Positions 1 through 56,097 of a stretch of 56,097 bases of DNA are shown piece by piece (the stretch's first letter is position 1; each line of letters opens with the position of its first letter). A program made the position numbers and the translations under genes. The notes beneath the pieces are model-generated. The model worked only from the letters and a program-made list of their open reading frames with translations. It was not told where the DNA came from and ran no database searches. Location of the stretch: the NCBI GenBank assembly GCA_944383275.1, contig CALWOV010000005.1:1-56097 (forward strand), written 5' to 3'. Origin of the DNA: an uncultured Clostridia bacterium (lineage in GTDB: Bacteria; Bacillota; Clostridia; Christensenellales; UBA1242).

Positions 1-1134
1 ACAGCATTAAAGAAAAAACTTTACGATGAAGCATATGAAGATTTAAATGATATTGCAACAACTCTTTGCCCTATTCAATCGCAAAGCGACCCTACTTGGG
101 AAAGAGGTGCAAAAGACTTTATTTTAGGAACAATGCTTGCAATGCTTGAAGACAGTGCATATCCAGAACTTGGTATGACAGAAGAAAAATTTAACTTTTT
201 CAATCTTTATAAAATTGCAAATATAAGAGATAGCGACCCAGACAGACAATTTGCAACTTTGCAAAAATATTTCCAAGGAAGACCTAAACTTTCGGTTGCT
301 GCATCTTTGGCTGGCCCAATAGTTAACAACGCACCACTTACAGCACGAAGCTTTTTTGGGGTTGTTGCTCAATATACAGGTATGTTTGCCGATGCTGGTA
401 TTTGTTTTACAACAAGTGCTGATGAAATGGACTTCTCTGATTTTGCAGACCAACCAACTGCCCTGTTTATCAAAGTTCCTGATGAAAAAGAAACAAGGCA
501 CACTATTGCAACAATGTGTATATTACAGTTGTATAAAACACTGGTAGATGTTGCAAACCACAGACCTGGAAGAACACTTCCAAGACGAGTTTACTTTATG
601 CTTGATGAGTTTGGTAACCTTCCTAAAATTCCTAAACTTGAAAGTATTATCACCGTTGGAAGAAGCCGTAATATTTGTATGATTTTAATTGTGCAGAACT
701 ACACACAGATAGAAATTAAATATGGTGAAGCAATTGCAAACACTCTTAAAAGTAACTGTAACATTCACTATTTTATTGGAACAACGGACCAAAAAACGAA
801 GGAAGAATTTAGCACAAGATGTGGTCATACTTCAGTAGATTCTGTTTCCACAACAGAAAGCAAGGCAAAAGATGGTTCGCAAAAAAGCACATCTACAAGT
901 AAGGCAAGTGCTCCTTTAATTCACCCAGATGAATTAAGTTTACTTAAAGAAGGTGAATTTATTATAAGTATGTATGGTGAAAAGGCATATCGAAGCACAT
1001 TTACATTTGCATATAAATGTAAGGATATTTATGATATGACACCTACCCCTGAAGAATATGCACCTGCAAGATTTATTGATGAAGATAAAATGTATTATGA
1101 CATTAAAGAAAGAAACCGTAAGATATTTAGATAA
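1..1134 (+). CDS. VirD4/TraG-family type IV secretion coupling ATPase, 5' end cut by window
   Basis: The reading frame is open from base 1, so this is the C-terminal 377 residues of a longer protein; the ATG at 133 is internal. Type IV coupling proteins are hexameric membrane ATPases that feed DNA-relaxase complexes into a conjugation channel. The sequence shows the family's Walker B block, FMLDEFGNLPKIPKLE (around bases 597-644), followed by VGRSRNICMILIVQNYTQIE, which matches the conserved sensor and Gln region of TraG/VirD4 proteins. The Walker A motif and the N-terminal membrane helices lie upstream of the window. A Ser/Thr/Lys-rich linker (about bases 840-910) precedes a short C-terminal domain. 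It is followed by an intrinsic terminator, so it ends its operon. The context suggests the right edge of an integrative conjugative element, but no attachment site or integrase is visible here. Confidence 0.88.
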   Translation, partial: TALKKKLYDEAYEDLNDIATTLCPIQSQSDPTWERGAKDFILGTMLAMLEDSAYPELGMTEEKFNFFNLYKIANIRDSDPDRQFATLQKYFQGRPKLSVAASLAGPIVNNAPLTARSFFGVVAQYTGMFADAGICFTTSADEMDFSDFADQPTALFIKVPDEKETRHTIATMCILQLYKTLVDVANHRPGRTLPRRVYFMLDEFGNLPKIPKLESIITVGRSRNICMILIVQNYTQIEIKYGEAIANTLKSNCNIHYFIGTTDQKTKEEFSTRCGHTSVDSVSTTESKAKDGSQKSTSTSKASAPLIHPDELSLLKEGEFIISMYGEKAYRSTFTFAYKCKDIYDMTPTPEEYAPARFIDEDKMYYDIKERNRKIFR

Positions 1135-1160
1135 AAGAGATTTTTATATCTCTTTTTTTA
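1133..1160 (+). terminator. Intrinsic terminator of the coupling-protein operon
   Basis: An inverted repeat AAAAGAGAT / ATCTCTTTT with a six-base loop overlaps the stop codon and is followed by a T run. Confidence 0.8.
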
Positions 1161-1507
1161 TTTTAATTAAAAATTAAGTAAAGATAAAAGCACTAAAAAA
1201 TTACAATAAAAAACAATTAAACTTAACTTATTTAAATAAAAATAATTATTTATTTTAAACCGATTTAGGCTATAAAAAATAAAACTTAAAGTTGTTTAAA
1301 ATGCTAAACAAAATTTAATTTTAATCTTACAATTTTTGTATATAATATATATTAAAAACAAACACTAAATTTGTAATTATTTGCTATTTAATGTCTTTTT
1401 TTAGTTGTGTTATTTATTTAATATATGATAAAATATTTTACATAGACAAATGCTTTCCTTTGTAGAATAATTGATAAGTATACAAATGCTTAGATAAAGG
1501 AGTTTTT
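1161..1507. other. AT-rich intergenic region before the giant surface-protein gene
   Basis: About 350 bases that are extremely AT-rich, with no ORF that has a ribosome binding site. Besides a possible promoter at 1405-1434 nothing recognisable was seen. This long AT-rich gap may mark the junction between the conjugative-type module and the giant gene. Confidence 0.5.
1405..1434 (+). promoter_or_regulatory. Candidate sigma-A promoter for the giant surface protein
   Basis: TTGTGT (1405-1410), 18-base spacer, TAAAAT (1429-1434). It is about 75 bases upstream of the start codon. In such AT-rich DNA, matches of this quality occur by chance, so confidence is low. Confidence 0.3.
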
Positions 1508-4500
1508 ATGCAAAAAAATAGGGTTTTTAAATTTTCATTATTAATAGAAGGATTATTGCTAGCAATCATATTTATGGTTGGGGGCGTTTTTAGTTTTAAT
1601 TTAAGTAATAAAACTTATTATGCTAATTCGCAAACCCCTGTTAATGCAGCAATTAAAAAAGATTCAAGCAATAACATAATTACTGACGACAGTGTGTTTA
1701 CTGTTCATAAAGTTTTGGCAGAAGACAAGTTAAGCACTGACACAGTTGATGCAAATACGGCATTGCACACTGAAGAAGATGTTATAGAAGAAATCATATA
1801 TAATGATGAAAACAACATTCCTTTTGTTATGCTTGACACTTCTCAAACAGCAACAGACCCAATAAAAAGAGAAGCCTTATATATTGAATTTGGTGTTTCA
1901 GGTTCTCCTGTAAGAATATTCGCTGTAAACATAAGACTTAATGGAACTTCTATTTATGCAAACGAGTGGCAAGATGCTTCAGATGAAATTTCAAGCACTA
2001 ACCAATATTACAAGCAATATCTACACGGACTTACTGAAGAAGAAGTTACAGAAAGCAATTTGCACGACAGTTATAACACAAGATATTTAAGACAGACAAC
2101 CGAACCAAATGAATCGGCTGCTGGTGAAGTGGTTGATAATGTTGAAGGTTTATATGACATTGAAATTCAATATCGATTTGGTAACGAAAGTGCGGCAAGA
2201 ACGGTGTCTTTTAAATTCTATTTAATTACACAATATACATATGAACAAATTAACCAAGCACCAACCTTTAACTATACTGAAAAAATAAGTTTTACAACAG
2301 ATGATGCAGTTGTTGATGAAAACGGTTATGCAAAAAGACACTATTTTAAATATACCAATCTTTACACAAGCACAACAACTGGGGGAACTTTTAGTAACCC
2401 TGTTTTAATGACATACACTGAAGCTCTACTTCCAGAAACATTGCACTACCCTACTTTAACATATAATCCTGAAAAATATAGAATTCAATATACAAAAACC
2501 CTATATAATACACAACAAACAGTTCAAATTAATTTTACAACAGCAGTAGGTGCAAATAATCAGGAATATGGTATTGTTACAACAAACACCTATCAGACAA
2601 ACCAACTTATTGATACTAAAACAGAACGAATAGAAAAAGTGGATAATCAATATCTTTACACAATTCAGTTTAAAGATGTTGGGGAATATAATTTTTCTAA
2701 AACTTGTATTTTAAGAACAGGTGTTGGAAGTTATGTTGAAGCAAACTCTATATTTTTATCAGACAACAACTTGCTTAAAAATGAACTTTTAAGTATAACA
2801 GGTTTTCAAGCCATTTATTCTAAAGACGGTTCTAACCAAGGTTATTTAGAAGATTATTCATATGATGTAGATTCTACTGGTAAAACAGTTAATGCATACT
2901 TAAGTGATTTTACATTTATGAACAATGCTTTTGTAGCTCCACAAAGCACAATCGTTCCTGGCACAAACAATGTTGACCTAGAATCGAAAAACCCACTTGC
3001 AACTAATGTTGTTAAAACTGATTTAAACTCGGTTGACCCAAACGCTTATGCAACAAAAATTGCTTCTACAAATCAAGCACCTGTTTGGTTTGAATATAAT
3101 GCCGACCTTAACCCACAAGAAAGAACAAGTTGGTATATTCATTATGATACAAATGGGAACAGAACAACCGGTTGGTATAATAAATCTACCTATTTTGTTC
3201 AAGCAGGAATTTATGTTGTTAATATTTCGTTTGTAAACCCTGTTTATACTGGTAATGAAATTTCAGGCACAAGCCAGAACATAAGTTACTTTAACCAAAT
3301 TTTTGTTTTTGAAATAACCAATGTGCCACCTGTTGTTACAATAAACACAACCTCGGCAAGTGTTGGAACGGAAATAGACACATCTGCAATAAATTTAAGC
3401 ACCCTTGCACCAAATGGTTATACAAATAAAAATGTATATCTAAATTGGAATCAACAAGGTCCTTTTGATGCAGACATAACAGCAACCTATTCGCTTAAAA
3501 ATTTTGATGGAAATTATGAAGTTACGCCAGAATCTAATACTCCATTTTATGGTCTAGTAACAAAAACACTTAATGATGTAACCACCATTAAAGATGTAGG
3601 CAACACAACAATATGCACAAGAAACGGTTTCTATACTGTTACCATTTATTATACTAATTCCAAACAAACATTTTTAACTCTTTCTTTTGTTATTGATAAA
3701 ATGGAGATAACAGGAATTAAGGCTTTAGAAGTTAACAACAGCACAAAACAACTTCAAAACGCTGACAGCAGCAGTTCAGAACCATTTAATCTACAAGATG
3801 TTTTAATTTCTGATACTTCAGTTTACGGATTTAATCTTACAACAACAAAAAGTTTTATATGGACTTGGGACACAAAAGCAAGTGGAGCAAGTATTACTGC
3901 TCAATATACTCAGGCATCACTTAACACTATTGCAAACTTTGTTCCTACAGCCATTGAAAACGGAACTCAGGTTTGGGTTACTGCTGATGGAGAGTTTGGA
4001 AATTTTTTAACTTTAATGCCCTACTCTTACACAAAAGTAACATCTGAAAACGCAAATCAAATAAAATTTTCGCAAAGCCAAATATGTTCTACACCAAGTT
4101 TTAATATATTGCTGTTATCTGATGAGGCTGGAAACAAAGCAATGTTTATTACTGTTATTGAAAACACTTCACCTGAATTAATTCAACAAATTCCAGGTCA
4201 AGAACAACAAGACTTGTCGGTTATTTCAGAAACAACAAAATTCACTTGGGGAACACATAAAGCCCTTTCAATAAACACTGATGAAAATAAGTCGGATATT
4301 ATAGATTTACTTAGCGATAATGAACAAAACTTAATCGCTGATTATTCAACAAACTTTTCTGCTTATAACAGAATTGTTAATGAGTTAAACTCAAAAATAT
4401 CTAACCAAAAAATTATAGTTCCAATTGATGAAGTTACTTTCACTGGAAGTGGTGGAAGTATGGGTGGTGGTTCTGCAAGTTCTGATAACACAACCCAAAC

Positions 4501-7500
4501 AATTACATTTAGCAGAAATGGAAACGAAACTATTGGACAAACATTTATTTGGGTAGTTGTTGACAAAGTTGAAGAATATTGCACTTACCTTTCTATTTCA
4601 AATGGCGAACCTTATGAAGTTTATGAAAACACAAAAATATACTTAAACGCAAACTTGGGCGAATCTGGTGAAGGTGACTTACCTGAATATTACACCTATA
4701 CCATTAATGTTAAAGATGCTAGTGAAAATGAAATGTTGCCAAGAACGGTTGAAGTAAACTTTGATAAATCTAGAGGAACTATATTTAGTCATTATGGCTC
4801 TATATTAAACGATGGAATTGATGACCAATATAGTGATTTTGGAATAAGAGCAAGATTACAACAACAACGCTCAACTAATCGTCAATATGTTACTTTTAGT
4901 TTTAGGCAACAACCTTCAAACTCTATTTTTGAAGTAGTTAAAGTAGAACTTAAATTTTATCAATTAACTTATGACATTAATTCATCAAATTATCCATATA
5001 GCGAGAACTTCTCTGAAGAGACAATTTATGATGTTAATACAACAAACCCATTATTTACTGAAGTTACGGTTGATAACCCTGATGGTTCACAAGACACTTA
5101 TTATCACAGTTCTGCCCTGCGCTATCTTAACTATTCTTCTTCATTTGGTGGAAGTGCCAGTCAAGATGGAATGTATGTTATAACACGATACTATGATGAA
5201 AACAGATTTAACGAAGCAGGAGAAGCAGCACAAGAAGGTGATACATACAAAAGAACTTACACCTTCTATGTAGATAGAACAAAAATCATTTCATCAAACA
5301 TTGATAATGATGTGAAACTTACCATTGGTTATGATAAAGGTGATTACAGGTATGGAAATTATACTGATTATGGTGGGTATATATTTAATGAATTTTCTAG
5401 AAGTATAATTTCTTCTAATGAATGGACAAACAACTTTAAAACAACTATTGATGATTTTATTTCTCCATCTGCCTACCCTGTTATTAGCACAAATATTTTG
5501 CCTGTTGGAACTTCATTATTAACAAAAACCTCTCCATCATTAAGCATTGAAATTGCAAATAAGTTCCAAAACAGAAATCTTACAAGTGTTGAAAATGCTG
5601 AAACCATAATGCAAAATTTAGTTGATAAATATCAAAGTCTGAATATGATGGTTTTAGTGCAATATTTCAGAAACAGTGATAATGCACTTGCTTATCAAAG
5701 TTTATATTCTCACTTTATGGGAGAAAGCAATGAAGTTACGACTGGAGCAAACAGAACTTATAATTTATCTAAGTTAAACTATGCTTTCTCTGCCGTTGGT
5801 AACTACAGAGTATTTATATTTGACCTTAGCAATATAAATGGAACAATGCAAGGAACTTTCAGTGATATAGAACTATTTACTCACGCTGGTTATGCACCTA
5901 ACTATGTGATTATAAACTTTAATGTTAAAGAACAAGCACCATCTATAACATTCCAACAAAAAACAGGAAGCAGTGAATATGTTACTGCAAACACTTATAC
6001 TAAAACAGAAAATTTAAGAGTAACATTTAGTGATGGTTCTAACGAACTTAATGCAAAAATTGCCTACAATGATGTTAGAGTTCAACGAACATTATTCTCT
6101 ATGTATAACGAAGGTGGAACACAACAAACAACAGTAACAATTAAAAACCCTACTTATACGATTTTAAATAAAGATAGTCAAAACAAAGTTGTAAGTGATG
6201 GCCAACCTTTATGGGTAACAGATGACATTGAATTATATAACGAAAAGATTGCTGAAGATGTTAATATTTTCTACTCACCTAACTATGAAATATTAAATAT
6301 GAGTTTAGAAGATATTTTAGATGAACTTAATATTTCATATTCAAATTTATATGATTACAGTTCGACAAGTAATAACTATGTTTATCTTAAAAAGTTAATA
6401 AGTGGCTTTGAAGATAGGTTTGATTATTATATTTACCTTCCACAAATTCCTTATGTAACAGGCACAAATTTACAAATGGACGGACAATATGATGTTTTCT
6501 ATCAATACATAGGTAATTCAGAAGTTGAAGCACTTTATAATGCTTCTGCATTTAAAGGTTCTAGCACTATCTATATTGATAACACTGCTCCTTATCGAAC
6601 ATTAAGAACTTTAATTCAGAATGACAAATATTTACAAGCAACGAACAGAACAAATGAAGTTTTAAACAGTATATTTGATGCAACCAACCCTTTCCTTGAA
6701 GAATATGCTTTTGCAGTAGATATTAATTGGAGACCAGATAGTTATATTTATGGACAAACCGAGGCTGATGAATATTATTTTGTAAGAGGTCCTTATGATA
6801 AATATGATTATTCTTCAAATGAATATCAACAAACTGCTGTTCCTGGAACACCAGCCTATAACAACCCAAGTTACAGCATTCAATTTAGTGAAACAGATTC
6901 TAGATTTAGAAGAATAAACTTTGGTAATAGTGCAACAAGACCATTTACAGTTGAAGGCTATTACGACATTATTGAAAAAGATGTTGTAGGGAATTACAGA
7001 GTTTATTCAGTTTATGTAAAAGAAAATTTAATTGAAATTACTGCAAATAATGGCGAAGATAACGAATATAGAATTACCGAAATAACCTCTGGTAATGAAG
7101 CAGGTTCAACCATAACACTTAATGGTGAAACATTAAATCAATATGGCGACACTTCGCCTGCTCAATCTATTAGTTCTGCTGGTTTAACAATATCTAATAT
7201 TGCAACCACTGATAAATGGTTTACTATTCAATATAGTATAATATCTGATGGTGGTGCAGGAACACCAACAACATTTAATGTTACTCCACACATAGACATA
7301 GAAGATTTCTTAAATACAATTAATCAAGCAATACACGATTTATATGTTAATAATCAATATTTAACAGGTTGCAAAATTGAATTTACAATTTTGAACCGTG
7401 AAGGTTTAGATGTTAAATTTAACTTAAAAACTCCAGGTCAAAAACTTATGCCAACTTTTACGCCTGTTAATACAACAACATTTAGAATGCAAATGCCGAC

Positions 7501-9904
7501 AAATACAGTAGCAACACAAATCGTTGATTTTAGTGCAACTTTAAGTGATGGAACAGTTTTTGAAATGCCTGAACCAATTTCAACCAACCCAAATGTTTAT
7601 CTATTAAATTATCTTACCAGTGGCAACTATATATTTAATTTTACTGACAACTTTGGAAATACATATCGTGTTACTTACCCTATTGATACTTCACTGATAA
7701 AAGAATTATTGTTTGATGAAGGTGCAACTGTGCAAGTAATTAATGGAGTTACTTACACGTTAGGAACAACAACATTCCGTTATCAATCGGGCACATTTAC
7801 AAATGTTCATATAAACATTATCAATAAAGAAGATAATGATAAAATTGTGTTTGATAAATCATATACAAGCATAAATGAAATACTAAATGATGCAGAAAAC
7901 AAATATTTTACAGCAACAGTTGATAATAACACTGGTATTGCAAGAATTGTATTTAATGCTATTGACAATATTCATTATCAATATTTAATTGAAATTAATG
8001 ATGGTTCTGCTTCAAATGAGTATTCATTTAATTTTGCAATATACACTTATCTTCCTGAAATTTCACTTACCGATACAAGTGGCGTTCCTATTTGGGAAGA
8101 AATGAGTGAAAAAACAACATCAAAAGATGTAATGATAACTTGGGACGATGTTTCAGATAAACAATTTAATCCTAGAGTGTCAATTCAACTTCCAAACGGA
8201 ACATCTCAAATAATTGAATCTGGCTTTGTTGCAACAGAAGAAGGAACTTATATTGTAAGAGTTTTAAGTGACCTTGGTGTATCGCTTTCTAAAACAATAA
8301 CATTTAACATTCAATCATATGAAATTTCTATATTCGGTGTTTATGTTAATGGTGAATTGTTAACTCCACATCAAGATGCTAGCACATATACTTTCTTATT
8401 TGAAGGCGAAACCATAACCGAAACTATGACACAATACTTCTTCTCTGCTCCAAACAGCAATGCTAGCAACTGGGATAATGTTATACCTGCAAAAAATGAA
8501 GATAAAGATTTGGATATGAAATTGGTTGCAACTTTAGGAAACACAAGAATTTACTATGTATCTGGTTCTATTTCACTTGTTATCAGTGAGTTTTATGCAG
8601 TAACTATGGTGCCTGTTCAAAGCACTTCTCTTACAACTATGACCATTGATGATGAAGACCAAACACAAAGTTCTAACAAAGTTGTAACTATTCAAAATCT
8701 AGGAGAAGACCATTATCAATTACACGCGCAAAATCAAACTTGCTCTTTATGTGCCCCAGCTATTAATATAAGATGGACGACAACTTATACCGACACAAGT
8801 TACAGCACGGCTAATCCATTTGTTTATAGCAATTTTATTTATCTTGATTTATATTATAATGGTATTTTTGTTGACACCTACACAGAAGGTGCATTAACAA
8901 TAACTGAATCTGGAACTTACACAATTCAAATTAGAAACTTTGTTGGGCAACAACATTATTTCAACACAACATATCAAACTTATACTTTAACAGTTCTATA
9001 TGATATTATTTACAGAGTTAATGATGAATCACCTATTCAAAATGCTGTATATAATGGAGATGTTTCAATTTCATTGCACGACACTTCATTCTACACAATG
9101 ACAACATACACTGTAACTGTTTATAAAAACAATGTAGAGTTAGGTGAAGATGGTTATAGCGTTTCTAATAATGTTTACACTTTTAATACTCCTGGAGTTT
9201 ATAAAGTTTTAATGAGTGTAAGGCTTCGTGGTTCACAAACAATGCTATATAATGAAGCCAATTTTGTTATTCTTAATAATAATGAAGCAAGAATTGCATA
9301 CGAGTTTACAAAAATTTCTGGTTATACAATAACAAAAGTTGAAAAATTAAACACAGAAAATGAATGGGAAGATATAACACAAACATTAATTGCTGATGGA
9401 CAAAATTATTTATCTAATGTTTTATTGTCAGCAGGCACAACTGGTTTAGGTCAATTTAGAATTACAGTTAGAACCTCTGCACAAGAACTTATACCTTCAC
9501 AAACATTTACATTTAATGTTTGGATAAACAATGAAACACCTATTTTAACTCCATCAAGAGATTTTGGAACGAATGATACAAGTTCTGTTACTATTCAATA
9601 CAACGAAGGTTTAATTTATAATCAAATTGGTAACTGCACTATAGTTGTTAATGACAACATTATTGCTACAATTAATGCACAAGCATCTGACCCAACTGCT
9701 CCAAAGAGTTTTACATTAAGCACACCTAATACATACTTTATTCAAGTTTACACCGAAAGTGGTCAACTTGTATTAAGTCAAAGAATTACAATAGATGTGC
9801 CACTAAACACTGCATCAATAATTTTAATTGTTGTTGCCTGTGTTGTTGTGGTAGGTGTAACTGTTACTTTCTTGCTATTAAGAAACAGAATGAAAGTAAG
9901 ATAA
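1508..9904 (+). CDS. Giant (2798-residue) extracellular surface protein with C-terminal membrane anchor
   Basis: I do not recognise a named family. Residues about 10-30 form a signal peptide or N-terminal membrane helix, and residues about 2768-2791 form a hydrophobic helix followed by a short basic tail (RNRMKVR), so the chain should be exported and held by its C-terminus. There is no LPXTG sorting signal. The roughly 2700 residues between are rich in Thr, Asn, Tyr and Ser. They show many alternating beta-strand patterns that resemble stacked Ig-like or cadherin-like domains (recurring forms such as GxYxVxxxY and TFNV...), although no domain is certain. A Gly/Ser-rich linker (GSGGSMGGGSASS) sits near residue 980. 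Cysteines are very rare. The start is set by AAAGGAG seven bases before the ATG, and a terminator follows. The role is probably adhesion or cell-surface structure (inference). It lies next to a conjugation gene and may be cargo of that element. Confidence 0.75.
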   Translation: MQKNRVFKFSLLIEGLLLAIIFMVGGVFSFNLSNKTYYANSQTPVNAAIKKDSSNNIITDDSVFTVHKVLAEDKLSTDTVDANTALHTEEDVIEEIIYNDENNIPFVMLDTSQTATDPIKREALYIEFGVSGSPVRIFAVNIRLNGTSIYANEWQDASDEISSTNQYYKQYLHGLTEEEVTESNLHDSYNTRYLRQTTEPNESAAGEVVDNVEGLYDIEIQYRFGNESAARTVSFKFYLITQYTYEQINQAPTFNYTEKISFTTDDAVVDENGYAKRHYFKYTNLYTSTTTGGTFSNPVLMTYTEALLPETLHYPTLTYNPEKYRIQYTKTLYNTQQTVQINFTTAVGANNQEYGIVTTNTYQTNQLIDTKTERIEKVDNQYLYTIQFKDVGEYNFSKTCILRTGVGSYVEANSIFLSDNNLLKNELLSITGFQAIYSKDGSNQGYLEDYSYDVDSTGKTVNAYLSDFTFMNNAFVAPQSTIVPGTNNVDLESKNPLATNVVKTDLNSVDPNAYATKIASTNQAPVWFEYNADLNPQERTSWYIHYDTNGNRTTGWYNKSTYFVQAGIYVVNISFVNPVYTGNEISGTSQNISYFNQIFVFEITNVPPVVTINTTSASVGTEIDTSAINLSTLAPNGYTNKNVYLNWNQQGPFDADITATYSLKNFDGNYEVTPESNTPFYGLVTKTLNDVTTIKDVGNTTICTRNGFYTVTIYYTNSKQTFLTLSFVIDKMEITGIKALEVNNSTKQLQNADSSSSEPFNLQDVLISDTSVYGFNLTTTKSFIWTWDTKASGASITAQYTQASLNTIANFVPTAIENGTQVWVTADGEFGNFLTLMPYSYTKVTSENANQIKFSQSQICSTPSFNILLLSDEAGNKAMFITVIENTSPELIQQIPGQEQQDLSVISETTKFTWGTHKALSINTDENKSDIIDLLSDNEQNLIADYSTNFSAYNRIVNELNSKISNQKIIVPIDEVTFTGSGGSMGGGSASSDNTTQTITFSRNGNETIGQTFIWVVVDKVEEYCTYLSISNGEPYEVYENTKIYLNANLGESGEGDLPEYYTYTINVKDASENEMLPRTVEVNFDKSRGTIFSHYGSILNDGIDDQYSDFGIRARLQQQRSTNRQYVTFSFRQQPSNSIFEVVKVELKFYQLTYDINSSNYPYSENFSEETIYDVNTTNPLFTEVTVDNPDGSQDTYYHSSALRYLNYSSSFGGSASQDGMYVITRYYDENRFNEAGEAAQEGDTYKRTYTFYVDRTKIISSNIDNDVKLTIGYDKGDYRYGNYTDYGGYIFNEFSRSIISSNEWTNNFKTTIDDFISPSAYPVISTNILPVGTSLLTKTSPSLSIEIANKFQNRNLTSVENAETIMQNLVDKYQSLNMMVLVQYFRNSDNALAYQSLYSHFMGESNEVTTGANRTYNLSKLNYAFSAVGNYRVFIFDLSNINGTMQGTFSDIELFTHAGYAPNYVIINFNVKEQAPSITFQQKTGSSEYVTANTYTKTENLRVTFSDGSNELNAKIAYNDVRVQRTLFSMYNEGGTQQTTVTIKNPTYTILNKDSQNKVVSDGQPLWVTDDIELYNEKIAEDVNIFYSPNYEILNMSLEDILDELNISYSNLYDYSSTSNNYVYLKKLISGFEDRFDYYIYLPQIPYVTGTNLQMDGQYDVFYQYIGNSEVEALYNASAFKGSSTIYIDNTAPYRTLRTLIQNDKYLQATNRTNEVLNSIFDATNPFLEEYAFAVDINWRPDSYIYGQTEADEYYFVRGPYDKYDYSSNEYQQTAVPGTPAYNNPSYSIQFSETDSRFRRINFGNSATRPFTVEGYYDIIEKDVVGNYRVYSVYVKENLIEITANNGEDNEYRITEITSGNEAGSTITLNGETLNQYGDTSPAQSISSAGLTISNIATTDKWFTIQYSIISDGGAGTPTTFNVTPHIDIEDFLNTINQAIHDLYVNNQYLTGCKIEFTILNREGLDVKFNLKTPGQKLMPTFTPVNTTTFRMQMPTNTVATQIVDFSATLSDGTVFEMPEPISTNPNVYLLNYLTSGNYIFNFTDNFGNTYRVTYPIDTSLIKELLFDEGATVQVINGVTYTLGTTTFRYQSGTFTNVHINIINKEDNDKIVFDKSYTSINEILNDAENKYFTATVDNNTGIARIVFNAIDNIHYQYLIEINDGSASNEYSFNFAIYTYLPEISLTDTSGVPIWEEMSEKTTSKDVMITWDDVSDKQFNPRVSIQLPNGTSQIIESGFVATEEGTYIVRVLSDLGVSLSKTITFNIQSYEISIFGVYVNGELLTPHQDASTYTFLFEGETITETMTQYFFSAPNSNASNWDNVIPAKNEDKDLDMKLVATLGNTRIYYVSGSISLVISEFYAVTMVPVQSTSLTTMTIDDEDQTQSSNKVVTIQNLGEDHYQLHAQNQTCSLCAPAINIRWTTTYTDTSYSTANPFVYSNFIYLDLYYNGIFVDTYTEGALTITESGTYTIQIRNFVGQQHYFNTTYQTYTLTVLYDIIYRVNDESPIQNAVYNGDVSISLHDTSFYTMTTYTVTVYKNNVELGEDGYSVSNNVYTFNTPGVYKVLMSVRLRGSQTMLYNEANFVILNNNEARIAYEFTKISGYTITKVEKLNTENEWEDITQTLIADGQNYLSNVLLSAGTTGLGQFRITVRTSAQELIPSQTFTFNVWINNETPILTPSRDFGTNDTSSVTIQYNEGLIYNQIGNCTIVVNDNIIATINAQASDPTAPKSFTLSTPNTYFIQVYTESGQLVLSQRITIDVPLNTASIILIVVACVVVVGVTVTFLLLRNRMKVR

Positions 9905-9915
9905 AACAAAATATG

Positions 9916-9946
9916 AAAAAACTGAACTTAATGTTCAGTTTTTTTG
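9916..9946. terminator. Bidirectional intrinsic terminator between the giant gene and rho
   Basis: ACTGAAC / GTTCAGT stem with a five-base loop, flanked by an A run on the left and a T run on the right. It can therefore stop transcription from the giant gene (+) and from the convergent rho-like gene (-). Confidence 0.85.
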
Positions 9947-9997
9947 TTATATAAAACACATAAGTCAAGATTTACAAGATTGGTTTTAAACCAATGT

Positions 9998-11278
9998 TTA
10001 ATTTAATTGATTTTTGTTTTCTGTGTTACTTAATGATGAAATTTCACCATCTTTTGTTAAAATTATATGACAATTACAAACATCATCTAACTGCATAATA
10101 AATCGCTTTGTATTTTCATCAACATCATTATTTATACAAGCAACAAAAGTAACACTTCCACCTTCTTCAGTATTTCTTCCAACAGCAAGTAATTTTTTCA
10201 CAGCAATTACGGCAGACATATCAAGCCCCATAAAGCCACTGTCTATATGTTCTGACACACAAGCATTATATGCCCTTGCAACAGCAAATAAATCGTTAAC
10301 TAACAATGCAACAGATTTACCTTGTTCACACAATCGTTTTGCTTTGGAAGCGGCAAGTTCAAGCATATACATTTGTCTAAATGGAACCACATCAAATGAA
10401 GCAAAACAATATTCTATATCTGAATTAATTGAAACATTTTTATCTTCCGGTCTTTTATCTAAATCTACCAAAATTGTGCTAATGTTATTTAAAGCAAAAC
10501 TTTCTGCTAAATTATTTAATATTGAAGTTTTACCACTGCCTTTTGGACCCTGAACTAAAACTCGTTGCCCTTTACCTATTGGGCATTGTGAATCTAATTG
10601 TTTCAAACTATAAATAATACTTAAATCTAATTTATTTTTTGGTGGTATGCTTGTTAAATTAGAAAAATCTATTCTTCCTTTACATTCAGCAATTTCGTTA
10701 TTGATTGAAATTAATTTAACAACTTCATTTCTAGAATTTGATGAGATATAATAACCTTTCAAATCATCGCCTGTTCTTAAATTATATTGAACTATTAAAT
10801 CTTTTGATATAAACGCAAGATTGTTTTTATTTAATTCAGAAATTCCACCTATATGAACAGTTCCATTCCCATTAGGTTCACGAAACAAAATTCCATAGAA
10901 TTCAGTTGAATTAGAACTATCATAATTTAAAATTTTAGGCGAACAAACTTTGGTTGAAGCAATAAACTGATTTTGCCCATCTATCCATTTACCTTTAATC
11001 CAAGAATGACTTTCTTCTTGTTTTACATCTGCATTTGTTTCTTGAGTTGACCATACAGATTCAGCACCAATTATAACTTTAGGTGGTCTGCCCTTTTTAT
11101 TTTTAGGAACAAAAGGACTAATTTCCCCATTTACAACTTTTAATATTTGACTAATTAATTCTTGCTTTTTTAAAGTTGTTGGAAGATGCACGCCAACTTC
11201 TCGAGCAATAGAACGAAGTTGAAAAATGCCAAGTTGGTCTAGTTTGCTTTCATTTAACTCGTTTAAATTAAAGTTCAT
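9998..11278 (-). CDS. rho: Rho-like transcription termination factor, degenerate ATPase
   Basis: Rho is a ring-shaped RNA-dependent ATPase that ends transcripts. The domain order is that of Rho: Rho_N helical domain (residues 7-48), a linker with GRPPK, the cold-shock-like RNA-binding fold (126-205, with YNLRTGDDLKG at 165-175), then the P-loop domain with Walker A GPKGSGKT (244-251), KRPED (275-279) and ARAYN (334-338). It is odd in several ways. In the alignment to the canonical LLDSITRLARAYN block the segment reads LVNDLFAVARAYN, so Asn replaces the Walker B Asp (an Asp follows one place later). The catalytic-loop ERPEE is KRPED. The protein stops soon after EEGGS (371-375), without the usual LSRK, PAID and SGTR motifs and the arginine finger of the last part of Rho. 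Only about 90 bases separate it from the neighbouring gene, so no hidden C-terminal remnant fits. The start is fixed by AAAGGAGGAG. It may be a regulatory paralogue or a decaying copy. Confidence 0.85.
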   Translation of the reverse strand: MNFNLNELNESKLDQLGIFQLRSIAREVGVHLPTTLKKQELISQILKVVNGEISPFVPKNKKGRPPKVIIGAESVWSTQETNADVKQEESHSWIKGKWIDGQNQFIASTKVCSPKILNYDSSNSTEFYGILFREPNGNGTVHIGGISELNKNNLAFISKDLIVQYNLRTGDDLKGYYISSNSRNEVVKLISINNEIAECKGRIDFSNLTSIPPKNKLDLSIIYSLKQLDSQCPIGKGQRVLVQGPKGSGKTSILNNLAESFALNNISTILVDLDKRPEDKNVSINSDIEYCFASFDVVPFRQMYMLELAASKAKRLCEQGKSVALLVNDLFAVARAYNACVSEHIDSGFMGLDMSAVIAVKKLLAVGRNTEEGGSVTFVACINNDVDENTKRFIMQLDDVCNCHIILTKDGEISSLSNTENKNQLN

Positions 11279-11311
11279 TTTTGTGCTCCTCCTTTTAACT
11301 TAATTTAGAAT

Positions 11312-11340
11312 ATAATAACATAAAATCGACGAAATGTAAA
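11312..11340 (-). promoter_or_regulatory. Sigma-A promoter of the rho-like gene
   Basis: On the minus strand TTTACA, 17-base spacer, TATTAT. This would place the transcript start roughly 25-30 bases before the start codon, just upstream of the AAAGGAGGAG site. Confidence 0.6.
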
Positions 11341-11603
11341 TTATTTTTTCTATATGATTTATCCATTTTATACCAATTTTCGACATAAATCTTATTTCAA
11401 CAAACATTAAGTATATTACATTTTCAAATTAAATTTATGTGCTTTTTACTAAGTAATAACAATAAAAATTTATTTTAATATTTGCTTTTAGCAAATTCAA
11501 AAATTATATAAGCAAAGTTTTAAATTTAGTCATTAAAAATAATTAACTATCAATATATTGACATCTAATTGTTTTTTAAAATTAGGTATATAAATTAAGT
11601 TAT
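11341..11603. other. AT-rich spacer between rho and the spore-germination operon
   Basis: No ORF with a ribosome binding site and no RNA gene was recognised. It separates the rho promoter from the terminator of the spoIIR-sleB-ypeB operon. Confidence 0.5.
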
Positions 11604-11632
11604 AAAAAATAACAGGGCGTAAAGCCCTGTTA
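11604..11632 (-). terminator. Terminator downstream of ypeB
   Basis: AACAGGGC / GCCCTGTT stem with a five-base loop; on the minus strand it is followed by ATTTTTT. It sits about 110 bases beyond the ypeB stop. A longer-range GCAAGGA / TCCTTGC pair (11637-11689) lies between gene and terminator and may extend the structure. Confidence 0.8.
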
Positions 11633-11740
11633 TACGGCAAGGATAAGTGTATATTTTTATTTATTTAATTAATTACATCATTTCCTTGCATTATTATTAT
11701 ATGCACTTTTTAAAATTATATACATAAAAATTTAAAAGTT

Positions 11741-13069
11741 TTACATTAAAAGTTGTCCATCATCAGTTTCAATGATTTTTAGAACTCTAAATTGAAGTCC
11801 TGTATTTGCATCTACATAAATATAATAGATATTACTTCCTTTTAAACATTTGAATTCATAAGCATAAACTTCTCCAACATATTCTCCTGGAACAATACAT
11901 TTATTTTTAGTTAATACATCAAGGTCAGAATCTATAACTTTTAAAGCATCTGCTTGCGAAATTTTTGCTGTAGGTTTATCGCGTTCAATGTGGTTAAATG
12001 CCCACGCTCTTGCTTCCCAACCAATTACAGCACCATTAGTTGTATCAACTTTTACTTTTATCATATCAGGATAAACAATTATGTCGTCTATCATATAAAC
12101 TAAGTTGCAATATACAAAACCGTTACTATCAGTGCTCCAAACTACCTTTGTGTTTTCAAAACCTGCATTTTTTGCAAACTCTTCAGCAAGAAGTTCACAT
12201 TCTTTTAAAGTTTTTGTGGTTTTACCAACAATAGCATCTGTGTTATATTGTAAAAGCAAACCACCTTTCTTTGTAATTTGAGCATAGCCTGATAAGCCAT
12301 CTTTAGTTAATTCAAAGTTATAGGTATCAAAATCGCCACCTTTAGTTTCTCCAGATGCTTTAACAGACCAATCATTAAACAATTTATCAGCAATAAGTTT
12401 TGCTTCTGTTTCTGTTATTTCAGTTTCTGGTAAACCTTTAACTTCTTTATTTACAACCGAGTCACTAAATGGACCATCGTATATAAGTTGAGGATATTCA
12501 ACCATTTCGGTTGTAAAGCCACCCCATTCACTGTTAAAATTACTTTCAGATTTATCTGTTTTTACACTGTTATCAACAATTGAATAACCTTGATTAACTA
12601 AGGTTGCTAATCGGTTTAACTCGTATTTAATTGTTAAACTTGTTTCGTGTAAGTTTTCAAGTTGGTCTTCGTCATCTAAAGTTAGTTCTTCACCTTGCAC
12701 AATTTTTTGATGTAAAACAAATGCAAATCCACCAAGTTGGTTTATGTATTTTGTTACTTCATCTATAGTTTCGTGTTCTAATGGTAATGAAGCTAAATTA
12801 TCTTGTGCGTCATTACACAATGAAACAACTTCAGTTAAATATTTTTCTGTTAAATCTTTATTGGGAACAACAGATAATTTACTTAAATTTGATTCTATAT
12901 TATTTATATTATCGCTTAATTCATAAAAATTATTTTGATAAACATTTTCAAGTTGAACTTTATAATCATTAACTTGCATCGAATAAACACCCCAAACAAT
13001 ACCTAATGCTGTTAAAGAAGATGCAAGCAAAACAGATAAAGTTACAACTGCAATAGTTAATTTACGCAT
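11741..13069 (-). CDS. ypeB: Germination protein YpeB
   Basis: YpeB is a spore inner-membrane protein needed to assemble and hold the cortex-lytic enzyme SleB in dormant spores. The 442-residue length fits the family (about 450 in Bacillus). Residues about 5-28 form one membrane helix. The N-terminal half is largely helical and polar. The C-terminal half contains PepSY-like repeats (from the ETEITETEAKLIADKLF region on, and a segment ending YVDANTGLQFRVLKI). It starts 13 bases after sleB with AAGGAGAT at the start, and the terminator lies downstream, so it is the last gene of a spoIIR-sleB-ypeB operon. The gene order sleB-ypeB is the conserved arrangement in spore formers, which supports both calls. 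Confidence 0.9.
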   Translation of the reverse strand: MRKLTIAVVTLSVLLASSLTALGIVWGVYSMQVNDYKVQLENVYQNNFYELSDNINNIESNLSKLSVVPNKDLTEKYLTEVVSLCNDAQDNLASLPLEHETIDEVTKYINQLGGFAFVLHQKIVQGEELTLDDEDQLENLHETSLTIKYELNRLATLVNQGYSIVDNSVKTDKSESNFNSEWGGFTTEMVEYPQLIYDGPFSDSVVNKEVKGLPETEITETEAKLIADKLFNDWSVKASGETKGGDFDTYNFELTKDGLSGYAQITKKGGLLLQYNTDAIVGKTTKTLKECELLAEEFAKNAGFENTKVVWSTDSNGFVYCNLVYMIDDIIVYPDMIKVKVDTTNGAVIGWEARAWAFNHIERDKPTAKISQADALKVIDSDLDVLTKNKCIVPGEYVGEVYAYEFKCLKGSNIYYIYVDANTGLQFRVLKIIETDDGQLLM

Positions 13070-13082
13070 TTTTTATCTCCTT

Positions 13083-13754
13083 TTAAACAGCAAAATTATG
13101 TTTTCCTATTGACAACACAACTTTTCTAGACCATATCCAAGAACTAGTTGCAGTGCTAGGATTATAATAGTAAATTGCACCATAAGTTGGGTCCCAACCA
13201 TTTAAAGCATCTCGTGCAGCATTATATGCTGTTTCATTAGGTTCTAAATTAATTTGACCATCAGCAACTGCAGTAAATGCATATGGTTGATAAATTACCC
13301 CTGAAATTGTGTTAGGAAAGTTTGGATTTTTAACACGGTTTAAAATAACAGCACCTACTGCCACTTGCCCAACATAAGGCTCTCCCCTTGCTTCTGCGTG
13401 AATACATTTAGCAAGTAAATATAAATCATTACTTGTTTGCTTACTAAGGCTCATACCCAAAGCTGCAGCAGTTTTGCTTCCAACAATTCCATCGGCGACA
13501 AGATTGTTAGTTTTTTGAAAATAAATAACTGCAGCACGAGTTTTAGAGCCATAAATTCCATCAACTGAACCTGTGTAATACCCCCAATTTTTAAGTTTTG
13601 TTTGAACGGTTCGTATTTGGCTTGTTGTAAGCCCTGCTTCAACTTCTAGACCTTGATATGTATTTATTGCTGGAGCAACCAAAAAGCCCGTTAGCAATAC
13701 TATTATAAGTGCAAGACTTGAAAAACCCAAAATTTTCTTCTTTGAACTTATCAT
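13083..13754 (-). CDS. sleB: Spore cortex-lytic enzyme SleB
   Basis: SleB is a lytic transglycosylase that degrades muramic-lactam-containing cortex peptidoglycan during germination. An N-terminal signal helix (about residues 9-30) is followed by a peptidoglycan-binding domain (about 44-100, with WGYYTGSVDGIYGSKTRAAV) and the hydrolase_2 catalytic domain (about 108-223). The catalytic glutamate is expected in CIHAEARGE (Glu at about 121), and GAVILNRVKNP follows as in the family. The length, 223 residues, is slightly below Bacillus SleB. The gene begins only two bases after spoIIR and runs into ypeB, so the three are very likely translated from one mRNA. In Bacillus sleB is made late in the forespore, so co-transcription with the early gene spoIIR would be unusual. 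Confidence 0.93.
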   Translation of the reverse strand: MISSKKKILGFSSLALIIVLLTGFLVAPAINTYQGLEVEAGLTTSQIRTVQTKLKNWGYYTGSVDGIYGSKTRAAVIYFQKTNNLVADGIVGSKTAAALGMSLSKQTSNDLYLLAKCIHAEARGEPYVGQVAVGAVILNRVKNPNFPNTISGVIYQPYAFTAVADGQINLEPNETAYNAARDALNGWDPTYGAIYYYNPSTATSSWIWSRKVVLSIGKHNFAV

Positions 13755-13756
13755 AA

Positions 13757-14314
13757 CTACCCCTTATTAAAAAATTTTTCTATTATCTCAACCAATTTAG
13801 ACCTATATATAAGTTGCGTTGAACTGTCTTGGTCATAATTAACAAAACATAAAGGAGGATAAGCCACGCACCACCAATTGTCTCCAGAGCCAGTGCCTAA
13901 CTCTAGAATTAAAGCATCATAATTTCCACTTTCAAGTGTTAGAGTGTCATAGGTTCTTGTTGGAAATTTTTCGTTTCTTATTTCTCCTTTGCAACCATAA
14001 CTAAAGCCATTTGCTTTAAGTTCATCATTTGCAACTGATTGAAGATAATTTATGTTTTCTGAAACAATTTTAATTGCTTCTTGTTTCGTGCCAGCATTCG
14101 CGAGCAATGGAGTAAGTGCTTGCACAACTTTATCTTTAACTTTATATTTCACTGCTTGGTCTTCTGCACTATTTGAATTTGCCCTTATATGTATTCTTAG
14201 AAAACTATCTGCCTGCACCTGTTGTTCCCCTTTATTTGCAGGAAGTAAAAGCAAACCAAATAAAATTACAAAAGCAATAATAACAACTGAAATTGCAGTT
14301 TTAGAATGTTCCAT
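13757..14314 (-). CDS. spoIIR: Stage II sporulation protein R
   Basis: SpoIIR is secreted by the forespore into the intermembrane space and triggers SpoIIGA to process pro-sigma-E in the mother cell. The protein has one N-terminal membrane helix or signal (residues about 9-27) and then the family hallmark LRIHIRANSNSAEDQ, an early VKYKVKDKVV helix, the RTYDTLTLESGNYDALILELG block and DNWWCVAYPPLCF near the end. The 185-residue length is normal. A GTG at 14320 could add two residues, but that codon overlaps the AGAGAGG ribosome binding site, so the ATG at 14314 is chosen. It heads an operon with sleB and ypeB. Confidence 0.92.
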   Translation of the reverse strand: MEHSKTAISVVIIAFVILFGLLLLPANKGEQQVQADSFLRIHIRANSNSAEDQAVKYKVKDKVVQALTPLLANAGTKQEAIKIVSENINYLQSVANDELKANGFSYGCKGEIRNEKFPTRTYDTLTLESGNYDALILELGTGSGDNWWCVAYPPLCFVNYDQDSSTQLIYRSKLVEIIEKFFNKG

Positions 14315-14428
14315 AAGCACCTCTCTGCAATCTATTTTTTACAAATATTTTATTTTTAATCATAAATTTTAAATTTTTTATAATAAAAAACAATAAAACA
14401 TTTTTATTAGTAATATTTTTTAAAACTA

Positions 14429-14463
14429 ACAAAAAAAGACAGCCCAATTAATGCTATCTTTTT
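14429..14463 (-). terminator. Terminator downstream of sipL
   Basis: Minus-strand stem AAGATAGC / GCTGTCTT (one wobble pair) with a nine-base loop, followed by TTTTTTT. Confidence 0.7.
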
Positions 14464-14512
14464 AATTCTGTTATTTTTAAATATCGTTTAAGTTTATAAT
14501 ATTTTCAATTGT

Positions 14513-16051
14513 TTATTCTGAAAATCTTTGTCTGTATATTAATATTTGTGTTGGGCTTGTTATTGGGAATGTTATTTCTGGATTTTGTTTGTATATTAAA
14601 TCTGGTGAAACTAATAAATATTTAGCAATATCCCAAACTTCATTTGCTTCATTTATAACATAAACGCCCATTGCACTTTCATTTTCTTTGCGTTTCTCTC
14701 CAAGTTCAATAGAAGAGAGTGTTGCTTCATTAGAAAAATTAGTAACAATTATACATAAGCCAATTTCAGCAAGCACATCTATTTCTTTAGACCTTTTGTT
14801 TCTTGCTTCAATATCTTTAACAGCAATAGAGATTAAAATTTCATCATCTTGTTGAACATTATCACAAGAAACAGCAGTTTCAAATGGAAGTTCAACTTGT
14901 ATAGACTGTGTTGTGTGTCCTTCATCATCTAGTAAATAAATTACATTAGCAAAAACATTTCCACTTACAACAATATTATCATCAACGATTTTAGCATCTG
15001 TTACAGTTGCGCTTATAGCAGTAGTTGCAATAACTTTATCTATTCTTGGCGCATCTTCATCTAGTGAAATATTTCCATCTACTTTATCAGTTACATATTT
15101 TTTACAAACAATGTTTTCGCAATTAAAACTGCTGTGTCCAAGTTTTAGTTCATATCTTGGGCAAAAAGCATCTTCAACCACATCAAGCACTTTTTTTGTT
15201 TGAGCAGTTATAAAACTTTTAAAGTTAGTTTTAAGTAATATAACACCCTTTGCACTGTTAAGTTCCCCTTGCAATTCAAAACTGCTACAACAAACAGAAA
15301 TATTTGCTGAAACTTGGTTTTCAGGTGTAACACCAGTTAAAAGCATTTCTTGTGTAAATTCTTGAGTATAAATTTGCGAGCGAAGTTTTGGAACCTCATC
15401 ATTAGTCATATAAACTAATGTAACAAAAATATCACCTTTTAAAGTTACCATTTCATTGCCTGCAACAACATCTTTTAATACCCCGTTTGTTTCTGTGCAA
15501 ATAACTTTAGAAACTGATGTTGGCAATTCAATTTCTGAATTAATTTCAAAGCCTTCAGAACTAAGATTTACCAAATCTGAATAATTTACTGTTCCCACTT
15601 TCTGTTCTGCAGTAGATGCATTTTCTATATATTGAATAGTTTGATTTTGCACAATTAAAAGTGGAACTTCAATAACACTATTAAAATTAATACTATTTTC
15701 TGTGGCAATTATATTTTCTGTTCCTATATTTTTAGCATAACCTAAAATTTTACTTTCTGCAGTTATATTTTGTGAATTATAAACAGCATTAAAATTGCCC
15801 GTTCCACTTAATGACACATATTCCCCTTCGGTTGTTAAAACAAGAGCCTGAGAACAAACTTTACCTTCTATAGTTACTGTTCCTTGATTTGCAATAATGT
15901 TTTCAACGCATGGCAAAGCACTTACCGAAAGCACTCGAGATATTTTTACATCATTAGTTGTTACAAGCATAAGATTAGCCTGTGTTTTTACAGTTCCTAA
16001 ATTTTTTAAAATTTTTGTATCTATTTCCCTAATTAAAGGTTCAAAAGCCAT
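14513..16051 (-). CDS. sipL: SipL-like spore coat morphogenetic protein (SPOCS/DUF3794 plus LysM)
   Basis: SipL, known from Clostridioides difficile, binds the coat ATPase SpoIVA through its C-terminal LysM domain and helps place the coat on the forespore. The 512-residue size matches. The body contains repeated SPOCS (DUF3794) segments, for example VPLLIVQNQTIQYIE and the LPFETAVSCDNVQ block near residue 390, in which beta-rich stretches recur. The C-terminus from about residue 462 (GVYVINEANEVWDIAKYLLV) is LysM-like and ends QILIYRQRFSE. The ribosome binding site AAGGAGGAA decides the start. It follows veg in the same direction. No cortex or coat partner such as spoIVA is seen here. The call as SipL rather than another SPOCS protein rests on the LysM tail. 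Confidence 0.85.
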   Translation of the reverse strand: MAFEPLIREIDTKILKNLGTVKTQANLMLVTTNDVKISRVLSVSALPCVENIIANQGTVTIEGKVCSQALVLTTEGEYVSLSGTGNFNAVYNSQNITAESKILGYAKNIGTENIIATENSINFNSVIEVPLLIVQNQTIQYIENASTAEQKVGTVNYSDLVNLSSEGFEINSEIELPTSVSKVICTETNGVLKDVVAGNEMVTLKGDIFVTLVYMTNDEVPKLRSQIYTQEFTQEMLLTGVTPENQVSANISVCCSSFELQGELNSAKGVILLKTNFKSFITAQTKKVLDVVEDAFCPRYELKLGHSSFNCENIVCKKYVTDKVDGNISLDEDAPRIDKVIATTAISATVTDAKIVDDNIVVSGNVFANVIYLLDDEGHTTQSIQVELPFETAVSCDNVQQDDEILISIAVKDIEARNKRSKEIDVLAEIGLCIIVTNFSNEATLSSIELGEKRKENESAMGVYVINEANEVWDIAKYLLVSPDLIYKQNPEITFPITSPTQILIYRQRFSE

Positions 16052-16118
16052 TTTGCTTCCTCCTTGTAAATATTGCTACAATTTATGATAAACATATTAA
16101 TAATTAGAACTAAAATTT

Positions 16119-16361
16119 TTATTTTTTTGTAGCAATTTTTACATCGCCACATAAAACATCACTGAACGAGCAAGACATTTTTTCTGTTTTTGCATTATTT
16201 TGCAATCTTACAACAAATACACTGTTATATATATCTTCAATAACTCCTTGATAATGCGTTATCTTTTTTCTACCGTGATTAACAGCCATTTCTATGTCTC
16301 TACCTTTAAGTTCCATAATTTGCTTTTTAACTTCTGCTAAATCCATACACGGTTCTCTCAT
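16119..16361 (-). CDS. veg: Veg family protein
   Basis: A small (80-residue) SH3-like beta-barrel protein of the Veg/DUF1021 family, which in Bacillus stimulates biofilm genes and is involved in spore outgrowth. The family core is clear: GRKKITHYQGVIEDIYNSVF followed by VVRLQ and SFSDVLCGDVKI, parallel to Bacillus Veg. An in-frame GTG at 16367 exists but overlaps the AAAGGGGTG ribosome binding site, so the ATG at 16361 is the better start. It lies about 70 bases upstream of sipL with no clear terminator between, so the two may share a transcript. Confidence 0.88.
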   Translation of the reverse strand: MREPCMDLAEVKKQIMELKGRDIEMAVNHGRKKITHYQGVIEDIYNSVFVVRLQNNAKTEKMSCSFSDVLCGDVKIATKK

Positions 16362-16440
16362 AATCACCCCTTTTAATCTTTTTAATTAAAATAATAAGTA
16401 ATTTTTAAGATTATAAATTACTTTTCTTTAATATGATAAT

Positions 16441-16471
16441 AAAAAAGACACTATTATGTTTAGTGTCTTTA
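16441..16471 (-). terminator. Terminator downstream of tkt
   Basis: AAAGACACTA / TAGTGTCTTT perfect ten-base stem with a loop of seven; followed on the minus strand by TTTTTT. Confidence 0.9.
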
Positions 16472-16485
16472 ATTTTAAAAAATGC

Positions 16486-18444
16486 TTATTTTAATAATTT
16501 TTTTGCAATTTTTACTATATTTTTAACATCAAAACCAAATAATTCCATCACTTCTTGACCTTTTCCACTTTCGCCAAATTGATTAACTCCTATTGCAACA
16601 CCATTATCTCCTACAATTTTCGCCCAACCACTTGTTACACCTGCTTCAACAGAAATTCGTTTAACACATTTTTTAGGTAAAACTTTGTTTTGATAAGTTT
16701 TATCTTGTTTGAAAAACAATTCTTTGCAAGGCATACTTACCACTCTTACAGAATGACCTTGTTTTTCAAGTTCTTTTTGCACATTTATACAAAGAGATAC
16801 TTCACTTCCTGTTGCAATTAAAATAAGTTCAAGATTTTTAGGATTTTGTTCTTCACTTATAACATAGCCACCATATTCAACATTATTTGCTGAACTGCTT
16901 TTAAGAATTGGCAAAGTTTGTCTGCTTAAAACAACAGATACCGGGCAATTTTCTTGCATTGCAATTTTATATGCACCTTTTGTTTCTTCTGCATCTGCTG
17001 GTCTTATTACACAATGATTTGGAATTAATCTTAAACTTTCTAGTTGCTCTATCGGTTGATGCGTTGCCCCATCTTCACCAACTGCTAAACTGTCGTGTGT
17101 CCAAATATATAAAACTGGTAAATTCATTAATGCAGACATTCTGATTGCATATCTACAATAATCTGAAAATACAAGAAAAGTTGATACAAATGGTTTTAAA
17201 CCTTTATGTAAAGCAATTCCATTTGCTATTGCAGCCATAGAATGTTCTCTTACACCAAACGCAATATTTCTTCCAATTCTGTTTGTTGCTGAATAATATG
17301 ATGAATTATCAATGTAAGTTTTAGTTGCACCAACTAAATCAGCAGAACCACCAATTAAATTTGGGACTGTGTTAGCAAGTTTGTTAAGCACTGTTTTACC
17401 TGCATCACGAGTTGCAAGTGCTTCTTTAAATTTTATTTCGTTTAATGTTTTATTTATGTTAAATTTAGGAGCAAAAATTTCATTATATAATTCTTTATTA
17501 TTTTCTTTTAACTGTTCAACTTTTTGCTGCCATTTTTGTTCTTCTATTTCGCCTTTATTAGAAACATTTTTTTGCCACAATAAAACATCTTCATCTATTT
17601 TAAAAGGAACATCAGACACGCCAAGGCTTGCACACATTTGCGCAACATCTTCATCACTAAAAGGTTTTCCGTGACACTTTTCACTGCCTGCTAATTTGCT
17701 TCCATAGCCAATTACTGTTTTACAAATAATTAATGTTGGTTTATCGGTTGATTGCTTTGCTTTTATTATTGCTTTGTTAACATTTTTCCACTGGTTTGCG
17801 TCCTTTACAAACAAAACTTGCCAACCACACGCTTCAAAGCGTTTTTGAACATCTTCGTTGCTTGACAGGCTTAATTTGCCATCTAAACTTATATCATTAC
17901 TATCATAAAGTGCAATAAGTTTATTTAATTTTAAATTACCAGCCATTGCTGCTGCTTCATATGAAATACCTTCCATTAAATCGCCATCTCCACACATAAC
18001 AAAAGTGTAGTGGTCAACAATTTTCTGATATTTTTTAGTTTTTTCACTTAAAAAGTTTTCGGCTATTGCAAAACCAACAGCATTAGCAAAACCTTGCCCT
18101 AATGCACCTGTTGAACAATCTACCCCACTTGTAACGGTTTCTTCTGGGTGTCCTGGTGTATAAGAGCCAAGTTGACGGAATTGTTTTAAATCATCTATTG
18201 AAACATTATATCCAAACAAATGCAATGTTGAATAAATTAAACTACTTGCGTGTCCACAAGAAATTATAATTCTATCTCGATTAAACCAATCAGGTTTTTT
18301 AGGGCAAATATTTGCGTTGTTATAAAGTGCAAACATTATAGGTGCAGCACCAAGAGCAACACCTGGGTGTCCAGATTTTGCTGTCATTATTTGTTCTAAA
18401 GATAGTTTCCTTAATGTGTTAATAACTTTTTGTTCAATTTCCAT
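16486..18444 (-). CDS. tkt: Transketolase
   Basis: Transketolase moves two-carbon units between sugar phosphates in the non-oxidative pentose phosphate pathway, using thiamine diphosphate and a divalent metal. At 652 residues it is full length. The cofactor motif starts at GDGDLMEG and ends in the LYDSNDIS segment. The phosphate and substrate site HDSLAVGEDGATHQP, the ARGATOR-like FGVREHSMAAIANG and the C-terminal domain (ATGSEVSLC, EAGVTSGW) are all present. A ribosome binding site AGGAG precedes the ATG. It is transcribed alone: the terminator of the upstream gene and its own terminator flank it. It is probably important for pentose supply in an anaerobe (inference). Confidence 0.96.
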   Translation of the reverse strand: MEIEQKVINTLRKLSLEQIMTAKSGHPGVALGAAPIMFALYNNANICPKKPDWFNRDRIIISCGHASSLIYSTLHLFGYNVSIDDLKQFRQLGSYTPGHPEETVTSGVDCSTGALGQGFANAVGFAIAENFLSEKTKKYQKIVDHYTFVMCGDGDLMEGISYEAAAMAGNLKLNKLIALYDSNDISLDGKLSLSSNEDVQKRFEACGWQVLFVKDANQWKNVNKAIIKAKQSTDKPTLIICKTVIGYGSKLAGSEKCHGKPFSDEDVAQMCASLGVSDVPFKIDEDVLLWQKNVSNKGEIEEQKWQQKVEQLKENNKELYNEIFAPKFNINKTLNEIKFKEALATRDAGKTVLNKLANTVPNLIGGSADLVGATKTYIDNSSYYSATNRIGRNIAFGVREHSMAAIANGIALHKGLKPFVSTFLVFSDYCRYAIRMSALMNLPVLYIWTHDSLAVGEDGATHQPIEQLESLRLIPNHCVIRPADAEETKGAYKIAMQENCPVSVVLSRQTLPILKSSSANNVEYGGYVISEEQNPKNLELILIATGSEVSLCINVQKELEKQGHSVRVVSMPCKELFFKQDKTYQNKVLPKKCVKRISVEAGVTSGWAKIVGDNGVAIGVNQFGESGKGQEVMELFGFDVKNIVKIAKKLLK

Positions 18445-18500
18445 ATTTTTTCTCCTATTTAATAAACATAGTTTAACAAATAATTTTAAAATTACAAAAC

Positions 18501-18526
18501 AAAAAAGGTCTAACCGACCTTTTTAT
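18501..18526 (-). terminator. Terminator overlapping the stop codon of the shikimate-kinase-like gene
   Basis: AAAAAGGTC / GACCTTTTT stem with a five-base loop in which the stop codon lies; a minus-strand T run follows. Confidence 0.88.
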
Positions 18527-19052
18527 TTCTAGTTTTATTAAGTTTTTTAAAAAATGAATTTATTGATGAAACAACTTTTTTAACTGCTTTACTTGTTTTA
18601 TAACTAGAACAGTTTACAACTATATCACTTCTGTCAACATACATTTTATCACGCTCTGTAAATGCAATATTAAGCATACTTTCACTTATATCGTCGGCTG
18701 TTTCTTGTGCTCGAATTTTAAAAAACTTTGGTGCAATTTGAAGATATACTATATAACTTGTTTTTGAAATACGGTCAAAATTACGATTTGCAAACATTGT
18801 TATGGGATTTATACTTATAATTGTGTTTTCAAAATTTGATACATTTTTTATAATTTTATTTTCAGAATCTCGGATAAATTTCCTACCATCACGCTCGCCC
18901 AAAGTGTTTAAAATATGTTCTAAATCACCTAGCTCAAAATCTACCATTTCTTCAACATTAACATAAAACATATCTAACTTATCACTTAATAATTTAGAGA
19001 TGTTTTTACTATAGTTTGGTAATAGGCAAATAAGTGCAATGTTAGTTTTCAT
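18510..19052 (-). CDS. Shikimate-kinase-like protein without a P-loop
   Basis: The 180 residues follow the shikimate kinase fold from end to end: an N-terminal beta strand and helix (KTNIALICLLPNYSKNISKL), the position of the shikimate-binding acid (VNVEEMVDFE), the LGERDGRKFIRDSE helix, the TSYIVYLQIAPKFFKIR strand-helix (in shikimate kinase the VYLDVSPEELLKR region), and TERDKMYVDRSDIVV (compare ER-x-PLYEEVAD). However, the ATP-binding GxxGxGKS/T loop is replaced by CLLPNYSKN, and the GGG substrate motif reads ISINPIT. It should therefore not phosphorylate shikimate. The length and most conserved secondary structure are kept and there are no stops, so it looks selected rather than decaying. 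A ribosome binding site AAGGGGCG precedes the ATG. It stands alone between two units. Its function is unknown. Confidence 0.6.
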   Translation of the reverse strand: MKTNIALICLLPNYSKNISKLLSDKLDMFYVNVEEMVDFELGDLEHILNTLGERDGRKFIRDSENKIIKNVSNFENTIISINPITMFANRNFDRISKTSYIVYLQIAPKFFKIRAQETADDISESMLNIAFTERDKMYVDRSDIVVNCSSYKTSKAVKKVVSSINSFFKKLNKTRNKKVG

Positions 19053-19134
19053 TAGCGCCCCTTAAATATTATACTTCAATTTATTTAATTTTAGCATTAT
19101 AAATAAAATTTATCAAATGTTTTTATAAACTTAT

Positions 19135-20421
19135 TTAGTTTTTAATATAAGTTTTAGCTTTATTTTTTGCAATTTTTTTAAGTTCTTTTGTTGTTAAGAA
19201 GCAAATAAAGAACACAATTACTACTGCACCCACAACAACATACCACCAATGGAAAACAGTTGGAACAACTTCTGTGCTATTTTCACTGTTTGCTATAAAT
19301 ATACCATAAGTTTTAGCAGATGATGTATCAGCATTAACTGCTGTTTCACTTGATGTTGAAGTTTCACCTATGGCAAACAAAATATCACCCAGTAAATCTG
19401 TTCTATAAATATTATCTGTAATTCCATAATTTTTTAATCTTTCAAGAACTGCTTCATGTGGGTGGTTATATTTATTTCCTTCACCTACACATATGAACAC
19501 ATATTCTGGGTCTAAAGTCTCTAGAAATGCTTGAGTTGTTGAAGTTCCACTTCCGTGGTGTCCAAGTTTCATTGCATCAACATTTGGTAAATCTGGGTAA
19601 GCTGCTAAAATATCTTCTTCTGCTTGCGTTTCTGCATCACCTGTTAAAGCAATGCTAAAACCTTGATACTCACAAATAATTACAGGTGAATAGTTATTAA
19701 TATCACTATATGTATCTTTTATAGGTCCATAAAACCTTAATAGATAACCTGTTGTATCATCTTTTATTTCCATTTTATCTTCAGTGAATACAACTTCACA
19801 ATTAGGTTCACTGTATGCTAGTGATAAAAAGTTGTAAAGAACAGCAGTATCTTTTTTGTTGTTGTTTGTAATTGTGGTAAAACCTTGCCCTGCTGCAAGT
19901 GCCGTTTCCTGCTCGGTAAAAGCAAGTTGCTCTGCTGTTGCATTGTCTTTTTCATTAATATAAAAAGTTTTAGGTCTGTAAACTTTATTTACTTGAAAGT
20001 TTTTCAAAACCACATCTAAGCCACCAATATGGTCGGCATCTGCGTGTGTTGCAATCATAAAATCAAAAGTTTCATCTTCGGTATCATCGAAAATAAATGA
20101 TTTCGCGTATTCAACAATATGTTCTTCCGAATCTGATTTATTATCACCACCGTCAATTATACCTTTTGTTCCGTCTGGTAATTCAAGCATAATACAATCG
20201 CCCTGACCAACATCTACAAAATGCACAACAAAATCTTTATCTAATGCTTGTGTAAAATCTGCTGTCTCAGCCATTGTAGTGTTAAGATAAGAATTAATTT
20301 TATTTTCTATTTTATCAGCAAAAAACAAAGTTGAGCAAATTAATGCACTTATAATAAGAAAAACAATAAATCTTGTTACGCTAAATGTAAATCTTAATTT
20401 TTTTGATTTTTTACTTGCCAT
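19135..20421 (-). CDS. Membrane-anchored ComEC-like metallo-beta-lactamase-fold hydrolase
   Basis: The core (residues about 64-340) matches the extracellular nuclease-like domain of ComEC/Rec2: FVDVGQGDCI (68-77), GTKGIIDGGDN, the metal-binding HADADH (126-131), LTGDAE and KLGHHGSGTST. One N-terminal helix (about 13-34) and one near the C-terminus (about 393-410) followed by a basic tail place this domain outside the cell with both ends in the membrane. The ComEC channel and OB domains are absent, so it is not a DNA-uptake pore by itself. The start overlaps the last 11 bases of the patatin gene. The two are therefore translationally coupled. The substrate (nucleic acid or phosphodiester) is unknown. 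Confidence 0.85.
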   Translation of the reverse strand: MASKKSKKLRFTFSVTRFIVFLIISALICSTLFFADKIENKINSYLNTTMAETADFTQALDKDFVVHFVDVGQGDCIMLELPDGTKGIIDGGDNKSDSEEHIVEYAKSFIFDDTEDETFDFMIATHADADHIGGLDVVLKNFQVNKVYRPKTFYINEKDNATAEQLAFTEQETALAAGQGFTTITNNNKKDTAVLYNFLSLAYSEPNCEVVFTEDKMEIKDDTTGYLLRFYGPIKDTYSDINNYSPVIICEYQGFSIALTGDAETQAEEDILAAYPDLPNVDAMKLGHHGSGTSTTQAFLETLDPEYVFICVGEGNKYNHPHEAVLERLKNYGITDNIYRTDLLGDILFAIGETSTSSETAVNADTSSAKTYGIFIANSENSTEVVPTVFHWWYVVVGAVVIVFFICFLTTKELKKIAKNKAKTYIKN

Positions 20422-21370
20422 ATATTTTCAATATCTCCTTTTCTTCATCTGTTAATGATTGATTTAATTTTTCAATTTGTTTAGATTTTTTTTGAATTGC
20501 CCTTATTTTTCTGCTTACTCGCTTAATGCTTTCATCGGCTTTTGTTCTTTCTAAAACGCGTTTAATTTCGGGGATTTGTTGCATAGTAAGTTCATAGCCA
20601 AGTTGAATCATCTCATCCATATTTTCAATTTTTAATTGGCTAAATTTTGATAAATCTAGTTTTATTATATAATCGGAATGCACATAGCCATTTACAGCAT
20701 TAGATTTCATTAAAATTCGCAAAGCGGCTTTTAATAATTCCACTGTTTTTAAACTATCCGTTCCATACCCACGCGTTGGGTTTATATCAATAGAAATAAC
20801 TATATCTGCACCCATTTCGCGTAAGGCATCGGCAGGTATGTTATTTGTCAAGCCCCCATCAAGTAAATTCATATCTTTAAAAGGAACAGCATTAAAAACA
20901 CCTGGTATTGCACAAGAACCAGCAATTGCTTTAACAAGGTCTCCCTTTCCACCTGAAGAGATATGCACTTCTGTTCCTGTTTTAATATCCACAGCAACAG
21001 CACAAAAAGGTTTTACCAAGTCATCAAATTCTTTTCCGTCTAAAATTTCAGCAACAAACTCTTCAAGCCGTTCTGTTTTACTTGGTATTAATTTTATTTT
21101 AGAAGAAAAAATATCTGTTTGCTTCATTTTAACAGCGCGTTCTTCCATTATATTTAATGGCACATTGGCTGCATAAAAAGCACCTATAATAGAGCCAACA
21201 GAAGTTCCTGCAACCATATCAAAATCGATACCACTTTCTAAAAAAGCTTTTATTACACCAATATAAGCAAAGCCCCGTGTTCCACCACCACTAAAAACAA
21301 TTCCCGTTTTAACTGGATTTTTCTGTGCTGATTTTTTCCTTCTAAATAAATTAAAAAAACTAAAAGCCAT
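20411..21370 (-). CDS. Patatin-like phospholipase
   Basis: Patatin-family esterases cut acyl chains from phospholipids with a Ser-Asp dyad. The sequence has the oxyanion-hole loop GGGTRG (28-33), the nucleophile motif GTSVGS with Ser at about 57, and the Asp of LLDGGLTNN (Asp at about 171). It resembles the RssA/YchK group, and the 319-residue length fits. No signal peptide is evident (the first 20 residues are basic). The gene has a good promoter upstream (21398-21426) and AGAGGGG before the ATG, and it overlaps the following metallo-beta-lactamase gene by 11 bases. Its physiological substrate is not known. Confidence 0.92.
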   Translation of the reverse strand: MAFSFFNLFRRKKSAQKNPVKTGIVFSGGGTRGFAYIGVIKAFLESGIDFDMVAGTSVGSIIGAFYAANVPLNIMEERAVKMKQTDIFSSKIKLIPSKTERLEEFVAEILDGKEFDDLVKPFCAVAVDIKTGTEVHISSGGKGDLVKAIAGSCAIPGVFNAVPFKDMNLLDGGLTNNIPADALREMGADIVISIDINPTRGYGTDSLKTVELLKAALRILMKSNAVNGYVHSDYIIKLDLSKFSQLKIENMDEMIQLGYELTMQQIPEIKRVLERTKADESIKRVSRKIRAIQKKSKQIEKLNQSLTDEEKEILKIYGK

Positions 21371-21397
21371 ATGCCCCTCTTTATTTAATTTATTATT

Positions 21398-21426
21398 AGT
21401 ATAACATATTTTATCATATTTGTTAA
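21398..21426 (-). promoter_or_regulatory. Sigma-A promoter of the patatin operon
   Basis: Minus strand: TTAACA, 17-base spacer ending TGT, TATACT (extended -10). The transcript would start about 20 bases upstream of the ATG. Confidence 0.75.
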
Positions 21427-21435
21427 AAAAATGAA

Positions 21436-21468
21436 AATAAAAAAGAGGTTTTTTTATAAACCTCTTTT
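21436..21468 (-). terminator. Terminator of the coiled-coil gene
   Basis: AAAAGAGGTTT / AAACCTCTTTT perfect 11-base stem followed by a minus-strand T run; about 20 bases beyond the stop codon at 21487. Confidence 0.88.
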
Positions 21469-21486
21469 AAACTTTATTATTAAATA

Positions 21487-22728
21487 TTATTCTTCAACAT
21501 TTCTAGAAGCAATAACTTTTTCAATTTCATCAATGTCGTCATGAATTTGTTTGTTAGTTTCAACCAAAATTTGATTTGTTTTCTCTAAGATTGGGAATCT
21601 ATCTTTATTAGCATTCATAACATCTTCACAGTGTTGAACTGATAATCTTAAACCGTCAAGTAAGTCAAGGTCTTCGCTTAATTTTTTAGCTTTTTCTTCA
21701 TCAATATCAACATAGTTGTTAACACCATAAAGAATTACCTTTTTACGAGCAACTATTGCTTCGCGTCTGCGTAATTTTGCTTTATCTTTTTCAAGTGTTT
21801 TCTTAACTCTTGCTAATGGATTATATTCTTTACGGTTTGCTTTTAAGTCTTTTTCATTAGCCTTTAATCTTGCGCGTAAAACTTCAAGTCTGTCGTTAAG
21901 TTGTTCCATTGTCATACTGTCATAAATTGAACCTTCTGCAATTTCAGCAGATTTTTCTTCTAACTCGTTTCTTTTTGCTTCAAGTTCTTCGCGTTCTTTT
22001 ATAAGTTCTGCTTTTTCTTGTTCAAGTCTTTCGCGTTCTTGTTCAAGTTCTTCTTTCATTGCTCTAACTTCTTCGGCTTCTTCTTCATCAACTTCTGGTT
22101 CTTGTTCGTTAACATCTTCTAATCCAAGGTCATCAAACAAGTTTACTTGGTCTTCAACAAAAACATCTTTTTCATTGCTTTCTTCAATTTCAGGTTCAAC
22201 AATTTCAGGTTCTTCAATTTTTTCTTCTATTGCAGGTTTTGCTATTGGTTCAGTTTTAATAAGTTTATTATACTCTTCAACGCTTTCAGCATTTATTTTA
22301 TCAATAATTTTATCTAATTCTGCAGTTTCTTTGTCTTCTTCCTCTTCTTCAGTGTCATCAAATATACTGTCAAAATCATCAAAATCATCATCTAATTTGC
22401 GTTTTTCTTCAAGATTTTCCAATCTTTCTTCTTCAAGCATATTAACAGGTTCGTCTTCCAATGTTTCAATTTCTGCTTGCTCATCATTTGCTTTTTCTTC
22501 ATTCCAAGATTTTTCATCAACATATTCTTCAAGTCCATCACTTTCTTCTGAATCATTCGAATTTAAAACCTTTGGTCTTTTTACAACATTATTGCTTTGG
22601 GTGTTTGTGTTTTCATTTCTTCCAATAATAGAAAGAATAAGCACTGATAAGAAATAAATTATCATAACGCCAAGAACAACTAAACCTATAATAGAAAGAA
22701 TGTATAAAAGTATTTCAAAAAAAGTCAT
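21487..22728 (-). CDS. Membrane protein with acidic linker and long coiled coil, unknown function
   Basis: The 413-residue protein has one hydrophobic helix at residues about 2-33, then an acidic disordered stretch (many Glu/Asp, about 45-220), then a coiled coil of about 100 residues with repeated REELEAKR-type heptads (about 225-340) and a helical end (to 413). There is no recognisable enzymatic domain. The topology suggests a membrane-tethered scaffold or envelope or division factor (inference; no family identified). It starts with AAGGAGC before the ATG. The 3' end of the tmRNA lies only about 31 bases upstream and no terminator separates them, so the gene may be read from the smpB-ssrA promoter. 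Confidence 0.7.
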   Translation of the reverse strand: MTFFEILLYILSIIGLVVLGVMIIYFLSVLILSIIGRNENTNTQSNNVVKRPKVLNSNDSEESDGLEEYVDEKSWNEEKANDEQAEIETLEDEPVNMLEEERLENLEEKRKLDDDFDDFDSIFDDTEEEEEDKETAELDKIIDKINAESVEEYNKLIKTEPIAKPAIEEKIEEPEIVEPEIEESNEKDVFVEDQVNLFDDLGLEDVNEQEPEVDEEEAEEVRAMKEELEQERERLEQEKAELIKEREELEAKRNELEEKSAEIAEGSIYDSMTMEQLNDRLEVLRARLKANEKDLKANRKEYNPLARVKKTLEKDKAKLRRREAIVARKKVILYGVNNYVDIDEEKAKKLSEDLDLLDGLRLSVQHCEDVMNANKDRFPILEKTNQILVETNKQIHDDIDEIEKVIASRNVEE

Positions 22729-22759
22729 TTCATTTGCTCCTTAATGTATTTTTTAAAAA

Positions 22760-23174
22760 TGGTGGAAGCGATGGGAGTTGAACCCATGTCCAAACAAGTT
22801 TTTCACAAATTGACTACGCGTGTATTTCCTTTTTAAATTTAACTGTTAATTTTATAAAGAAACAAACATTTAACAGCGAGTTCGTTTATAGCCAATTAAT
22901 TATTGAACACTAACTAATTGCGTTTGAGATTATTTTGAGATTTGAACACCTGCCCCCAAACAAGCGTTATTCAAACCAGTTTAATTTAAGGACTTAAACC
23001 AAGTCGAACTTAGGCATAGCAAGCAGCCATTCTTGGGAAAGAATAGGTTGTTGTTTGACCTGAAGTTGTAACAGAATCTTTTTCTGCGTTTATTTTTTGT
23101 TTCGTTAGTAACGCAGACGAACCTGCGACGCGCCAATAAGCAAAGTGCTTGCTTGTCGAAACCAACACGCCCCC
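22760..23174 (-). ncRNA. ssrA: tmRNA (ssrA)
   Basis: The transfer-messenger RNA rescues stalled ribosomes by tagging the unfinished peptide. The 5' end GGGGGCG (23168-23174) pairs with the 3' segment CGCTTCC, followed by A and an encoded CCA at 22760-22762. The T-arm sequence GGGTTCAACTCCC is visible near the 3' end. The 415 bases are slightly longer than usual. The resume codon is probably GCA at 23085-23087, after TAAAC. The tag ORF then runs 25 codons to TAA (23010-23012). It begins Ala-Glu-Lys-Asp-Ser-Val and ends Pro-Arg-Met-Ala-Ala-Cys-Tyr-Ala, unlike the common Ala-Leu-Ala-Ala end. The gene sits 15 bases downstream of smpB, its protein partner, in the conserved rnr-smpB-ssrA order. Confidence 0.92.
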
Positions 23175-23189
23175 TTTAAAAAGTAAGTG

Positions 23190-23639
23190 TCAGCCGTTTT
23201 TGATTTTAAGTTCACGACGAATATCTCTTTCTATATCTCTATCTTTTATAGATTTTCGTTTGTCATGCAAAAGTTTTCCTTTGCAAAGTGCAATTTCAAG
23301 TTTTACAAGTTGTTTATCTAGATAAATTGAAAGTGGAACAACTGTTAAACCTTTTTCTGCAACTTTTGAAGTTAAAAGTTGAATTTCTGACTTGTGCAAT
23401 AAAAGTTTTCTCAATCTTCGTTCGTCTGGTTTAAAATTTCCCGTTTTGTCATAATTTTTTATGAACATATTATTTATATATGCTTCGCCATTTTTTAATA
23501 CAACAAAACTTTCTTTTAAACTTACATTTCCAGCCCTAATAGATTTAACTTCACTTCCCTGCAAACTTATGCCTGCTTCAAACTTTTTAAGAATGAAATA
23601 TTCAAAGTGTGCTTTTTTGTTAGTAGCAATTATTTTCAT
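23190..23639 (-). CDS. smpB: SsrA-binding protein SmpB
   Basis: SmpB binds tmRNA and guides it into the empty A site of stalled ribosomes. The 149 residues match the family: KIIATNKKAHFEYFILKKFE at the start, the LQGSEVKSIRAGNVSLKES block, YNDI-like AYINNMFI, and the basic tail with KGKLLHDKRKSIKDRDIERD. A longer in-frame ORF up to 23705 exists, but the ATG at 23639 has GAGGTAGAA before it and lies just downstream of an excellent promoter (23653-23680), so the extra 22 residues are not used. It is followed 15 bases later by the tmRNA. Confidence 0.96.
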   Translation of the reverse strand: MKIIATNKKAHFEYFILKKFEAGISLQGSEVKSIRAGNVSLKESFVVLKNGEAYINNMFIKNYDKTGNFKPDERRLRKLLLHKSEIQLLTSKVAEKGLTVVPLSIYLDKQLVKLEIALCKGKLLHDKRKSIKDRDIERDIRRELKIKNG

Positions 23640-23652
23640 TTCTACCTCTTCT

Positions 23653-23680
23653 ATTATATCACAAATAAAAATTTTTTCAA
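23653..23680 (-). promoter_or_regulatory. Sigma-A promoter of smpB-ssrA
   Basis: Minus strand TTGAAA, 16-base spacer ending TGA, TATAAT, an extended -10 with a perfect core. Its 3' end is 13 bases before the smpB ATG, so the leader would be only about 7 bases, just enough for the ribosome binding site. Confidence 0.75.
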
Positions 23681-23769
23681 TACCCTTTGCAAAAAAAGTT
23701 GACAAACTTTTGAAAATTTGATATTTTATAGCACTAAAAATTGAATTTTTGCGTGTTTTTTTGGTATTT

Positions 23770-25929
23770 TTATGAATTTTCTATGATTTTTTCAGAATTT
23801 TCGTTATTTTCTTCTAATTTTTCATCTGATTTCTCATCTAAAATTTTAAAGTTAATTTGTCGTCTTTTAAGGTTAACGCTTAGCACTTCTACTTCAACTT
23901 TTCCACCTAATTGATATTGATGACGCTTACCTTTAAGCATATATTGATTTTCAATCACTGTATATGTGTCTTCTGGTAAATCGTTTATTGCACACATACC
24001 TTCAACAGTGTTATCAAGTTCAACAAAAACGCCAAAACTTGTTGCACCAGATATAGTGCCTTTATAACGATTTCCAACTTTATCAAGCATATATTCTGTC
24101 TTTTTAAGTTCATCAACTGCTCGTTCAGCACTTTCGGCAAGTTGTTCTCTTTCGCTAGAAAGCAAACAAGCCTCGCCAATAAATTCGTTATAAAAATCTA
24201 ATCTTGCTTGATCTGGTTTATTAAGAACACAATTTTTCAAAATTCTGTGAACCATTAAATCTGGATATCTTCTGATTGGAGAAGTAAAATGACAATAAAA
24301 TTCAGCAGCAAGACCATAATGCCCCAAGTTTTTACTTGCATATCTTGCTTTTTGAAGTGATCGCAACATAACCTTGTTTACCACTTCTGAATAAGGTTTA
24401 TCCTTAACTCTTACCAATAATTGTTGTAATTGTTTTGGTGTTACTTTCTCTGGGGTAGATTTTATATGTTCACCTATTGAAGAAAGTAAGGCAAAAAAGT
24501 TACCCATTTTCATACTATCTGGTTGTTCGTGAACACGATACATACAAGGAAGTCCTAGGTTACAAATATGTTCGGCAACTGTTTCATTTGCTTCAAGCAT
24601 AAAAGACTCTATTATTTTATGAGCAGTATTGCGTTCAAATTTCCTAACATCAACAACTCGACCAAACTCGTTAATATCAATTACACATTCTGGTAAGTCA
24701 AAATCAAGCGCGCCCCGTTTTGTTCTCTTTTTTAACAAAATATTATGCAAAATTTCCATATTTTTAAAATTTTGCACCATATCTTTATATTTTTCACACA
24801 TTTCTGGGTCATCATTTAAAATCGCAAAAACTTCAGTGTAAGTCATTCTTGCAGCAGAACGAATTACACTATTGCATATTTTATGTTCTATAACTTTACC
24901 ATTTTCATCAATTTTCATTATGACTGACATTGTAAGTCTATCTACATTAGGGTTTAAAGAACATATACCATTACTTAATTCAACAGGTAACATAGGTAAA
25001 ACCCTGTCAACAAAATAGGCACTTGTTCCCCTTTTATATGCTTCTCTATCAAGTGCAGTGTTTATTTTTACATAGTTAGAAACATCGGCAATATGAACGC
25101 CTAGCATCCAATTACCATCTTCTGCTTTCCAAACATTTACAGCATCATCGAAATCTTTAGAATCTTCACCATCAATAGTAACAATAACTTCGTTTCTAAA
25201 ATCTTCCCTGCCAACAAGTTGCTCAGGTTTTACTTGTTGTGGGATTTTTTTAGCATCTTCTAAAACTTGTGGCTCGAATTCTTCATACATATTAAACTCA
25301 CGCAGAATAGAAAGAACATCAACACCTTTTTGTCCTTCTGCCCCTAAGTTCTCAACAATAACCCCTTCTGGATTTTTGCCTTTCGAGTCATATTTTTCTA
25401 TTCTAACAACAACTTTATCATTGTTTTTAACTTTAAATTTCTTAGCATTTTTTACATAAATATCTTTAAAAAAGTTTGCTTCATCTGGTTTTACAAAACC
25501 TGTATCAGCATCAAGCGCCATAAACAAGCCGACAATATTATCTTTAAAGCGTTTAATTATTTTTACAACTTCGCCTTCAGTTTTATCATTTTTTTTATGA
25601 ATTTTTATTAAAACTTTATCTTTATGTAATGCGTGTTTTAAATTTACATTAGGAATAAAAACATCAGGTTCATCTGAATCTATTAATTTACAAAACGCAA
25701 ACCCTCGTGGATTTCCGTGTAAAATACCCTTTTTTAAATTTAAAGACCTAGATGATACAATTTTTTTATCACCCACCATATATAAATCGCCTTCATCAAG
25801 TAAGTTAGAAATTTCCTGATAAACTTCAGCATTATCACGATTAAGAGCAATGCTTACCAATTTTGCCAATTCACTTTGACGCATAAATCCTAAATTATTA
25901 TTTTCAATATATTCTAAAACAGATTTCAT
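23770..25929 (-). CDS. rnr: Ribonuclease R
   Basis: RNase R is a processive 3'-5' exoribonuclease that degrades structured RNA and, with tmRNA-SmpB, defective mRNA. The 719 residues contain an N-terminal winged-helix region (about 1-70), two cold-shock domains, the catalytic RNB domain with IDGEDSKDFDDAVNV (the metal-binding aspartates) and a C-terminal S1 domain (about 630-705) that includes YKGTISGATSFGVFVEL. A glutamate-rich tail follows. The start is supported by AAAGGGAAA before the ATG. It lies between secG (ending in a terminator) and smpB. The order secG-rnr-smpB-ssrA is conserved in many Firmicutes, which makes the call secure. Confidence 0.97.
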   Translation of the reverse strand: MKSVLEYIENNNLGFMRQSELAKLVSIALNRDNAEVYQEISNLLDEGDLYMVGDKKIVSSRSLNLKKGILHGNPRGFAFCKLIDSDEPDVFIPNVNLKHALHKDKVLIKIHKKNDKTEGEVVKIIKRFKDNIVGLFMALDADTGFVKPDEANFFKDIYVKNAKKFKVKNNDKVVVRIEKYDSKGKNPEGVIVENLGAEGQKGVDVLSILREFNMYEEFEPQVLEDAKKIPQQVKPEQLVGREDFRNEVIVTIDGEDSKDFDDAVNVWKAEDGNWMLGVHIADVSNYVKINTALDREAYKRGTSAYFVDRVLPMLPVELSNGICSLNPNVDRLTMSVIMKIDENGKVIEHKICNSVIRSAARMTYTEVFAILNDDPEMCEKYKDMVQNFKNMEILHNILLKKRTKRGALDFDLPECVIDINEFGRVVDVRKFERNTAHKIIESFMLEANETVAEHICNLGLPCMYRVHEQPDSMKMGNFFALLSSIGEHIKSTPEKVTPKQLQQLLVRVKDKPYSEVVNKVMLRSLQKARYASKNLGHYGLAAEFYCHFTSPIRRYPDLMVHRILKNCVLNKPDQARLDFYNEFIGEACLLSSEREQLAESAERAVDELKKTEYMLDKVGNRYKGTISGATSFGVFVELDNTVEGMCAINDLPEDTYTVIENQYMLKGKRHQYQLGGKVEVEVLSVNLKRRQINFKILDEKSDEKLEENNENSEKIIENS

Positions 25930-26083
25930 AATTTTCCCTTTAATTGCAATTTTGCACTAATTAAAAGCAAGATTAACTTAATATTTAATTTTAAAATGCA
26001 AAAAATAACAAACTGATATTTTATAATTATTTTAAAAATTCAATCTTAAAAACATTGTGTTAAAGAATTTGATTTTATAATAA

Positions 26084-26111
26084 ACAAAAGAAGGAGTTAG
26101 AAACCCCTTCC
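26084..26111 (-). terminator. Terminator of secG
   Basis: GAAGG-GTT / AAC-CCTTC stem (one mismatch) followed on the minus strand by CTTTTGTTT, just past the secG stop. Confidence 0.75.
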
Positions 26112-26114
26112 GAT

Positions 26115-26414
26115 TTAACCACTTACAATGCGAAGTGAGACAAAGTAAAGAATTGTTATAACTGCCATACAGATAGCAATTATTGTGGTTGCACGTTTTA
26201 AGCGCCCTTCTTTAGATTTGCCTTTATTTTGAGCATAATAGGTTTCTGTTGCTCCACTTAAAGCGTTAACTCCACCACCACTGTTGCTTTGTTGACAAAG
26301 CACTAGAACAGTTATTAAAATTGCACCAATCAACATTAAAATTATAAATATATGTTGAACAACCGGAAAAACATCAGTTACCCACTGTGGTAGTGCCAAA
26401 GAACCAAAATTCAT
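26115..26414 (-). CDS. secG: Protein translocase subunit SecG
   Basis: SecG is the small two-helix subunit of the SecYEG channel. The 99-residue protein shows a helix near residues 18-42 (VVQHIFIILMLIGAILITVL), then the family loop QQSNSGGGVNALSGA, and a second helix near 75-97. The extra hydrophilic N-terminus (about 15 residues) is a minor variation. A strong promoter lies at 26452-26480 and AAGGGGG precedes the ATG. Confidence 0.95.
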   Translation of the reverse strand: MNFGSLALPQWVTDVFPVVQHIFIILMLIGAILITVLVLCQQSNSGGGVNALSGATETYYAQNKGKSKEGRLKRATTIIAICMAVITILYFVSLRIVSG

Positions 26415-26451
26415 AGTTTCCCCCTTGTTAGTTTGCTTATACAGTGGTAAG

Positions 26452-26480
26452 ATTATAACATACTAAACAATAATTTTCAA
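26452..26480 (-). promoter_or_regulatory. Sigma-A promoter of secG
   Basis: Minus strand TTGAAA, 17-base spacer ending TGT, TATAAT (extended -10); the leader would be about 30 bases. Confidence 0.82.
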
Positions 26481-26562
26481 GTAATTTTATTAAAAAGTAA
26501 AATTTTTTCTTAAATTAAAATTAAAAAATTAACGAAAAAGGCTAGTTTTTGTTTTTAAATGT

Positions 26563-26588
26563 AAAAAAAACGGAAAACTCCGTTTTTA
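26563..26588 (-). terminator. Terminator overlapping the stop of the 76-residue gene
   Basis: AAACGGA / TCCGTTT stem with a tight loop; the stop codon is inside the stem, and a minus-strand run of eight T follows. Confidence 0.85.
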
Positions 26589-26816
26589 TAACCAAATATA
26601 TAACATACATAATGTAAAAAATAAAATAAAAAGTAAAAAGAAACCAATATTTATAGGCATTTTATCTGCCTTTCCACCAACACGAATAGTTTTTGCCAAA
26701 AAAAACAATGAAAGCAAAAGAAAAACTATTATCAAAACCGACTTTAATGCAGGTGGCACTTCACGAAACATTGTGTTTAATATTGAATTAAAAATATCAC
26801 ATATTAGTGCTAACAT
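26586..26816 (-). CDS. Small two-helix membrane protein, unknown
   Basis: The protein has 76 residues with two hydrophobic helices (about 22-43 and 55-75) and a short loop (RVGGKADKMPINIG). No family is recognised. It has a perfect consensus promoter (26898-26926) with a leader of about 75 bases, and its own terminator, so it is a single-gene unit. The ribosome binding site before the ATG is weak (AAGGATTAAT). It is placed between secG and a small hydrophilic gene. The regular structure of the unit supports a real gene. Confidence 0.65.
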   Translation of the reverse strand: MLALICDIFNSILNTMFREVPPALKSVLIIVFLLLSLFFLAKTIRVGGKADKMPINIGFFLLFILFFTLCMLYIWL

Positions 26817-26897
26817 ATATTAATCCTTATTTTTTATTTAAGTTATAACTAAAACAATAAAATTAAAATTTTTACAAAGCAGAATTTAATCTAAAAT

Positions 26898-26926
26898 ATT
26901 ATATCTATTATAAATTTATATGTCAA
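26898..26926 (-). promoter_or_regulatory. Consensus sigma-A promoter of the 76-residue gene
   Basis: Minus strand TTGACA, 17-base spacer, TATAAT: both hexamers are perfect. Confidence 0.82.
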
Positions 26927-26983
26927 GAATAAATAATTTATTTAACACAGAAACATAATTTAATATTAAATTAAATTTAACTA

Positions 26984-27011
26984 AAAAAATATCCGTTATG
27001 GATATTTTTTA
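26984..27011 (-). terminator. Terminator overlapping the stop of the 148-residue gene
   Basis: AAAAATATCC / GGATATTTTT type stem with the loop ATAAC; the T run follows on the minus strand and the stop codon (27009-27011) is part of the stem. Confidence 0.82.
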
Positions 27012-27455
27012 CATTTGTCTTTCATTTTGTTCATTCCTAGTGTTTATAGCAATTTGTGGTTTGTTTTCATTTAATTGAATTATAGTTTTTGATAAATCAT
27101 CATTTTCATCGAACATACTTTTTAATTGATTTTTAACTATATCTAATTCACTTGAATTTTCTTGTTTAGATATTTCGGTTTGTTGCGCTTTTACTTTAAA
27201 ATAATCTACAATTTGTTCACTTTCTTGTTCATTTTTTTGTTTTTCTTGTTCTACTGTATAAACATTCTCTATATCAAGCAATATTTTACTTTTTTCAAAA
27301 TTTGTATCTGTATCAAAGATATTTTCATCATTTTGTTTTGCAACATAAATTGTTGAAATTCCATTTGAATTTTCAACTTGGTATGTATCATACTCTTCCA
27401 TCATTTTAGCATTTGCTTTTCTAAATAATTTGTTAATTTTTCTTCTTTTATTCAT
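27009..27455 (-). CDS. Small hydrophilic protein, unknown function
   Basis: A 148-residue protein rich in Gln, Glu, Asn and Lys, with no membrane helix and no signal peptide. The N-terminus is basic (KRRKINKLFRKANAKMMEEY), and the later part is probably helical and disordered, with a segment NSSELDIVKNQLKSMFDEND. I do not recognise a family. The ATG has AAAAGGAAAA upstream and a terminator follows at once, which supports expression. Confidence 0.55.
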   Translation of the reverse strand: MNKRRKINKLFRKANAKMMEEYDTYQVENSNGISTIYVAKQNDENIFDTDTNFEKSKILLDIENVYTVEQEKQKNEQESEQIVDYFKVKAQQTEISKQENSSELDIVKNQLKSMFDENDDLSKTIIQLNENKPQIAINTRNEQNERQM

Positions 27456-27573
27456 TTATATTTTCCTTTTAGTTATTCTTAAAAATTAACCTATTTTTAA
27501 TTGTTAAAAATATAACACAAAAGTAAAATTTTGTCAATATCAAAAAAGTCATTAGAACAAGCAGTTGAATAAT

Positions 27574-27608
27574 AAAAACAAAAAGGACAATGAAAATCAT
27601 TATCCTTT
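27574..27608 (-). terminator. Terminator of the glycolytic operon
   Basis: AAAGGACAATGA / TCATTATCCTTT 12-base stem with one wobble pair, loop of three, then a minus-strand T run. It lies just past gpmI. Confidence 0.85.
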
Positions 27609-27634
27609 ACATTAATTTAAAAAATATAGACTTT

Positions 27635-29149
27635 TTATTTAATTAAACTTTCTGCTTCCATTTCTTTTGGTTTTTTAAGTTCCATTAATTCTAAAACTGT
27701 TGGAGCAAACACATCTAAACCGAATTTGCCTTTTTTAAGTTTTACGCCCCTATCAGTTACTATAAATGGAACGGGATTAAGTGTATGACTTGTTGCATAT
27801 GGAGATTTTGGCCTAACATCTTCAATGTTTCCGTGGTCAGCAACAATCACGCAAACATACCCCATTTTTAACGCTGTGTCAACAACTTTTTCCAATGCTT
27901 TATCAACAGTTTCTAGCGCTGTAACACAAGCGTCGAAGTTTGCAGTATGCCCAACCATATCACAATTTGAAAAATTAATTAAAACAAAATCATAGATATT
28001 TTTTGAAATTTCAGTAACAGCAATTTGTGCAATTTCATTTGCTTTCATTTGAGGAAAATCAGCAAAACTATCAACATTTTCGCTTTCTACTAAAATTCTA
28101 TTTTCTTTTTTATATGGTTTTTCTATTCCACCATTAAAGTAATATGTAACATGAGCATATTTTGTAGTTTCTGCAAGTTTTAATTGTCTTTTACCTTGTT
28201 CGCTTAAATATTTTGACAAAGTTTCAGAAGGGTGTTCTGGTTTAAAAGCAACAGCAACTTTTGTTTGCCTTTTGTCATATTGACACATTGCTGTAAAATG
28301 AAGTCTTGGAAGTTTTCTTGTAAAAGGTAAAAACACACGGTCAGAAAATGCTGCAACGATTTGTCGCATACGGTCTGGTCGGAAATTAAAGAAAATCATT
28401 TCATCATTTGTTTTAAGCCCATTATAATCACCAACTACATATGGTGGTAAATATTCATCACTTGTGCCTTTTTTATATTCAATATTAAAAACTTCTTCAA
28501 AACTTTGAACTTTATCACCAATTCCTTTTGCGATAAGATTAAATGCTTTTTCTGTTCTTACGAATCTATCTTCTCTATCCATTGCATAAAATCTTCCACA
28601 AACAGTTGCAATTTGCCCAACACCTAATTCTTGAGTTTTATTAAAAAGTTCGGCTAAAAATTCTTTACCTGCATCAACCGGTGTATCTCTACCATCGGTT
28701 ATACAATGAATTTTTAATTTTTTTATTTCGTTTTGTTTTGCCATTTCAAGTAAGGCAAATAAATGGTGTAAAGAACTGTGCACTCCACCTGTTGAAACAA
28801 GCCCTATTAGATGAACGGTTGAATTATGTTTTTTTGCGCGTTTAAAAACATTTAAAAAAACTTGATTTTCAAAAAAAGTTTTATTTTCTATAGACATATT
28901 TATACGCATTAAATCTTGATATAATCTTTTTCCTGCGCCTAAATTTAAGTGTCCAACTTCACTATTTCCCATTTGTCCTTTAGGTAAGCCAACATATTCT
29001 TCACTAGCAAAAATTTGAGTGTTAGGATAATCTTTTAAAAGTTTATTATAAAAAGGCATTTTTGCTTTTTTAACCGGATTTCCTTCTGTTATATCAGAAA
29101 TTCCAAAACCATCTAATATTATGCCAACGACCTGTTTTTTTGTCTCCAT
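27635..29149 (-). CDS. gpmI: 2,3-bisphosphoglycerate-independent phosphoglycerate mutase
   Basis: GpmI interconverts 3- and 2-phosphoglycerate with two Mn ions and a phosphoserine intermediate. The 504-residue protein has the nucleophile motif MGNSEVGHLNLGAG (Ser in GNSEVGH), the RDTPVD and GRFYAMDRE substrate loops, NFRPDRMRQ, and the metal-binding ADHGN in the C-terminal part. Length and motifs are normal. It is the last gene of the operon with the Na/Pi symporter, pgk and tpiA, nine bases after tpiA. Preceded by AAGGAGTT. It supplies the lower part of glycolysis. Confidence 0.97.
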   Translation of the reverse strand: METKKQVVGIILDGFGISDITEGNPVKKAKMPFYNKLLKDYPNTQIFASEEYVGLPKGQMGNSEVGHLNLGAGKRLYQDLMRINMSIENKTFFENQVFLNVFKRAKKHNSTVHLIGLVSTGGVHSSLHHLFALLEMAKQNEIKKLKIHCITDGRDTPVDAGKEFLAELFNKTQELGVGQIATVCGRFYAMDREDRFVRTEKAFNLIAKGIGDKVQSFEEVFNIEYKKGTSDEYLPPYVVGDYNGLKTNDEMIFFNFRPDRMRQIVAAFSDRVFLPFTRKLPRLHFTAMCQYDKRQTKVAVAFKPEHPSETLSKYLSEQGKRQLKLAETTKYAHVTYYFNGGIEKPYKKENRILVESENVDSFADFPQMKANEIAQIAVTEISKNIYDFVLINFSNCDMVGHTANFDACVTALETVDKALEKVVDTALKMGYVCVIVADHGNIEDVRPKSPYATSHTLNPVPFIVTDRGVKLKKGKFGLDVFAPTVLELMELKKPKEMEAESLIK

Positions 29150-29158
29150 TATAACTCC

Positions 29159-29890
29159 TTAAACATTTCTTCCTATATTTATAAATTTTTCGGCATTTAA
29201 ACTTGCCCCGCCAACCAAAGCGCCATCTACCAAATCTGTTAAAAGATTGCTTGCGTTTTCTGAATTAACACTGCCACCATATAAAACCTTAATGCTTTTA
29301 GAATTTTCTCCATACATTTTTAAAAGTAAATTTTTAATATACTCTGTTATATTATTAATTGTTTTAGCATCAGCAGTTTTACCTGTGCCAATAGCCCATA
29401 CTGGTTCATATGCAATAATTAAATTATTCAATTCGCTTGCGTTAATTCCTTTAAGCCCTTTTTCTATTTGTTTTTTAATAACTTTTTTTGTTTCCTTGTT
29501 TTCGTATTCCTTCAATGTTTCGCCAATACAAAACAAAGGTGTTATTTTATTTTTAATTAGTTGTTTAATTTTTTCATTAATTTGCTCATCTGTTTCTGCA
29601 AAAATTGTTCTTCTTTCACTATGCCCAACCAAACAAAAATCTATATTAAAATCAGCAAGCATTTCTGCTGAAACTTCTCCTGTATATGCACCACTTGAAT
29701 ATTCACTGCAATTTTCAGCACCAACTAAACAAGTTTTCCCAAGTTTTTTCTTAATTTTTTCAATATAAACATAAGGAACAGCCAAACCAAATTTTACATT
29801 ATTAACTTTATTTTTTTTAAAAGATTTAATAAAATTGTCAATAATTTTTGCATTTTGGTTCATTTTCCAATTACCAATTATATATTTCAT
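29159..29890 (-). CDS. tpiA: Triosephosphate isomerase
   Basis: TpiA interconverts dihydroxyacetone phosphate and glyceraldehyde 3-phosphate. At 243 residues it has GNWKMN at the start, GHSERR (catalytic His region), YEPVWAIGTGKTA (catalytic Glu) and LYGGSVN near the C-terminus. A longer in-frame ORF to 29923 exists, but the ATG at 29890 directly follows the pgk stop with a one-base gap, and the pgk end supplies the AGAGG ribosome binding site. Translation is therefore coupled to pgk. Confidence 0.96.
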   Translation of the reverse strand: MKYIIGNWKMNQNAKIIDNFIKSFKKNKVNNVKFGLAVPYVYIEKIKKKLGKTCLVGAENCSEYSSGAYTGEVSAEMLADFNIDFCLVGHSERRTIFAETDEQINEKIKQLIKNKITPLFCIGETLKEYENKETKKVIKKQIEKGLKGINASELNNLIIAYEPVWAIGTGKTADAKTINNITEYIKNLLLKMYGENSKSIKVLYGGSVNSENASNLLTDLVDGALVGGASLNAEKFINIGRNV

Positions 29891-29891
29891 T

Positions 29892-31097
29892 TTAAACCTC
29901 TTCGTGTTTTGTTCCGATTGCATCTAAGCCTGGTAAAGATGCGCCTTCAAGATATTTAAGTGAAGCGCCACCACCTGTTGATACATGGGTAATTTCGTGC
30001 TCAAGACCCAGTTTTTCAATTGCACTTGCGCTATCACCACCACCAACTATGGTAATTGCATCTTTTGAACATTCTACCATTGCTTTTGCTATACCTGCAG
30101 TGCCTTCTGAAAATTTTTGAAATTCAAATACGCCCATAGGTCCATTCCAGAACACTGTTTTAGCCCGCGAAATTATTTTTGAATATAGTTTTATAGTTTT
30201 AGGGCCTATATCCATACCAATATCATCTTTCTTAAATTCTTTTGTAGAAATAATTTTAGTGTTTGCAGCAAAATTAAATTCATCTGCAACCACGTGGTCT
30301 ATAGGTAGCAAAACTTCTGTTCCACATTTCTCTGCTTTTTCAAGCAAAAGTTTTGCAAATTGAATTTTATCTTCTTCATAAGATGAATTACCTACATTAT
30401 GACCTTGTGATTTTAAAAATGTATAAGCCATTGCACCACCAATTAAAACGGTGTCTGCTTTTGCAATCATAGTGCTTAAAAGTGTTATTTTGTCTTTAAC
30501 TTTTGAACCACCAATAACTACCACAAAAGGTCTTTTAGGGTTGTTCATAACTTCATTAAAAACTTCCAATTCTCGCTCTACCAAAAAGCCAATGCAACTA
30601 GGTAAAAATTCGGTAATCTTTGCAGTGCTTGCATGTGCTCGGTGCATTGCTCCAAAAGCGTCATCACAGTATATATCAGCAATAGACGCAAGTTTTTTAG
30701 CAAATTCTTCAGAGTTTGCTTCTTCACCTGGCTCGAACCTTAAATTTTCAAGCATAATAATATCGCCATCTTGCATTCCCCTTACAAGTTTATGCGTATC
30801 AACACCTGCAACATCATTAGCAAGCACAACAGGCAATTTAATAAGTTGAGCAAGTTTATCTGCAACCCCACGAAGAGAAAGTTCTGGAACAACTTTTCCT
30901 TCTGGGCGACCCAAGTGTGAACATATAATTACTTTTGCTTTTTGCCCTACTAAATATTGAATCGTTGGTATTGCTTCCCTTATTCTTTTATCATTAGTAA
31001 TAACGCCATGTGAATTAAGTGGAACATTAAAATCTACCCTTAATAAAACTCTTTTCCCCTCTAACTTAAAATCTCTGATTGTTACTTTATTTTCCAT
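29892..31097 (-). CDS. pgk: Phosphoglycerate kinase
   Basis: Pgk transfers phosphate from 1,3-bisphosphoglycerate to ADP. The 401 residues contain RVDFNVPLN near the start, SHLGRP, the NLRFEPGEEAN block, GGSKVKDK and the C-terminal GGGDSASAIEKLG nucleotide motif. Length is typical. It begins one base after the Na/Pi symporter gene stop and has TGGAGGTTT before the ATG; tpiA follows after one base. The tight spacing shows a polycistronic mRNA. Note that glyceraldehyde-3-phosphate dehydrogenase (gap) is not in this cluster. Confidence 0.97.
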   Translation of the reverse strand: MENKVTIRDFKLEGKRVLLRVDFNVPLNSHGVITNDKRIREAIPTIQYLVGQKAKVIICSHLGRPEGKVVPELSLRGVADKLAQLIKLPVVLANDVAGVDTHKLVRGMQDGDIIMLENLRFEPGEEANSEEFAKKLASIADIYCDDAFGAMHRAHASTAKITEFLPSCIGFLVERELEVFNEVMNNPKRPFVVVIGGSKVKDKITLLSTMIAKADTVLIGGAMAYTFLKSQGHNVGNSSYEEDKIQFAKLLLEKAEKCGTEVLLPIDHVVADEFNFAANTKIISTKEFKKDDIGMDIGPKTIKLYSKIISRAKTVFWNGPMGVFEFQKFSEGTAGIAKAMVECSKDAITIVGGGDSASAIEKLGLEHEITHVSTGGGASLKYLEGASLPGLDAIGTKHEEV

Positions 31098-31098
31098 A

Positions 31099-32739
31099 TT
31101 AAACCTCCATTAAACTTGTTTTAATTGCAATATTCATAAAGTCAGTTCCTAATTTTCCAAACTCGTATAACATATTTAAGTAAATAGAATTATCTTGTTT
31201 TTTTGAATCTTTGTTATCAAATAATTTATGTTTTGCTTTTGTAATCTGTTTAGTATTGTTGTCAATTTCATCAAACATTTGCCTTAAAATTTCTTGTTTT
31301 TCATTTACAGGAGCATTACTGCTTACATAATCTGCAACTTTTAGCCCTAAATTTGTTACTTGTTCAACAATAGGCTTTAAAATTTCAATTTGCTCTTTTG
31401 TAAGCCCTTTGCCTCGTTTTAAATTATCAACTGAAAACTCTTCCAATCTTGTGCAAACCTTTAAGGCGTGCCCTGTATCACCCAAAATATAAATAAGATT
31501 ATTTGTTAATTCCATTGAACTTGCACCCTGCAAACCACTTATTCTTACAGCATTATTGGTGCTTAACTTTATTGCTTTTTCAAGCCCCGTAAATGTTCTT
31601 CGTAAATTTTTACTATCAGAAGTTTTTTCAAATAATTGTTTACAAAGTTTATTAGTTAAATCAACTTGCATACTGACAATTTTTGACACACCAGATAATA
31701 CTGCTGTGTGAGCAACACCTGCTGTTTTCATTGTAGTTTCGTCTATATCAAAAATATCATACATTGTTCCTTGTGATTTTTTAGGTTTAATTATAAGTCG
31801 CATAAGTTTTTCAAAAGGTTTTACAAAAATTAAAAGTATTAAACTTGGAACAACAAACAACAAAATAGTCATTACTACTAAGGTTATGCTTGGTTCATTT
31901 GCACAAAGCCCGTGCAACCAATCTGCAAAAGAAGATATTAATATTAAACCAAATATTATTGAACCTATAATTTTTGCAAATAAATTGAATACTAGCATTC
32001 TTTTACTGTTAGTGGTTTCACCAAAATTGTTTACCCAAAGATTTGTAATTGCTGTTCCGATATTCGTTCCTAACAACACCAAACAAGCAGACTGAATTGT
32101 AACAGGGCCAGCCGCATCAGCACTGCCACAAAGAACAATAAGCAACGCAAGCACAGGAAGCATACTGTTTAACAGAACACTTAAAACTAGACCAATCAAC
32201 ACCAATAAAATAGGATCAGTAGCCATTGAAATAACATCTGAAACTGCAGGTTGTTCTGCAATGACGCCCATACCTGAACTTATTAATGTTATCCCCAAGC
32301 AAAGCAGACCGAACCCCATCAATGCTTGTCCTACAAGTTGAACTTTATTCTTTTTAATAAACATTAGAATAAATGCGCCAACAAAGCAGAATATGGTAAA
32401 AATTTGTAACAAATTTATGCTTTCAAAAGCCATTACAATGGTTGACAAAGAAGAACCAGCAGCTGTTCCTAGAACCATAGCCATTGCAGAAGTTAAACCA
32501 ATTGCACCAACATTAACAAAACCAACTATCATAGAATTGGTTAAAACAGAAGTTTGCAATAAACCTGTTACACCAGCCCCTAAGCCCCAACTTTGTATAA
32601 GACGCTTAGATGAATGTGTTATTGCACGCTTAAAGCCAAGCCCTAGACACCCTTCAAGCCCACGGTTCATAACACTAATTCCATAAAGCATAACACCAAG
32701 GCCTGCAAGTGCTGTGATAATGCTGTAAAATATCTCCAT
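31099..32739 (-). CDS. Na+/phosphate cotransporter family protein with PhoU-like domain
   Basis: NptA-type symporters import inorganic phosphate with sodium. About eight membrane helices fill residues 1-310 in two inverted repeats. The first repeat has LLQTSVLTNSM (a QS-type substrate motif), and the second has LLGTNIGTAITNLWVN. The cytoplasmic C-terminal half (about 340-546) is helical and PhoU-like. The 546-residue length fits the bacterial family. It is the first gene of an operon whose later genes are pgk, tpiA and gpmI, with one-base gaps, and it has its own promoter at 32787-32815. An association of phosphate uptake with ATP-making glycolysis is inferred from the order. Confidence 0.92.
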   Translation of the reverse strand: MEIFYSIITALAGLGVMLYGISVMNRGLEGCLGLGFKRAITHSSKRLIQSWGLGAGVTGLLQTSVLTNSMIVGFVNVGAIGLTSAMAMVLGTAAGSSLSTIVMAFESINLLQIFTIFCFVGAFILMFIKKNKVQLVGQALMGFGLLCLGITLISSGMGVIAEQPAVSDVISMATDPILLVLIGLVLSVLLNSMLPVLALLIVLCGSADAAGPVTIQSACLVLLGTNIGTAITNLWVNNFGETTNSKRMLVFNLFAKIIGSIIFGLILISSFADWLHGLCANEPSITLVVMTILLFVVPSLILLIFVKPFEKLMRLIIKPKKSQGTMYDIFDIDETTMKTAGVAHTAVLSGVSKIVSMQVDLTNKLCKQLFEKTSDSKNLRRTFTGLEKAIKLSTNNAVRISGLQGASSMELTNNLIYILGDTGHALKVCTRLEEFSVDNLKRGKGLTKEQIEILKPIVEQVTNLGLKVADYVSSNAPVNEKQEILRQMFDEIDNNTKQITKAKHKLFDNKDSKKQDNSIYLNMLYEFGKLGTDFMNIAIKTSLMEV

Positions 32740-32786
32740 TTTTTCCTCTAAATTTTTAAAAAATAAAAAAATTTGCTTTATTTATA

Positions 32787-32815
32787 ATGATACTAAAAAT
32801 ATAGAAAACAGGCAA
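32787..32815 (-). promoter_or_regulatory. Candidate sigma-A promoter of the phosphate-glycolysis operon
   Basis: Minus strand TTGCCT, 17-base spacer, TATCAT, with a leader of about 40 bases. Confidence 0.5.
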
Positions 32816-32838
32816 CCAAATTGAAGTAAAATTTAAAC

Positions 32839-33765
32839 TTAATTTAAACAAGATAATAAACTGTATATTTCATCAAAACTAGAACTTGTTGTTAATTTAT
32901 ATCTTAACTGCCTTGCGTTTTTTATGTTTGAAACATAACTTGCTAAATGTTTTCTCATATGTAATAAAACAAGTTTTTCTGGTAAATATTTGCTTAAAAT
33001 TTCTATATGTTTTTTTATTATATCTGTAATTTTAACATCAAACTTTTCACCATTAAGTTCAGCAAAAATCCAAGGTTTCCCAAGCGCACCTCTGCCTATG
33101 GCAATTCCATCACACCCTGTTGTTTCGAACATTCTATCTGCCTGTTCTTTATTGGTAACATCACCGTTTCCAAACACAGGAATTTTAACATTTTCTTTAA
33201 CTTCCTTTATAATGTTTAAATCAACTGTTCCCTGATACATTTGTTCTCGAGTTCTTCCGTGAACACAAACAGCACTTGCGCCTGCATTTTCGCACATTAT
33301 TGCAAACTCTTTGGCATTTAAGTTTTTAGAATCAAAACCTGCTCGAAACTTTACAGTTACAGGTTTATTTGCAAATTTTACTGCTGTTTTAATAACTTTT
33401 TCTGCAGTAGTTATGTCTTTCATTAAATAAGAGCCCATTTTCTCTTTAACTATTTTAGGAACAGGACAGCCCATATTAATATCTAAAATATCCCAATCTT
33501 TAAAGACATCTGATTTTAAAACCTGCTCTACGATTTCTGGTTCTCGTGAAAATATTTGAACAGATTTTGGCTTTTCATTTTCTTCGTAACATAAAAGATT
33601 TTTAGTATTATCACTTCCATATAACAAGCCCTTTGCACTTACCATTTCACTAACTGTAAGTCCACACCCAAACAATGAACACAAACTTCTAAAACCGGCA
33701 TCTGTAAAACCTGCCATTGGTGCTAAAATATATTTAGATTTTAATTCTATATTCCCTATCTTCAT
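32839..33765 (-). CDS. tRNA-dihydrouridine synthase
   Basis: Dus enzymes reduce uridines in tRNA with FMN and NADPH. The 308-residue TIM-barrel protein starts MKIGNIELKSKYILAPMAGF (FMN loop), has MVSAKGL, DINMGCPVPKI with the catalytic Cys, VKFRAGF, VHGRTREQMYQG and GNGDVTN / GIAIGRGALGKPW. A longer ORF up to 33873 runs through the terminator of the HU gene and is not used: the ATG at 33765 has GGAGAAA before it. It probably relies on readthrough of that terminator or an unseen promoter. Confidence 0.95.
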   Translation of the reverse strand: MKIGNIELKSKYILAPMAGFTDAGFRSLCSLFGCGLTVSEMVSAKGLLYGSDNTKNLLCYEENEKPKSVQIFSREPEIVEQVLKSDVFKDWDILDINMGCPVPKIVKEKMGSYLMKDITTAEKVIKTAVKFANKPVTVKFRAGFDSKNLNAKEFAIMCENAGASAVCVHGRTREQMYQGTVDLNIIKEVKENVKIPVFGNGDVTNKEQADRMFETTGCDGIAIGRGALGKPWIFAELNGEKFDVKITDIIKKHIEILSKYLPEKLVLLHMRKHLASYVSNIKNARQLRYKLTTSSSFDEIYSLLSCLN

Positions 33766-33779
33766 ATTTTCTCCGTCAA

Positions 33780-33806
33780 TAAAAAAAGGGCTTATAATGC
33801 CCTTTA
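33780..33806 (-). terminator. Terminator of the first HU gene
   Basis: AAAGGGC / GCCCTTT stem with a seven-base loop and a minus-strand run of T. It lies only 15 bases upstream of the dus start codon. Confidence 0.85.
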
Positions 33807-33924
33807 TAAACTTTAAAAAGCATAAATTAATTTGCTTTTTAAACAAGTTACCACAATATAACAAAGCAGGCACATTTTGTGTTGCATATTAAATGTGGTT
33901 AATAAAATTACTTAAAGTAATATA

Positions 33925-34197
33925 TTAGTTTATTGCGTCTTTAAAACCCTTACCAGCCTTGAATGCAGGAACTTTAGTTGCAGGAATTTTAATAGGTTGT
34001 TTGGTAAGTGGGTTTACGCCGTTTCTTGCGGCTCTTTTTCTTGTTTCAAATTTACCAAAACCTGTTAAAACAACATCGCCACCCTTTTTTAAAGTTTCTT
34101 GAATTACATCAAAAACTGCATTAACTGCTCTACCTGCGTCAGCCAAAGATGAACCTGATTTCTCGGCTACTGCAGCAATAAATTCTTGTTTGTTCAT
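33925..34197 (-). CDS. hup: HU-family DNA-binding protein
   Basis: HU dimers bend and compact DNA. This 90-residue protein is a canonical HU: NKQEFIAAVAEKSG at the start, the beta-arm segment LTGFGKFETRKRAARNGVNP, the arm tip PLTKQPIKIPATKVPAFKAG, and KGFKDAIN at the end. It has a good promoter (34228-34255), AAAAGGAGAAA before the ATG and a downstream terminator. A second, more divergent HU gene lies 112 bases upstream. Confidence 0.97.
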   Translation of the reverse strand: MNKQEFIAAVAEKSGSSLADAGRAVNAVFDVIQETLKKGGDVVLTGFGKFETRKRAARNGVNPLTKQPIKIPATKVPAFKAGKGFKDAIN

Positions 34198-34227
34198 TAC
34201 TTTTTCTCCTTTTATTGAGTTAACAAG

Positions 34228-34255
34228 AGTATAGCATAAAAATTTTTCTTTTCAA
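34228..34255 (-). promoter_or_regulatory. Sigma-A promoter of hup
   Basis: Minus strand TTGAAA, 16-base spacer ending TGC, TATACT (extended -10). Confidence 0.78.
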
Positions 34256-34309
34256 AACGATTTTTAATGTTTTTAACAAAAAAAGTCTAATTTTTGCTAA
34301 AAAATAAGG

Positions 34310-34579
34310 TTAAAAATGGCTTTTTAGCGATAAACTTGGCTTAAAACGAGGCAAATTTTGTGCAGCAATTATGATTTTTTGACCAGTTTGTGGATTTATT
34401 CCCTGTCTTTCAGCACGATAATGGGTGTAAAATTTACCAAATTTAGCAATGGAAATAATTTCTCCTCGTTGCAAAGTTTGAGTTATAACTTGCAACAAAG
34501 CCTGTAAACAGGCATTGCAATCTTTACTGCTTAATTTACTGTGTTTTGAAACTTGCTTTAAAAGTTCTGTTTTATTCAT
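34310..34579 (-). CDS. Divergent second HU-family protein
   Basis: The 89-residue protein has the HU fold: NKTELLKQVSKHSKLSSKDC, LQRGEIISIAKFGKFYTHYR and QGINPQTGQKIIIAAQNLPRF. The end PSLSLKSHF lacks the usual FKAGKxLKDAVN segment, and several cysteines are unusual. It is preceded by AAAGGAGGTG and follows the spoVB-like gene by about 50 bases, so it may be co-transcribed with that gene, perhaps during sporulation (inference). It could be a specialised nucleoid protein. Confidence 0.88.
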   Translation of the reverse strand: MNKTELLKQVSKHSKLSSKDCNACLQALLQVITQTLQRGEIISIAKFGKFYTHYRAERQGINPQTGQKIIIAAQNLPRFKPSLSLKSHF

Positions 34580-34627
34580 AAAGCACCTCCTTTAATGCAA
34601 TATTTCCCTCAAATTAAATTTATACAC

Positions 34628-36184
34628 CTAATTTTTAAATTTTGTTTTTAGTTTTTTAAATTGAAATAAAACTTTCTCTAAAAGTTCAACTTTTAAACTA
34701 ATAATTCCAATTAAATATAGCAATATTCCACCAATAATACAAATAGGTAAACTTATATAAACATTTACATTTACAAGCAAGTTTTTAAGAACTAAAACCC
34801 CAAGTGCCATAATTAAACACGCCCCCAAGATTGTCGAGAAATTTTTAAAAAAATATAAATTTATTTTTTCTTTATATTTTAGATAAACAGCATTTAATAT
34901 AATTGCAACTCCGTAAAAAGTATAGTTAGAAATTATTACACCATAAATATTAATACTATTGATTGGAACAAGCATAACTAACACAACTATTTTTATAATT
35001 GCAGCAATCAACAAATTAAAAACAGGTATCTTAGAATGATTTAAACCTTGCATACCAGCATTTTGGGTTTGTAAAAGTGCCATAAACACAATGAGTCCAG
35101 ATGATAAAAGCAAAATGTTAGAAGCAAGTGATGTTCCGTTTATATTACTTGAAACTAAACTGTTTGAATAAAGAAATTCTATTATCGGAACTGATAGAAT
35201 AGCAACACCAATAGCGCTAGGAATTGCAATATTCATAGCAAGCCACAAGCCTTTGCTTAATTCAGATTTATCACTTGATTTTGCACTTAAAAATGGAACA
35301 ACGGCTGTTGCAACACCCAATGTTAAAACAACAGGAACATTTATAATAGAATTAACAACGCCATTATTTATACCCCACATAACTGTGCTATCGCTAACAT
35401 TAAACCCACCTGAATTTAAAAGATTTATAACAAGAAAACTATCTATTACCAAAGTAAAAGGTATTATAAAGGAAGCAAGCACGATTGGAAATGAAGTGTA
35501 AATTAATTCTTTAAAAATTGCTTTATTGGTTAAATTTGAACTTTTTATTTCATATTTTTCTTTTTTGGCTTTTAAATAGCAGATAAACATATACAACACA
35601 GCAACAAGTTCGCTTAAAACCACACCTAAAACTGCGCCTGCAACTCCATAAATAAGACCGTAACCCAAAAATAAATAACTAAAAAGCAAACCAAAAACCA
35701 ATTTTCCACTTTGTTCAACAATATTACTCATTGCTGTTGGCAGCATATTCATTCTTCCTTGAAAATATCCCCTGAAAGCCGAAAGCACACTTACAAGCAC
35801 TACGGCAAAAGAAATAACCATATATGGCAAATAAATTTGTGAATTTCCTTGCATATTTGCAATTAAGGTCGAGCAAGAAAACAATAAAATTCCAGCAGCC
35901 AAACCAAATATAAAAAGTGAAATTAAACTTACTTTAAAAATTTTATTAATTTCAAATAAATTACCTTCGCGCTTTGCAATCATTTTACTAATTGCACTTG
36001 GCATTCCTGTTGAAGAAATAACAAGCAATAGAGAAAACAATGGGAACACTAACTGATACATTCCAAGTCCTTCACTGCCCAATATCCAAGTTAAAGGAAT
36101 GCGATAAATCGCCCCCAACAATTTTGCAACTATACTTGCTACAATTAAAATTGCAACTCCACCAAAAAAAGTTTGTTTCTTCAT
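34628..36184 (-). CDS. spoVB: SpoVB/MurJ-like polysaccharide flippase
   Basis: MOP-superfamily flippases move lipid-linked sugars across the membrane; SpoVB is needed for spore cortex synthesis. The 518 residues equal the length of Bacillus SpoVB. About 14 helices are visible, with the family start FFGGVAILIVASIVAKLLGA and YRIPLTWILGSEGLGMYQL, and STGMPSAISKMIAKRE soon after. No clear ribosome binding site is seen before the ATG at 36184. The gene follows glmM and its terminator and precedes the second HU gene. It might instead be a vegetative MurJ/YabM-type flippase, which the sequence alone cannot exclude. Confidence 0.82.
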   Translation of the reverse strand: MKKQTFFGGVAILIVASIVAKLLGAIYRIPLTWILGSEGLGMYQLVFPLFSLLLVISSTGMPSAISKMIAKREGNLFEINKIFKVSLISLFIFGLAAGILLFSCSTLIANMQGNSQIYLPYMVISFAVVLVSVLSAFRGYFQGRMNMLPTAMSNIVEQSGKLVFGLLFSYLFLGYGLIYGVAGAVLGVVLSELVAVLYMFICYLKAKKEKYEIKSSNLTNKAIFKELIYTSFPIVLASFIIPFTLVIDSFLVINLLNSGGFNVSDSTVMWGINNGVVNSIINVPVVLTLGVATAVVPFLSAKSSDKSELSKGLWLAMNIAIPSAIGVAILSVPIIEFLYSNSLVSSNINGTSLASNILLLSSGLIVFMALLQTQNAGMQGLNHSKIPVFNLLIAAIIKIVVLVMLVPINSINIYGVIISNYTFYGVAIILNAVYLKYKEKINLYFFKNFSTILGACLIMALGVLVLKNLLVNVNVYISLPICIIGGILLYLIGIISLKVELLEKVLFQFKKLKTKFKN

Positions 36185-36216
36185 AGTTTTAGTTTGTATT
36201 ATGAAAAATTAAATAT

Positions 36217-36243
36217 ACAAAAAAACAAGCAAATTGCTTGTTA
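36217..36243 (-). terminator. Terminator overlapping the glmM stop
   Basis: AACAAGCAA / TTGCTTGTT nine-base stem with a minimal loop and a minus-strand run of seven T; it contains the stop codon. Confidence 0.88.
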
Positions 36244-37584
36244 TAATTTTTCTATTAAACTTGCAAGTTCTTTTGCAATCTTTTCAACTTGGAATTTATC
36301 AACACCTTCAACCAGAACACGAATTACCATTTCTGTTCCACTTGGTCTTACAACAATTCGACCATCTTGCCCTAAATCTTCTTCTAATTCTGAAATAACA
36401 GCCAAAAGTTTGGCACTTTTATTTAATTGTTTTTGTCGTTGACTTACAGGCACATTAATTTTAGTTTGATAAAATGGAATATAATCTTTAAGTTCTTCTT
36501 CAAACTTAACCCCTTCTTTAAGCATTTTACAAAGATAAATAGCACTTAAAATGCCATCAGAACACATACCAACATCAGCAATTATAATGTGCCCGTTATC
36601 TTCACCTGCTAAATTTAGTTCTTCATTTTCCATAATTTTTTGCAAACTTTTGCCACCAACATCTACTCTTTTTACTTTTATGCCAAATTTATTTAAACTT
36701 TTATCAAAACCAAAGTTGGTTAATATGGTTGTGGCAAAAATGCTTTGATTTAATTTATTTTTCTTTTTAAAATATTTAGCCATTAAAAACATTATTTCAT
36801 CGCCTAGTATTCTTTCACCATTCCCTTTTATTGCACAAACACGGTCAGCATCACCATCAAAAGCAAATGCTATATCTAAATTTTGCTCTTTTAATTTTAA
36901 CTCTAAAAATTGGGGATAATTTGCACCACAATTAAAGTTTATTTTTTCTCCCTTATCTTCACAATTAAAACAAACAACTGTTGCCCCCATTTTTTTAAAA
37001 ATATATGGGGCGACTTTAAAAGATGCACCGTTTGCACAATCTAGTCCAACACGCAACCCATTTAATGAACAATTAGCACTTTCTACTATATAATCTGCCC
37101 AATATTTTTGCAATTCTTCTTGTATTACAGTTGCGCCTATTTGGTCGGCAGCGCAAGGCAAAAACTCGTCAACTTGTTCAAAAATTTCGGTTATTTCATC
37201 TTCCTGTTCATCAGTTAATTTAAAGCCGTTTTTATCGGTTATTTTAATGCCATTATATTCGCTTGAATTGTGGCTTGCTGTTATCATAATACCTATATCA
37301 AAGCCAAATTCTTTAACAAGATAATTTATTGCAGGGGTTGGAATAACGCCTGCAAGCACAACATCTACCCCCATACTGTTAAGACCAGCACATAACGCCG
37401 ACCTTATCATATCACAAGACACCCTTGTATCTTCGCCGATAACCACTTTAGGTTTTTCGTTTTCTGGTTTTGTATTGGATAAATAAATTGAAACTGCTTT
37501 TGCTAAATTAAAAGCAAGTTTCGCTGAAATTTGTGTATTTGCCACACCTCTTACACCATCGGTTCCAAAAAGTTTATTTTTCAT
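36241..37584 (-). CDS. glmM: Phosphoglucosamine mutase
   Basis: GlmM converts glucosamine 6-phosphate to glucosamine 1-phosphate for UDP-GlcNAc and peptidoglycan. The 447 residues show FGTDGVRGVAN at the start, the phosphoserine loop MITASHNSSEYNGIK, the metal-binding FDGDADR, the sugar-binding GEDNGH and the C-terminal phosphate site VRPSGTEMVIRV. Length is typical. AAAAAGGAG precedes the ATG; a terminator overlaps the stop. Confidence 0.97.
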   Translation of the reverse strand: MKNKLFGTDGVRGVANTQISAKLAFNLAKAVSIYLSNTKPENEKPKVVIGEDTRVSCDMIRSALCAGLNSMGVDVVLAGVIPTPAINYLVKEFGFDIGIMITASHNSSEYNGIKITDKNGFKLTDEQEDEITEIFEQVDEFLPCAADQIGATVIQEELQKYWADYIVESANCSLNGLRVGLDCANGASFKVAPYIFKKMGATVVCFNCEDKGEKINFNCGANYPQFLELKLKEQNLDIAFAFDGDADRVCAIKGNGERILGDEIMFLMAKYFKKKNKLNQSIFATTILTNFGFDKSLNKFGIKVKRVDVGGKSLQKIMENEELNLAGEDNGHIIIADVGMCSDGILSAIYLCKMLKEGVKFEEELKDYIPFYQTKINVPVSQRQKQLNKSAKLLAVISELEEDLGQDGRIVVRPSGTEMVIRVLVEGVDKFQVEKIAKELASLIEKL

Positions 37585-37639
37585 ATAATCTCCTTTTTAT
37601 TTAAGATATATGAAAAAAAGACTTTTAAAGTTAACAAAA

Positions 37640-37669
37640 ACAAAAAACAGCAATTAATTATGCTGTTTT
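37640..37669 (-). terminator. Terminator overlapping the trxB stop
   Basis: AAAACAGCA / TGCTGTTTT nine-base stem with the stop codon in the loop and a minus-strand T run after it. Confidence 0.88.
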
Positions 37670-38598
37670 TTTATGTTCTTAACATATTCTGACGCACTTG
37701 TGCCAGCAATAGCCCCATCGCTTATTGCAGTTGCAATTTGCCTTAAATTTTTATAAACAATGTCGCCACCTGCAAAAACACCTTTAACATTAGTTTCCAT
37801 TTTATTATTTGTTTTTATATAATTATCTAAAAGTTCAATTTGTCCATCTAGAAAATCGGTTTGTGGAACCCTGCCCACTGCAACGAAAACCGCATCTACA
37901 TTTATATTTTCTAGCTCTCCACTTTCGGTATTTTTAATTTGAACACCAGTTATTTTGCCTTCGCCAAGCAGTTTTTCAACCGTATAACCAAGTTTTTGTT
38001 CAATTTTTTCTGGGTGATTTTTTATTATATTTTCATAATTTTGAATTTCAACATCTTGTGCTCGGAAAACTTTTCGTCTGTGAATATGCACAATTTTTTG
38101 ACAAATATTAGATAAATAAATAATATCACCCAAGGCAGTATTGCCACCACCAACTACAGCAACTGTTTTATTTTTAAAGAAATTCCCATCGCACACAGCG
38201 CAATAACTTACACCTTTTCCAATATACTTAAACTCGTTTTCAACACCTAGACCTTTTGATGTTGCACCCATACATAAAATTATGGCATAAGCATTTATAG
38301 TTTGACTATTAACAGTTACCGATTTTATTTCATCTTTTAAATTGATATTTGTAACTTCACCATATATGGTTTCCATACCTAAATTAGTTGCTTGCTCGAA
38401 CATTTTTTGAGAAAGTTCAAAACCATCTATTTCGCTAAACCCTGGATAATTTGCAATACTTTGAGTTATTGCAACTTGCCCACCAACTGCTGCTTTTTCA
38501 ATCATTACACATTTCATTCCAGCACGTTGAGCATAAATTCCTGCAGTCATACCAGCAGGCCCACCACCTATTATAATTACATCATAAAAGTTTTCCAT
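37654..38598 (-). CDS. trxB: Thioredoxin reductase
   Basis: TrxB reduces thioredoxin with NADPH through FAD and a cysteine pair. The 314 residues have the FAD motif GGGPAGMTAGIYAQRAG, the redox-active CAVCDG, the NADPH motif GGGNTALGD and the FAGGDI segment near the C-terminus. Length is typical. It is a single-gene unit with an own promoter and terminator. Preceded by GAGGTATATTT. Thioredoxin itself is not in the window. Confidence 0.95.
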   Translation of the reverse strand: MENFYDVIIIGGGPAGMTAGIYAQRAGMKCVMIEKAAVGGQVAITQSIANYPGFSEIDGFELSQKMFEQATNLGMETIYGEVTNINLKDEIKSVTVNSQTINAYAIILCMGATSKGLGVENEFKYIGKGVSYCAVCDGNFFKNKTVAVVGGGNTALGDIIYLSNICQKIVHIHRRKVFRAQDVEIQNYENIIKNHPEKIEQKLGYTVEKLLGEGKITGVQIKNTESGELENINVDAVFVAVGRVPQTDFLDGQIELLDNYIKTNNKMETNVKGVFAGGDIVYKNLRQIATAISDGAIAGTSASEYVKNIKKQHN

Positions 38599-38620
38599 AA
38601 ATATACCTCACTAATAATAT

Positions 38621-38650
38621 AGTATAACATTTTTAAAAAAACAATTACAA
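38621..38650 (-). promoter_or_regulatory. Candidate promoter of trxB
   Basis: Minus strand TTGTAA, 18-base spacer ending TGT, TATACT (extended -10). Confidence 0.55.
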
Positions 38651-38654
38651 CTAA

Positions 38655-38690
38655 ATAAAAACAAACACAACAAAAAGTTGTGCTTGTTTC
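38655..38690 (-). terminator. Terminator of rplM-rpsI
   Basis: AAACAAGCACAAC / GTTGTGTTTGTTT 13-base stem (one wobble) with a five-base loop, followed by a minus-strand T run. Confidence 0.85.
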
Positions 38691-38703
38691 TTTTTTGTGC
38701 AAA

Positions 38704-39117
38704 TTATCTCTTACTGAATTGAACAGCTTTTCTTGCTTTGTGAAGACCGTATTTTTTACGTTCTTTCATACGAGGGTCACGAGTTAACAAACCAGCAGTT
38801 TTTAAAATTGGTTTGTATTCTTCGCTGATTTTAACCAATGCTCTTGCTATACCGTGACGAATTGAACCTGCTTGACCTGAAAGGCCACCACCATTAACAT
38901 TAGCATAAACATCGAATTTATCTAATGTTTGAGTAAGTTCTAAAGGTTGACGAACAATTTGTTTTAATGTGCTAAGACCAAAGTATTCATCAAGTTCTTT
39001 TTTATTAATTATAATTTTTCCACTTCCAGCCACAAGGCGAACGCGTGCTACAGAAGATTTACGACGACCTGTTGCAGGTGTTTGAACAACATCTGATTTT
39101 GTTTTCTTAACTGCCAT
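38704..39117 (-). CDS. rpsI: 30S ribosomal protein S9
   Basis: S9 is a head protein of the small subunit whose C-terminal tail contacts P-site tRNA. The 137 residues show [33 protein letters not shown] and the conserved end [19 protein letters not shown]...FSKR. It overlaps the rplM stop in a TAATG junction. Confidence 0.98.
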
Positions 39118-39560
39118 TATAATCTTCCTCCTTTAAGTTTAAGTTCTTGTGGGTTTTGTGCTTCATGTGGGTGTTCAGCACCTTTGTATGTTCTTAATTT
39201 TTTAAGCATTTTTCTGCCCAAAGTTGTTTTAGGCAACATACCTTTAACTGCTTTTTCAACAACGAAATCACTTTTTGTTTGCATAAGTGTTTTGTATTGA
39301 ATTTCACGGTCTCCACCTGGATACATTGTGTGGTAACGGTAGAATTTTTTGTGAAGTTTATCACCTGTTAAGGCAACTTTATCACAGTTTATAACAATAA
39401 CATGGTCTCCCATATCTGCATGTGGTGTATATGTTGGTTTATTTTTCCCCCTTAAAACCATAGCCACTTGACTTGCAAGACGCCCTAATGGAATGTCAGT
39501 TGCATCAACAACCCACCACTTTTCGCTTACATCGCTTGCTTTTGGCATAAATGTTTTCAT
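39117..39560 (-). CDS. rplM: 50S ribosomal protein L13
   Basis: L13 is an early-assembly protein of the large subunit. The 147 residues include [44 protein letters not shown] and a complete C-terminus ([21 protein letters not shown]). It is preceded by GGAGGAA and lies first in the rplM-rpsI operon. Confidence 0.98.
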
Positions 39561-39640
39561 AATTGAAAATTCCTCCGAAATTTTAAATTAAAAACGCCTT
39601 TCACTTTGTCGAGGGGCTAGTTCTACAAAAGAATAGACTT
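39561..39640 (-). promoter_or_regulatory. Possible L13-type autoregulatory leader
   Basis: The roughly 75-base leader between promoter and rplM can form short stems (for example GCC / GGC around a CCTCGACAAAG loop). Many Firmicutes carry an L13 leader here that mediates feedback by L13. I could not match a consensus base by base, so this is a position-based suggestion. Confidence 0.3.
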
Positions 39641-39645
39641 TTATT

Positions 39646-39674
39646 AGTTTATTACAACTTAAATATTTTGTCAA
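39646..39674 (-). promoter_or_regulatory. Sigma-A promoter of rplM-rpsI
   Basis: Minus strand TTGACA, 17-base spacer, TAAACT. Confidence 0.8.
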
Positions 39675-39699
39675 GGGTTTTTGCTTGATTTTAGATAAA

Positions 39700-39733
39700 A
39701 AACAAAAAGATTGTTCATTAAACAACCTTTTTA
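39700..39733 (-). terminator. Terminator of the nrd operon, overlapping the channel-gene stop
   Basis: AAAAAGGTTGTT / AACAATCTTTTT stem with one mismatch and a T-rich tail on the minus strand. Confidence 0.75.
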
Positions 39734-40386
39734 TTATATAATTTTTTGCATAATGGAAAAAGTAAACCACCAACAACATTTCCGAGTGTTATTATAATTA
39801 CATAAAGCAATGTGTGCCAACTCCAAGCACCAGCAAAACTAAAATAGAACATATCAGCAACGCAGTGTTCAAAGCCACACAGCACAAAAATGCTTACACC
39901 GAAAAATACTGAAAGATATTTTCCCAAAGCAGTTTCGTTGTTTTTATAGCCATCTACTGCAACATATATTAAAATATTGCAAAGAATTCCTAATATAAAC
40001 ACGCTATACCAAGTGTCTGACAATTTTGTGTTTGCAAGTTCTATAACAGACGCCTGTAACGAGTCTAATCTTGTTAATTGCAAAAGATAACCAACAGCAA
40101 CTGCTCCTATAAGATTACCAACCCAAACAAGCAAACACTTTAATAGATAACTTGGTTTATTATCAAACGCATAACATATTTTACCTGTAAACAAGTTAAG
40201 GCTCATTGTTAAAACCATAAAAAGTCCAACAGTAAAAAACAAAGCACCAACTATTTTGTTTTGTGAAGCAAGATAGGCAATTCCACCAAGACTTATACAC
40301 ATACCAGCCAAGATTGATTTAAGCATATTGCCAGCAATTTCCTGATAGTTAACCCTTTTTTGCTGTTTAACTTTAATTTCTTCCAT
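39718..40386 (-). CDS. Formate/nitrite transporter (FocA/NirC) family channel
   Basis: FNT proteins are pentameric channels for formate, nitrite or hydrosulphide. The 222 residues form about six helices. Characteristic positions include AGMCISLGGIAYL (first helix), MSLNLFTGKI, VGNLIGAVAVGYLL, LGILCNILIYVAVDGY, FGVSIFVLCGFEHCVADMF and GNVVGGLLFPL. It is shorter than typical FocA (about 280), mainly in the termini. It follows nrdG by 14 bases and ends at the terminator, so it belongs to the nrdDG operon. Because many class III reductases use formate as reductant, a formate channel here is meaningful. The substrate is inferred. Confidence 0.85.
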   Translation of the reverse strand: MEEIKVKQQKRVNYQEIAGNMLKSILAGMCISLGGIAYLASQNKIVGALFFTVGLFMVLTMSLNLFTGKICYAFDNKPSYLLKCLLVWVGNLIGAVAVGYLLQLTRLDSLQASVIELANTKLSDTWYSVFILGILCNILIYVAVDGYKNNETALGKYLSVFFGVSIFVLCGFEHCVADMFYFSFAGAWSWHTLLYVIIITLGNVVGGLLFPLCKKLYNKKVV

Positions 40387-40400
40387 AGCATTCCTTTTGG

Positions 40401-40913
40401 TTAATTCCAGCGTTCATCTGTTATTAACACAACTTTATTTAAAGGTAAAGACTGATGCAAATCAATTATTCGTTGGTTAGAAGAACCTTTAAATTTCAAA
40501 CTATAATCTCTTAAATTATCAACAAAAGGACCATCAACTAAAACATCAGCAAGTTCTAAAAGTTCTTTTGCACCATCTACTTTATTATTTAAAATATCTT
40601 CAAATAGAAAACCTGTGTAAATAGCAAGTTCTAGTCCACTTTCTTTAATTTTTTTTGCAAGTGGCAATAGTTGTTTAGATTGACACAAAGGCTCGCCCCC
40701 ACTGAAAGTTACACCTGTTAGCAAAGGATTATTTTTAATTTCGTTAAAAATGTCATCAACATCATATAAAACCCCAGCCTTAAAACTATGAGTTTGAGGA
40801 TTATGGCAATTTTTACAATTATGTGGGCAACCTTGCACAAAAACTGTGTATCTTATTCCTGGCCCATCTGTTATAGAATCGTTAACTAAACCTGCTATAT
40901 TAATTTTTTCCAT
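40401..40913 (-). CDS. nrdG: Anaerobic ribonucleotide reductase activating protein
   Basis: NrdG is a radical-SAM enzyme that makes the glycyl radical in NrdD. The 170 residues begin with KINIAGLVNDSITDGPGIRY, then the 4Fe-4S motif CPHNCKNC (CxxxCxxC), and FSGGEPL of the SAM site. The gene lies 29 bases after nrdD. No auxiliary clusters are present, as usual for this short form. Confidence 0.95.
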   Translation of the reverse strand: MEKINIAGLVNDSITDGPGIRYTVFVQGCPHNCKNCHNPQTHSFKAGVLYDVDDIFNEIKNNPLLTGVTFSGGEPLCQSKQLLPLAKKIKESGLELAIYTGFLFEDILNNKVDGAKELLELADVLVDGPFVDNLRDYSLKFKGSSNQRIIDLHQSLPLNKVVLITDERWN

Positions 40914-40942
40914 AGTTTTTCCTAATTTTTTAATTTATAAAA

Positions 40943-43276
40943 TTATTTATCACACCTGCAACCACTAAGACCGTGTTTAACTCTGTCTTTTTCTTCTGCG
41001 CGTTTTGCATCGTTAAAGTTTTCCAAAGTTCCAACCAAATAACCAGTTATTCTTCTTATTCTTTCAAATTTAATGCCATTTTCACCATCTTTTCTGCCAC
41101 ATTTTGGACAAGTTTCGCCAATTATTCCATTGTAACCACAAACTGGGTCTCGGTCAACTGGGTGGTTAATTGAACCATAACCTATTCCACTTTCTTTCAT
41201 ATGACGAATAACTTTTTCAAATGCTTCAACATTGTTAGATGTATCGCCATCTAATTCTACATAAGTTATATGTCCTGCATTTGTTAAAGCGTGATAAGGT
41301 GCTTCTATGCTTATTTTATCGAATGCTGAAATGTTATAGTAAACAGGAATATGAAAACTGTTTGTGTAATATTCTTTATCTGTTATACCTTTAATTTCAC
41401 CATATTTTTTACGGTCTATTCTTATAAATCTTCCACTTAAACCTTCTGCTGGTGTTGCAAGTAAAGTAAAGTTAAGTTTCATTTCTTGTGCTTTTTTATC
41501 TAAAAACTCACGCATATGAGTTACAATTTCTAGACCAAGTTTTCTAGATTCTTCACTTTCGCCGTGATGCTTACCGGTTAAAGCCACCAAAGTTTCAGCA
41601 AGACCAATAAATCCCATAGAAAGAGTTCCGTGTTTTAAAATTTCGCCAATTGTTTCATTTGGTTTTAATTTATCTGAATCTATCCACACACCTTGCCCCA
41701 TTAAAAATGGATAATTTTTTGCTGTTTTTTTAGATTGAATTGCCAGTCTATCAAGTAACTGTTCAACAACAAGTTCCATTTTTTCATCAAGCATAGTATA
41801 GAATTTATTTATATCGCCTTTACTTTCAATTCCCAAGCGTGGCAAATTGATTGTTGTAAAACTTAAGTTTCCACGACCAAAGGTTATTTCGCGTGTTGGG
41901 TCATAAACATTGGCAAGAACACGAGTTCTACACCCCATATATGCAACTTCGGTTTCTGGGTGTCCTTCTTTATAATATTTAAGGTTATAAGGAGCATCAA
42001 CAAATGAAAAGTTTGGGAATAAGCGTTTTGCACTTACTCGGCAAGCAAGTCTGAATAAATCATAGTTAGGGTCATTAGGGTTATAACTTATACCTTCTTT
42101 AACACGGAAAATGCTTATTGGGAAAATTGGAGTTTCACCATTTCCTAAACCTGCTTCAGTTGCCAAAAGCATATTTTTAATAACCATTCTGCCTTCTAAA
42201 CTTGTGTCAAGGCCAAAGTTAACTGATGAGAAAGGAACTTGTGCACCTGCTCTTGAATGCATTGTGTTTAAGTTATGAACAAGTGCTTCCATTGCCTGAT
42301 AACATTCTTTATCTGTTTCAAGTTCGGCTTTTTCAACAGCAAATTTTTTAATTCTTGCAAAAGTTTTTTCATCTATATCTTTAAAAAGTTCGCGTTCTGC
42401 TTTATCAAAATCGGCATTTTGTTTAAGTGTTGCATATAAGCCTTTTTCTTTTTCTAACTTTGCAAAAGTTTCTTTTATTTCATCGGTTTTATCTTCACCA
42501 ACTAAAAGTTCATATGCTTTTGCAAAGTTTTTCCAATAAAATCTTTTATAACTTTTAACTATTCCAGGAGCCAAACCATAGTCAAAGTTAGGAATACTTT
42601 GTCCACCGTGTTGGTCGTTTTGGTTAGATTGAATTGCAATACAAGCCAAAGCACTGTAAACACTTATGCTGTTTGGCTCACGCAAATGACCGTGCCCAGT
42701 TGAAAAACCACCTTTAAATAGTTTAACTATATCTATTTGACAACAAGTTTCAGTTAAAGTATAAAAGTCTAGGTCGTGAATATGAATATCACCACTTATA
42801 TGTGCTTTTGCCTGTTTTGGTGGAATTATATATTTAAGAAAATAATCTTTTGCACCTTCTGAACCAAACTTAAGCATTGCACCCATTGCTGTATCGCCAT
42901 CAACGTTTGCATTTTCGCGCTTTAAATCACTGTCCTTAGCATCTCTTGAAATTATTTCGTCATAAATTTTCATAAGGCTTGTGTTCATTTCGCGAACTTT
43001 AGACCTTTTTGCTCTATACAATATATATTCTTTTGCAACATCTGGATAATCGTTTTTCATTAAAACTTGCTCAACTATATCCTGAACAGACTCTACATCA
43101 GGTATGTTATCTACGAATTTTTCTTCCAATTCTATTTCGACCATTTTTGCAAGTTTTCTACAGTCGTTGATTTCCTTGCTTCCAATGGCATTCATTGCCT
43201 TTGCTATTGCTTGTTCTATTTTAGAAACATTGAAATCAACCATTCTTCCGTCTCGTTTAATAATTTGTGTAAACAC
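40943..43276 (-). CDS. nrdD: Anaerobic (class III) ribonucleoside-triphosphate reductase
   Basis: NrdD makes deoxynucleotides without oxygen. The 777-residue protein has an N-terminal ATP-cone (IIKRDGRMVDFNVSKIEQAI), the (alpha/beta) barrel with HIHDLDFY and FGRGNLSFTTINLPR, the C-terminal zinc-type CGYNG / CPKCGR and the glycyl-radical segment RRITGYLVGTLENFNDAKRA. A longer ORF up to an ATG at 43306 exists, but the consensus promoter (43310-43338) puts the transcript start at or below that ATG, and GAGGGGG lies just before the GTG at 43276, so the GTG is chosen. Two NrdR boxes overlap or flank the promoter. The operon continues with nrdG and a formate-family channel. Confidence 0.96.
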   Translation of the reverse strand: MFTQIIKRDGRMVDFNVSKIEQAIAKAMNAIGSKEINDCRKLAKMVEIELEEKFVDNIPDVESVQDIVEQVLMKNDYPDVAKEYILYRAKRSKVREMNTSLMKIYDEIISRDAKDSDLKRENANVDGDTAMGAMLKFGSEGAKDYFLKYIIPPKQAKAHISGDIHIHDLDFYTLTETCCQIDIVKLFKGGFSTGHGHLREPNSISVYSALACIAIQSNQNDQHGGQSIPNFDYGLAPGIVKSYKRFYWKNFAKAYELLVGEDKTDEIKETFAKLEKEKGLYATLKQNADFDKAERELFKDIDEKTFARIKKFAVEKAELETDKECYQAMEALVHNLNTMHSRAGAQVPFSSVNFGLDTSLEGRMVIKNMLLATEAGLGNGETPIFPISIFRVKEGISYNPNDPNYDLFRLACRVSAKRLFPNFSFVDAPYNLKYYKEGHPETEVAYMGCRTRVLANVYDPTREITFGRGNLSFTTINLPRLGIESKGDINKFYTMLDEKMELVVEQLLDRLAIQSKKTAKNYPFLMGQGVWIDSDKLKPNETIGEILKHGTLSMGFIGLAETLVALTGKHHGESEESRKLGLEIVTHMREFLDKKAQEMKLNFTLLATPAEGLSGRFIRIDRKKYGEIKGITDKEYYTNSFHIPVYYNISAFDKISIEAPYHALTNAGHITYVELDGDTSNNVEAFEKVIRHMKESGIGYGSINHPVDRDPVCGYNGIIGETCPKCGRKDGENGIKFERIRRITGYLVGTLENFNDAKRAEEKDRVKHGLSGCRCDK

Positions 43277-43309
43277 GATTTTATCCCCCTCTTGTGTAAT
43301 CTGCATTTC

Positions 43310-43338
43310 ATTTTATCATTCACAAGATATAGTGTCAA
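43310..43338 (-). promoter_or_regulatory. Consensus promoter of nrdDG
   Basis: Minus strand TTGACA (43333-43338), 17-base spacer, TAAAAT (43310-43315). NrdR box 1 lies inside the promoter, covering the spacer and part of the -35. Confidence 0.85.
43320..43335. promoter_or_regulatory. NrdR box 1
   Basis: On the minus strand ACACTATATCTTGTGA, 15 of 16 bases like the known NrdR operator ACACTATATCTTGTGT. NrdR is the ATP-cone repressor of ribonucleotide reductase genes. Its gene is not in this window. Confidence 0.88.
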
Positions 43339-43351
43339 TTAATTTTAATGA

Positions 43352-43367
43352 ATACTAGATATTGTGT
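43352..43367. promoter_or_regulatory. NrdR box 2
   Basis: Minus strand ACACAATATCTAGTAT, an operator copy placed 32 bases (three helical turns) upstream of box 1; paired boxes at this spacing are typical of NrdR control. Confidence 0.82.
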
Positions 43368-43373
43368 TTTTAA

Positions 43374-43390
43374 TTGTGCAACATGCACAA
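43374..43390. promoter_or_regulatory. Perfect 17-base palindrome upstream of the NrdR boxes
   Basis: TTGTGCA-ACA-TGCACAA, seven-base arms. It is 35 bases upstream of the -35. It resembles redox-regulator sites (compare the Rex-like TTGTGAA...TTCACAA) but is not identical to one I know. It could be an additional operator. Confidence 0.4.
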
Positions 43391-43537
43391 AATTTAAAAA
43401 AATTTTTTAATTTTTGTAAAGCCTTATTTGCCTATTTAAAGGCTAATTCGCTGTTTTTGTTAATTATTTTAAAAAATTAAATTTAAAGTAATTTTGAATA
43501 AATAGAAAAGAATAATATGCATAAATAATGAATAAAA

Positions 43538-46297
43538 TTACTTTTTCTCTTTATCGTTATCAAAATCTATAATTCTTATTTTTTTATTAGTAAATTTTTT
43601 ATCGTTTATATAAATGTAGGTAGAAATTAGAATACAACTTGTTACCAAAAATAAACATAAAACAGTGAACTTTATGTTTTCATCGCTTATTATGTCTAAC
43701 CCACCAAGGTTTTCAGGGTCATCATTCTCATTAACATAATAAATAAACATACTTGAATAAATAGTGTTAAAGTTTGGCGTTTCTATTTTTAAATATACCA
43801 AATTATTACCTTCTTTTAAATTGGGTAAATTTTTTACATATTCCGAATTTAAACTTAAACTGTAACTTATAATTGCATCTTGCAAATCTAAATTATTTAA
43901 AATTACTTTATTATTTTCAAATATCGTTTCAATTTCTTTGTTGTAATTTACTTTATCAATAGTAAATTTATCTTTCAAAATTAAATCAAAATAATTATCT
44001 CTTTCTATTTTTACAATTACATCATAAGTGCCAGCATTTTTAAATGTTGGTTTTGTTGTTATATATTTACCATCTACAAAATAGTAAACTATATCTTTAG
44101 AACCTAAACCTTTAATATTAAAACTTTGAAATTCAGAATTATAATCAACTGTTGTATCACAAATTTCCACATTTTCTATTAAATTGGGCTTATAACTTGC
44201 TGTTAATGTTAAATCTTCTGTCACTTTATACTCTTTTGCATTTATTAAATTTCCATTTAACAAAAAGCCAATAAAAGAATAATTTTCTAAATCGGGCATA
44301 TGAATTTCAGATAATAAACTGTTTTCTTTAACCGTAAAAGATAAAGTCGTTTCATTACAATTAATTAAAATTTTATAATAAAAAACTAAATTAATACAAT
44401 TTGATAAATCATTGTAAATAAATTCAATATTATCTTCACAAGTATTAAATAAATTATAATTTTCATTCGTAACATTTAAAATGGCGTTATCAAGTTTAGA
44501 ACTAAAATTAATACGAATATTGCTTCCACAATAACCTATTAAATTTTCTATATCAGTCGCATAAATTGCCTTGTTTGTTTCAATTTCATAATTATTACCA
44601 ACAAAACTGCAATTTCCACCTAAATATAATGTTCCACTGTTTTTAATACAAAAATCATTAGAAATAATTTTAGTTGAAACTAAATTTAATGTTGAGTTAT
44701 TTTCAACTTTACCACTAATTTCTGAATTACATATGCTTAATAAATTAGTTGTTAAATTTTTAGAACAAGTTGAATTAGCAACATCACCACTTAAAGTGCT
44801 GTCATTAATTTTCATATTTCCAACATTTTTAATTTTACTTTCATTTAAAGTAGAAAAAGAAATTTTAGAACTTCCATAATTTGTTAAATCAAGGTTTGTA
44901 AATATACAATTTTCAAAATATAAATTACCATAATTTACAATATTGGAATTAGAACAATTAATAACACAATTACAAAAATGTATATTCGAATTCTCGTTAA
45001 AAACTAGATTTTGATTAAATAATATTCCACTTACAGAGTATTTAAGATTGTTAAATGTAATTTTATTTTTATTAGAAATAATTTCAATTTTACAATCTTT
45101 ATATTCATTTTCGATTTTACGATTAAGGTCAATTACATTAATTGCATTTTCTACATAACAAATTTCGTTTGTTATGTTTCCATTACTATCTAAATAATAT
45201 TCAACATTTCCTAAACTTGAAGTATATAATGCTATAACAAAATCGCCATTTTCATCACTGTTAATTTTATAATTAAAAGTGTTTACGCAAGTTTCAAATT
45301 TTGCATACAAGTTTATATTTTTAGAAATTTCTGTTAAAAAATTGAACTTTTCATTGTTATCATCATACCAGCCTAAAAACACTTTGCCTAAGGGCGTTTC
45401 AATTTCTGGTTCCTTTACATAACCTGAATAAATAAAATATTGACAATCTAAAAGTGAGTTATTTTCATTAATAAAACTTACATTTATAACTGGGCTTTCA
45501 CCTGCAATAATATACATATTTAAGGCATAGTGCTTTAATGTGTAATTAGGGTTTGATAAAACAAAATATTTTGAATGTTCTTCATCAACATAACTTACAA
45601 CTGAAATGTTTTTACTTAAATCAATTAAACCTTCATAATAAATTCTTATAATTTCACCACAATATGCAACTTTATTCATAGCGAAAACAGGTTTTGTTGT
45701 TTTTATATCACAAATGCTACTAGATTTTATGGCTGGTGTATTTTCTAAATATATATTACCTAAATTATAAATTGCTGGAAGTTTTTTGCTATTGCTTATT
45801 ACTGAACCTGAATTTATTTTTAATATTCCGTTATTTACAATGGTTGTTTCTTCTGAATATAAATTACTGTTTGAAATTAAAAGCGAACTGTTGGTTTCTA
45901 TATTGGCAACTGTTTTAACTGCTCCATTTATTATAAAAGTATTAAATTCAACTTCACTATTATTAGTTATTTTAATAGCTAAATCTAAATTACAATTTAA
46001 ATTTCCAGACAAAACCAAGTTTTTATTATCTATATTTATAGTATCACTTAAAACAACGCCATCATCGAAAATAATTGTGCTATTATTTGGAATTAAATTT
46101 ATAATATCGTTAACATTTTCATAACCACTAGCATCACTATAAATTAGATATGTAGAATTGTTAATATTTAGATAATTATAACTAGAATTTTGATATGCAA
46201 AAACTACTTCCGTTGGAATTTTGTTTAATCCAAACAAAACGGAAGTTAAAAACAGTATAATTAAAAAACCTAACACTTTTTCTAGGCACTTTTCCAT
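43538..46297 (-). CDS. Large surface protein with beta-helix-like and Flg_new/InlB-B repeats
   Basis: The 919-residue protein has a signal peptide or membrane helix (about residues 8-28) and a C-terminal helix (about 870-892) followed by a basic tail (NDKKFTNKKIR), the same topology as the giant protein at 1508. Two stretches (about 55-200 and 400-620) consist of short Asn/Ser/Ile-rich rungs such as NNSEVEFNTFIINGAV and NYGNLYFENCIFTNLDL, resembling a right-handed beta-helix. They alternate with Flg_new / InlB_B-like repeats: one block has GKVFLGWYDDNNEKFN then INLYAKFE, another ENYSFIGFLLNGNLINAKEY. Near residues 745-850 there are MBG-type domains. No LPXTG motif is present. The ribosome binding site is weak (AAAAGATAAAA). 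The role is likely adhesion or contact with host or matrix (inference). Confidence 0.75.
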   Translation of the reverse strand: MEKCLEKVLGFLIILFLTSVLFGLNKIPTEVVFAYQNSSYNYLNINNSTYLIYSDASGYENVNDIINLIPNNSTIIFDDGVVLSDTINIDNKNLVLSGNLNCNLDLAIKITNNSEVEFNTFIINGAVKTVANIETNSSLLISNSNLYSEETTIVNNGILKINSGSVISNSKKLPAIYNLGNIYLENTPAIKSSSICDIKTTKPVFAMNKVAYCGEIIRIYYEGLIDLSKNISVVSYVDEEHSKYFVLSNPNYTLKHYALNMYIIAGESPVINVSFINENNSLLDCQYFIYSGYVKEPEIETPLGKVFLGWYDDNNEKFNFLTEISKNINLYAKFETCVNTFNYKINSDENGDFVIALYTSSLGNVEYYLDSNGNITNEICYVENAINVIDLNRKIENEYKDCKIEIISNKNKITFNNLKYSVSGILFNQNLVFNENSNIHFCNCVINCSNSNIVNYGNLYFENCIFTNLDLTNYGSSKISFSTLNESKIKNVGNMKINDSTLSGDVANSTCSKNLTTNLLSICNSEISGKVENNSTLNLVSTKIISNDFCIKNSGTLYLGGNCSFVGNNYEIETNKAIYATDIENLIGYCGSNIRINFSSKLDNAILNVTNENYNLFNTCEDNIEFIYNDLSNCINLVFYYKILINCNETTLSFTVKENSLLSEIHMPDLENYSFIGFLLNGNLINAKEYKVTEDLTLTASYKPNLIENVEICDTTVDYNSEFQSFNIKGLGSKDIVYYFVDGKYITTKPTFKNAGTYDVIVKIERDNYFDLILKDKFTIDKVNYNKEIETIFENNKVILNNLDLQDAIISYSLSLNSEYVKNLPNLKEGNNLVYLKIETPNFNTIYSSMFIYYVNENDDPENLGGLDIISDENIKFTVLCLFLVTSCILISTYIYINDKKFTNKKIRIIDFDNDKEKK

Positions 46298-46371
46298 AAT
46301 ATTTTATCTTTTGTATTTAACATATTTTATTCTTAAAGAATATTATATTTAAAAAAATTGTGGGTAGTAAA

Positions 46372-47442
46372 ATGAAAGAAAATCTTTATAAACTAATAAA
46401 CTTAAATAATCTAAAAAATAACGCACAACTTATTAAACAAAAGTTTAATGGCACCAAAATTTATGCTGTTATTAAAGGAAATGCCTATGGGCACAATTTA
46501 AAACAATGTGTTATATCTTTAAATAATATTGTTGATGGCTTTGTAACAGTAAACAACACCGAAGCAATTAAAGCCAGAAAATACACAGATAAAAGCATTG
46601 TTGTTATAGGCAGTTTATTAGAAAAAAATTTAACTTCTGCTATTAAACATAACATAGAATTTACAATTCAATCAAGTTTTGAAAGCAAATTAATTGAAAA
46701 ATATGCGAAAAAAAATAAAAAAATTTGCAAAATTCATATAAAAATAGATACAGGTATGCACAGATTAGGTTTACACACCAATCGAGAACTAAAAAAAATT
46801 GTTAACTTTATAAAAAACAGTTGTTGGTTAGAACTTGCTGGTGTTTGCTCGCATATGGGTGGAGATGAAAATGGAAACAGAACCAAAGCACAATTCATTA
46901 AATTTAACGAAATATTAAACGAATGCAACTTATTTAATGTTCCTAAACACATTGCTAACACTGAAACTTTATTTTTAAATGATATATATGGTTTAAATAT
47001 AGCAAGAGTTGGCATTGGGATTTATGGATATGGAAATAAAAACTTACAACCTGTTATGAGTGTTTTTGCAAAAATTTTGCATATATCTCATATAAAAGCA
47101 GGAGAATTTGCAGGCTATGGAACAAACTTTGTTGCAAAGAAAAATATGCGAATTGCTGTGTTAAACATTGGATATGCACAGGGCTTTATGAGAATATATG
47201 CAAAAAGGGGTTATGTGCTTATTAATGGTAAAAAAGCAAAAATTATTGCTAATATTTGTATGGATATGACGATTGTTGATATAAGCAATATAAAAGATGT
47301 AAAAATTGGAGATTATGCTGTTATACTTGGTAAATCTAAAAACAAAGAAATTACAGCAAAAGATATTGCTAAAAAGTGTAAAACTATTGAATATGAAATT
47401 TTAACTAATTTTAATTTAATAACTTGCACAAAATATTGCTAG
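46372..47442 (+). CDS. alr: Alanine racemase
   Basis: Alr makes D-alanine for peptidoglycan with pyridoxal phosphate. The 356 residues form the TIM-barrel and beta domain: AVIKGNAYGHN with the PLP-binding Lys at about 35, KIDTGMHRLG, the ARVGIGIYGYG motif, AGYGTNF with the catalytic Tyr, LNIGYAQGFMR, and MDMTIVDIS. A GTG at 46360 would add four residues; neither start has a strong ribosome binding site. It is divergent from the surface-protein gene and ends before a structured region and a terminator. In spore formers alr may also lower alanine-triggered germination, which is only a possibility here. Confidence 0.94.
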   Translation: MKENLYKLINLNNLKNNAQLIKQKFNGTKIYAVIKGNAYGHNLKQCVISLNNIVDGFVTVNNTEAIKARKYTDKSIVVIGSLLEKNLTSAIKHNIEFTIQSSFESKLIEKYAKKNKKICKIHIKIDTGMHRLGLHTNRELKKIVNFIKNSCWLELAGVCSHMGGDENGNRTKAQFIKFNEILNECNLFNVPKHIANTETLFLNDIYGLNIARVGIGIYGYGNKNLQPVMSVFAKILHISHIKAGEFAGYGTNFVAKKNMRIAVLNIGYAQGFMRIYAKRGYVLINGKKAKIIANICMDMTIVDISNIKDVKIGDYAVILGKSKNKEITAKDIAKKCKTIEYEILTNFNLITCTKYC

Positions 47443-47517
47443 ACAACATACTATGACTATGTGGCAAAAGCCACACAATTTACGAAGCACGACTTCGTTG
47501 GTTTTATGGCAACATAG
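47443..47517. repeat. Palindrome-rich structured element downstream of alr
   Basis: Within 75 bases after the alr stop there are an outer pair CTATG / CATAG (47457-47461 with 47513-47517), a hairpin GTGGC-AAAA-GCCAC (47461-47474), a hairpin ACGAAG-CACGA-CTTCGT (47482-47498) and a short GTTG / CAAC pair (47497-47513). It may be a REP-like or small-RNA element. Part of it resembles the sequence at the right end of the window (ACTATGTG, AATTT-hairpin, GTTG...CAAC). Confidence 0.45.
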
Positions 47518-47528
47518 AACAATATATT

Positions 47529-47556
47529 AAGGGGAAGAAAAACTCTTCCCTTTTTA
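47529..47556 (+). terminator. Terminator downstream of alr
   Basis: AAGGGGAAGA / TCTTCCCTT stem with one bulged G and loop AAAAC, followed by TTTTT. Confidence 0.82.
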
Positions 47557-47617
47557 TTAATTAAAAATATCCTAATAAACACTTTTATAGTATTTTTTAT
47601 TTTGATTTATTTTTAAA

Positions 47618-47646
47618 TTGACTTTTATTTTATGTTTTAATATAAT
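47618..47646 (+). promoter_or_regulatory. Sigma-A promoter of the iron alcohol dehydrogenase
   Basis: TTGACT (47618-47623), 17-base spacer, TATAAT (47641-47646); leader of about 35 bases. Confidence 0.8.
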
Positions 47647-47687
47647 TTTTATATTATAACTAAATTTAATTTATAAAAGGAAATTAT

Positions 47688-48887
47688 ATGAATAAATTTT
47701 TTTGCAGAGTTTATCAAAAAGTGATGTATGTTGCAACTTTCTTTTTACCTTGGAGGCAACCACAAATCATTAAAGGCACAGACAGTATGGAACAACTTGC
47801 CGATTTACTTAATGAAAAAGCGCTTAAAAAAGTACTTGTAGTTACAGATGCTGGGCTTTTAAAACTTGGGCTTTTAGAAAATATGTTAACAAAATTTAAA
47901 GAAAAAGAAATAGAAGTTGCATTGTTTGACAAAACAGTTGCAAACCCAACAATTAATAATATTGAAGATGCTGTTGAACTATATAACACAGAAAATTGCC
48001 AAGCAATTATTGCTTTTGGTGGTGGTTCTCCTATTGACTGTGCAAAAGGTGTTGGTGCAAGAATTGCTCGCCCAAACAAGACCATTCCTAAAATGCGTGG
48101 GCTTTTGAAAGTAGGAAAAAAATTGCCATTTTTAGTTGCAATTCCTACAACTGCAGGAACAGGAAGTGAAACCACTCTTGCTGCTGTTGTTACAAACTCG
48201 GATACTCACGAAAAATATGCTATTAACGACTTGCATTTGATTCCACAAGTTGCAGTTTTAGACCCATCTCTTACCGTTTCACTACCAAAGCATATCACAT
48301 CAACAACCGGTATTGATGCACTTACGCACGCTATTGAAGCATATATTGGGAAAAGTAATACAAGTAAAACAAAAGAAGACGCAAAAAACGCAACAGCACT
48401 TATTTTTGAAAACTTACTTATTGCATACAAACAACCAGACAACATTGAAGCAAGGCAAAATATGCAAGAAGCAGCATATCTTGCAGGTGCAGCATTTACG
48501 CGAGCATATGTTGGAAATGTTCACGCAATAGCACATACTTTAGGTGGGTTCTATGGTGTTCCACACGGACTTGCAAACGCTGTTATACTTCCATATGTTT
48601 TGGAATATTACGGAGAAAGTGTTTATAAAAAACTTGCTGAACTTGCAAAATATATAAACTTATGCTCGGAAGAAGAAGATAACAAAACTGCTGCAATTAA
48701 ATTTATAAATGCAGTAAAAGAACTTAATAAACAACTTGAAATTCCAGATAAAATTGACGGAATAAAAGATGAAGATATTCCAAATATGATAAAAAATGCT
48801 TTAAGAGAAGCTAACCCACTTTACCCTGTTCCTAGAATTTTTGATGCTAAAGATTTTGAAAATATTTATTATATGATAAAAAAATAA
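47688..48887 (+). CDS. Iron-containing (group III) alcohol dehydrogenase
   Basis: Group III dehydrogenases oxidise or reduce small alcohols and aldehydes with NAD(P) and Fe2+. The 399-residue protein has AFGGGSPIDCAKGVG (nucleotide-binding region), PTTAGTGSETTLAAVV, metal-ligand segments TGIDALTHAIEAYIG and the double-His GNVHAIAHTLGGFYGVPHG. The extra N-terminus (FCRVYQKVMYVATFFLPWRQ) is seen in a subset of butanol-dehydrogenase-like proteins. AAAAGGAAA precedes the ATG. Alcohol formation in fermentation is the likely role; the substrate cannot be told. Confidence 0.93.
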   Translation: MNKFFCRVYQKVMYVATFFLPWRQPQIIKGTDSMEQLADLLNEKALKKVLVVTDAGLLKLGLLENMLTKFKEKEIEVALFDKTVANPTINNIEDAVELYNTENCQAIIAFGGGSPIDCAKGVGARIARPNKTIPKMRGLLKVGKKLPFLVAIPTTAGTGSETTLAAVVTNSDTHEKYAINDLHLIPQVAVLDPSLTVSLPKHITSTTGIDALTHAIEAYIGKSNTSKTKEDAKNATALIFENLLIAYKQPDNIEARQNMQEAAYLAGAAFTRAYVGNVHAIAHTLGGFYGVPHGLANAVILPYVLEYYGESVYKKLAELAKYINLCSEEEDNKTAAIKFINAVKELNKQLEIPDKIDGIKDEDIPNMIKNALREANPLYPVPRIFDAKDFENIYYMIKK

Positions 48888-48920
48888 TTTTTGTTTATAA
48901 AATGTTATCAAGGAGTAATT

Positions 48921-49196
48921 ATGATTCATTCTTTAGCTGGTGGTAATATACGCGATTTAAAAATATATGATTTTGCAAAAGTTGAGTTTGTTGAAGGCGA
49001 AAATATAGGAAAAATAAGTTGGTATATAAACCCTTTTTGGCAACTAAAACTTGGAGATTTGGTGTTAGTGCCTTTTGGTCCAAGAGAAAACTTGATTAAG
49101 GCAAAAGTGTTAAAGATAGAACATAATGTTAATGAACAAGTTGCACCAATTCCCACAAAAAGAGCAAAAGAAATATTTAAGATTATAGAAAATTAA
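48921..49196 (+). CDS. Small beta-rich protein resembling a PriA 3'-binding-like domain
   Basis: The 91 residues form mainly beta strands: VEFVEGENIGKISWYINPFW, LKLGDLVLVPFGPRENLIKA and KVLKIEHNVNEQVAPIPTKR. The LGDLVLVPFG...AKVLKIE pattern resembles the N-terminal beta-barrel of PriA (VxVPFGxRxxxGxVxxI), but helicase motifs are absent. A longer ORF from 48891 is possible, but AAGGAG lies five bases before the ATG at 48921. It is 33 bases after the alcohol dehydrogenase, and a shared bidirectional terminator follows. The function is unknown. Confidence 0.7.
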   Translation: MIHSLAGGNIRDLKIYDFAKVEFVEGENIGKISWYINPFWQLKLGDLVLVPFGPRENLIKAKVLKIEHNVNEQVAPIPTKRAKEIFKIIEN

Positions 49197-49252
49197 AAAT
49201 GCATATAAAAATATAAAGTTAAACTAATTTTTTATATTTATTTTAAATTAAT

Positions 49253-49283
49253 AAAAAACTTTATCTTTATGATAAAGTTTTTC
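49253..49283. terminator. Bidirectional terminator between convergent genes
   Basis: AAAAACTTTATC / GATAAAGTTTTT 12-base stem with a five-base loop, A run to the left and T run to the right; serves the small gene (+) and the epimerase gene (-). Confidence 0.88.
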
Positions 49284-49288
49284 TTTAA

Positions 49289-50338
49289 TTATTTCATTTT
49301 TAGTCTAATGTTATTTAATTGTTCTTTATTTTTACTCTTTTTATTAGTTTCAAAGCATTCGGGTTTATTTGTTTTAAACCAATCAATTGCATCACATATA
49401 CTTTCTTCAACTGGTCTAGTATTGTAACCAAGTTGTTGTTTTGCTTTTTCATTGCTAAAATTAGAATTACTGTTTAATGTATATAAAGAATAGGAACTAA
49501 AAACAGGTTTTTTCTTTCTAACTTTATAATATAAATCACTTAATTTAGCAAACATTTTAACAAACCACAATGCTAATTTCGCTGGGAATTTTGTTCTTCC
49601 AATTTTTTTATTAATTATTGTAAACATTTCTTTTAGTGTAACTGTGTATCCACTTAAAATATATCCTTCTTTTTTACCACCTTTTTCTGCTGCCGAAATT
49701 ATGCCATCAGCAACATCTCGAACATCTACAAAATTATATCCACCCTTTACATAAGCGAAAAGTTTTTTGTTTATATAATCAATGATAACTTGTCCTAATT
49801 CGGAAATTTTATAATCGAAAGGTCCTATTACTCCAGATGGATAAACAACTGTTGCATTAAGACCTTTATCGCAACTATCTAGAACATATTTTGTTGCAAT
49901 ACATTTAGTTTTAGCATAATCTCCAATAATTTTATTTTCATCAAAAACATCTGGTTCTAATAGAACTTTATTTTTAACTGGTTCTATAATATGCACCGAA
50001 CTTGTATAAACAAATTTTGGAATTTTATTTTCAACGCAAGCATCTACTACATTTTTCGTGCCTTCAACATTTACTTTATATACCTTATCTATATCAGTTG
50101 TGCCTATATTAATAATTCCTGCCAAATGAAAAACTGTAACATTTCCTTTTAAAGTTTTAAAAATAAAATCTCTATCACAAACATCACCATAAACAATTTC
50201 TATATCCAAATCTTTTAAAGGTGTTAAATCTTCATTAGGAAGCACTATTGCTGTAACTTTTTTATTTAGTTTTAAAAGTTTTTTAATTAAAACATTTCCT
50301 ATATGCCCTGTTCCACCAGTTACTATACACTTTTCCAT
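49289..50338 (-). CDS. NAD-dependent epimerase/dehydratase (extended SDR)
   Basis: The 349-residue protein has the Rossmann start CIVTGGTGHIGNVLIKKLL, acidic DIEIVYGDVCD, LAGIINIG, TSSVHI and the catalytic YAKTK (Tyr-x-x-x-Lys). It resembles the dihydroflavonol-reductase/3-beta-HSD-like branch rather than sugar epimerases such as GalE (inference from VFHLAGIINIG and GVIGPFD). The ATG at 50350 overlaps the ribosome binding site TGGAGGA, so the ATG at 50338 is chosen. The tail is basic. The substrate is unknown. Confidence 0.88.
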   Translation of the reverse strand: MEKCIVTGGTGHIGNVLIKKLLKLNKKVTAIVLPNEDLTPLKDLDIEIVYGDVCDRDFIFKTLKGNVTVFHLAGIINIGTTDIDKVYKVNVEGTKNVVDACVENKIPKFVYTSSVHIIEPVKNKVLLEPDVFDENKIIGDYAKTKCIATKYVLDSCDKGLNATVVYPSGVIGPFDYKISELGQVIIDYINKKLFAYVKGGYNFVDVRDVADGIISAAEKGGKKEGYILSGYTVTLKEMFTIINKKIGRTKFPAKLALWFVKMFAKLSDLYYKVRKKKPVFSSYSLYTLNSNSNFSNEKAKQQLGYNTRPVEESICDAIDWFKTNKPECFETNKKSKNKEQLNNIRLKMK

Positions 50339-50350
50339 TTTATCCTCCAT

Positions 50351-50633
50351 TTCTTAAACGAAAATTCAATTTTATTTATTTGTATAATAAAATAAATTTT
50401 TATATCATATTTATTATCTTTTTAAATAATTATTAACTAAAATCAACAACTATAAAACTAAAATAGTATTTTACCTTTTTCTAAAATATAATTTCTAAAA
50501 ATAGACAACTATTTAAACAAGAGTAGTCTTAATAAAATTAACTTATATTTATATAATTAGAATTTTGTATTTGACAACTTTAAAGTCAGCCATAAAATTT
50601 TTTATTTTACCATAAATAGTATAAAAAATTAAA
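50351..50633. other. AT-rich intergenic region without a recognised gene
   Basis: Almost 300 bases of A/T-rich DNA between the epimerase and the collagen gene; no ORF with a ribosome binding site, no RNA gene. The epimerase promoter should be here but no convincing -35/-10 pair was found. Confidence 0.4.
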
Positions 50634-50688
50634 AATAAAAAAGCAATCAAATTAACTTTTAAATTAATAATGTTAATTTAATTGCTAT
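50634..50688 (-). terminator. Long-stem terminator of the collagen-like gene
   Basis: AGCAATTAAATTAAC / GTTAATTTGATTGCT 15-base stem (one wobble) with a 15-base loop, followed on the minus strand by TTTTTTATTTTTAA. Confidence 0.75.
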
Positions 50689-50707
50689 TAATTTTAAGAT
50701 ATTAATT

Positions 50708-52117
<1,410 letters not shown>

Positions 52118-52118
52118 T

Positions 52119-52136
52119 TAGGAGTTTTTACTCCTA
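52119..52136 (-). other. Perfect hairpin at the predicted 5' end of the collagen mRNA
   Basis: TAGGAGT / ACTCCTA with a four-base loop. It lies between the candidate promoter and the AGAGGG ribosome binding site, 17 bases before the start codon. A 5'-terminal hairpin can protect mRNA from decay. Confidence 0.55.
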
Positions 52137-52138
52137 TC

Positions 52139-52167
52139 CATATTATGCGAAAAAAATAAATTTTGTT
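52139..52167 (-). promoter_or_regulatory. Candidate sigma-K-type promoter of the collagen gene
   Basis: Minus strand AACA (the mACm -35), 16-base spacer, CATAATATG (consensus CATAnnnTA with one mismatch). A mother-cell late promoter would suit an exosporium protein. It might instead be read by sigma-E. Confidence 0.4.
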
Positions 52168-52248
52168 ATTACATATTTTATTTATGATAAATAAGCAAAA
52201 TAGTTGATTTTTATTTGTTATTATTATATACTAATTTTAGAGGTATTT

Positions 52249-52836
52249 ATGGAAGAAAATTTCGTTAAAAATGAATCCACGAATTTGTTCGACAATGTGC
52301 TTGATAAAAATGAACAAATAATAAAAATTATTAAACCTAATAAATTAAAACTTTTTATTTATTGGCTTAGCAATGCTTTTTGGATTAATTTTTGGATTGC
52401 AATCATAACAATTCTACCAATGCTAAGTGCTGGCTGGGAAATGGGCGAAAGTTTAAGTTGGGAATTTTATATGATACCTGTAGCAATTATTGTTTTAATA
52501 TTTATATTTACAGCAATATTTGCAGCAATTTATTATAAAAATAATTATTTTGCATACACAAACGCAAGAATTTTAATTCGTTCTGGGATTATTGGTATAG
52601 ATTTTAAAAGTTTAGATATGCGTTATGTTGGTGCATTAAATGTTAAGGTTGGTTTTTGGGATAAAGTTTTAAAACAAGAAACTGGAACAATAACCTTTGG
52701 CAGTATGTCTAGCCCTATGGCAACATCTAAAGCAGTTGGATATAATTTTTCACATATTGAAAAACCTTATGAACTTTATAAAGAAATGAAACAAGTGGTT
52801 GAAGAGGTTAAAGAAAAATATAAAAATGTTGTATAA
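52249..52836 (+). CDS. Membrane protein with bacterial PH domain
   Basis: The 195-residue protein has two membrane helices (about residues 36-56 and 75-105) and a PH-like domain (about 105-180) with NARILIRSGIIGIDFKSLDM and GTITFGSM, as in YdbS/bPH_2 proteins. A longer ORF from 52204 exists, but AGAGG before the ATG at 52249 favours the shorter start. Its function is not known; it is a single-gene unit followed by a terminator. Confidence 0.85.
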   Translation: MEENFVKNESTNLFDNVLDKNEQIIKIIKPNKLKLFIYWLSNAFWINFWIAIITILPMLSAGWEMGESLSWEFYMIPVAIIVLIFIFTAIFAAIYYKNNYFAYTNARILIRSGIIGIDFKSLDMRYVGALNVKVGFWDKVLKQETGTITFGSMSSPMATSKAVGYNFSHIEKPYELYKEMKQVVEEVKEKYKNVV

Positions 52837-52864
52837 AAAGCAAATTTTATTTGCTTTTTTTATT
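52835..52864 (+). terminator. Terminator of the PH-domain gene
   Basis: AAAAGCAAA / TTTGCTTTT nine-base stem, loop TTTTA, T run; overlaps the stop codon. Confidence 0.88.
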
Positions 52865-52881
52865 TTTTAAGTCTGTTTTTA

Positions 52882-52910
52882 TTGAATTACAATAACACAA
52901 TTGCTAAAAT
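52882..52910 (+). promoter_or_regulatory. Sigma-A promoter of the GH16 gene
   Basis: TTGAAT (52882-52887), 17-base spacer ending TGC, TAAAAT (52905-52910). Confidence 0.7.
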
Positions 52911-52937
52911 AATTAAAAACTAATAAATAGGTTTATT

Positions 52938-53846
52938 ATGAAAAAAACTTTAAGTTTAAAGAAAAAAATAATAATTTCAATAATCAGCATTTTTCTTGCA
53001 ATGATTATTATTTTTGTTTGTGTGTTTTGTTTTTTATCATTCCCTTTTGCTGATAAAATTGATGATGCTTATATTTCACAAAATACAACTTTAAATGAAA
53101 TTAAGCAAAACTATAAAGAAGTGTTTTTTGATGATTTTGAAAATGCAACATTAAATGAAAAATTTTGGAATTTTGAAGGCAGTAGAACAAATAGAAATAA
53201 TGAATTACAAACTTATGCAGATAGTTTAAAAGATAATAATATTGAATTTGAAAATGGTTGCCTTAATATTATTGCAAAACAAGAAAAAAGGAATGGAAAA
53301 GAATTTACATCAGCAAGTATAACAACGCAAGGTAAAGTTGCATATAAATATGGAATTTTTGAAATAAAAGCAAAACTTCCAAAGGGTAACGGAATGTGGC
53401 CTGCTTTTTGGCTTATGGGACAAACCCAATTTTTTAATATACAATTATGGCCAATTACTGGTGAGATTGATATTATGGAGTCTATATGTGGTAAAGATGA
53501 TGACCAAAAAATATACAGCACTATTCACTATGGAGGAACAGTATTTTCGGGGTCACTTTATAGACAAGGTGGAGAGTTCGTTTTAAATAATGATAAATTC
53601 TATAATGATTATCATATTTTTGGAGTTGTTATTACCGACAGACAAATGCTGTTTTATGTTAATGATGTAATTCACACTTATATTGATATTACTGATTCAA
53701 AATGTGATACTTTCAGGAAATATGACAAATATATTTTATTAAATCTTGCAATTGGTGGAGAATGGGCAGGTTCACCCGATGAAACAACAGAATTTCCAAA
53801 TATCTATTCAATAGATTATCTAAAAATTTATCAAGAAGATATTTGA
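52938..53846 (+). CDS. Glycoside hydrolase family 16, laminarinase-like
   Basis: GH16 enzymes cut beta-1,3 or beta-1,3/1,4 glucans. The 302-residue protein has one N-terminal membrane helix (about residues 10-36) and then a jelly-roll catalytic domain. Motifs are GIFEIKAKLPKGNGMWPAFW, the catalytic ITGEIDIMES (Glu-x-Asp-x-x-Glu), TIHYGG and the DYHIFGVV segment. The end IYSIDYLKIYQ is typical. The helix anchors it outside. The ribosome binding site is weak (TAGG). Its own promoter is present. It probably releases oligosaccharides from polysaccharides (inference). Confidence 0.93.
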   Translation: MKKTLSLKKKIIISIISIFLAMIIIFVCVFCFLSFPFADKIDDAYISQNTTLNEIKQNYKEVFFDDFENATLNEKFWNFEGSRTNRNNELQTYADSLKDNNIEFENGCLNIIAKQEKRNGKEFTSASITTQGKVAYKYGIFEIKAKLPKGNGMWPAFWLMGQTQFFNIQLWPITGEIDIMESICGKDDDQKIYSTIHYGGTVFSGSLYRQGGEFVLNNDKFYNDYHIFGVVITDRQMLFYVNDVIHTYIDITDSKCDTFRKYDKYILLNLAIGGEWAGSPDETTEFPNIYSIDYLKIYQEDI

Positions 53847-53924
53847 TTTTTTAAATAAAGGCAAACATATTAATATGATTAACAATTATTTACTTCTTTT
53901 AATATTATGTTAAGAGAGGTATAT

Positions 53925-54353
53925 ATGAGTAAAGAAATTGAAACTAAAATCAATACTTCTTTTACAGTTGATGTAAATGACACTGCTACACACAGCATTT
54001 GTTATGACAGATGTGAAAACAATAAAAATGTAGTATTAGATGCACAAAACTTATCAAGTGTTGGCAGATTTTTAACATTAAACACTACTGTTAAAAATGT
54101 TTGCCCTAACAAACAAATTGCTATTGGTATTAGATTATATGAAACCACAAATGGAAGTAAAATAATTAAAGGCCATAAAATGTTTGCAATACAACATGCT
54201 GAAAATCATTGTCAAGATATAACTTTATCTAATATTCATTTTGTTTTACCAGAAGAAATTGCTGAAACTTGTGATAAATCAAATATATGCAGTCGCAGAA
54301 CATTTGATATTGAAACAACATCACACTATATTGACCTTAGTAGTATAGAATAA
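53925..54353 (+). CDS. NVCP-motif small protein, possibly spore or surface associated
   Basis: The 142-residue protein has no signal peptide and no membrane helix. Its central part, VGRFLTLNTTVKNVCPNKQI followed by AIGIRLYE, then HAENHCQDITLSNIHFVLPE, is a pattern I associate from memory with small Clostridia proteins found near collagen-like genes; no function is known to me. It has seven cysteines, three of them near the ends of beta-like strands. An upstream ATG (53907) is less good than the ATG at 53925 with AGAGAGG. A perfect hairpin follows the stop. Confidence 0.6.
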   Translation: MSKEIETKINTSFTVDVNDTATHSICYDRCENNKNVVLDAQNLSSVGRFLTLNTTVKNVCPNKQIAIGIRLYETTNGSKIIKGHKMFAIQHAENHCQDITLSNIHFVLPEEIAETCDKSNICSRRTFDIETTSHYIDLSSIE

Positions 54354-54358
54354 AAATT

Positions 54359-54382
54359 ACTAATCATCGAAAGATGATTAGT
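54359..54382 (+). terminator. Perfect hairpin after the NVCP-motif gene
   Basis: ACTAATCATC-GAAA-GATGATTAGT: ten-base stem and GNRA-type tetraloop, but no T run follows. It may protect the 3' end or act as a weak terminator. Confidence 0.5.
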
Positions 54383-54469
54383 ACATAAATGCTCATATAC
54401 CTATTATTTAATTTAAAATTTTATAATTATAACCATTATAACTATTTCATTTAATTTTAGCACACACTT

Positions 54470-54553
54470 TGGCTGGCACTTATCAATTTGAAAATTTCAA
54501 ATTGATTGCGCGCAGAATTGCGCGCTGCACATTTTATGTGCAAGTGCCAGCCA
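54470..54553. repeat. Four-way-junction (cloverleaf) palindromic element
   Basis: An outer 12-base perfect stem TGGCTGGCACTT (54470-54481) / AAGTGCCAGCCA (54542-54553) encloses three adjacent hairpins: 54482-54506 (ATCAATTTGAAA / TTTCAAATTGAT), 54508-54525 (GCGCGC-AGAATT-GCGCGC) and 54526-54542 (TGCACAT-TTT-ATGTGCA). Only a single base is left unpaired between arms. A further small palindrome GTTATT-CA-AATAAC follows at 54554-54567. There is no coding potential. Its G+C content is well above the surrounding DNA. Confidence 0.85.
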
Positions 54554-54586
54554 GTTATTCAAATAACATAATATATTTTTAGCAAT

Positions 54587-55351
54587 CTAATCATTATTAT
54601 AATAAACATCAGTATTATCTACTGCAATATCAGAATTAAGACTGTAATCAAAAGTTATTTGTGGTGGTTGAATTGAATTCAAATCTACATAATATTTTGA
54701 CGAGTCTTCTCGATTACGATAAACATTAATAGTGCTTCCTATTTCAACAAAATATTTTTTGCTAAAAGGCGCACTTCTATAAGTTGAAGTAACACTGTCG
54801 TTTATAGCTTCACACTCTATAATATTATTAACATACCTGCCATTTACTCGATATGATTTATCAGTTATAATATTAACTATCTTACATAAAACAAGTTCGC
54901 CCTGCTCTTTTGCAATTTTTGCATTTTTTTTCATTTTCAATTCTTTTTTTAATGGAAATAATGTAATTACAAAAAATAATAGACCGAACCCTGTAACCAC
55001 ACAAGGAACTAATATAGCAATTAATGAACTTTTTATAATTAATGGATTTTCTTTATGACATAAAATTGTTATTTCCTGACCAACATACATATCGGAACTC
55101 CAAAAATTTAACTCAACATCAAAATATTGTTGACCATCAAACTCGAAATCAACTTTAACAATATGTGAGGTATCTCCATCGCTGTTGGTATAAGTGTCTA
55201 AATACGAAATTGTTGCTTGCGTAGATATATAATTTTTCGAATCAACAGCATTAACTATTCCAAGAGTTAAACCAGTTAACGCACATAAACTACCAACTAT
55301 TATAAAAACCCATAAAATAACTCGTGAACTATTGCTTTCTTTAATTTTCAT
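54587..55351 (-). CDS. DUF3592-family membrane protein
   Basis: The 254-residue protein has a membrane helix at about 11-34 and another at about 109-131. Between them lies a beta-rich domain with VKVDFEFDGQQYF and DMYVGQEITILCHKENPLII, the hallmark of DUF3592. A second, DUF3592-like beta domain follows in the C-terminal part (VYRNREDSSKYYVDL). TGGAGTT precedes the ATG. Its function is unknown. Confidence 0.82.
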   Translation of the reverse strand: MKIKESNSSRVILWVFIIVGSLCALTGLTLGIVNAVDSKNYISTQATISYLDTYTNSDGDTSHIVKVDFEFDGQQYFDVELNFWSSDMYVGQEITILCHKENPLIIKSSLIAILVPCVVTGFGLLFFVITLFPLKKELKMKKNAKIAKEQGELVLCKIVNIITDKSYRVNGRYVNNIIECEAINDSVTSTYRSAPFSKKYFVEIGSTINVYRNREDSSKYYVDLNSIQPPQITFDYSLNSDIAVDNTDVYYNND

Positions 55352-55649
55352 AATAACTCCATATTTATTTAACTATATTTTATAATAATATTAAATATAA
55401 GTCAATTCAGAAATTTCAATATTTAAGCATTCAATTATATATAAATCAATTTATAAAAATAAATTTTTAAAATTAAAAAAATCTATTTTATATAAAAATG
55501 ATTAAAAATATTGTAAAAAACACTTGAATTATAATTTTTATTATGATATCATAAAAATAAGCACTGTTAGTAGTGCTATGCAATTCAATAATAAATTTTT
55601 TATTGAAATGAAAAATTAGATTGCTTATTAATTGAATAATTTATTTTAT
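55352..55649 (+). other. Promoter and leader of tRNA-Ser
   Basis: No gene seen. It holds a promoter (55524-55552) and a leader of about 90 bases with the hairpin AGCACT-GTTAGT-AGTGCT (55560-55577) and an AT hairpin TTCAATA / TATTGAA (about 55584-55607). Confidence 0.5.
55524..55552 (+). promoter_or_regulatory. Candidate promoter of tRNA-Ser
   Basis: TTGAAT (55524-55529), 17-base spacer ending TGA, TATCAT (55547-55552). Confidence 0.6.
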
Positions 55650-55737
55650 GGAAGGCTGGCTGAGTGGTCGAAAGCGGCGGTCTTGAAAACCGTTGATGTG
55701 AGAGCATCCTGGGGTTCGAATCCCTAGCCTTCCGCCA
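55650..55737 (+). tRNA. tRNA-Ser (anticodon UGA)
   Basis: 88 bases including an encoded CCA. Acceptor stem GGAAGGC / GCCTTCC, discriminator G, anticodon loop CTTGAAA with TGA at 55684-55686, a long variable arm as in class II tRNAs, and the T arm GGGGTTCGAATCCC. Confidence 0.97.
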
Positions 55738-55743
55738 ATAAAA

Positions 55744-55808
55744 AGGCTTTATAAAGCCAAGAACTCATAGTTTTTAAGAATTAAAAAACTATGGGTTTTT
55801 TGTTTTTT
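55744..55808 (+). terminator. Terminator of tRNA-Ser
   Basis: A small GGCTTT / AAAGCC hairpin (55745-55758) is followed by a long stem with CATAGTTTTT / AAAAACTATG (55762-55797) and a T run. Confidence 0.85.
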
Positions 55809-56097
55809 ACTTGTTTTTTATTTAAAATTTTATCAATGTTTGAATAAAGAATCAATAATTAATAAAATTAATTTTATAATTTTTATATGAACAATGTGAT
55901 GTAAAATTTAAGGTGTAATAAGTATTAAGTAATAGATATTTTCAATTTTATCATTTCAGTTAAAATAAATATTTGTTTTAACTTACAAAACTTTATAAAC
56001 CTTATAAACAAAACTTACGCTAATATAAACTATGTGATGTTGTTTTGCTCACGATGTTCACAAACCAATTTGCTAAACGCAAATCCGTTGTCCCAAC
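55809..56097. other. AT-rich end of window with a partial palindromic element
   Basis: No gene recognised. From about 56030 the sequence shows CTATGTGATGTTG, a hairpin ATTTGC-TAAAC-GCAAAT (56068-56084) and GTTG-TCC-CAAC (56087-56097), and it is cut off by the window end. It may be a second copy of the element at 47443-47517. Confidence 0.35.

Follow-up and report, generated by a model that had tools for sequence, protein, structure and literature searches.

Dispersed intergenic DNA elements in a Clostridia genome share a three-hairpin cloverleaf fold but almost no sequence

What maintains an almost fully paired four-way junction in an intergenic spacer of an uncultured Clostridia bacterium: its letters, an RNA transcribed from it, or the folded DNA itself? 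The window, a 56,097 nt stretch of contig DNA, carries at 54470-54553 a complete 84-nt cloverleaf element with the same fold on either strand. Folding of positions 54450-54590 confirms the outer stem and three hairpins that the first-pass annotation had described within 84 bases, and leaves two junction bases unpaired. The 5' arm of the outer stem (TGGCTGGCACT, 54470-54480) pairs over 11 bp with the 3' arm (AGTGCCAGCCA, 54543-54553); the 12-base stem of that annotation is obtained only when T54481 pairs with A54542, which otherwise closes hairpin 3. Enclosed by this stem are hairpin 1 (54482-54506; 11 bp, 3-nt loop AAT), hairpin 2 (54508-54525; GCGCGCA/TGCGCGC, 7 bp, 4-nt loop GAAT) and hairpin 3 (54526-54542; TGCACAT/ATGTGCA, 7 bp, 3-nt loop TTT). 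The proposed start of the element holds, while its end at 54567 has to be moved back to 54553, where the junction stops; the remainder (54554-54567) is a separate, weak 5-bp hairpin outside it. As RNA, the 141-nt stretch folds with a minimum free energy of -52.4 kcal/mol (z -8.1; none of 200 shuffles as good), and as DNA the 84-nt element gives -37.0 (z -9.5), bearing out the expectation that both nucleic acids adopt the same fold. Its GC content, 44% against 30% for the window, does make it stand out as noted before.

The ORFs flanking the element are convergent: one of 148 aa upstream (53907-54353, plus strand), without a Pfam or NCBIfam match, and one of 254 aa downstream (54587-55351, minus strand), with weak, sub-cut-off similarity to DUF3592, both point their 3' ends towards it. 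Elsewhere the window contains a minus-strand, 464-aa ORF of collagen-like GPTGPTG repeats (50708-52102) and a tmRNA (22760-23174) whose predicted tag, AEKDSVTTSGQTTTYSFPRMAACYA, is unusually long.

BLAST-type searches of the same genome returned no relative of the element, only 14-25 bp chance matches, and its sequence was likewise unmatched (short chance matches at most) in 99 relatives, phages, plasmids and viral contigs; the 12-base arm, for which the first-pass annotation had advised a search, recurs neither in this genome nor in the 99 relatives. Sequence alone would thus have presented a single unconserved copy. Structure gives a different picture. The whole genome (34 contigs, 1,061,484 bases or 1.06 Mb, of a fragmented draft assembly that is 90% complete) was searched for outer stems with hairpins filling the span between their arms, and then re-scanned by sliding folding and covariance models. 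These scans identify 12 intergenic elements of one plan, 11 clean and one damaged: the window copy (C5:54470), C13:28943, C14:22861, C15:13968, C16:8340 (hairpin 1 damaged), C16:19784, C18:3909, C18:12514, C21:8905, C25:104, C27:9315 and C32:580. In every one, an outer stem about 9-14 bp long encloses exactly three hairpins, mostly of 6-14 bp with loops of 3-5 nt, and the total length is 80-105 nt. At a score of at least 45 the structure scan yields 11 matches in the genome and none in 20 Markov-shuffled genomes (21 Mb). Nine of the 11 are family members; the remaining two (C1:47434, C1:104129), at first taken for members, proved to be part of a different multicopy repeat family and were dropped, and three further members (C16:19784, C27:9315, C16:8340), found in other rounds of scanning, bring the total to 12.

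Sequence similarity within the family is slight. All-against-all BLAST of the 12 elements joins only C16:19784 with C27:9315 (70%), while by eye the C21 and C25 copies share outer stem and hairpin 1, and the C14 and C15 copies share hairpin 1; no two copies are nearly identical. The damaged copy, C16:8340, scores 45.2 bits with covariance model R2, though it lies outside the training set of that model. Whole-genome covariance-model searches were insensitive, recovering one of 12 and three of 12 known copies, and the default filters of Infernal lose the window copy, so negatives from this method carry little weight. Because a dozen dispersed elements share a fold but almost no sequence, the results suggest that what is maintained is the folded DNA itself, and not its letters or an RNA. 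Directly beside the C25 cloverleaf (C25:1-103), a 20-bp unit (actgcttgtgtttttattaa) is repeated five times in tandem.

The pairing of these elements is close to purely Watson-Crick. Their stems comprise 448 pairs, 447 of them Watson-Crick and one G-U. Since the first scanner accepted Watson-Crick pairs only, the genome was retested with a G-U-permissive scan, in which family members have 0-2 G-U pairs each (most have none) and most other matches, in real and shuffled DNA, contain about 9-37% G-U. RNA evolution is expected to leave wobble pairs, and their near absence even when the scan permits them favours a structure at the level of DNA over one of RNA. A G-T pair on one strand reads as A-C on its complement; the scarcity of G-U would therefore be explained by a structure maintained on both strands, or by copying of one arm from the other in DNA.

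The homologous stems of the pairs C16:19784/C27:9315 and C21/C25, aligned by hand, contain seven double changes and no broken pair, and between C16:19784 and C27:9315 hairpin 2 is wholly replaced with its bulge and loop size unchanged. Alignment A3 has 97.7% of its cells paired and a covariation of 1.10, against 0.20 when shuffled and at most 0.18 with slid partners, values inflated by its holding both strands of every element and being fitted to structure; A3 and R2 also still include C1:47434 and C1:104129. The covariation across the arms that the first-pass annotation called for is accordingly present, and in place of the single unconserved copy without compensatory changes that it would have counted against the element there is a family of 12 elements, with compensatory changes in two pairs of copies.

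Beyond this genome, elements of the plan are patchy. None occurs in 452 kb sampled from genomes of the same genus, a sample in which the density of the own genome would predict about five, and none at the 3' spacers of glmS, gyrB and argS in about 28 relatives each, the spacers of congeners being too divergent to align. Gain of the elements in the present lineage is therefore likely, and may have come about by insertion. Within the same family, 400 kb of one genome (G012) hold two elements, and another (G261) has one with an outer stem of 25 bp. In 80 other genomes, the 1.34 Mb of sequence surrounding gyrB gave a single match, which turned out to be a real relative, compared with about 11 per Mb in the own genome. 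GC-rich nested inverted repeats (CCCCTT...AAGGGG) also occur at this locus: L145:11895-12010, between gyrB and gyrA of a relative, which folds as an outer stem with three hairpins, and L151:5888-6120, downstream of gyrB on another Clostridia contig.

A Lachnospiraceae MAG, E07__bin56 (G307), contains at least nine dispersed, homologous copies of a cloverleaf with the same plan, its full-length matches sharing 74-82% identity with the query copy. Among them the outer stem and hairpin C hardly vary, and hairpins A and B differ between copies, with compensatory changes; double changes fall at nine pairs, one of which (columns 69-86) is poorly kept. Pairing is again dominated by Watson-Crick pairs (342, versus 8 G-U, four of the eight from an alternative RNA fold of copy L357). 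This set may resemble the family of the window genome before its sequences drifted apart.

All 12 elements lie in spacers, in a genome of which 83% is occupied by ORFs of at least 100 aa, and they occur singly. The gaps are convergent at C5, C15, C16:19784 and C18:3909, divergent at C27, and co-directional at most others. Marks of insertion were sought at the element edges: target site duplications are absent (longest edge repeat 3 nt over 12 elements), a GTAG/CGTC tag is absent from all 24 element feet, and no transposition intermediate or empty site was seen for the family. The nearby RAYT or Y1 transposase gene anticipated by the first-pass annotation did not materialize: the sole Y1 match in this 90% complete assembly carries three stops and lies on another contig. 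That match, of IS200/IS605 type, is at C2:115933-116247 (L263), near copies of a different repeat, the high-copy one described below. No integron integrase was found in the same assembly, a single tyrosine recombinase match (PF00589) reaching 39 bits against a cut-off of 265. The end of the window itself (56013-56097, also the contig end) is a copy of a high-copy repeat that is about 170 bp long, begins with AAACTATGTGATGTTGTTTTGCTC and marks the break of many contigs in the assembly; related repeats (TGTGATG...CATCACA), of which there are about 16 copies, mostly 93-100% identical, can also fold into three hairpins.

Several known systems resemble these elements in part. The single imperfect hairpin of attC, with its extrahelical bases, lies in cassette arrays beside IntI. 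The present elements differ in being four-way junctions in single dispersed copies, with no integron integrase found, and agree with attC in that structure matters, in a folded single strand with little sequence conservation; such recognition by structure is described for attC (PMC2727003). REPINs and BIMEs, which RAYT (Y1) transposases mobilise, are likewise short, intergenic, dispersed and palindromic with compensatory arm changes, and an alternative 'clover' fold has been proposed for REPINs (PMC3116915). REPINs, however, combine two conserved REP sequences with a RAYT, whereas the elements described here have three hairpins and almost no conserved sequence, and, unlike REPINs, no GTAG/CGTC tag and no intact Y1 gene. 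The REP-like character proposed earlier is thus borne out as regards palindromic, intergenic and dispersed copies, and fails as regards a conserved, many-times-repeated REP sequence (most copies cannot be aligned), the tag and the Y1 gene. MITEs share with them non-autonomy, an outer inverted repeat and dispersal; unlike MITEs, they lack target duplications, most copies have no shared terminal sequence, and no parent element was found. The DHE and RHE of organelles are dispersed, hairpin-forming intergenic elements (PMC2800124) that by this description are similar, and differ in being organellar. Dispersed intergenic palindromes are already known, and the constant three-hairpin, sequence-free plan is a variant of them: a literature search, of incomplete coverage, returned no description of a constant three-hairpin four-way junction whose sequence is essentially free within a genome.

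We propose that the elements are REPIN-like, non-autonomous DNA repeats, kept as a cloverleaf fold, which spread earlier as folded strands and are now inactive in this genome. The feature conserved would be a fully Watson-Crick cloverleaf that resembles a Holliday junction whenever its strand is single, as at a replication fork or during transfer or repair. Past spread would most likely have relied on an enzyme that recognises structure and acted on the repeats as folded single strands, broadly in the manner of REPINs and RAYTs or of attC and integron integrase, both of which offer precedents for such movement (PMC3116915; for attC/IntI, PMC2727003). The sequence would be free to drift while the arms remain complementary, which might be ensured because only well-folded copies are handled, because template-switch repair, a process able to preserve perfect stems (PMC8794818), uses one arm as the template for its partner, or both. 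The dispersed homologous copies of the Lachnospiraceae genome mean that some process must have copied the plan, and a shape-reading enzyme moving folded strands fits both this copying and the complementarity of the arms. In the own genome the family looks inactive, since its only Y1 gene is broken and the lack of near-identical copies argues against recent movement; with no sign of current activity there, we regard the proposal as evenly balanced between true and false.

Selection may instead, along the lines of the chromosome-structure site that the first-pass annotation listed, keep the junction as a resident chromosomal site for a structure-specific protein (a junction binder, resolvase, nucleoid or replication factor). 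Strict Watson-Crick pairing, the constant three-hairpin plan, symmetry between strands and the GC-rich foot of the outer stem within an AT-rich genome would all suit such a site, but absence from the three orthologous positions and from 452 kb of congeners, together with the mixed gene contexts, makes it an unlikely account. On a neutral reading the elements would be functionless palindromes, nested inverted repeats in which template switching during replication homogenises the arms (quasipalindrome correction), a process that creates as well as repairs perfect stems (PMC8794818; PMC8604942). This would account for perfect arms, missing G-U pairs and the replacement of hairpin 2 between C16:19784 and C27:9315; we nevertheless think it quite improbable, as the hairpins number always exactly three at the score used, one match in 1.34 Mb of other bacteria contrasts with about 11 per Mb here, and the dispersed Lachnospiraceae copies need a copying process.

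A structured RNA, mRNA 3' stabiliser or bidirectional terminator, although compatible with the stable RNA fold and with several copies near gene 3' ends, is disfavoured and seems very improbable given one G-U among 448 pairs and one copy between divergent genes. The window element has no T-tract after it, and so departs from the intrinsic-terminator pattern of a GC stem followed by a T run; ordinary T-tailed terminators adjoin several copies. The earlier suggestion of a small RNA found no backing, with neither an Rfam covariance match nor promoter-like sites above chance at the element. A chance fold or assembly artefact, which the fragmented draft might invite, is scarcely credible when no shuffled genome reaches the score and one plan recurs with compensatory change at 12 loci and in other genomes.

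Returning to REPIN-like repeats kept as a fold, we raise more tentatively the possibility that they exemplify a class of dispersed repeats in bacterial DNA for which the fold is the sole defining feature, a three-hairpin four-way junction recognised by shape. Recognition by shape would let copies diverge in sequence and so become invisible to repeat finders; as similarity of sequence is what searches for repeats and mobile elements depend on, a shape-only family, if real, would have been missed everywhere. The Watson-Crick-only compensatory pattern makes selection versus template-switch repair directly testable, and the Lachnospiraceae genome, with copies 74-82% identical, is a good place to seek both the enzyme and insertion polymorphism. 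A three-hairpin single-strand junction is also a natural substrate for recombination enzymes.
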